Shown here: positions 1 to 27,041 of the stretch, piece after piece
Position numbering within the stretch: position 1 is the stretch's first letter
How the letters are laid out: every line of letters starts with the position of its first letter
IMG/VR virus record: IMGVR_UViG_3300009110_000013
Coordinates: 1-27,041 of that record
DNA: 27,041 nucleotides
Source: a virus
Reading direction: 5' to 3' (one strand)
Notes under the pieces: generated by a model
The model's database searches: none
Seen by the model: the letters and a program-made list of their open reading frames with translations, nothing else
Told to the model about the DNA's origin: nothing
Translations under genes and position numbers: made by a program

Positions 1-6
1 CATAAA

Positions 7-336
7 GTGAAACCGTGGCAGCAAGCAATCCAATGGCACGCAGAAAACTCAGAGATGGCTTTCGAGCAGCTATTAAAAGCCTGCTTGAACGATGGCTTTG
101 TATGGTCATCGCCCAGCGAGTTCTGTCTCTTCGCCAAAGTGAAGGTGAAGGATGGCAAGCTGGTGGAAGGCAGGGCGAATGCTTGGTTGATAATCTTGGC
201 AGCGGGCAACAAGCCATTCAAGCGACTGATGAAGATGGCACCGCATCCGATGAAATACATTTGCTTTCATCGTGGAGATCGCAACAGCAAATTGCATGTG
301 CATGAATGGGATAACTTTAAGAGAAAGGTAAAATAA
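7..336 (+). CDS. Small phage protein of unknown function upstream of internal virion genes
   Basis: 109 residues from a GTG start. The frame is open to base 1, so the true start could lie outside the window. The protein is rich in Trp and aromatic residues, with a central hydrophobic stretch (AWLIILAAG, about residues 59-67) followed by a basic segment and a C-terminal HVHEWDNFK. I see no catalytic motif. It sits directly before the T7-like internal virion genes, where T7 carries its small gene 13, but I cannot show homology to gp13. Its stop overlaps the next ATG by one base (TAATG), implying co-translation. Function unknown; a role in virion assembly is inferred from position only. Confidence 0.6.
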   Translation: MKPWQQAIQWHAENSEMAFEQLLKACLNDGFVWSSPSEFCLFAKVKVKDGKLVEGRANAWLIILAAGNKPFKRLMKMAPHPMKYICFHRGDRNSKLHVHEWDNFKRKVK

Positions 337-1193
337 TGGGATCAATATTTAGACCAAAAGTGCAGGCTCCGCCGGAACGGTCGTACTCAAATGAGCTTCG
401 TGAAAATTTAGAAGCACAAATTTCGCTTGCACCAGAGCTTTACAGGAGTGAATCCAGCGAGGAGTACGGGCAACCGGCTTATGCAAGGCTGGGCCTGCGC
501 ACCTTGGAAGAATCTCTGATGGGCAACGAGGACAACCGTGGCCTGCTGGAAATCTATCGTGACTCAGTGACGCCGAGCATGGCACGCACTGAGGCCGAGG
601 CTAATCGCATAGCCCGCGAGAGCAACTTGGAAGATGTTGAGCGATACGGTGCGCGAGCGCGTGCAGCACTTTTGGAGAGTGATCCCCTCCTCAAACGTGC
701 CAGCGACTTGGCGATGAACCGTGCGCTGGAAGGCATGGACAAGGAACACGACCTGCGCCGTTTCCGCCAAGGGCTGCGAGGCGCACAGACAGCACGCGGC
801 ATGGCGTACCAACCCTTTGCGGCAGCAGAGGAGAGTTACTTTAGCGGGCAGGAACAGGAAGCCCGCGACCAACGCCGCTTGATGCAACTACAACAAGCGA
901 TGGGACAACGGCAGGCTCTTACTGGCGACCCGTTCATGCAGATACTTGGCAGACCCGGACAAGCATTTGGTGCGGCTCAAGGCTTTGGGCAGCAAGGCTT
1001 TGCGCTGGGGCAAACGGCACCTCGGTTGTACTCGCCAGAATCTCAATATGGAGCCGACCTGAGAGCAGGCAATCAGCAGACATTCTTGGGCGCACAAGCA
1101 GCGCAGGCACAGGCACGGGCTGGCATTATGGGTGGATTGTTTGGTGGGTTAGGAGCATTAGGCGGTGGCTACCTGTCACGCCCAAGAACGTAA
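336..1193 (+). CDS. Probable internal virion (ejection) protein, gp14-like by position
   Basis: 285 residues. The N-terminal two thirds is charged and helical (many Glu, Arg, Ala). The C-terminus is Gln/Ala/Gly-rich and ends in a glycine-rich hydrophobic stretch (about residues 264-280, GIMGGLFGGLGALGGG), the kind of tail common in small podoviral ejection proteins that associate with membrane. It is the first of three consecutive genes of 285, 664 and 1382 residues; T7 gp14-gp15-gp16 has the same order and increasing size. SD AAAGG lies about 8 bases before the ATG. The role as an ejected core protein is inferred from order and composition; sequence homology to T7 gp14 is not evident by eye. 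Confidence 0.6.
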   Translation: MGSIFRPKVQAPPERSYSNELRENLEAQISLAPELYRSESSEEYGQPAYARLGLRTLEESLMGNEDNRGLLEIYRDSVTPSMARTEAEANRIARESNLEDVERYGARARAALLESDPLLKRASDLAMNRALEGMDKEHDLRRFRQGLRGAQTARGMAYQPFAAAEESYFSGQEQEARDQRRLMQLQQAMGQRQALTGDPFMQILGRPGQAFGAAQGFGQQGFALGQTAPRLYSPESQYGADLRAGNQQTFLGAQAAQAQARAGIMGGLFGGLGALGGGYLSRPRT

Positions 1194-1205
1194 AGGAAAA
1201 ACATT

Positions 1206-3200
1206 ATGGCGAATCCTTATAGTAAATATAGTGGCGCACGGGTGCAACCGCTCCCGTCTGGGTATTTGGAAGCGTATGGTAACGTGGGGCGCAGCCTCGG
1301 CGCAGGAATAGCAGGCGCAGGGAAAAGTTTGGCCGAAGGCATCCAGAAGTACCACCAGAACAAGGAGGAGCGGGCGATACTTGAGGGCAGGCTGGGGGCC
1401 GCGTTGAAGGCCCATACAGATAACCCGGATTTGTTTCCACTAGATGACAAAGAGAAGGCTGAGTTAAACACTCTTGGCGAGTTGAGCTTGAACAATCTGC
1501 GCAAGATGGCAGGCAAGTTTGAGGCGGCGCAGGCGTTAAACTGGAAAGCAGCCACGCATCAGTTGGAACTTGAGAAGTTGCAAGCAGAGAAGCAAGCCGC
1601 CCAAGCCAGAGCAGCAGCAGAGAAGCAAAAGGCTGCGGAGGAAGCAGCCACGCAGGCCAAAGAGAAGCAATCGCTGGGAGCTTGGCAGCGTTTCCACGGG
1701 GTTTTGCCACCGGAGAACGCGGAAGTGTTAGGCACCTATGTACCGAGCGAAGGCGTCTCGCGCCTGCCGGGTGCGCCGGAGCCTAACCTAATCCCTGAAT
1801 GGGCTGCGCCCAGCCGCGAGATTCACGATGAACTGCCCAGCGGCGTGGAGTCTGGCAAGCTTACCGAGGAGCAGGCATTCGGCTTGTCCAAGGTGGCCGA
1901 TGTGGATACCGGCGAAAAGATGTTGGAGTCTTTGGAGGAAGACCCTGCGGGCGATACATCTACCAGCCGGATGAGGGAGCTTGCAGAATACGAAAGAAGG
2001 GTGGAGCAGCAGGAAAATGAACTGGGGAGGAAGCTGAACGTTAAGGAAGATGACGCAATTCGCGCAGACCTCAACCTTCCAACCTCAACGGATCGTCAGG
2101 CAAAAATCAATGAAGCGAAAAAAATCGCAGCAGACGCAACTCATGCGGAAAACCGTAACAAACTGCATGAGATTACCAAGCGGGTTGCCGAGGCCGAAGC
2201 AACGATCAAGGAGGCAGATGCCACGCCGGAGGCTATCGCTCACCGGAAGGGGATGCGTCAGCTATCCATGACGGCGCAGGTAACTCAGAACATGCTGGCT
2301 GCGCAGAAGGTTCTTACGCCTGAACAAATTCTAATGAGGGACACCCTAGCCAAACATGAGATGGACTTGGCGAAGGAACGATTGGAAGCGGCTGAATGGG
2401 CCAACAACCCTGAACTTCGGGAGCAGGCAAAGGTTAAGCATGATTTGGAAGTCCGACTCGCGGAACAGCGCATCGTGCAAATCCAGCAGGATATGAATAC
2501 TAAATTTGCTGCTGATCCCGTTCGGCTTAAAATCTTGCAGCAGACCCTTGAGAAAGCCAAAGCTGACCATGCTGCAATGGAGACTCCGGAGGAGCGGCAA
2601 GTCAGGCTGCGAAACGAAATCGCTGACCTTAACCTGAAACTGCAAAGGTCAACGCTGAATGCGCAGGAGATCGCGGAGAATGAAAAGGTCATCAAGGCGA
2701 TTAATGACGGCAAGGTGCAAACCCTGCAAGTCACAGACGCGGAGGGTAATGTTGTTCCCGGCTATTTGTTTACTCGCCCCAGCGCAGACCAAGGGTGGCA
2801 ACTAATCAATACCAATCCCAATCTGGGGCCAACAGGGTATGCGCGTGATGTGTCTGCTGACGAAGCCGCAAAGTGGAATGAGCAATTAAAAGAAATGGGA
2901 GTCAACTATCGTTATGTGCCCGCCCCGGCCCCCGGCAAGGCTGGCAAAGAAACTTGGCTCCTGAAACCGATGGGATCGTTCAACATGATGCGCGACCTAA
3001 TGAGCGGAACAGGCGGAACAGGCGGCGACGGCCCAAGTACAGTCACAATAAACGGTATGAAAGTTGTACCGGGGCCGCTAGACCCTAATTTGTCTGAAGT
3101 TGAGAAGGGATATAGTATCGGAGACAAGTTCATCGACGAAAAGACAGGGCGGCGGTGGATAAGAGTTAAGGACGGCAAGCGGCCACTATCCAAGGAGTAA
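1206..3200 (+). CDS. Probable internal virion (ejection) protein with long coiled coil, gp15-like
   Basis: 664 residues. From about residue 115 to 500 the protein is dominated by Ala, Glu, Lys, Gln and Leu with heptad-like spacing, so a long helical or coiled-coil structure is likely; for example an A/K/E/Q-rich run lies at about 120-155. The C-terminal 150 residues are more globular and contain a Gly/Thr-rich linker (about 598-606). T7 gp15, the tube-forming ejection protein, is of similar size, is helical and occupies the same place in gene order. SD AAGGAAAA precedes the ATG. It is separated from the upstream gene by 12 bases and the downstream gene by 3, so it is in the same operon. No enzymatic motif seen. 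Confidence 0.6.
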   Translation: MANPYSKYSGARVQPLPSGYLEAYGNVGRSLGAGIAGAGKSLAEGIQKYHQNKEERAILEGRLGAALKAHTDNPDLFPLDDKEKAELNTLGELSLNNLRKMAGKFEAAQALNWKAATHQLELEKLQAEKQAAQARAAAEKQKAAEEAATQAKEKQSLGAWQRFHGVLPPENAEVLGTYVPSEGVSRLPGAPEPNLIPEWAAPSREIHDELPSGVESGKLTEEQAFGLSKVADVDTGEKMLESLEEDPAGDTSTSRMRELAEYERRVEQQENELGRKLNVKEDDAIRADLNLPTSTDRQAKINEAKKIAADATHAENRNKLHEITKRVAEAEATIKEADATPEAIAHRKGMRQLSMTAQVTQNMLAAQKVLTPEQILMRDTLAKHEMDLAKERLEAAEWANNPELREQAKVKHDLEVRLAEQRIVQIQQDMNTKFAADPVRLKILQQTLEKAKADHAAMETPEERQVRLRNEIADLNLKLQRSTLNAQEIAENEKVIKAINDGKVQTLQVTDAEGNVVPGYLFTRPSADQGWQLINTNPNLGPTGYARDVSADEAAKWNEQLKEMGVNYRYVPAPAPGKAGKETWLLKPMGSFNMMRDLMSGTGGTGGDGPSTVTINGMKVVPGPLDPNLSEVEKGYSIGDKFIDEKTGRRWIRVKDGKRPLSKE

Positions 3201-3203
3201 AAC

Positions 3204-6200
3204 ATGCCGGAACAAGACGAGCTAAAGCGTGATAAGGATGGGTTTATTCTGCCACCGTCAATGCAGCGCAGGCCGGTTGAGCCTGCCGAACTAAAGCGTG
3301 ACAAGGATGGTTTTATTCTGCCGCCATCGCAGCAACGCATTCCTTCATCCCTAGACGTTAACGAGTCAGTGCGGCGGCATCATTCGCCCCAGCCTGAGTT
3401 GTTAGGGCTTACGCCAGCGGAGATGAATCAGCCGGTGGGGTCTTCTCGCGAGCCGCGCCAGAGAGCCACCATCGGGCCTGCCCCTACCTTTCTTGGCTCG
3501 CATAATCTTTACTATGCCAAGAAGCGGGCGGGCGAAATCCTGTGGGGCAAGGATGACCCGTTCAAGTTGCCGCATGAACAGTCCACCTTTGATCGCCTTG
3601 GCGTCATGGGCGGGCCGGTCAGCGAATTGACGGGTATCCCCATGACCAAGGGGCAGCGGGAAGAATACTCCCGCATGGGCGGCGGCCTGGCTGGCGGCAT
3701 CAAGGGCTCCCAGTACGGCATGCGCTCCGGTAACTGGCGTAAGGGACTAATCGGCGGAGTGCTGGGAGGATCGCTTGGTGGCACAACGGCACAAGCTGTT
3801 ACTTCAGGCACCTTGCCCACACCGGGGCAACAATTACAGGAAGGCGTTTATGGCGTGGTGCCAAGTGCCATTAGGCCGGGGATAGGAGCCGTTAAGGGTG
3901 CGGTGCAGATGGGCGGCAGACTGGCTGCTATCAACGAGACAGCACTGCAAACCCAGTCCTTAATCGACAAGGGGGAGCCTGCTGACCTTTCGCCTGCTGC
4001 TGTCATTGAGCGCAACCTATTAGCAGCAGGCTTGGGCGGCGTGCTTGGTGCCGTGGCTGGACGCAAATGGACACGCGAGGCGGTGGAGAATGACGTTGAT
4101 CTTTCCCCTGCACTGCACGCCCTGCGCGCACGGGTAACGCACTGGGAGTCGCGCATGCAAAACGCAAAGCATGCACCAAAGGGGAGTACACACCCAAAAC
4201 ATTTAGAAAAACGAAATGCCAAGTTTCAAGATAAGCTGAAAGAAGCGCAAAAGGATTTGGATGATTTCATAAACGACCCTGAGTTTATGCTGAAGCGACC
4301 CGGCTCGCGCCAGTCCGTGCGTATATCACAAGTGATTCGTGAAGGCGTGGAAGGAAACGCTGGTTATGACGCAAATGAAGCTCTGGCGAAAACTTACCTG
4401 CGCTTTGGGCAACTGGAAGATGCACCCAAGTCATACAAGCGGCAGGCGCAGGAGCATTTTGATGCGGTGAAGTATCATTTGAGTTCACGCTTCCACCCGC
4501 TCAAGGCGTTGGAGCGCGATGTGCGTGCCTCCCGTGGAATGGGCAAGCCAGTGCATGACTTGGGAGCCAAGTTTGAGATGCTGCCGGGATCATACTCCAA
4601 AGCCGAGCTTGACCTGTTGAAGTTTGACGAATCGGTGACGAAGCGGCTGCACGACATGGCGAAGGAAGGCACATGGGGCCAACGCCTTGTCGCCCAGCTC
4701 TATAAGGAGCGACTGAACTCTGTGGCGAAGGAAGGCACATGGGGCAAAAGCAAGGACAGCATGGCTGAGGTGCGCAAGGACTTTGATGTTTACATGTTCC
4801 TGAACCGCACCAAGCAGCGGCTTCAACGGGTGGATGCGCTCAAGGCAGAGCAGGCTCAGGTGCAGGATGAGATTAACAAGCTGACCAAGGTTAAGGAGAA
4901 TCAGCGCACCCCCGAAGAAGTAGCGTACCTGAAAGAATTGACGGAACATCAAGCCAGACTAAACGAAACCCCTGACAAGTCGGTTGCTGGATATACAATT
5001 CAGAGTGTTGACGAGCAGTTAATGGCCCTGCGTTCCAAGTTGGGGGAGGAAAACCACGCCGAGTTTGGGAAAATCTCAAATGTATTTCAGGAGCAGGCTG
5101 ACATAGCATTAAGATTACAGGTTGAGTCAGGGCGGATGCCCAAGGACAGGTATGACGCCATTAAAGCGGAAAATGATTTCTATGCCCCGTTCCGGGTGCA
5201 GGGTGCATCTAAAAGAATAGATGACGCAGCACTGAAAGGCAGTGTCATTGACACTCAAAAGGAATACACGCAAGCCATCAAGGGGATCACTGACAAAGAC
5301 TTCATGCTGCACGGCATCGTGGAGCAAATGCGCAACATGGTGTTCACTTCCCGCACCTTGTCAGAAAAGAACCTGCGCATGCAGGATTTTGCGAAGATGG
5401 CGGACTTGGACATTGACGGGCGGTTTGTGCGGCAAGTGCCAGCCGAGCGCACTCGCGCCAAGGAGGGGCACAGCTTTGTCACTGTGCTGAAAGACGGCGA
5501 GGCAGTTCGCTATGAAGTAGCCAATGATGTGGCCGAACCGATCAAGAACTTTGGGGAGGTGTCAAAGGGTTTGGGAACGGTAGCCCTGCGAGCTTCGGCC
5601 ATGCCATTTAAAATGGGTGCCACAGGGCTAAACATTGCCTTTCAGGGTAAGAACCTTTTTCTGGCTGACTTGCCACGGGCTGCGCTGATTAGTCATTACG
5701 GAATTAAAAACCCCGTGGATGTGGCGCGGTTCACTGGCGACTATGTTCACTCCCTGTACTCAGCTATTACCGGCAACTTCTCCACCGCCAACCAACTGTA
5801 CCGCGAAGCGATGGAGGCAGGAGTGCTTCGGTCTGGCTTGCAGCAGATGATTTCGCCAGAAGCGTTGATGAACTATAAGAAGTTAGATGCTGGCCCCGGC
5901 GTGGTGGATACGCTTTCAAAGTTTGGCAACGTCATCGAAGAAAGTTTCAAGGTGCTGGGCACCAAGCGGGCGATCCGCCTGCACGGGGCAAAGAATGTCC
6001 AAGAGTTGCTTGAGCGGAACCCAGAAGCCATCACTGAGATTCGCCGGATGATGGGGTCGCCAGACTTTTCAAGGTTTGGCAAGAGCATGGAGACAGCAAA
6101 TTTGTGGTTCATGTTTATGAACGCTCGCACACAGGGTGTCATTAGTGATGCCAGCAGGCTGGGTAGCGTACACACTAAAAAGGGTAGGTCTGCCCTGACC

Positions 6201-7352
6201 CGCATGGGGATTGCCGTGGGCGGGCCGACAGCAGCTTTGTGGGCTTACAATAGGGCAAACCACGCCGAGGATATGAAGCTGGTGCCCCAAAGAGACAAAG
6301 ATAATAACCACATTATATTTACGGGCAGCTACATAACGGACGAACATGGAAACGTGTTGCCAGATTATCACAAAATCCCCAAGCGGGAGGCTGCGAAAAT
6401 GTACGCTAACACGTTGGAAGCAGGGTTGGAGTTCATGGCGGAAAGGAACCCGGAAGCCTTGGGAGCGTGGGCAACCCAAATGGTTGAGAATCTATCTCCG
6501 ATTAACATTGAAGGAGACACAGCAGGGGAGCGGCTAGAGAGCATAGGGTCAGGGCTTCACCCTGTACCACGCATGTTTGCGGAACTGGGTTTCGCTGGAA
6601 GAGAGGGGCGGTCACTGTGGCAACACCGTGATTTGATGTCTCCCTCGATGGCGGATGCGAAACCGCAAAACCAATACACTGACCGCACGCCAAAGGAAGC
6701 CATTAGATTGGCGCACTGGATACATAAGAAGTCTGGCGGCAAGGCACCGGATGTATTGCGTAGCCCGATTAAGTTGAACCACTTAATACAGGGAACCACA
6801 GCAGGGTTGTTGTCACAATTTATGCCTGACGAACCCAAGCGTGGGCGTTCTGAATTTCGGAACCACTGGATCGTGCGCAGTCTTGGCAGCAGCTTTATGT
6901 CTGGCGGCTACAAGTACGATGACGAAAGGGCCAAGCTCATTAGGCAATTAAGACAGGAAGCGGCTAACGACACAGTTGTTGGTATGCGGGATTCCCGCAA
7001 GTTTGTGGATGAACGGGGGGGTAAAACGCCCAACCGTATTATGAGGGAGTTCATTGATTTACACCCATTGCGGAATGATGACCGCACTCCCAACTGGGAC
7101 AACCAACGGCAACTGCAAAGGGTGGCGGATCGCATAGCTGAAATTCAGCGCGGCATTAAGATTGAAGACAGGGTTATTCGTAGCCTGCCCAATAAGCAAC
7201 GCGCCAAGTTTATCACGGAGCAGTTGGATGGGGTGTCTGATTCAATGCAGTTGGACTACATTAGGACGTACATGAAAAAAGGCCTCCTTACCGAGGATGT
7301 CGCCAAGTACATGATTGATGACTTGCGGGAGATTTTCCAAAGAAATAAATGA
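3204..7352 (+). CDS. Giant internal virion (ejection) protein, gp16-like / large polyvalent-type protein
   Basis: 1382 residues, close in length to T7 gp16 (about 1318). The N-terminus carries a duplicated 14-residue motif, ELKRDKDGFILPPS, at residues 6-19 and 29-42. Glycine-rich hydrophobic stretches lie near residues 158-200 and 270-286 and could be membrane-active. The middle is helical and contains a repeated AKEGTWG. A C-terminal region near 930-1000 (FMFMNARTQGVISDASRL) resembles, from memory, the LPD38-type domain of large phage proteins. I do not see a clear lytic transglycosylase motif at the N-terminus, unlike T7 gp16. The likely role is passage of DNA across the cell envelope as part of the ejectosome. 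The stop overlaps the next start by 4 bases (ATGA). Confidence 0.6.
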   Translation: MPEQDELKRDKDGFILPPSMQRRPVEPAELKRDKDGFILPPSQQRIPSSLDVNESVRRHHSPQPELLGLTPAEMNQPVGSSREPRQRATIGPAPTFLGSHNLYYAKKRAGEILWGKDDPFKLPHEQSTFDRLGVMGGPVSELTGIPMTKGQREEYSRMGGGLAGGIKGSQYGMRSGNWRKGLIGGVLGGSLGGTTAQAVTSGTLPTPGQQLQEGVYGVVPSAIRPGIGAVKGAVQMGGRLAAINETALQTQSLIDKGEPADLSPAAVIERNLLAAGLGGVLGAVAGRKWTREAVENDVDLSPALHALRARVTHWESRMQNAKHAPKGSTHPKHLEKRNAKFQDKLKEAQKDLDDFINDPEFMLKRPGSRQSVRISQVIREGVEGNAGYDANEALAKTYLRFGQLEDAPKSYKRQAQEHFDAVKYHLSSRFHPLKALERDVRASRGMGKPVHDLGAKFEMLPGSYSKAELDLLKFDESVTKRLHDMAKEGTWGQRLVAQLYKERLNSVAKEGTWGKSKDSMAEVRKDFDVYMFLNRTKQRLQRVDALKAEQAQVQDEINKLTKVKENQRTPEEVAYLKELTEHQARLNETPDKSVAGYTIQSVDEQLMALRSKLGEENHAEFGKISNVFQEQADIALRLQVESGRMPKDRYDAIKAENDFYAPFRVQGASKRIDDAALKGSVIDTQKEYTQAIKGITDKDFMLHGIVEQMRNMVFTSRTLSEKNLRMQDFAKMADLDIDGRFVRQVPAERTRAKEGHSFVTVLKDGEAVRYEVANDVAEPIKNFGEVSKGLGTVALRASAMPFKMGATGLNIAFQGKNLFLADLPRAALISHYGIKNPVDVARFTGDYVHSLYSAITGNFSTANQLYREAMEAGVLRSGLQQMISPEALMNYKKLDAGPGVVDTLSKFGNVIEESFKVLGTKRAIRLHGAKNVQELLERNPEAITEIRRMMGSPDFSRFGKSMETANLWFMFMNARTQGVISDASRLGSVHTKKGRSALTRMGIAVGGPTAALWAYNRANHAEDMKLVPQRDKDNNHIIFTGSYITDEHGNVLPDYHKIPKREAAKMYANTLEAGLEFMAERNPEALGAWATQMVENLSPINIEGDTAGERLESIGSGLHPVPRMFAELGFAGREGRSLWQHRDLMSPSMADAKPQNQYTDRTPKEAIRLAHWIHKKSGGKAPDVLRSPIKLNHLIQGTTAGLLSQFMPDEPKRGRSEFRNHWIVRSLGSSFMSGGYKYDDERAKLIRQLRQEAANDTVVGMRDSRKFVDERGGKTPNRIMREFIDLHPLRNDDRTPNWDNQRQLQRVADRIAEIQRGIKIEDRVIRSLPNKQRAKFITEQLDGVSDSMQLDYIRTYMKKGLLTEDVAKYMIDDLREIFQRNK

Positions 7353-7780
7353 ACAGCAAAGGCCACGGAGTTGCTGCCGAGTTAGCGGTAGCGGCTGAAC
7401 TGGCACGCAGGGGCAACGGGGTGGCGTGGCCGGTGGGCGACAATGAGTCGTATGACCTCATTGTTACGGGGGAGTCTGGCAAACTTTATCGCACTCAGGT
7501 TAAGAGTGCCAGCCAGAACAAACACGGCTCCTACAAGATTCCCTTCACCTATGGGCGCGGGGTGAAGACTATGTACACCAAGCAGGACATCGACATGCTG
7601 GTGGCGCGGCTACCCTACAATGAGGACTACAAGGAGGTCGCGCGAGCGGGGTATTACATTCTCCCCATCGCAGATATTAAAGTGGGTAAAGGAACTTTTT
7701 ATCCGCCCGGAAAAGGCAGACACCCGCAGTGGGTGTGTCAATACGAGAAGTACCGCGACAACTGGGGCGCATTCAAATGA
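7349..7780 (+). CDS. Small PD-(D/E)XK endonuclease-like protein (group I intron-associated type)
   Basis: 143 residues. The N-terminus KGHGVAAELAVAAELARRG (Glu11), then VAWPVGDNESYDLIV (Asp36) and LYRTQVKSAS (Gln50, Lys52), form the acid...D...QxK pattern of the PD-(D/E)XK fold. They match, from memory, the family first described with group I introns (PDDEXK_5). These proteins are predicted DNA endonucleases or resolvase-like nucleases. It overlaps the upstream ejection gene by ATGA, so it is expressed late with structural genes, which is odd for a DNA-metabolism enzyme. No intron is visible here. Possible roles are a homing-type free-standing nuclease, debranching of packaged DNA, or degradation of competitor DNA; the choice is not supported by sequence. 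Confidence 0.7.
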   Translation: MNSKGHGVAAELAVAAELARRGNGVAWPVGDNESYDLIVTGESGKLYRTQVKSASQNKHGSYKIPFTYGRGVKTMYTKQDIDMLVARLPYNEDYKEVARAGYYILPIADIKVGKGTFYPPGKGRHPQWVCQYEKYRDNWGAFK

Positions 7781-8022
7781 GACTGCCAAGGCTCAACAGC
7801 TTATGCGTTGTGCGCTGGCACGACATCACCGGCTGGATCAACGAACCGATGCGCAAGGCCAAGCCCCAACCCTGCAAGACCGTGGGCTGGCTGGTGAGGG
7901 TGGAGAAGAACTACCTTGTTGTAGCCACCAGTGTCTACGAAGGCGAAGGCGATGACCCCACCATCGACGGCTGTGCGATTCCACTGGGGTGCATTGAGTC
8001 CGTCAAGAAGCTGAAAGAGTGA
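7777..8022 (+). CDS. Small conserved phage protein, unknown function
   Basis: 81 residues from the ATG at 7777, which overlaps the upstream stop as ATGA; a longer in-frame start at 7729 would overlap the nuclease by 52 bases and is not needed. Recognisable pattern: VVRWHDITGW near the N-terminus, CKTVGWLVRVEKNYLVVATSV in the centre, and AIPLGCIESVKKL at the end. Similar compact beta-rich proteins are widespread in tailed phages and are annotated as hypothetical. It is the last gene of the left structural operon and is followed by a hairpin that may terminate transcription. No catalytic residues can be assigned. Confidence 0.65.
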   Translation: MRLPRLNSLCVVRWHDITGWINEPMRKAKPQPCKTVGWLVRVEKNYLVVATSVYEGEGDDPTIDGCAIPLGCIESVKKLKE

Positions 8023-8032
8023 CGCGCACCAT

Positions 8033-8059
8033 GCTCCCCCAAAAGAGGTTTGGGAGGGC
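8033..8059 (+). terminator. Candidate terminator hairpin after the structural operon
   Basis: CCCCCAAA (8036-8043) pairs with TTTGGG plus GGG (8049-8058, one bulged A) around a five-base loop. It lies just after the last structural gene. No strong T-run follows, so intrinsic termination may be weak. Confidence 0.4.
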
Positions 8060-8090
8060 ATGTTACTTACTTGGCCTCGCAAGAGTTAAA

Positions 8091-8120
8091 TGCACCAAGA
8101 TGCACCAGCTTAAAAGGTGC
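8091..8120. repeat. Left cluster of TGCACC repeats (candidate integrase arm sites)
   Basis: TGCACC at 8091-8096 and 8101-8106 (10-base spacing, one helical turn) and an inverted partial copy GGTGC at 8116-8120. The same hexamer recurs to the right of the tRNA core, so the repeats flank the presumed crossover site as arm-type sites do in lambda-like attP. Confidence 0.5.
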
Positions 8121-8153
8121 GTAGTTTCTGGGGAAAAATAGCGGAACCAGCCT

Positions 8154-8192
8154 TTAGAAGACCGCTGCTCTATCCAACTGAGCTACGGGAGC
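8154..8192 (-). other. attP: attP core: 5' half of a tRNA-Arg(UCU) gene
   Basis: Read on the minus strand, this 39-base block starts GCTCCCGTAGCTCAGTTGG and contains the 5' acceptor strand, a complete D arm, the 5' anticodon strand (GCGGT) and the loop CTTCTAA with anticodon TCT (8158-8156). Similarity stops right after the loop: the next bases do not pair with GCGGT and there is no T arm, so this is not a functional tRNA. It lies beside an integrase gene and between arm-type repeats, which is the signature of an attachment site identical to a host tRNA-Arg gene. Crossover is expected in or near the anticodon loop. The phage carries the 5' half; most tRNA-targeting phages carry the 3' half. 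Confidence 0.75.
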
Positions 8193-8204
8193 AAATCATT
8201 ATTA

Positions 8205-8219
8205 CCCTGTAAAACAGGG
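8205..8219. repeat. Short inverted repeat between attP core and int promoter
   Basis: CCCTGT-AAA-ACAGGG, a perfect 6-base stem. It could be a protein site (excisionase or regulator) or a small hairpin. On the minus strand it precedes a TAATAAT (8204-8198) that could be a -10 box for the tRNA half, though no good -35 is present. Confidence 0.3.
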
Positions 8220-8231
8220 CTTAACTTCCAG

Positions 8232-8260
8232 TTGACACCCTTTTGGTGTTCTACTATAAA
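8232..8260 (+). promoter_or_regulatory. Near-consensus sigma70 promoter for the integrase
   Basis: TTGACA (8232-8237), exactly 17 bases, then TATAAA (8255-8260). Transcription would begin near 8267, downstream of the in-frame ATG at 8243, so that ATG cannot be the start for this transcript; the next in-frame ATG is 8345. The TGCACC repeats downstream lie in the transcript leader, so integrase bound at arm sites could repress its own gene. Confidence 0.7.
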
Positions 8261-8270
8261 CACGCTCGTT

Positions 8271-8334
8271 GGTGCATTAAGGTGCACAAAGAGGCCCAAA
8301 ACGTGCACCACGTGCACCATGCACCAAAGTGCAC
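8271..8334. repeat. Right cluster of TGCACC/GGTGCA repeats (candidate arm sites or operators)
   Basis: GGTGCA at 8271 and 8281 (10-base spacing), TGCACC at 8304, 8313 and 8320, and TGCAC at 8330. With the left cluster this gives about eight copies around the tRNA core. The sites sit between the int promoter start point and the int start codon. They are candidate arm-type binding sites for the integrase N-terminal domain, or operator sites; nothing in the sequence separates these. Confidence 0.5.
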
Positions 8335-8344
8335 TACACCTCCC

Positions 8345-9460
8345 ATGACTATAAAAGAGATCATTAAGAACGGGAAACCCCGCTTCCGCGTAACTTTCCG
8401 GATGCGTGGCAAACCAGTCCGGCGATTTTTTAAAACTCTCCATGAGGCGCAACAGTTCGCGGAGACTATCAAGAACAGTGAGGGCGATACAATACAACTC
8501 TTCCTTGGCCTACCCGCAGGCAAGCAGGCCATAATCATGGAAGCCTTTGCGGAAGCCGAGGCTACTGGGGTGAACATCTATGCCGCTGTGCAGCAGGCAG
8601 CGAGCAAGAAAACGGTTGTCAGTAAGCGCAAGGTGGATGAGTTGGTGCTGGAGTTCTTCGACGCCAAGGCTGATCTGCGACATAACAGCCAGAAGAGTCT
8701 GCGCAACCTGCTCACCCTATTCTCCACGCGCCACGGGGCACGGGCCATTTCCAGCATCACCGTGGCGGATTGTCGTGAGTTTCTTTTTGCCGATGGCTTG
8801 GCTGCGGAGACGGTGCGCGGATACCGCACCCGACTGGCCACCTTCTTCAACTGGTGCAAGGACGAAGGATTGATTGGCAGCAACCCAGCAGACGGGGTGA
8901 AAATTAAGGCGCGGGCGCAGAAGACTATCAGCTATTTGAACACTGAGCAGTGCCGCACGCTGCTAATGACTGCCAAGCATAATGACCCTGCGCTGGTGCC
9001 CAACATTGCGCTGGGCCTATTCGCCGGGGTGCGGGCCGGAGAGATCGCAGGCCAGAAGGATAAGCGCGGAGTTGCTTGGGAGGAAATCTATCTGGATCGC
9101 CCTGAACCGGAACTGGAAGTAGCCGAGGATGTGGGCAAGACTGGCAGGCGCATGGTGCCCATTAGCCCCAACCTTGCAGCTTGGCTGGAACGTGGGGGAG
9201 ACTGCTACCCTATTAAGAACCTGCGCAAGCGCATGGAAGCCGTACGCGAAGAGGCCAAGCTGGGAGAGTTGGGCAAGTGGGACTGGGGCGGCAGCATCCT
9301 GCGCCATACCTTTGCCACCATGCACGTTGCAGCACACAAGAAGCCGGAGCTTACCAAGTACATCATGGGCCACGAAGAGAACTCCCAAACCTTCCGCCGT
9401 CACTATGACGGACGGGTAAGCCCTACGGAAGCTGTGAAGTTTTGGGAGATTTATCCATAA
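8345..9460 (+). CDS. int: Tyrosine recombinase (phage integrase)
   Basis: 371 residues from the ATG at 8345, chosen because the promoter at 8232-8260 starts transcription after the longer ATG (8243) and because MTIKEIIKNGKPRFRV begins a typical arm-binding domain. The core-binding domain spans about 92-190. Catalytic signs: Arg230 (FAGVRAGE), Arg320-His321 (SILRHTFAT), His343 (MGHEE) and nucleophile Tyr354 (RRHYDGR). The residue three before Arg320, usually His, is Ser317. It would integrate the genome at a host tRNA-Arg gene through the adjacent attP and, with an excisionase, excise it. The C-terminal FWEIYP-type ending resembles, from memory, integrases of Verrucomicrobiota-like hosts. No good SD is visible before the start. 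Confidence 0.9.
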   Translation: MTIKEIIKNGKPRFRVTFRMRGKPVRRFFKTLHEAQQFAETIKNSEGDTIQLFLGLPAGKQAIIMEAFAEAEATGVNIYAAVQQAASKKTVVSKRKVDELVLEFFDAKADLRHNSQKSLRNLLTLFSTRHGARAISSITVADCREFLFADGLAAETVRGYRTRLATFFNWCKDEGLIGSNPADGVKIKARAQKTISYLNTEQCRTLLMTAKHNDPALVPNIALGLFAGVRAGEIAGQKDKRGVAWEEIYLDRPEPELEVAEDVGKTGRRMVPISPNLAAWLERGGDCYPIKNLRKRMEAVREEAKLGELGKWDWGGSILRHTFATMHVAAHKKPELTKYIMGHEENSQTFRRHYDGRVSPTEAVKFWEIYP

Positions 9461-9501
9461 AAAGACTTTTCAAGTAGCAACTTAACTGAAATTAATAATA
9501 A

Positions 9502-9512
9502 CACTCCAACGC
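9502..9512 (+). repeat. CACTCCAACGC repeat, copy 1
   Basis: An 11-base word repeated at 10295-10305. In both places it directly follows an AT-rich -10-like box (TAATAA here, TATAAA there) and precedes a start codon, so it may overlap a transcription start as an operator. Confidence 0.3.
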
Positions 9513-9528
9513 GCAATAAGGGAAAACT

Positions 9529-10251
9529 ATGACTAAACGAATTAGAACTGATGAAACCGTAACCAACAAAGAGGCTGCACTGCTGGAGTCTGCTGCGTCA
9601 ATGGAAGGAATCCCAGTGGATCAACTGCTGGGCCACGTTGCGCCTAGCGCAAAAACAAAACGGAACCACTGGCGCACGGCTACGTTTTGCACAGCGTTCG
9701 CTGCTCTCGCGTTGGCGGCGGTCGCGTTAATGCGCCCGAGCGGCACAGATGCAGGGTTAATTTCGCACAATCAAAAATTAACTCACACAATCGGCAGGAT
9801 GACTGAGGAGATTAAAACTCTGAAGGAGCAAGAGGTCGCGGATGAGAGTGAGCATGAGCGCGTTCGTGAGCGGGTTTTGAATATGTCGCCGCGTCAGCTT
9901 GATGCGTATAATTTCCGGGGCCAAACACCCCTAACCCGTGCAGCGCACTCTGGCAGTCTGCCGGTCACTGCGCTGCTGCTTGACCGAGGAGCCGATGTAA
10001 ATAAGCCGGGGTTAGCCAACGCGAATGGGCTGATTATCCGGTATGATGGCGGCGGGCGCAGCCCGCTAATCAAGGCGATTCGGGCGAGGCACTGGAAGGT
10101 TGTCGATCTGCTGCTCGACCATCCGGAAATCGACACGGCATACGAAACTCACTTTGGCGAAACGGCTCTGAGCGCGTTGCTTAAACTGATTGATGAGGGG
10201 CTTGAGCTTGGGCCGGATGAGCAGCGATTGCTTGAGCGATTGCAGATGTGA
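9529..10251 (+). CDS. Membrane-anchored ankyrin-repeat protein
   Basis: 240 residues. A basic N-terminal region is followed by one transmembrane helix (about 50-68, Ala/Leu/Phe-rich), a charged helical segment (about 80-118, possible coiled coil), and two to three ankyrin repeats: GQTPLTRAAHSGSLPVTALL at 131-150 ending GADVN, then GRSPLIKAIRARHWKVVDLL at 176-195, then a degenerate third at 210-222. Positive charges before the helix suggest the ankyrin part faces the periplasm. It is the first gene after int, a common place for genes expressed from the prophage that alter the host (lysogenic conversion or superinfection exclusion). SD AAGGGA precedes the ATG. The role is inference; ankyrins bind proteins, and the partner is unknown. 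Confidence 0.7.
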   Translation: MTKRIRTDETVTNKEAALLESAASMEGIPVDQLLGHVAPSAKTKRNHWRTATFCTAFAALALAAVALMRPSGTDAGLISHNQKLTHTIGRMTEEIKTLKEQEVADESEHERVRERVLNMSPRQLDAYNFRGQTPLTRAAHSGSLPVTALLLDRGADVNKPGLANANGLIIRYDGGGRSPLIKAIRARHWKVVDLLLDHPEIDTAYETHFGETALSALLKLIDEGLELGPDEQRLLERLQM

Positions 10252-10287
10252 ACAGCTTACCATTGCCACGCACTACGCAATCCAGTC

Positions 10288-10305
10288 TATAAAGCACTCC
10301 AACGC
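10288..10305 (+). promoter_or_regulatory. Possible promoter -10 and CACTCCAACGC copy 2
   Basis: TATAAA at 10288-10293 followed by the 11-base repeat at 10295-10305, with the start codon of the next gene at 10307. A TTGCCA at 10263-10268 is 19 bases upstream, longer than ideal. If used, the transcript leader would be nearly absent. Confidence 0.3.
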
Positions 10306-10306
10306 T

Positions 10307-10474
10307 ATGCCCAACCAGCGCGACCCGGACAAAGTAAGATTAGGCTTTTGGATCACTGAAGAAGAACGTGAAGCCATTAAGAAGGACATGAAGAAGCTAG
10401 GCATAGAAACCTACTCGGATTATATCATCTACAAGCTGGGGATAGATAGGGAAGATGAAGATGATAATAAGTAG
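10307..10474 (+). CDS. Ribbon-helix-helix (Arc/CopG-like) DNA-binding protein 1
   Basis: 55 residues from the ATG at 10307; a longer frame back to 10190 overlaps the ankyrin gene and is composed unlike a protein. The order is that of RHH repressors: a beta strand (KVRLGFWI, 9-16), helix A (TEEEREAIKKDMKKLG, 17-32) and helix B after Tyr36-Ser37 (SDYIIYKL). An acidic tail follows. RHH proteins dimerise and insert the strand pair into the major groove at palindromic operators. The palindrome just downstream (10514-10532) is an obvious candidate site. No SD is visible, consistent with a leaderless or very short leader mRNA. Probable transcriptional regulator of the early switch. Confidence 0.65.
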   Translation: MPNQRDPDKVRLGFWITEEEREAIKKDMKKLGIETYSDYIIYKLGIDREDEDDNK

Positions 10475-10510
10475 GTTAATAACTTTTTAAGATTCTTTGT
10501 GTTTTTTTAA

Positions 10511-10540
10511 TTGATAGGTGTCTCACACCTATGGCATAAC
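10511..10540 (+). promoter_or_regulatory. Early promoter overlapped by operator 1
   Basis: TTGATA (10511-10516), an 18-base spacer and CATAAC (10535-10540). The spacer is almost entirely filled by the operator palindrome, the classic layout of a repressed promoter. It would drive the second RHH gene, the excisionase-like gene and probably the replication operon. Confidence 0.5.
10514..10532. promoter_or_regulatory. Operator 1: perfect 19-base inverted repeat
   Basis: ATAGGTGT-CTC-ACACCTAT with 8-base arms. A 15-base identical word, GGTGTCTCACACCTA, recurs at 10687-10701. Two identical palindromes in 170 bases next to two RHH genes point to a regulator binding site. Confidence 0.65.
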
Positions 10541-10566
10541 AATCCCCGCCGCGAGGCAAAGGAGTT

Positions 10567-10719
10567 ATGCAAGATAAGAAGTTTATAGGATTCTACGTTT
10601 CCAAGTCCCAAGCCAAAAAGATTCAGGCTGCTGCCAAGCGTGATGGGCGATCAGTTTCAAGCTACCTTCGGTTAAAGGTGCTGGAGGGTGTCTCACACCT
10701 AGAAAGGAAGGCATCCTGA
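10567..10719 (+). CDS. Ribbon-helix-helix DNA-binding protein 2 (50 aa)
   Basis: 50 residues, MQDKKFIGFYVSKSQ to the C-terminal ERKAS. Pattern: beta strand (KFIGFYVS, 5-12), helix A (KSQAKKIQAAAKRDG, 13-27), then SVSSYLRLKVLEG (29-41) as helix B, a typical Arc/CopG arrangement. SD AAAGGAG (10558-10564) is well placed. The gene lies just downstream of the promoter with operator 1 in its spacer and holds operator 2 within its 3' end, so it may autoregulate. Its stop TGA shares one base with the next ATG. It could be the immunity repressor or a Cro-like antagonist; the sequence does not decide which. Confidence 0.65.
   Translation: MQDKKFIGFYVSKSQAKKIQAAAKRDGRSVSSYLRLKVLEGVSHLERKAS
10687..10701. 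promoter_or_regulatory. Operator 2: second copy of the palindrome
   Basis: GGTGTCTCACACCTA, identical over 15 bases to operator 1, with 5-base symmetric arms around CTC. It lies inside the 3' end of RHH gene 2 and directly before the SD (AAAGGAAGG) of the excisionase-like gene. Confidence 0.6.
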
Positions 10720-10895
10720 TGTACTACACCTACGAAGACATCATGCAGAAGTTCAACGTATCCCGTGACACGGTGAAGCGTTGGGTGAAAGCGGGCAAGC
10801 TGCGCAGCGTGAAGCTGGGTGCCCGCATGACGCGCTTCCGGCCAGCGGACGTAGAGGATTTTGAAAAGCGGATACTGATAGGAGGCATCAAGTGA
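10719..10895 (+). CDS. Excisionase-like / MerR-type helix-turn-helix protein
   Basis: 58 residues, beginning MYYTYEDIMQKFNVSRDTVK. The winged-helix-like pattern (YEDIMQKFNVSRDTVKRWVKAG, then LRSVKLGARMTRFRPADVEDF) is that of the HTH_17/excisionase family: helix-turn-helix, a wing with a basic Arg, and the RF.P.DVE.F ending. Such proteins bend attachment-site DNA for excision or act as small transcription regulators. It is co-transcribed with RHH gene 2 (one-base stop/start overlap), with operator 2 just upstream. SD AAAGGAAGG at 10703-10711. A directionality factor for the integrase is the likeliest role. Confidence 0.7.
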   Translation: MYYTYEDIMQKFNVSRDTVKRWVKAGKLRSVKLGARMTRFRPADVEDFEKRILIGGIK

Positions 10896-10984
10896 ATTTT
10901 CGCGGGGCAATCCACGGCACCGACCTCCTTAACCACATCCAATGGTGCCTGTGCCCCGCTTTCTTTAGAAAGGAAACAACATGA
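10892..10984 (+). CDS. Candidate 30-residue microprotein with perfect SD
   Basis: GTG start at 10892 overlapping the previous stop (GTGA) and ending in a TGA that overlaps the next gene's ATG (ATGA). A perfect AGGAGG (10880-10885) sits six bases before the GTG. The peptide begins MNFRGAIHGTDLLNHIQWCL and then CPAFFRKETT; there are two Cys and no known motif. The best argument for it being real is the overlap at both ends plus the SD. Alternatively it is only a translational bridge coupling excisionase to the DnaA-like gene. Confidence 0.45.
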   Translation: MNFRGAIHGTDLLNHIQWCLCPAFFRKETT

Positions 10985-11430
10985 AAGCCAGAGCTAGAAT
11001 AAGAGCAGAAGAACTCAACGCCCTCCTTGAACTTGTCGGGGGCGAATACAACGTAACCCCCAAAGACCTGCTGGGACGCAGCCGCACTCAACCGCTCTCC
11101 GAAGCACGCCAGTGTGCGATGGCGTTCCTGCGCGGGCGCGGCCATACCTTCCACGCTATCGGTGAGAAGTTCGGGCGCGACCACGGCACTGTGGTACACG
11201 CCTGCGCAGCTATCAAGGGTAAGGCGGAGGTGCGAACCGATCTGAAGGAACGCATCCAGCGCATCAAGGATGCCATCGGAGATTGCGAGCGGATTCCTAC
11301 CAGTCAGGTGCGACTGGTGGTCACTGGCAATGTGCCGGGACACAAGGACATGACAACCGCACAGCTACTCTACGCCCTCGCCACACAAAGCGGGCTGCGC
11401 AACTCGGACGTAAAAGCGAACAGGGTCTAA
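10981..11430 (+). CDS. Stand-alone DnaA domain IV-like DNA-binding protein
   Basis: 149 residues. Residues 11-80 match DnaA domain IV: Y..T..DLLG.SR....SEARQ.AM.FLR (23-51) followed by IGEKFGRDHGTVVHACAAI (60-78), the DnaA signature helix-turn-helix that reads DnaA boxes. There is no ATPase domain. The rest (80-149) is basic and unrecognised. Such phage proteins could bind the phage origin or host DnaA boxes, recruiting or competing with the host initiator. It opens the replication operon. SD AAAGGAAA precedes the ATG. Identity as a DnaA-fold DNA-binding protein is well supported; the role in initiation is inferred. Confidence 0.8.
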   Translation: MKARARIRAEELNALLELVGGEYNVTPKDLLGRSRTQPLSEARQCAMAFLRGRGHTFHAIGEKFGRDHGTVVHACAAIKGKAEVRTDLKERIQRIKDAIGDCERIPTSQVRLVVTGNVPGHKDMTTAQLLYALATQSGLRNSDVKANRV

Positions 11431-11431
11431 C

Positions 11432-11572
11432 ATGGAAGACGAAAGAGATCGTTACGACTTTGATGTTAGCGAACTGTACGATGTTAAACCATGCGAGTTC
11501 TGCCAAGGCGCAGGCGTCATCGCTGTGGAACAGGATAGCTCGCTGCGTTATCCCTGCCCTGACTGTGCATGA
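11432..11572 (+). CDS. Small zinc-ribbon protein (46 aa)
   Basis: 46 residues with an acidic N-terminus followed by KPCEFCQGAGVI and, at the end, YPCPDCA. Cys21-X2-Cys24 and Cys42-X2-Cys45 form a four-cysteine zinc ribbon, like half of a DnaJ-type zinc finger (CxxCxGxG). Starts one base after the DnaA-like stop. Its own stop overlaps the next ATG (ATGA). Probably a DNA- or protein-binding adaptor; no closer assignment. Confidence 0.6.
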   Translation: MEDERDRYDFDVSELYDVKPCEFCQGAGVIAVEQDSSLRYPCPDCA

Positions 11573-11667
11573 AACCCAGCGACCAGTTCTGGCTGGATAT
11601 GGGGGTGGTCATCGTACTGGTCGGCGTAATCATTTGGACAATCAAGATACTTTGTAAGGGTGAGTAA
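11569..11667 (+). CDS. Single-pass membrane microprotein (32 aa)
   Basis: Starts MKPSDQFWLDMG, then a hydrophobic helix (about 11-25, VVIVLVGVIIW), then TIKILCKGE. Overlaps the zinc-ribbon stop by ATGA. The short hydrophilic ends and single helix fit a tiny inner-membrane protein. Too short for a confident family. A second microprotein of similar design lies at 12057-12149. Possible roles: membrane anchor for the replication complex, a holin-like or exclusion peptide; none is shown. Confidence 0.5.
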   Translation: MKPSDQFWLDMGVVIVLVGVIIWTIKILCKGE

Positions 11668-11694
11668 ACAGTAACAAGAAAAGGAACCAACAAC

Positions 11695-12060
11695 ATGAAT
11701 ATACAAATAGAGAGTGGAATTGAAATCCCACCCAAAGGGACTGGGCAAAAGAAGAAAACCATCAATGACTTCGCCTTGGTGGCGTGGAAGAAGATGCGGA
11801 TTGGAGACTCTTTTGTTTTGGAAGACAGCCCGAAGATTCTGAACAGAGTACGGGCCAGCATCCAACACCACTGCCGATACAATGGCGCAGCCATCACGAT
11901 TCGCAAGCTGGCTGGCAATAAGGAAACCGAGGCGTGGCGTTTCTGGAAGATTCGCAAGCCCGCAGTTAAATCAACAGCAAGCACAGAGAGTCGCGTTGCT
12001 GCAACCGTGGAGAAGTATTCGAGTGAGTCAAACCAGCCCGTGATAGTGACGGCCCCGTGA
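11695..12060 (+). CDS. Small phage protein of unknown function
   Basis: 121 residues. The central part reads KMRIGDSFVLEDSPKILNRV, then a tract with H/C/R/Y, then ITIRKLAGNKETEAWRFWKI. This design (MRIGDSF..., basic helix, IRK...WR.W.I) is common in small phage proteins of unknown function in early or replication operons. The basic surface suggests nucleic-acid binding. The C-terminal 30 residues are Ser/Thr/Val-rich and probably disordered. SD AAAAGGAA precedes the ATG. The stop TGA overlaps the next GTG (GTGA). Confidence 0.6.
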   Translation: MNIQIESGIEIPPKGTGQKKKTINDFALVAWKKMRIGDSFVLEDSPKILNRVRASIQHHCRYNGAAITIRKLAGNKETEAWRFWKIRKPAVKSTASTESRVAATVEKYSSESNQPVIVTAP

Positions 12061-12149
12061 GTCTCCACCACAAAAACATCGGCCTCACCATCGACCTGCT
12101 ACTTTGCGCAGGCATGGCGTGGCTGGTGTGGAAACTTTTAACCGCATGA
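12057..12149 (+). CDS. Single-pass membrane microprotein (30 aa)
   Basis: GTG start overlapping the upstream stop (GTGA) and a TGA overlapping the next ATG (ATGA). The sequence runs MSLHHKNIGLTIDLLLCAGM and then AWLVWKLLTA: a short polar head and one hydrophobic helix spanning nearly all the rest. The double overlap argues it is translated. It lacks a clear SD and probably depends on coupling. Function unknown. Confidence 0.45.
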   Translation: MSLHHKNIGLTIDLLLCAGMAWLVWKLLTA

Positions 12150-12490
12150 GTAAGGCGTCAAGGGACAAAGGAAAACGTGGAGAACGTGAACTCGCCCAGT
12201 TGTTTACTGGCGAGGGCTACCCAGCCAAACGGTTTGGCTTCGCACAATCACGATTCGGCGGCTGCGAAGGTGCCGATGTGGTGTGCGAAGCCTTACCGTG
12301 GCTGCATGTGGAGTGTAAGCGGTACAAAACTTTCATGGGCGCGAAGCTCAGGGCCGCACTGGAGCAGGCCGAGCGGGATCGTAAGCCCAACACCATTGCC
12401 ACGGTCTTCCACCGGGAGGACGAGTGTAAGTGGTATGTCACCATGGAGGCAGTGGAGTTCTTTAGGATAGTAAGGGGGGAGTTTGAATGA
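12146..12490 (+). CDS. Holliday-junction-resolvase-like PD-(D/E)XK nuclease
   Basis: 114 residues from the ATG at 12146 (ATGA overlap with the upstream microprotein); an earlier start at 12104 gives an unlikely leader. N-terminal basic MSKASRDKGKRGERELA (Glu15), then GCEGADVVC (Asp44) and LHVECKRYK (Glu56, Lys58) make the E...D...ExK active site of PD-(D/E)XK nucleases. The small size and RGERELAQLF start match phage and archaeal-type Holliday junction resolvases. It would resolve branched DNA made by replication or recombination before packaging. It ends within the start of the methyltransferase pair, so the three reading frames overlap at 12483-12490. A restriction endonuclease role beside a methyltransferase is a less likely alternative. 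Confidence 0.7.
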   Translation: MSKASRDKGKRGERELAQLFTGEGYPAKRFGFAQSRFGGCEGADVVCEALPWLHVECKRYKTFMGAKLRAALEQAERDRKPNTIATVFHREDECKWYVTMEAVEFFRIVRGEFE

Positions 12491-13202
12491 ACAACCCACA
12501 CACCTCGACCTGTTCAGCGGCATCGGAGGCTGGGCTATCGCAGCAGAGTGGGCTGGATACAGAACAGTTGGATTTGCTGAGTGTGCCGCCTACCCCAGTG
12601 CCGTCCTCAAGCGGCACTGGCCCCACATCAAAAACTATGGGGATGTCAGAGAAGTCACGGCAGCGAAGACAGGACGAATCGACCTCATCAGCGCAAGCCC
12701 TCCCTGCCAGCCCTATTCTGTTGCCAATAGGAACCGGGGAGACAAATCAGATGACCGCATCCTCTGGCCTGAGTTGTTCCGCTGTGTTGCAGACATCAGA
12801 CCCCGCTGGCTCGTTGGTGAAGAAACTCCTGACTTCGCAAACATGGCACTCGACGAATTACACACTAACCTGGAAGCCATCGGGTACACCACAGGGGCGG
12901 TGCTACTTCCGGCTTGTTGCCTCGGAGCAAGACACATCCGGCAGAGACTTTGGTTCGTGGCCCACACCGACAAGCCGGGACTACAAGGATACGGGAAACA
13001 TAGACAACGTTCCCGAAAACGCACTGCTTGGAAGGGCATACCGTCACACCTTTGGGGAGAACCTAGCTCCAGAATTTTCAGAGTGGTTGATGGGTTTTCC
13101 GATTGGCCACACCGCCCTTCCCGCATCCAAGCCCTCGGAAACGCCATCGTCCCACAAGTAGCTTACGAAATTCTTAAACTAACAAACGACAAAAACCCCT
13201 GA
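12483..13202 (+). CDS. DNA cytosine-C5 methyltransferase (Dcm-like)
   Basis: 239 residues from a TTG at 12483, the only start codon after the in-frame stop at 12471 and before motif I. Motif I DLFSGIGGW (9-17, AdoMet binding); motif IV ASPPCQPYS (71-79) with catalytic Cys75; motif VI is GEETPDF, where ENV is usual, keeping Glu113; motif VIII RHIRQRLWFVA (150-160); motif X LGNAIVPQVAYEIL near the end. It is shorter than typical enzymes, with a small target-recognition region. It transfers methyl to C5 of cytosine, probably protecting phage DNA from host restriction. No cognate endonuclease is obvious. Nearly the whole gene is overlapped by another open frame at 12487-13161, whose ATG lies better placed behind the SD than this TTG. 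Confidence 0.85.
   Translation: MNEQPTHLDLFSGIGGWAIAAEWAGYRTVGFAECAAYPSAVLKRHWPHIKNYGDVREVTAAKTGRIDLISASPPCQPYSVANRNRGDKSDDRILWPELFRCVADIRPRWLVGEETPDFANMALDELHTNLEAIGYTTGAVLLPACCLGARHIRQRLWFVAHTDKPGLQGYGKHRQRSRKRTAWKGIPSHLWGEPSSRIFRVVDGFSDWPHRPSRIQALGNAIVPQVAYEILKLTNDKNP
12487..13161 (+). CDS. Overprinted protein in alternative frame of the methyltransferase gene
   Basis: 224 residues in the frame shifted by one relative to the methyltransferase. Its ATG overlaps the upstream stop (ATGA) and lies five bases after the GGGGGGAG SD ending at 12481. The N-terminal half is Ser/Thr/Pro-rich. The C-terminal half has segments I recall from phage hypothetical proteins found with cytosine methyltransferases: LTWKPSGTPQGRCYFRL (127-143), WPTPTSRDYKDTG (158-170), LAPEFSEWLMGFPIGHT (193-209) and a final SETPSSHK. 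Each falls over a conserved methyltransferase motif in the other frame, so similarity could be forced by that overlap. A 224-codon open frame with its own SD and ATG suggests dual coding. Function unknown. Confidence 0.55.
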   Translation: MNNPHTSTCSAASEAGLSQQSGLDTEQLDLLSVPPTPVPSSSGTGPTSKTMGMSEKSRQRRQDESTSSAQALPASPILLPIGTGETNQMTASSGLSCSAVLQTSDPAGSLVKKLLTSQTWHSTNYTLTWKPSGTPQGRCYFRLVASEQDTSGRDFGSWPTPTSRDYKDTGNIDNVPENALLGRAYRHTFGENLAPEFSEWLMGFPIGHTALPASKPSETPSSHK

Positions 13203-13218
13203 GACAAAGGAAAAAACA

Positions 13219-13671
13219 ATGGAGAAACAGCTAGTACAGCTAAAAAATGTAGAACTAATGTGGGCAAACCTCACAGAAAAGTCAGAGATGTCGGACAAAT
13301 ATCAAGTGGACTTGGTGAATCTCGACAAGCAACAAGTAGGACTGCTGGAAGCAGCGGGCCTGACTGTAAGAAACTCCAAGAAGGAGAAGAAGAATGAGGA
13401 CAAGGGTATGTGGATCACTGCCAAGTCCAACTTCCCGCCACGGGTCTATGACGGGCGCAATGGACACGCCAAGGGGACTGCCTTCCCAGAGAATGAGCGG
13501 GTGGGCAATGGCTCCAGCGCACACATCCAACTCACTGCCTACGATTGGGAGTTCAAGGGTAAGACTGGCCGCAACGCAGGCTTGGATGCGTTGAAGATTG
13601 TTAAACTCAATGACGCGCCGGGGAGCGGCGACCCTTTCGACAGCGAGATGCCGGGAGGCGACCCGTTCTAA
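13219..13671 (+). CDS. ssb: Single-stranded DNA-binding protein (T7 gp2.5-like type)
   Basis: 150 residues. The N-terminal LKNVELMWANLTE leads into a beta-rich region compatible with an OB fold; aromatic and basic residues follow (MWITAKSNFPPRVYDGRNG at 64-82). The tail is acidic and glycine-rich, with GDPF twice and the protein ending GGDPF, the acidic-aromatic C-terminus that SSBs use to bind partner proteins. It would coat single-stranded DNA for the exonuclease, primase and helicase encoded next. SD AAAGGAAAA before the ATG. The class assignment rests on layout and tail; subfamily not certain. Confidence 0.7.
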   Translation: MEKQLVQLKNVELMWANLTEKSEMSDKYQVDLVNLDKQQVGLLEAAGLTVRNSKKEKKNEDKGMWITAKSNFPPRVYDGRNGHAKGTAFPENERVGNGSSAHIQLTAYDWEFKGKTGRNAGLDALKIVKLNDAPGSGDPFDSEMPGGDPF

Positions 13672-13864
13672 AGCGCGGGCGTCAACCCAAGAAGCCGAAG
13701 CCTCCCCTGCCCGAAGACTTCGACTTCTACGCCTAAACTTATCGGGCTTTACAGGCACGCAGGGAAATGCGGCGGCTCCGTATTTGGCTGGTTAATACTG
13801 CTCCCGCTTGGTCAATCGCATACAGCCAAGCCGTGCCTGACTTTCAACAACAAAGGAGAGTGCT
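13672..13864 (+). other. Intergenic region after the SSB-like gene
   Basis: About 190 bases with no confident gene. The minus-one frame after the SSB stop is open to 13736 and would encode a Lys/Pro-rich tail ending DFDFYA, but it has no start codon or recognisable slippery site. A weak 39-codon frame at 13767 overlaps the next gene. Confidence 0.4.
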
Positions 13865-14074
13865 ATGGAAAAGGAAAACGCAATAGAAGGCTGTTATGTG
13901 CAGGCCACACCCGCAACGAAAGCCAGAGAGCAACGCGCTCAACTGGCTAAAGAAATAGGGTGGAAGAAGGCGCGTTATCACCTCAAGCCCGCCGAGTATC
14001 GTGGTCGCAGGGAATACTTGCGGGAACTGAAAAGGCAGCACCGGAAAGCACTCAAGAAACAAAGGAGAAAATAG
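13865..14074 (+). CDS. Small highly basic protein
   Basis: 69 residues with a strongly basic C-terminal half (GWKKARYHLKPAEYRGRREY, then LRELKRQHRKALKKQRRK). A good SD AAAGGAG precedes the ATG. Two bases separate its stop from the exonuclease start, so they are co-translated. Probably a nucleic-acid-binding accessory to the replication or recombination proteins. A longer overlapping frame starting at 13960 belongs to an unlikely upstream extension of the exonuclease. Confidence 0.6.
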   Translation: MEKENAIEGCYVQATPATKAREQRAQLAKEIGWKKARYHLKPAEYRGRREYLRELKRQHRKALKKQRRK

Positions 14075-14076
14075 TT

Positions 14077-14919
14077 ATGGCATTAAAAGAAGTAGAATCA
14101 TCACACTGGTACACCCCGAACGGTGACGCCGCCCATACTTGGGAAGGCAAACCCACTACCCTGCGCACGGCCAAGAAGTTGAAGCGCGAGAAGGGACTCT
14201 CACTCTACCCGTCCGTCACCAACATCCTCAACATCCTTGCCAAGCCTGCCCTGACTCGCTGGATGGTGGGGCAAGGCATGAATGCCACCATGCTCATGCT
14301 CGAAGAGAAAGGGATGCTCTCCGCTGCTGGCAAGGAGCTACTGCATGACATCGTAGAGGAAGGCATTGAAGGCCAACAGTTCAAGCAGCAAGCCTATAAC
14401 CGCAGCCGTGAACTGGGTGGCAGGGCAAGTGACTTCGGCACGCGCTGGCACGCTATGGCCGAGGCTATCAACAACGACGAGGAACCTGCCGAGGACTTGG
14501 AGATCGAACCGTATGTGCCACTGTATAGAGCTTGGAAGGAGCAGCATCTTGGCCGGGTACACTACGCAGAACTGCGGGTAGTCGATAAGGAACTGGGCTT
14601 CGCTGGCACGGCTGATCTGGTCTGCGAACTGCACGACCACCCCGATGAGATATTCGTGCTGGACTTCAAGACCACTGCCAAGGAACCCAAGCAACTCAAG
14701 GCATGGCCGGATCATTGCTATCAGCTTGCCGCTTATGCCCACGCCATGAAGCAGCATTTCCCCGGCAAGACCATCCGCACCGGCAACGTCATGGTGAGCA
14801 GCATCACGCCATGTGAGCCGAAGCTGTGCCTGTGGAACATTGCCGAGCAGGGCAACGGCTTGCAGGTGTTCATGTCCGCCACTGCCATCTGGCAACGCAC
14901 CAAGGACTACACACCGTGA
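14077..14919 (+). CDS. RecB/Cas4-like PD-(D/E)XK exonuclease
   Basis: 280 residues from the ATG at 14077 (SD AAAGGAG at 14061). RecB-type nuclease motifs in order: GTRWHAMAEA (His125), a conserved Glu (AELRVVD, Glu165), GFAGTADLV (Asp180), VLDFKTT (Asp196, Lys198) and CYQLAAYA (Gln216), the last being the QxxxY motif. Such phage enzymes resect double-stranded ends to make single strands for recombination or replication, and sit with an SSB as here. The GTG of the primase gene overlaps its stop. Length fits phage exonucleases of this type. Well supported as a nuclease; polarity of digestion unknown. Confidence 0.8.
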   Translation: MALKEVESSHWYTPNGDAAHTWEGKPTTLRTAKKLKREKGLSLYPSVTNILNILAKPALTRWMVGQGMNATMLMLEEKGMLSAAGKELLHDIVEEGIEGQQFKQQAYNRSRELGGRASDFGTRWHAMAEAINNDEEPAEDLEIEPYVPLYRAWKEQHLGRVHYAELRVVDKELGFAGTADLVCELHDHPDEIFVLDFKTTAKEPKQLKAWPDHCYQLAAYAHAMKQHFPGKTIRTGNVMVSSITPCEPKLCLWNIAEQGNGLQVFMSATAIWQRTKDYTP

Positions 14920-15818
14920 CCCCCCAAGCCACTGCCGAAAAGCTGCTGGGCACTATCGACTGGCAGAATGACACCACCGGCTACTGCGCCTGCCCCGGAG
15001 TGCAGCACCACACCGGCCCCGATAGCTTTAGGGACTGCCAAGTATTCTTGGAAGGTGCGCCAACGATCCATTGCTTCCATGACTCCTGCGCCAACGAGGT
15101 AGCCCACGCCAACCTAGCCCTGCGCCGTGCCCTCGGCACTGGCAAGGGGCAGTTGGAGAAGCTGCCACGCACCAAGCGTACTGCCAAGCGCGTCCAGCAG
15201 GACAATGTCAGCAACGCACAGGCTATGCTGGGGCGTATCATGGAGCAGCGTTGGCATCCCGCAGATATGTGGGAGGACTCACCCTACCGGCTGATCGATG
15301 ACTGCACCCACGACTGGCGCAGGCTGCTGCAACTCTTTGGCGAGACTGACGTAATCTGGATTGGCGACATTAAAGATAGCGGCTCCCCCGAACACGCCGA
15401 CAACTTCCGCACCAAGCGTGAATGGGACAGGGAAGAACACTGCCCTGCACAGTTTACCTGCCCCGCAACTTTCAAGCCGGACTCCTACTCACGCAGTAAG
15501 TCCAACGTACTTACCCGCCCCTACCTAGTCGTCGAATCCGACACATTAAAGAAGGAAGAGATTGGGGCAGTCTTTCGGTGGCTCAACAAGTACCTGCCAC
15601 TGTACGCCGTAGTCGATACAGGCGGCAAGTCGCTGCACGGGTGGTTCGCTATGCCACCAGCCAAGTCTGTGCCGCTGCTCAAGCAGACGCTCATGCAGCT
15701 AGGTTGTGACGGTAAGATGTTCACCGAGTCCCAACCCTGCCGCCTACCATCCGCCAAGCGCGGCAAGGTCTATCAATCACTTCTATTCTTTGCACCCGAT
15801 GGATTCCAACACACCTAA
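14916..15818 (+). CDS. Primase-polymerase-like protein with N-terminal zinc finger
   Basis: 300 residues from GTG at 14916 (GTGA overlap). The N-terminus has a zinc-binding cluster, GYCACPGVQHHT (Cys24, Cys26, His31-32), DCQ (Cys41) and IHCFHDSC (Cys53, His55, Cys58), like primase zinc fingers. The C-terminal half has an archaeo-eukaryotic primase pattern: LVVESDT (Glu207, Asp209) and VVDTGGKSLHGWF (233-244, His241), then RLPSAKRGK (276-284), as in plasmid RepB-type and phage Prim-Pol proteins. It would synthesise primers at the phage origin. It overlaps the helicase start by 20 bases, the usual primase-helicase pair. The middle region (95-195) is not recognised. Confidence 0.65.
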   Translation: MTPQATAEKLLGTIDWQNDTTGYCACPGVQHHTGPDSFRDCQVFLEGAPTIHCFHDSCANEVAHANLALRRALGTGKGQLEKLPRTKRTAKRVQQDNVSNAQAMLGRIMEQRWHPADMWEDSPYRLIDDCTHDWRRLLQLFGETDVIWIGDIKDSGSPEHADNFRTKREWDREEHCPAQFTCPATFKPDSYSRSKSNVLTRPYLVVESDTLKKEEIGAVFRWLNKYLPLYAVVDTGGKSLHGWFAMPPAKSVPLLKQTLMQLGCDGKMFTESQPCRLPSAKRGKVYQSLLFFAPDGFQHT

Positions 15819-16890
15819 CTACCGCCCCATAAGCAACCTAGCCACCGATAATGCCGCCTTGGCCGCTGGCATGGAACTGCCCCCGCCACTGCCCGACATC
15901 GTAAAGGGCAACACGTTCATGGATGACCTTAATGTGGTCGAGCCTCCACAACTCATCAAGGGCGTACTGCACCAAGGCTCCAAGCTCATCATCGGCGGTG
16001 GCTCCAAGGGGAGGAAGACCTGGGCCTTTATGGACTTGGCTATGTGCGTCAGCGAAGGCATCCCTTGGTGGGGATGGGAGACTGAGCAGGGCCGGGTGCT
16101 GTACCTCAACTTCGAGCTTCAACCCTTCGCCATGCAAAAGCGCATGAAGATGCTGCGCGATCATTACACTTTCCAATCTGACCACGATGTGAGCGGCCAC
16201 CAGTTTGACGTATGGAACCTGCGCGGCCACGCTGCCGCCATCGAAGACCTGCGCCCACGCATCCAAGACAGCCTCGCCAACTACTCGCTAGTGGTCTTTG
16301 ACCCGCTCTACAAGATGCTGGGCGGCAGGAACGAGAACGATGCAGGGGATATGGCTGGGCTGATGAATGAACTGGAAGCTATTGCCGTGCAGCAAAACGT
16401 CTGTGTGGTCATCGGGGCACACTATCGCAAAGGCGGAGTCGCGGATGGGGGCAAAAATTACGACAGAATTAGCGGATCAGGCTGTTTAGCTAGGGACCCC
16501 GACGCCATTTTTTCCATCGTCGATCTCGATGACCAAGAGGACGAGGACGGCAACCTGCACGAATGCTGCACCATCGACCCAGTGCTACGCAACTTTCCAC
16601 CCTGCCCGCCCTTCGGGCTGTACTGGAACTGCCCAGTGTTTAAGCACGGGGAGTGGATAAACATTGAGAAAGTTAAGGGGAAGGCGGGAGGTCAGCAGAA
16701 ATTCTATGCAGATGACTTAAAAGGGCTGTTCAAAAAGGAAAACGAGATGAAAAAGATAGAGATGGCGAGAAAAACGGAGGAGAAACTGGGTTGCAGCTTG
16801 GCAACTGCGAAGAGACTTGTGGATAAGGCGATTGATAAGGGGATAATTCTGGAGTCAAAGCTCAATGAAGGTCACTATATTCAGGTTTAG
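15799..16890 (+). CDS. RepA-like replicative helicase / RecA-fold ATPase (AAA_25 type)
   Basis: 363 residues from the ATG at 15799. Walker A GGGSKGRKTW (66-75), a stretch YLNFELQP (about 107-114) like the catalytic Glu strand of this group, Walker B SLVVFDPLYKML (about 166-177), and IGAHYRKG (about 210-217), a sensor-like strand followed by Arg/Lys, match the RSF1010 RepA type hexameric helicases. The C-terminal 70 residues are charged and contain a small winged-helix-like segment (LGCSLATAKRLVDKAIDKG). It would unwind DNA ahead of the primase. It is the last gene of the + replication operon, followed by large hairpins. Confidence 0.8.
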   Translation: MDSNTPNYRPISNLATDNAALAAGMELPPPLPDIVKGNTFMDDLNVVEPPQLIKGVLHQGSKLIIGGGSKGRKTWAFMDLAMCVSEGIPWWGWETEQGRVLYLNFELQPFAMQKRMKMLRDHYTFQSDHDVSGHQFDVWNLRGHAAAIEDLRPRIQDSLANYSLVVFDPLYKMLGGRNENDAGDMAGLMNELEAIAVQQNVCVVIGAHYRKGGVADGGKNYDRISGSGCLARDPDAIFSIVDLDDQEDEDGNLHECCTIDPVLRNFPPCPPFGLYWNCPVFKHGEWINIEKVKGKAGGQQKFYADDLKGLFKKENEMKKIEMARKTEEKLGCSLATAKRLVDKAIDKGIILESKLNEGHYIQV

Positions 16891-16894
16891 CTCA

Positions 16895-17026
16895 TGGTGT
16901 TTTTTAGAGACACCAGCGGAGGTCAGCAAGGCTCAAGCTCATAGCTCACCCCTAAAGGGTTGTGAGCTTTGAGCTTAATAGAGCCTATAGGATGAGCCAC
17001 CAGCAAAAACATGGTGTTTCTCTAAA
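16895..17026 (+). other. Structured intergenic region with alternative pairings
   Basis: TGGTGT (16895-16900) can pair with ACACCA (16910-16915), and CACCA (16998-17002) with TGGTG (17012-17016), giving two mirror-image hairpins with nine-base loops. Alternatively TTTAGAGA plus CACCA (16903-16915) pairs with TGGTGTTTCTCTAAA (17012-17026), enclosing the long hairpin at 16935-16976. This may be a terminator or attenuator region between convergent operons, or a small RNA. No promoter was identified. Confidence 0.4.
16935..16976. terminator. Long hairpin after the replication operon
   Basis: AAGCTCATAGCTCAC pairs with GTGAGCTTTGAGCTT (14 of 15 bases), extended inward by CCC/GGG and outward by GGCTC/GAGCC (16930-16934, 16981-16985). 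It lacks a T-run but lies between converging operons and is a plausible bidirectional terminator. Confidence 0.5.
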
Positions 17027-17043
17027 GAAAAGGGCAGAAAAGG

Positions 17044-17118
17044 AGCAGGCCCACATCCTTGGCGTCTGGTAGAGGGCGCGAACGCCTTACGTTGGCGGCT
17101 TGGAGCGGTGGGCCTGCT
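17044..17118. other. 75-base self-complementary element
   Basis: AGCAGGCCCAC (17044-17054) pairs perfectly with GTGGGCCTGCT (17108-17118). Inside is a second hairpin, AGGGCG-CGAA-CGCCTT (17073-17088). The tRNA-like length is misleading: there is no T loop or CCA. Could be a structured RNA or a protein-binding element. Confidence 0.4.
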
Positions 17119-17132
17119 TGAATTGGGTTGTT

Positions 17133-17171
17133 TAAGTTAGGAAACGAAATCAAATTTGGTTTCCTAACTTA
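17133..17171. terminator. Perfect 13-base hairpin at the end of the minus-strand cluster
   Basis: TAAGTTAGGAAAC (17133-17145) is the exact complement of GTTTCCTAACTTA (17159-17171), with an AAAT/ATTT core in the loop. It overlaps the last codons of the zinc-knuckle gene. Probable terminator for the minus-strand operon, though a T-run is lacking. Confidence 0.5.
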
Positions 17172-17467
17172 GCATCATGGCGTTCTCGCACAGGGCATGT
17201 TGCCTTGTTGTGCCCAAGCTCACCGCAAATAGAGCAGGCAGTTGGCTTTCTTTTAGCGGGAGGTGCTGCCGAGGTTACTATCTCAACTTCAGTAATGTTA
17301 ATTACAGAGTCATCATTGCGCCCAAGGCTAACAGCCTTTAGTGCTTTTTGCCTAATCTGCAATCCCTTCACACGGTACGCATGTGACCAGATTTCTTCCG
17401 AGTTAGCTAAAATATAAACTTTGTCGCCAACTGCGCCTAATCTTAACTGCTTTGTAATAGATACCAT
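17150..17467 (-). CDS. CCHC zinc-knuckle protein
   Basis: 105 residues. The N-terminal 65 are beta-rich (KVYILANSEEIW, then INITEVEIV). A Pro/Lys linker leads to CSICGELGHNKATC at residues 78-91: Cys78-X2-Cys81-X4-His86-X4-Cys91, an exact retroviral-type CCHC zinc knuckle. Knuckles of this kind bind single-stranded RNA or DNA and are common in eukaryotes but unusual in phages. Last gene of the minus-strand cluster, with a perfect hairpin over its 3' end. The start ATG has only a weak SD. Role unknown; nucleic-acid binding is a fair inference. Confidence 0.65.
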   Translation of the reverse strand: MVSITKQLRLGAVGDKVYILANSEEIWSHAYRVKGLQIRQKALKAVSLGRNDDSVINITEVEIVTSAAPPAKRKPTACSICGELGHNKATCPVRERHDAKLGNQI

Positions 17468-17513
17468 TGTCGTGCCCGTTAGTTATGTCAGTGGGTTGAT
17501 GTTGGGGGGTAGT

Positions 17514-17858
17514 TCAGCCCACCTCCTCCTGTTTGCATTGCGGACAGTCAGGAACTTCAAACGCCACGCCACTATGGCAGGCGGCGATGATCTGGCCCAT
17601 GACAACGAATTGACTCGCCGTGTCTCTTACGAACATGGAATGCCCCCCGCCGTGGCGGAACTCAAACTGTCCGTCATTGTGCAGCAGCAGCAGTGGTGAC
17701 TCTGGATCAGAGTCAATGTCGCCCAGAATCAACCCCAGCATGGCGTCCCCGGTTTCATTGTCTTTGAACTCAAAGCACTCAAGGCTGTCGCTGGTTGCGT
17801 TCCCGATTAGGTTCGCCCAGTTGCGAACCTGTGGTGTGAATTGGTGTGATTTACTCAT
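17514..17858 (-). CDS. Hypothetical protein of the minus-strand cluster (114 aa)
   Basis: 114 residues with no recognised domain. The centre is acidic and hydrophobic (LGLILGDIDSDPESPLLLLH), followed by a beta-like stretch (GQFEFRHGGGHSMFV), and the protein ends with CPQC near the C-terminus, possibly half of a metal site. SD GGGAGAAGGGAAA. The leader GGGAAACAGCGATGA is repeated before the gene at 18374. It overlaps the upstream gene by 8 bases. Confidence 0.55.
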   Translation of the reverse strand: MSKSHQFTPQVRNWANLIGNATSDSLECFEFKDNETGDAMLGLILGDIDSDPESPLLLLHNDGQFEFRHGGGHSMFVRDTASQFVVMGQIIAACHSGVAFEVPDCPQCKQEEVG

Positions 17859-18081
17859 CGCTGTTTCCCTTCTCCCTTTCGCTGTATTTCCTAATCTTCT
17901 CCCGCATCATGGCGTCCACGCTCTTCATCGCCTGCTCTGTGCCAAGGGCGAAGCAGTTCAGGTCGATGGCAGTGTCCAAGATGAGGGTGCATAGCAACGG
18001 CCCATCTACTGTGGCCTTGTGCTTTTCTACCCAGTCCACAAGCTCCAACCCTGCGGCGTTGTAGTGATCTTCTTCGCTCAT
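17851..18081 (-). CDS. Hypothetical small helical protein (76 aa)
   Basis: 76 residues, mostly predicted helix, acidic N-terminus (MSEEDHYNAAGLELVDWVEK) and basic C-terminus. Overlaps the upstream gene's stop by ATGA. No family recognised. Part of the translationally coupled chain of small genes. Confidence 0.5.
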   Translation of the reverse strand: MSEEDHYNAAGLELVDWVEKHKATVDGPLLCTLILDTAIDLNCFALGTEQAMKSVDAMMREKIRKYSEREKGNSDE

Positions 18082-18387
18082 TTCGTTGCCTCACTTTCCC
18101 CAGCATACTGCGCCCGAAGGGATGACGCTATGATATTGCGCACATCTTCCTCGCTCAATCCCTTTCTGGTGTTCTTCTCAGCGGCAAAAGCCTCGGCTTC
18201 GTCGAGAGTCTTGCCCCACACCCAAGGCTGAGACAATGGATCGCCATCACCGATTAGTGGAGCGTGTCCTGCTTCATTCTCAGTCACTAGGCTGGGCACA
18301 TAGCCGCCGTAGACTTCCGGGTCTTGTGTTGGCAGGATGTAGTAGCATCTGCGCTTTTTAGTTTCTTCGTTCATCGCTGTTTCCCTT
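17855..18387 (-). repeat. Duplicated leader pair A (17855-17871 and 18371-18387)
   Basis: 17 identical bases, TCATCGCTGTTTCCCTT on the + strand, cover the SD and start of the genes at 17858 and 18374. Confidence 0.7.
18078..18374 (-). CDS. Conserved small phage protein (98 aa)
   Basis: 98 residues. Recognisable pattern YVPSLVTENEAGHAPLIGDG, then QPWVWGKTLDEAEAFAAEKN and LSEEDVRNIIASSL. Similar proteins occur in many phages and prophages without assigned function. The C-terminal two helices look like a small helical domain. Overlaps its upstream neighbour's stop (ATGA) and is preceded by SD AAAGGGAAA within a leader that is repeated at 17855-17871. Confidence 0.6.
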   Translation of the reverse strand: MNEETKKRRCYYILPTQDPEVYGGYVPSLVTENEAGHAPLIGDGDPLSQPWVWGKTLDEAEAFAAEKNTRKGLSEEDVRNIIASSLRAQYAGESEATK

Positions 18388-18538
18388 TCGTTTTCTTTTT
18401 CTTTTTAGTTCCCTTTGGCCTGCCACCCAGCTTGCCATTAGCACGGCTGGCGGCTGACGCCTTTGGAGTTATGATGCTGCCCAGGTGACGGGCAATCTCT
18501 GATGGTGGTATGGTTTTGTTACAGTGTGGGCACTTCAT
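18371..18538 (-). CDS. Small zinc-finger / AT-hook-like DNA-binding protein (55 aa)
   Basis: 55 residues starting MKCPHCNKTIPPSEIARHLG (Cys3-X2-Cys6, His18: a partial C2H-type metal site), then ASAASRANGKLGGRPKGTK and a lysine-rich tail. The GGRPKG core resembles an AT-hook, which grips the minor groove of A/T DNA. ATGA overlap with the gene upstream, and its stop overlaps the gene downstream. Very basic, so nucleic-acid binding is likely; target unknown. Confidence 0.6.
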   Translation of the reverse strand: MKCPHCNKTIPPSEIARHLGSIITPKASAASRANGKLGGRPKGTKKKKKTKGKQR

Positions 18539-18765
18539 TTCCATTGTCCTGTTTTATTGTCCAGCATGGCGTCCGGGCTGTGCCCTTGTGCGATGAGCTT
18601 CCGCGCTTTACGCGCAGCCTTGCCCTGCCCCTCGGCTATGTTGCCAAGGCTTGCGGGCTTGCCAGCAGGTAAGTTTATTTCCCGATTAAGGTCAACGCAC
18701 ATGTCAATTTCCGCTTTGGCATGATCGCCGTTGGCGAGTGCTAAATAATCCTGTTCAGTTTTCAT
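18535..18765 (-). CDS. Hypothetical protein (76 aa), MKTEQ start, duplicated leader
   Basis: 76 residues beginning MKTEQDYLALANGDHAKAEI; helical, with a basic middle (GKAARKARKLIAQG) and no known domain. Its leader and first five codons are nearly identical to those of the next upstream gene at 19019 (28 identical bases, 18755-18782 versus 19009-19036), yet the proteins diverge right after MKTEQ. This suggests a duplicated or exchanged leader cassette. Confidence 0.5.
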   Translation of the reverse strand: MKTEQDYLALANGDHAKAEIDMCVDLNREINLPAGKPASLGNIAEGQGKAARKARKLIAQGHSPDAMLDNKTGQWK

Positions 18766-19036
18766 TGTCCTTATTCCTTTCCATTTATTTGTTAATTTTC
18801 GGTGTAGAATCTTTTCATTTCAATAGCACTGTCCCTGTCCATAGCTAATTCCTCGTGTATCACTTCCCCATTCACTATAAACTGTACGACCCAGCTATAA
18901 TTGTTAGGGCGGTGATCTGGCCAAGGGTATTCCATCTTTGCCGTTTTGATTTTCCGGATACCTTTTCCAGCCCTAGCGAATCGGTATTGCCAGCGTCCAA
19001 GTGCCTGCTCAGTTTTCATTGTCCTTATTCCTTTCC
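18755..19036 (-). repeat. Duplicated leader pair B (18755-18782 and 19009-19036)
   Basis: 28 identical bases cover the SD, start and first codons of the genes beginning at 18765 and 19019. The span given includes the unrelated sequence between copies. Two other such pairs exist: 17855-17871/18371-18387 (17 bases) and 20096-20115/20700-20719 (20 bases). Confidence 0.75.
18792..19019 (-). CDS. Hypothetical protein (75 aa), MKTEQ start, duplicated leader
   Basis: 75 residues from the ATG at 19019; longer in-frame starts (19166) would overlap the upstream gene and lack an SD. Basic N-terminal half (GRWQYRFARAGKGIRKIKTA), then NNYSWVVQFIVNGEVIHEEL and a helix, which may be a small alpha/beta fold. 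Shares the leader described for 18535-18765. SD AAAGGAATAAGGA. Function unknown. Confidence 0.5.
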   Translation of the reverse strand: MKTEQALGRWQYRFARAGKGIRKIKTAKMEYPWPDHRPNNYSWVVQFIVNGEVIHEELAMDRDSAIEMKRFYTEN

Positions 19037-19042
19037 TTTCCT

Positions 19043-19366
19043 TTACGCAGCCAAGGCCAGCAACATCGCTGCTGCATTGGCCCCCGTGATGGTGATTTTG
19101 TTGGCCTCGATTTTCACGCTCACCTTTTCGTACCCGTCCAAAACCTTGGCGACATACCTCCCGCACATGTCAATGACGGGGCGATTTTCTCCGCCTGCAA
19201 TTTTCAGCGGCCCATTTTCCTTTCGGGTCAGCACAAACCCATCGGCTGTTTCTTCGCGTGAATAGGTAACTCCCTTCACCCAGCCGCCATCAGTTAATGA
19301 TTTCCCTTCAATCCAAACGCGCCGTTTGCCGCGATTTTCCCCGATGTTTCTTTGTATTTCATTCAT
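19043..19366 (-). CDS. Hypothetical beta-rich protein (107 aa)
   Basis: 107 residues. RRVWIEGKSLTDGGWVKGVT, then FVLTRKENGPLKIAGGENRP and VIDMCGRYVAKVLDG, then alternating hydrophobic strands (VSVKIEANKITITGA). The pattern is beta-rich and I recall similar phage hypotheticals, but no function. SD AAAGGAAA is close to the ATG. A 63-base gap separates it from the lysozyme-like gene. Confidence 0.55.
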   Translation of the reverse strand: MNEIQRNIGENRGKRRVWIEGKSLTDGGWVKGVTYSREETADGFVLTRKENGPLKIAGGENRPVIDMCGRYVAKVLDGYEKVSVKIEANKITITGANAAAMLLALAA

Positions 19367-19429
19367 GGTATTTTCCTTTCCTTTTTTTTGTTAATTTCCC
19401 AGACGGTAAAACCTATGCCGACCGATGGT

Positions 19430-19822
19430 TTAATCTTTCCTTTTCATTTCCGTTTTGATTTTGTGCCAGTAGCCCAGCGTTACTTTCTTTTGGTGCCCCC
19501 TTGGCCCACCATTGTGGATGCGTGCCAAAGTTTGACAGTCTCCAATGGCCCACGCCCCCGGTGCCCATCTTTTTAGGTAGGCCGTTGCCACTCTGCGTGA
19601 ATAAGCCAGCCCCTTGCATTGGTTCCACGATCCCGGCACCCGGCTGTCCGTGTGATATGCTCGCCCGATTTGGAGTGGGCCAAGGCTGCGCCCGCCGTCT
19701 CCCCAAATCTCGCCAACCCTACCGCTGGCCTCAACTTGGTGCATGGCTCGCCAAAAACTTTCTGGCGGCTCCGCGCTGGCCGTGATGGCTGCGCACGCTG
19801 TTAATAAAGTTAGGCTTTTCAT
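19430..19822 (-). CDS. Secreted lysozyme / lytic transglycosylase-like protein
   Basis: 130 residues from the ATG at 19822 (ATGA overlap). A signal peptide is clear: MKSLTLLTACAAITASA, with cleavage likely after about residue 17. The mature part has the lysozyme-fold signature: RAMHQVEASG (catalytic Glu31), GDGGRSLGPLQIG (41-53), then ARIHNGGPRGHQKKVTLGYW (100-119), as in phage and bacterial transglycosylases that cut glycan strands of peptidoglycan. The signal peptide means it can reach the wall without a holin pore. Placement in an accessory cluster away from structural genes is unusual for a main endolysin; it could instead act in entry or host modification. Confidence 0.75.
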   Translation of the reverse strand: MKSLTLLTACAAITASAEPPESFWRAMHQVEASGRVGEIWGDGGRSLGPLQIGRAYHTDSRVPGSWNQCKGLAYSRRVATAYLKRWAPGAWAIGDCQTLARIHNGGPRGHQKKVTLGYWHKIKTEMKRKD

Positions 19823-20103
19823 GCGTGCGCCTCCCTTTCCTGCCAATCACCGGCAGCGAGCCACAATATGCGTTTTTGATTTTCAATTTCATTGTTCAAT
19901 TCCTCATCATCCCATGCGCCGTATTCGCGCAATTCGTTTCTAATGTCTGCCGCGCCCATGCTTTGGCCGTCCCAATCAATCAAGGGCTGCCAGTGTTCAA
20001 CGTCTGCATCGCATGCCCCCTGATGGTGACAGTCCTCCAATGCTTGCCGGGGCAATTCCAGTTCGCCGTAATTGAACGGCACAATTTCAATTTCTTTGTT
20101 CAT
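19819..20103 (-). CDS. Hypothetical acidic protein (94 aa)
   Basis: 94 residues, strongly acidic with many Trp. YGELELPRQALEDCHHQGAC (about 12-31) is followed by VEHWQPLIDWDGQ and DIRNELREYGAWDDEELNNE. No known domain. High negative charge is common in phage DNA mimics and inhibitors, but this alone is weak evidence. The leader TTGTTCATTGCTGGCCCTCC (on + strand) is repeated at the gene starting at 20707. ATGA overlaps both neighbours. Confidence 0.55.
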   Translation of the reverse strand: MNKEIEIVPFNYGELELPRQALEDCHHQGACDADVEHWQPLIDWDGQSMGAADIRNELREYGAWDDEELNNEIENQKRILWLAAGDWQEREAHA

Positions 20104-20351
20104 TGCTGGCCCTCCCTTAAATCAGATTCCACAAGTTTCTGGCAGTCCACCGGCAGTTCCTCAAACTGAATCCGCCTGCCGTTGTGTTTTCCCAGCATCC
20201 CAGAACAGCACTGCCCGAACCCTTGCGGGTGGCAAGGGTGGGCACTCATTCCGCGCCCATGATAAAACTTGCCGTGATCCCGTTCCGAATAATAGACAGT
20301 GAACCGGTCAAAGGTTTCTCCGCCGTTGTCATAAATTGCTTTTATGGTCAT
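20100..20351 (-). CDS. Conserved small protein (83 aa)
   Basis: 83 residues. Pattern IYDNGGETFDRFTVYY, then GRGMSAHPCHPQGFGQCC and RRIQFEELPVDCQKLV. The NPxxPxGFGQ...G..I.FE.LP scheme recurs in small plasmid and phage proteins I recall as hypothetical. Three Cys and several His could bind metal. SD GGGAGGGCG, and ATGA overlap with the upstream stop. Confidence 0.6.
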   Translation of the reverse strand: MTIKAIYDNGGETFDRFTVYYSERDHGKFYHGRGMSAHPCHPQGFGQCCSGMLGKHNGRRIQFEELPVDCQKLVESDLREGQQ

Positions 20352-20707
20352 TGGTCGCCCTCCCTGTTTTTTAATTCCATTGCAATGGCGCGTTGCCCCA
20401 TCTTAAAAGATAGCTTGCCATTGATCCGCCTTGGATCGCCGCACGCTTTTCGCTGGATTGTTTCCAGCAATGTGCTGGGCAAATCTTTTATCCGATAGCT
20501 GCGCAACGCGCCGGTTTCATTGTGCCGAAAATCGACAAGACCGTCACCGAATTGCACAACGGTTGTCGTGCCATCCCCTCCAAAAAAATCGGGGTCTAAT
20601 TCGCGCAGTTCGATTGCCGTCACTAAAGCATTTGCAAGGCGGGCTTGTTCTTTTGAATTTTTCAAAAGGTTTTTTGCGATTTCAAGCGGTGTTCGTTTTT
20701 TGTTCAT
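20348..20707 (-). CDS. Hypothetical protein (119 aa)
   Basis: 119 residues from ATG 20707 (SD GGAGGGCC; the same leader as 20103). N-terminal basic helix (MNKKRTPLEIAKNLLKNSKE), then ELRELDPDFFGGDGTTTVVQ, FRHNETGALRSYRI and a basic C-terminus. Mixed alpha/beta, no family recognised. Longer frame to 20755 overlaps the upstream gene. Confidence 0.55.
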   Translation of the reverse strand: MNKKRTPLEIAKNLLKNSKEQARLANALVTAIELRELDPDFFGGDGTTTVVQFGDGLVDFRHNETGALRSYRIKDLPSTLLETIQRKACGDPRRINGKLSFKMGQRAIAMELKNREGDQ

Positions 20708-20721
20708 TGCTGGCCCTCCGT

Positions 20722-21168
20722 TTAGTTGATCCGATACGCGAACACGTTGCGGCAATCGCTTTCGATTTCTTCCCCGTCATAACTGGCGAGGAAATGCCCG
20801 CGCCCGTCTGCGTTGATTGCGGCGTCGATAAAATCCTCCATGCCGCTTCCGGCCTCAATCAATGCGGTGAGTGCATCATTGGCATCCTCGCATTTATCAC
20901 CGCGCAAGGCGTCAATATCTTCCGGCGTCAACCCTTGCGGGGCGTGATCGGCAATGAACCAACCTTGAAAGGCCCAAACGGTTTCGCGGATATAGTCCGC
21001 CGCAGCCCTGTCGCATTCCTCATCCGTGCCGATGGCGTATTCTCCGCCGTTGGCTTCAAAGGTTTGCAAACCGTAGGTATCCCAGTTTGATTCTGTTATT
21101 TCCTCAACGTCAATGCCAAGCATGGCGGCGAGGGTTTTTTCGTGCGTGTTTTCTTGTGTTGCTTTCAT
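20722..21168 (-). CDS. Conserved acidic protein (148 aa), unknown function
   Basis: 148 residues from the ATG at 21168, with SD AAAGGAAA. Strongly acidic: MLGIDVEEITESNWDTYG, then TDEECDRAAADYIRETVWAF, and a C-terminal HFLASYDGEEIESDCRNVFAYRIN-type ending (given here only in outline), which I recall from plasmid and prophage proteins of unknown function that are found in many Proteobacteria. The C-terminal half is typically conserved. Possible inhibitor or anti-defence factor by charge and position only. Confidence 0.6.
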   Translation of the reverse strand: MKATQENTHEKTLAAMLGIDVEEITESNWDTYGLQTFEANGGEYAIGTDEECDRAAADYIRETVWAFQGWFIADHAPQGLTPEDIDALRGDKCEDANDALTALIEAGSGMEDFIDAAINADGRGHFLASYDGEEIESDCRNVFAYRIN

Positions 21169-21263
21169 TTCTGTTGTTTCCTTTCTGTGCGCCCCCCGCT
21201 GTAACGGGTGTTCGGTCTTCAACTATGTTGTTTCCGCCGAACGTGGGCGCACTTTTTTGGTTG

Positions 21264-21518
21264 TTAGTTTTTGTATGCGACAAAATCGCAAACGTCACCG
21301 CCTAAATTTGTTGCGTCATTGCGCCATGAAAAATAAGACTCGCCGCAATCCACAAAACACGGGTTGCCTTCACTTTCCAGCCATGCGTCAATTTCTAGTT
21401 GCTCCCTTGTTCCTGCGTCTGGATCATCGGGAGTGTTTGCAATGTCAAACCCTGTTGCGTCTGCGTTGATTAGGTAGCTTGCCCAGTACGCGGGCAGAGT
21501 GTATTCGATAGTGTCCAT
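21264..21518 (-). CDS. Conserved small protein (84 aa), first gene of minus-strand operon
   Basis: 84 residues from ATG 21518 with SD GGAAGGAAA; a longer frame to 21608 starts inside the likely promoter. Pattern YTLPAYWASYLINADATGFD, then EIDAWLESEGNPCFVDCGES and FSWRNDATNLGGDVCDFVAY, which I recall as a small family widespread in phages and plasmids with no function. It follows the candidate promoter at 21581-21608, so it would be the first product of the cluster. Confidence 0.65.
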   Translation of the reverse strand: MDTIEYTLPAYWASYLINADATGFDIANTPDDPDAGTREQLEIDAWLESEGNPCFVDCGESYFSWRNDATNLGGDVCDFVAYKN

Positions 21519-21723
21519 GCTGTTTCCTTCCGGCGGCTGTAACCGCCTGCCGCGCGGCTTCATGCCCTGCGACTGGCAATAACCTATCACATGGCACGCG
21601 CTTGGCAAATATTATTTTTAGCACGGCATTGCATACCAGCCGCGCAGCCTTATTTTTTCGGGGCAGAGTTGGGGAAATTTTTTTTGCTTTTTTTACTTTT
21701 GCACACTGCGCGGTGGTGGGTTG
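21519..21723. other. Divergent intergenic region with T-tracts
   Basis: Lies between the minus-strand cluster and the packaging operon. Contains the candidate minus-strand promoter and, on the + strand, T8 (21680-21687 region) and T7 runs. No ORF of note. A + strand promoter for the packaging operon is expected here but I cannot pick one with confidence. Confidence 0.5.
21581..21608 (-). promoter_or_regulatory. Candidate promoter for the minus-strand cluster
   Basis: On the minus strand TTGCCA (21608-21603), 16 bases, TAGGTT (21586-21581). The -10 is poor. A-rich runs further upstream (complement of T8 and T7 at 21673-21700) could act as an UP element. It is the only promoter-like site before the cluster that I can find. 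Confidence 0.35.
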
Positions 21724-21785
21724 AAGGTTTGGCAATGTGAGGTAAACTTGGGCAAGGTTTGGCAAGGATGGGCAGGCAAGGGCAA
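21724..21785 (+). repeat. GGCA-type direct repeats over the start of the small terminase candidate
   Basis: AAGGTTTGGCAA occurs at 21724-21735 and 21754-21765, exactly 30 bases apart. GGCA recurs at 21731, 21751, 21761, 21771, 21775 and 21781. A matching TTGGCAAAT is at 21602. Iterated sites at a terS start suggest a packaging (pac/cos) site or an autoregulatory operator. Confidence 0.5.
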
Positions 21786-22388
21786 CAGATTCCACCGGCA
21801 ACACGCGCGGCGATTGTGGATGATTTGAAAGCCGGGAAAGCAATCACAGAGATTGCAACCCGGCACAGTGTTGCGCCGTCTACGGTTTCCCTGTATCGGG
21901 AGAAACACAAAGACGAATTACCCAAATGGAAACGCCGAACGCGCGAGGTGTTAATGGGTGCGGCGGAAACATTGGCCGAGCAGATCGCCAAGCAAGCGGC
22001 AAACGGTGGCGGAAACATCCAGCAGAACGCATTGAGCCTCGGAATACTTTCCACGAAAATCACCACAGAGCTTTCGGACAATCCGGCTTTGCTGGGAGTC
22101 GTCGAACACCGGCACGAAATCGGCCAAGGGCTTGGCGGTTGGCTAGGCAATACAGTGCACCAAAGCGCACCACAGCAGGAAAAGACTGCGGATGTGGTGG
22201 AAATTGAGAGCTTTACGGATGGGGACGGTGGTTCAGGGGAGCAGCGCGCGGCAGGCCAGCAGCGCACCGGCACCGGCCACGGCCAGCAGGCAAGCCAGCA
22301 GGCAAGCCAGCAGGCAAGCCAGCAGGCAAGCCAGCAGGGGGCGGGGGGGGTCGAAAATTGTGCGCCGTCTCCCTCAAATATGGATTAG
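21768..22388 (+). CDS. HTH protein, probable small terminase subunit
   Basis: 206 residues from ATG 21768 (TTG at 21759 is an alternative). N-terminal helix-turn-helix: AIVDDLKAGKAITEIATRHS then VAPSTVSLYREKH (residues 11-45). The middle is helical (AAETLAEQIAKQAANGGGN), and the C-terminus is low-complexity Gln/Ala/Ser with four QASQ repeats. An N-terminal HTH, helical oligomerisation region and position upstream of the large terminase fit a small terminase that recognises packaging DNA, and direct repeats lie over its start. A transcription regulator is the alternative. The reading frame ends shortly after a G8 run and overlaps another long frame, so its 3' end may be affected by slippage. 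Confidence 0.55.
   Translation: MGRQGQQIPPATRAAIVDDLKAGKAITEIATRHSVAPSTVSLYREKHKDELPKWKRRTREVLMGAAETLAEQIAKQAANGGGNIQQNALSLGILSTKITTELSDNPALLGVVEHRHEIGQGLGGWLGNTVHQSAPQQEKTADVVEIESFTDGDGGSGEQRAAGQQRTGTGHGQQASQQASQQASQQASQQGAGGVENCAPSPSNMD
22283..22338 (+). repeat. 12-base tandem repeat (4.7 copies) followed by G8
   Basis: CCAGCAGGCAAG repeats at 22283, 22295, 22307 and 22319, with a partial copy at 22331. It encodes QASQ units. A run of eight G lies just after (22343-22350). Both are prone to replication slippage. Confidence 0.85.
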
Positions 22389-22410
22389 GCTAGAACAAAA
22401 TTTTCGACAA

Positions 22411-22824
22411 ATGGCAACTCTAACACCTGAACGCGACATGGCAGCGGCTTTACAGTTACCGCGCAAGGAACTAGCCAGACACCGTGCGGGAATGGTGGAG
22501 GGCTTGGACTGGGAGAAGCGGGGCAGACTGGTTGTTTACACGGAAGATGGCGTCCACAAGCTCCACGTTCTTTTGGGCCTCGTAGACGCTGTTGAGTTAC
22601 CTTCCAGCACTCCGCAGTCTGCCAAGGTAACAAACGCCCGCATACGCAATCCTCGGCTCATTATGGCGGAGTATGAAGGCGAGTCAGTCTTGGTGCGAGT
22701 GAACCCGACTACCCGTGATCGTTATGTTCCGGGGATGCTTGTGCATGTCAGGCAGGATGGTGCTGGCTGGGCGGAGGCGAGCCGTCCGAGGAAGAGGGGG
22801 GTAGACAGTGTTGCGTTACGATAG
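22411..22824 (+). CDS. Hypothetical protein after the small terminase candidate (137 aa)
   Basis: 137 residues from the ATG at 22411. An N-terminal helix-turn-helix-like part (PERDMAAALQLPRKELARHR) is followed by EKRGRLVVYTEDGVHKLHVL, then a beta-rich C-terminal half (LIMAEYEGESVLVRVNPTTR, then VPGMLVHVRQDG) like a small beta barrel. No SD is visible before the ATG. The frame is open far upstream, from before 22192, overlapping the small terminase candidate in a different frame, so a +1 slip would fuse the two. Function unknown. Confidence 0.55.
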   Translation: MATLTPERDMAAALQLPRKELARHRAGMVEGLDWEKRGRLVVYTEDGVHKLHVLLGLVDAVELPSSTPQSAKVTNARIRNPRLIMAEYEGESVLVRVNPTTRDRYVPGMLVHVRQDGAGWAEASRPRKRGVDSVALR

Positions 22825-22993
22825 TGAGGAGGAGGAGCAGGATCGTCAGCTACGCGACTGGTTTGCGGGGCAGGCTTTATCTGGTGCGATGGCGAACTGG
22901 ACTGAGGGGTTTTCGCCGGACACGCAAGCCTTGGCGAAGTTCAGTTATGAAGTGGCTGATGAGATGATGAGGGAGCGAGACAAGTATGAGTGA
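22808..22993 (+). CDS. Small conserved phage protein (61 aa)
   Basis: 61 residues from GTG at 22808, with a strong SD AAGAGGGGGG upstream (22792-22801). Pattern RDWFAGQALSGAMANW, then a helix with YEVADEMMRERDKYE. Similar short proteins with DWFAGQAL and a C-terminal ADxMLxER are widespread in phages and prophages, function unknown. Overlaps both neighbours. Confidence 0.65.
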   Translation: MLRYDSEEEEQDRQLRDWFAGQALSGAMANWTEGFSPDTQALAKFSYEVADEMMRERDKYE

Positions 22994-23270
22994 ATTAATG
23001 AGGCCGTCTTGTGAGCGGCATTTGCAGCGCATTAGGGAGCGCACCAATGATTTGTTGGCGGAGAAGTACCGCAAGGGGCAGGCGGAGCATGGCGGCTTTT
23101 TGTGGCGGCGGCGGATTATGCCGGAGGTAATGGCGGAGACGTTGGACTTGGTGTGTTATGTGATGACGTTGGAGGAACACATTGAGGAGGTAAAGAATTT
23201 GTGTGTACGCGGGGAGACTGGCGACATGAAGCCTGCGGAGGCACTGAAGAAGATAAAGAAGATGCTTTGA
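22986..23270 (+). CDS. Helical protein resembling MazG-like nucleotide pyrophosphohydrolases
   Basis: 94 residues, all helical. KYRKGQAEHGGFLWRR then IMPEVMAETLDLVCYVMTLE resembles the two-helix metal-binding core of MazG/dUTPase-type all-alpha pyrophosphohydrolases (E..E..DL..Y), which are common in phages. Only part of the usual acidic set is present, so catalysis is not assured. Sits just before the large terminase and is co-transcribed (start overlaps the previous gene by 8 bases). Alternative: a structural helical adapter. Confidence 0.5.
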   Translation: MSELMRPSCERHLQRIRERTNDLLAEKYRKGQAEHGGFLWRRRIMPEVMAETLDLVCYVMTLEEHIEEVKNLCVRGETGDMKPAEALKKIKKML

Positions 23271-23274
23271 AGTA

Positions 23275-24930
23275 ATGGCGATTACCGAACCAACCCCGCA
23301 TCCTTTTTGGGTGGCCCCGACACGGGAGCAATGCTTGGCGCAGGCTGAGTCGATTGATCCTGAGACGGGTGAAAAGTACGGTATTGATAGGGTCTTGCGC
23401 GACCTTGAGCAGCGGGAGTACCAGCTAGAGATGGCGCGTAAGGAGCCGTACAGTTGCGGGGTAGGTATTCGCCCATGTGCGCCCGACAGTGAGTTGGAGC
23501 ATTGGGCGCGGGCGGAGAAGTTATTGGAGAACCATGATCGTTTGGCAGTGAGTGGTGGCAACCGCAGCGGCAAGACTGCTTTTGCGAGCAAGTATCTGGT
23601 ACGCACGATGGTGGAGAAGCCCGGTGCGCGGGTGGTGGCTTTTTCGATGACCAGTCAGAGTAGCATTCGTGACCAGCAACCTGCGGTCTTCAACATGTTA
23701 CCGAGTCAGTGGCGCAAGCCGAAGAAGACCAAGACGACCAATGTGAGTTACACGGTCAAGAACGGCTTTAGTGAGGCGACCTTTATTCTGCCCAATGGAG
23801 CCCAGTGTTGGTTCAACCATTACTCGCAGCAGCCCGACATCTTGGAGGGTATGGAGGCGGACTTGATTTGGTTTGATGAGTTGGTGCCGTATAGCTGGGT
23901 GGAGACGGCGCAGTTTCGTTTGGTGACGCGCAAGGGGAAGATGTTGATAACGGCCACGCCTATCACGGGTTGGACGAACACGTTGGCGGCGTTCCAGAGT
24001 GGGTGTCGTTTCACAGCCTTTCGGGAGGCGTTGATGTTGGAGCCGGACAAGGTGCATGTGCCGGGGGTGTTGGCGGGTCACATGCCGTATGTGGCGAAGT
24101 GTTTGCGGGATGACTCAGCGATGGTGTGGTTTCACACTGACCAGAATCCTTTCCAGCCGCAGGACAGTATGCAGAAGGCGTTGGAGAAGGAGAGCAGTGT
24201 CCAGAAGAAGGTGCGTTTCTATGGGTGGTGCGAGAAGACCAGCGGCAACTATTTCCCCAAGTTCAGCAAGGTGCATGTGGTAGAGCCGGAGGACATTCCT
24301 GCGGAGGGCACAAACTACATGGTGACTGATCCGGCGGGTAGCCGCATGTGGGCTACCTTGTGGCTACGGGTGGATGAGTCTGGGCGCATGTATGTGTATC
24401 GGGAGTTCCCCAATCGCCGTGACTATGGTGAGTGGGCGTTACCCGGAGACAAGCCCGGTGGGGTGAAAGGCCCAGCGCAGGAGGGGCAAGGTTGGGGGCC
24501 GGAAAGTTATGTGGAAGAGTTCCGCAGGCTGGAAGGTGATGAAGATATTTATTGGCGTTTGATTGACCCGCGAGCCGGTGGCAGTCCTGCGGCGATCCGC
24601 GATGGGGCATCGTTGGTGGATGTGTTGCGGGATGATTGCGACATGGACTTTGAGCAGGCCAGTGGCGTTCACATTGAGCAGGGTATTGCGTTGATAAACG
24701 AGGTGTTGGATTACGACACGGAGCAGAGCTTGTCGGTGGTGAACGAGCCGAAGCTGTATATTAGCAGTGAGTGCGGCAACTTGATTGATTGCATGAAGGA
24801 GGCAACGCCTGCGGGTGGTGAGAAGAATGCGTACAAGGACATGATTGACTGTATGCGGTACTTGATGCTGTTCCGTCCAGAGCATGTGACGGACACCAGT
24901 TTTGCTGCGGTTGGAGGAGGGAGCTATTGA
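23275..24930 (+). CDS. terL: Terminase large subunit
   Basis: 551 residues. ATPase: Walker A SGGNRSGKT (93-101), Walker B DLIWFDE (196-202) with catalytic Glu202, and motif III LITATPI (224-230). The nuclease domain begins around residue 345 (TNYMVTDPAGSRMWATLW, candidate metal Asp), with further acidic residues in LIDPRAGGSPA. It pumps DNA into the prohead and cuts it. Its start lies 4 bases after the preceding gene. Length and domain order are standard. The portal gene follows, as usual, after one small HTH gene. Confidence 0.93.
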   Translation: MAITEPTPHPFWVAPTREQCLAQAESIDPETGEKYGIDRVLRDLEQREYQLEMARKEPYSCGVGIRPCAPDSELEHWARAEKLLENHDRLAVSGGNRSGKTAFASKYLVRTMVEKPGARVVAFSMTSQSSIRDQQPAVFNMLPSQWRKPKKTKTTNVSYTVKNGFSEATFILPNGAQCWFNHYSQQPDILEGMEADLIWFDELVPYSWVETAQFRLVTRKGKMLITATPITGWTNTLAAFQSGCRFTAFREALMLEPDKVHVPGVLAGHMPYVAKCLRDDSAMVWFHTDQNPFQPQDSMQKALEKESSVQKKVRFYGWCEKTSGNYFPKFSKVHVVEPEDIPAEGTNYMVTDPAGSRMWATLWLRVDESGRMYVYREFPNRRDYGEWALPGDKPGGVKGPAQEGQGWGPESYVEEFRRLEGDEDIYWRLIDPRAGGSPAAIRDGASLVDVLRDDCDMDFEQASGVHIEQGIALINEVLDYDTEQSLSVVNEPKLYISSECGNLIDCMKEATPAGGEKNAYKDMIDCMRYLMLFRPEHVTDTSFAAVGGGSY

Positions 24931-24932
24931 TT

Positions 24933-25136
24933 ATGGTTATTGAAGAATACCCCCCGTTGTTGACCCGCTCGCAAGCGGCTGAGTTGACGGGGTTGAGTGC
25001 AAAATATTTGGACAAATTGAGGCTAAACAATGCGGTGCGCGTCTATACCTTGGTGGGTGGATCGCAGCATCGTTTCTATCGGGACGAACTGTTGGAACAC
25101 GTTGGCCTAAAGGAGAATAGAAATGGAGAACACTGA
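24933..25136 (+). CDS. Small HTH protein between terminase and portal
   Basis: 67 residues from ATG 24933 (SD GGAGGAGGGAG; a TTG at 24927 is an alternative). RSQAAELTGLSAKYLDKLRL (about 13-32) followed by a wing and FYRDELLEHVGL is the excisionase/MerR-type winged HTH. It is encoded between terL and the portal gene and overlaps the portal start. An odd place for a regulator; it might mark a packaging accessory or late regulator. Confidence 0.6.
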   Translation: MVIEEYPPLLTRSQAAELTGLSAKYLDKLRLNNAVRVYTLVGGSQHRFYRDELLEHVGLKENRNGEH

Positions 25137-27041
25137 CGCATTAGCGAAACACACGGGAGGGCCGGATGTTCCTGAGTTGATACAGGAGTTTCGGCGGAGC
25201 ATGGACGAGGGCTTTACCCTTGAGCGTACCAGTGCGGCTGACAAGGCCCGCTATATGCGATGGGATGGGCAGAGCGATGATGGCAAGAAGCATGACGCCA
25301 ACTTGCCGGAGGGGAACCAAGCGTTTCCTTGGGATGGAGCGAGCGACACGCGCATTCCGTTGGTGGACAGTATCATCAACGACTGCGTGGACATGTTGAC
25401 AACCTCTGCCAGTCGCTCGCAGTTATCGGTGAGTGGCACGGAAGTGGGCGACCTTGAACCGGCTGGGGCAGCGACAACTCTAATGAACTGGGTGCGCAAC
25501 AACATGCACAACACACTGGGAAGTGAGAGTGAGTTGTTGGGGCAGTACATGATGTCCTATGGATGGAGTGCGGCGTTTGTGGGTTGGGAGCAGCAGAGTG
25601 CGTTGAAGACGCAGACGTTGACCTTGGAAGAGGTTCATGCGATGGCGGCACAGTCTGCGCCGGACTCACTGATGGCTTCCCTGCCGGGGATGATTAACGA
25701 ACCGGAACGTGAGAGTGAAGTTGCGGGAGTGGTGCAGGACTATGTTCCGGGCATGAAGAAGTGGGCGGCACGCAAGGTGGTGAAGGACTTGCGCGAGACG
25801 GGGCAGGCGGAGTTTCCGGTGCCCTACATCTGTCGCAACGCTCCCAGTGTGACGGCGTTGAAGCCTTATGATGATGTGTTGTTTCCGCCGGAGACGATTG
25901 ACTTGCAGAAGGCGCGGGTGATCTTCCGCAGACAATTCATGTCCGAGGTGGAGCTACGCGCCAAGGTGACTGACGAGGGTTGGGATGCCTCCTTTGTTGA
26001 TGAAGCTGTGCAGACGGCAGGCAAGAGCTTGGGGATCAATGATGTGAGTCGTGCGCTCAGTGCGTTGACGGACAGCACTATTGAGCGGCGGGATAACTTG
26101 GTGGAGATTGTTTGGGCTTATACGCGCCAGTTGGACAGCAATGGCGTGCCCGGTATCTGGTACACCATCTTCTGCCCGCTACTTTCCAACAACGAGGGAG
26201 AGCCTAGTTTGTTTGCGAAGCATGAGATGTTGGATTACGCGCACAACGAGTATCCGTTTGTGTTGTTCCGCAGGGAGCATGTGGCGCGGCGGGTTACGGA
26301 GAGCCGTGGTGTTTCTGAGATTGCCCGCACATGGCAGCAGGAGATCAAGGCGCAGCGGGACAGTGTGTTTGACTCGACCAGCTTCGAGACGCTGCCGCCG
26401 ATTCAGGTGAGCAAACGCTTGGGCTTGGCAAACAAGATTGGCCCTGCGGTGCAGTTGCCGGTGACACGCGCTGGAGACTATCAATTCCTGCAACCGCCGA
26501 GTCGCCCACCGCAGACTGCTTTTAGTGTTATGGACGCGGTACGTCAACAGGCTGACGAATACTTTGGTCGGCCCAACGCGCAAATCCCGCAAGTGGTAAC
26601 GCAGTTGAAGCAGCAGCGCATGGTGAACCAATGGTTGCGTGGATGGACTGAGGTGTTCCGCCAAGTGTTCCGTTTGTGCATCCAATACTATTCACTGGAA
26701 GAACTGGTGCGAGTTACCAGTGCGCAGGCGGCACAGGTGATTAGCCATGACGCAGCGCGTTATGACTTCGTGTTGAAGTTCAACGTGGCGGAACTGGACA
26801 GCGACTTGGTGAAGTCGAAGCTCGATGCGATCAGCACGATTGCCACCACGCTGGATGCGGCTGGGCGTATTGACAAAGTAAAACTGGTGGACAAGGCGTT
26901 GCGTGCGGTGGCCCCGGAAGCGGCGGATGAGATGCTGGTGGACGAGGCAGCGGCTTCGCAGAAGATGTACAACGATGTGAAGCGCGACATTGCGCAGATG
27001 TTGTTGGGCTTTGAAGCGAGCTATGCGGATGCGAGCAACGA
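25123..27041 (+). CDS. Portal protein (3' end outside window)
   Basis: 639 codons in the window with no stop; the gene continues beyond base 27041. Start ATG 25123 follows SD AGGAG and overlaps the HTH gene. N-terminal part: RYMRWDGQSDDGKKHD, then NQAFPWDGASDTRIPLVDSI and later DEYFGRPNAQIPQVVTQLKQ, a helical stem-like segment. The DGASDxRIPL motif and the large size match portal proteins of podoviruses with portals of roughly 700 residues, from memory. Portal forms the dodecameric ring through which DNA enters and leaves, and it docks with TerL, whose gene lies just upstream. Confidence 0.85.
   Translation, partial: MENTDALAKHTGGPDVPELIQEFRRSMDEGFTLERTSAADKARYMRWDGQSDDGKKHDANLPEGNQAFPWDGASDTRIPLVDSIINDCVDMLTTSASRSQLSVSGTEVGDLEPAGAATTLMNWVRNNMHNTLGSESELLGQYMMSYGWSAAFVGWEQQSALKTQTLTLEEVHAMAAQSAPDSLMASLPGMINEPERESEVAGVVQDYVPGMKKWAARKVVKDLRETGQAEFPVPYICRNAPSVTALKPYDDVLFPPETIDLQKARVIFRRQFMSEVELRAKVTDEGWDASFVDEAVQTAGKSLGINDVSRALSALTDSTIERRDNLVEIVWAYTRQLDSNGVPGIWYTIFCPLLSNNEGEPSLFAKHEMLDYAHNEYPFVLFRREHVARRVTESRGVSEIARTWQQEIKAQRDSVFDSTSFETLPPIQVSKRLGLANKIGPAVQLPVTRAGDYQFLQPPSRPPQTAFSVMDAVRQQADEYFGRPNAQIPQVVTQLKQQRMVNQWLRGWTEVFRQVFRLCIQYYSLEELVRVTSAQAAQVISHDAARYDFVLKFNVAELDSDLVKSKLDAISTIATTLDAAGRIDKVKLVDKALRAVAPEAADEMLVDEAAASQKMYNDVKRDIAQMLLGFEASYADASN

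Follow-up and report, generated by a model that had tools for sequence, protein, structure and literature searches.

Two reading frames share one stretch of phage DNA

The window, the whole 27,041-base virus sequence IMGVR_UViG_3300009110_000013, carries two long overlapping reading frames on its + strand (Table 1). One of them, alpha, is the frame of a C5 DNA methyltransferase catalytic subunit; the other, beta, lies in the +1 register and entirely within the alpha ORF (675 of 675 nt), the two start codons being 4 bases apart. The stop codon of the upstream resolvase gene (TGA, 12488-12490) overlaps the beta ATG. An earlier note on this DNA had described frames of 239 and 224 codons with a 675-base overlap, and both ORFs were found exactly so; the sequence also agrees with its placement of the beta ATG in an ATGA overlap, 5 bases past the Shine-Dalgarno-like sequence, and of the alpha TTG 1 base past it. 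The beta product comprises a WPTPTxRDYK module and a motif-IX-like element.

Table 1. Features of the methyltransferase locus and of the genes on either side of it
Feature	Coordinates	Strand	Basis and remarks
alpha, C5 DNA methyltransferase catalytic-subunit frame	12483..13202	+	TTG start, 239 aa; motif layout
beta, putative overprinted +1-frame protein	12487..13161	+	ATG start, 224 aa; phrog_1008, dual-coding tests, motif census
Shine-Dalgarno-like TAAGGGGGGAG	12471..12481	+	5 nt to beta ATG at 12487; 1 nt to alpha TTG at 12483
motif-IX-like element LAPEFSEWLMGFPIGHT	13063..13113	+	+1 (beta) frame; no alpha-frame counterpart there
upstream gene, RusA/PDDEXK-like resolvase	12146..12490	+	phrog_244, 6.5e-17; divergence control
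downstream gene, Gp2.5-like ssDNA-binding/annealing protein	13219..13671	+	phrog_112, 2.8e-12; divergence control

The alpha product matches PF00145 (3.4e-26) at 92.9 bits, above the curated cut-off of 22, and so belongs to the C5 DNA methyltransferase family, the match covering residues 8-167 only. It also matches phrog_363 (6.6e-61). The beta product matches phrog_1008 (6.2e-24) and gave no match in Pfam, NCBIfam or the PDB, including a profile search of PDB sequences. A DNA-level similarity search found nothing in phages, and a plasmid search with beta returned five weak matches only. AlphaFold models of beta from the window and of a short homologue were poor (pLDDT 63-64, pTM 0.25-0.28), and a fold search with these low-confidence models found no match; a subunit needing its partner in order to fold could give models of this quality as well.

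Elsewhere in the window, 4.8 copies of a 12-bp unit form a perfect tandem repeat, GCCAGCAGGCAA (22282-22338), inside two ORFs, 21759-22388 and 22192-22824, which share 197 nt at +1. The first of these ORFs has weak helix-turn-helix matches.

Motif IX is displaced to the second frame

Motifs I (DLFSGIGG), IV (PPCQPYS), VI (GEET), VIII (RHIRQRLWFV) and X (ALGNAIVPQ) are all present in alpha, as the earlier note had listed, but the note overlooked that motif IX is absent. The stretch that would hold it is missing in the alignment with single-chain relatives, and only ~55 residues separate motifs VIII and X. A motif-IX-like sequence, EFSEWLMGFPIGHT, occurs in the beta frame. Beta ends in LAPEFSEWLMGFPIGHT, for which the homologue consensus is LNPxWVEWLMGFPxGWTDL; this end resembles motif IX, judged by a short pattern and its position. 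Among 243 homologues, the beta frame holds the IX-like element in 228 and the alpha frame holds it in 1; for motif X, the counts are 209 in alpha and 5 in beta, and 203 homologues have the exact IX/X split. In the single-chain enzymes of Mycobacterium phage Graduation and Gordonia phages Trax and JKSyngboy, the IX element lies in-frame directly before X, and a beta profile, with nine proteins searched, finds it in all three (2e-6, 6e-5 and 3e-9, respectively). As IX is in beta and X in alpha, and as single-chain relatives carry IX before X, what beta encodes is most likely this enzyme's own motif IX module, displaced from alpha.

The segments WPTPTSRDYKD and EFSEWLMGFPIGHT of beta, which the earlier note had associated with phage hypothetical proteins linked to C5 methyltransferases, do prove to be conserved in homologues from many phages. 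In some relatives (Diva), the WPTPTxxDxK module is repeated two or three times in beta.

Mycobacterium phage Phanphagia (L323) has two 'DNA methylase' genes, 1432-2091 and 1841-2458, with an overlap of ~250 nt at +1. Its gp65 carries motifs I-VIII, while gp66, in the +1 frame of gp65, carries IX and then X; from its motifs, the pair looks like a split of the M.AquI type (see below) with an overlap.

The overlap is widespread and keeps one register

The +1 register of beta is shared by 243 homologues, a set that includes phages of Lactobacillus, Paenibacillus, Pseudomonas, Escherichia and Mycobacterium and contigs of many bacterial phyla. All 80 viral relatives picked by the alpha frame alone carry beta at +1; since these are the relatives nearest to the window, the figure describes a subfamily and not all C5 methyltransferases. 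Relatives picked by the beta frame all have a methyltransferase frame over beta (160 of 160). A further genome search yielded 37 of 40 loci with both frames in the +1 register, the other three being two chance-level matches and one ordinary methyltransferase. L299, a candidate beta relative without the overlap, was rejected as an ordinary methyltransferase that matches in its own frame, and neither the homologue nor the genome searches turned up a convincing beta relative lacking an overlying methyltransferase frame. Among 60 C5 methyltransferases drawn via PF00145 from bacterial genomes, there was one weak beta match only (3.6e-5). Hundreds of phages and prophages have kept the overlapping arrangement.

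Seven of the eight phage records first opened annotate the methyltransferase alone. In Paenibacillus phage Diva, a beta homologue is annotated in the +1 frame of DIVA_49, as DIVA_50 or 'g49 internal gene', and the annotation names no function. PHROG 1008, of which beta is a member, is annotated 'DNA methyltransferase', and its entry is silent on members being overprinted on another methyltransferase frame. We note that PHROG 1008 holds proteins overprinted on those of phrog_363, and that most public records among the matches listed annotate a single feature under a phrog_1008-type match; one frame of the pair is apparently dropped in gene calling. Our literature search, with most subscription journals outside it, found no paper treating the overlap as a phage family. 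Two-polypeptide C5 methyltransferases are already known; what is worth reporting here is the breadth of the arrangement and its near-absence from annotation.

Both frames are under protein-coding selection

Synonymous codons were permuted, which leaves both the encoded methyltransferase and the codon usage unchanged, and stop codons were scored between the PCQ and GN landmarks. Across 207 genes, the +1 frame has 192 stops where 1072 are expected, a depletion of about five-fold, whereas the +2 frame of the same genes shows none (2627 observed, 2689 expected). Genes selected only through their alpha frame have 39 stops at +1 against 357 expected, and the 60 ordinary C5 methyltransferases have 632 against 647, again no depletion. 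The window's own gene has 0 stops against a shuffle mean of 3.5, a count of zero being reached in 0.6% of shuffles, and its open beta frame exceeds chance.

Codon-position divergence was compared between the overlapped and non-overlapped parts of the same genes (113 pairs in the full set, 73 of them independent). In the independent pairs, third-position divergence relative to first-position divergence (pos3/pos1) is 1.17 in the overlap (95% CI 1.10-1.24) and 2.49 outside it (2.32-2.67), synonymous differences are 0.30 versus 0.54, and the overlap is the lower of the two parts in 66 of 73. Slowed third positions are what a second frame at +1 predicts, because third positions of the methyltransferase are second positions of beta. 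Between the window and L010, p3 is 0.31 in the alpha gene and 0.483 in the downstream Gp2.5-like gene at the same 77% identity, and the upstream resolvase, at 92% identity, shows ordinary third-position divergence (p3 0.421, p1 0.061).

Both frames are under protein-coding selection. The earlier note had suspected dual coding, to be given up if the alternative frame of homologues were full of stops and no constraint were seen beyond the methyltransferase frame; the opposite was found on both counts, with +1 stops depleted and third positions slowed in the overlap across hundreds of homologues.

Start sites of beta

In most relatives, beta opens 35-65 codons inside the methyltransferase gene. 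Its internal first ATGs have a Shine-Dalgarno match of at least 5 nt in 48% of cases, compared to 6% for off-frame control ATGs. The NTGAATG layout, in which the beta ATG follows 4 nt after the alpha start, is found in 23 genes, namely, the window and 22 other homologues. Where alpha starts Met-Asn-GA, 23 genes encode the Asn by AAT and one by AAC, with equal usage of AAT and AAC nearby. This bias favours a kept beta ATG; a kept upstream stop (TGA) could be another cause. Over the first ~35 beta codons, the 4-nt-start genes are weakly constrained (pos3/pos1 2.42), and in window-clade pairs the slowing is already present over codons 26-60. Because those first ~35 codons show little constraint in the 4-nt-start genes, the beta frame is surer than the exact beta start.

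A candidate two-subunit methyltransferase

The selection on both frames, their common register and the complementarity of motifs IX and X are direct observations, and from them we infer that both proteins are made from the locus. We consider it highly probable that they form a two-subunit C5 methyltransferase acting jointly on phage DNA. The alpha frame would make the catalytic subunit with motifs I-VIII and X, and beta, from its own start codon, a second subunit that provides the motif IX region absent from alpha and may share in target recognition; once paired, they would be an active enzyme methylating the phage's DNA. No recognizable restriction enzyme adjoins the locus, which sits within a recombination/replication module. 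Given these surroundings, the pair is probably an orphan methyltransferase protecting phage DNA, with host restriction as the probable threat.

It strikes us as improbable that beta, though a genuine protein, has a role unrelated to methylation, perhaps as a regulator or in anti-restriction, and is overprinted on the methyltransferase by coincidence. Selection on the beta frame says nothing of function, and beta has no domain match; against this, the IX element is absent from alpha and present in beta in the 203 homologues with the exact split, single-chain relatives hold that element inside the methyltransferase, and beta relatives come with an overlying methyltransferase frame, no convincing exception having been found. 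We give very little weight to the idea that beta is untranslated, its openness and similarity being a by-product of methyltransferase conservation and codon bias. The beta motifs do overlap conserved methyltransferase motifs (LTWK over DLEA), such that the similarity is partly passive. However, stops are depleted five-fold relative to the shuffles, which neither the +2 frame nor the ordinary C5 methyltransferases show, third positions are slowed in the overlap only, and Shine-Dalgarno sites stand at internal beta starts. A purely passive similarity was rejected by the shuffles, with the +2 frame and the 60 ordinary enzymes as controls, together with codon-position divergence.

Programmed frameshifting from alpha into beta, giving one fusion protein instead of two subunits, appears just as remote. 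It would fit Phanphagia, whose +1 frame holds both IX and X, so that a frameshift there would yield a complete enzyme. Most beta frames, however, begin at an ATG of their own, which a Shine-Dalgarno site often precedes, and motif X stays in alpha in 209 of the 243 homologues and would be lost by a single shift.

Returning to the two-subunit enzyme, a broader reading is that the locus is one case of a large and old family of methyltransferases, found in phages and prophages of many bacterial phyla, in which the IX module left the catalytic frame and was kept as an overprinted second subunit, with shared or nested ribosome-binding sites setting the ratio of the two subunits; we put the chances of this at about even. 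If it is true, few long same-strand overlaps in phages would be conserved as widely as this family. Apart from those of small viruses, long overlaps between genes on one strand are considered rare, and gene callers retain one frame. As both frames carry conserved, complementary parts of an apparently single enzyme in hundreds of sequences, many of the methyltransferases recorded as whole in phages and prophages are probably only half of an enzyme, and assays of the annotated gene alone may fail. The single-chain, split and overprinted forms make up a natural series for asking how overprinted genes arise, and the locus allows a test of one ribosome-binding site feeding two starts 4 nt apart.

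Comparison with known systems

Mycobacteriophage ShiLan has an out-of-frame HNH endonuclease in a methylase gene (PMC11855218) and, like the present locus, an alternative frame within a phage methylase gene. In ShiLan, the third frame encodes a homing endonuclease carried by an insertion, whereas beta overlaps the conserved methyltransferase core. A homing endonuclease of the ShiLan type was rejected for beta, which has no Pfam endonuclease match and overlaps the core and not an insertion. Separately, in Gordonia phage Getalong (L325), the +1 frame of the gp85 'DNA methylase' gene encodes, within 1429-2292, a LAGLIDADG homing-endonuclease-like stretch with a PF00961 match (8.1e-5) barely above the cut-off. 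As with the HNH endonuclease of ShiLan, this has the look of a homing element placed out of frame in a methylase gene.

The two-subunit M.AquI has motifs I-VIII split from the C-terminal part, with X together with IX in the small subunit (PMC3404938). The separation of catalytic motifs I-VIII from a C-terminal portion is common to both systems, but here X (ALGNAIVPQ) stays in the large frame, and the M.AquI arrangement of IX plus X on the small polypeptide was not found.

Two-piece C5 methyltransferases of the M.EcoHK31I kind first became known in 1995, and the specificity of M.EcoHK31I is YGGCCR. Lee, Kam and Shaw (1995) are said to have found the ORF of its small polypeptide inside the large ORF, in another frame. 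Such nesting of a second ORF within the first would be shared with the present locus, the two being likened by layout and not by sequence. M.EcoHK31I depends on a pair of polypeptides, motifs I-VIII and X lying on the larger and motif IX on the smaller, and its recognition domain has been placed in the large subunit (PMC3404938). Alpha likewise has I-VIII and X without IX, and the IX-like element is on beta. The present case differs in being a phage gene without an adjacent restriction enzyme and in that beta starts 4 nt after alpha and spans almost the whole gene. On every feature compared, the layout of the locus, for which both polypeptides are predicted to be needed, matches the M.EcoHK31I kind.
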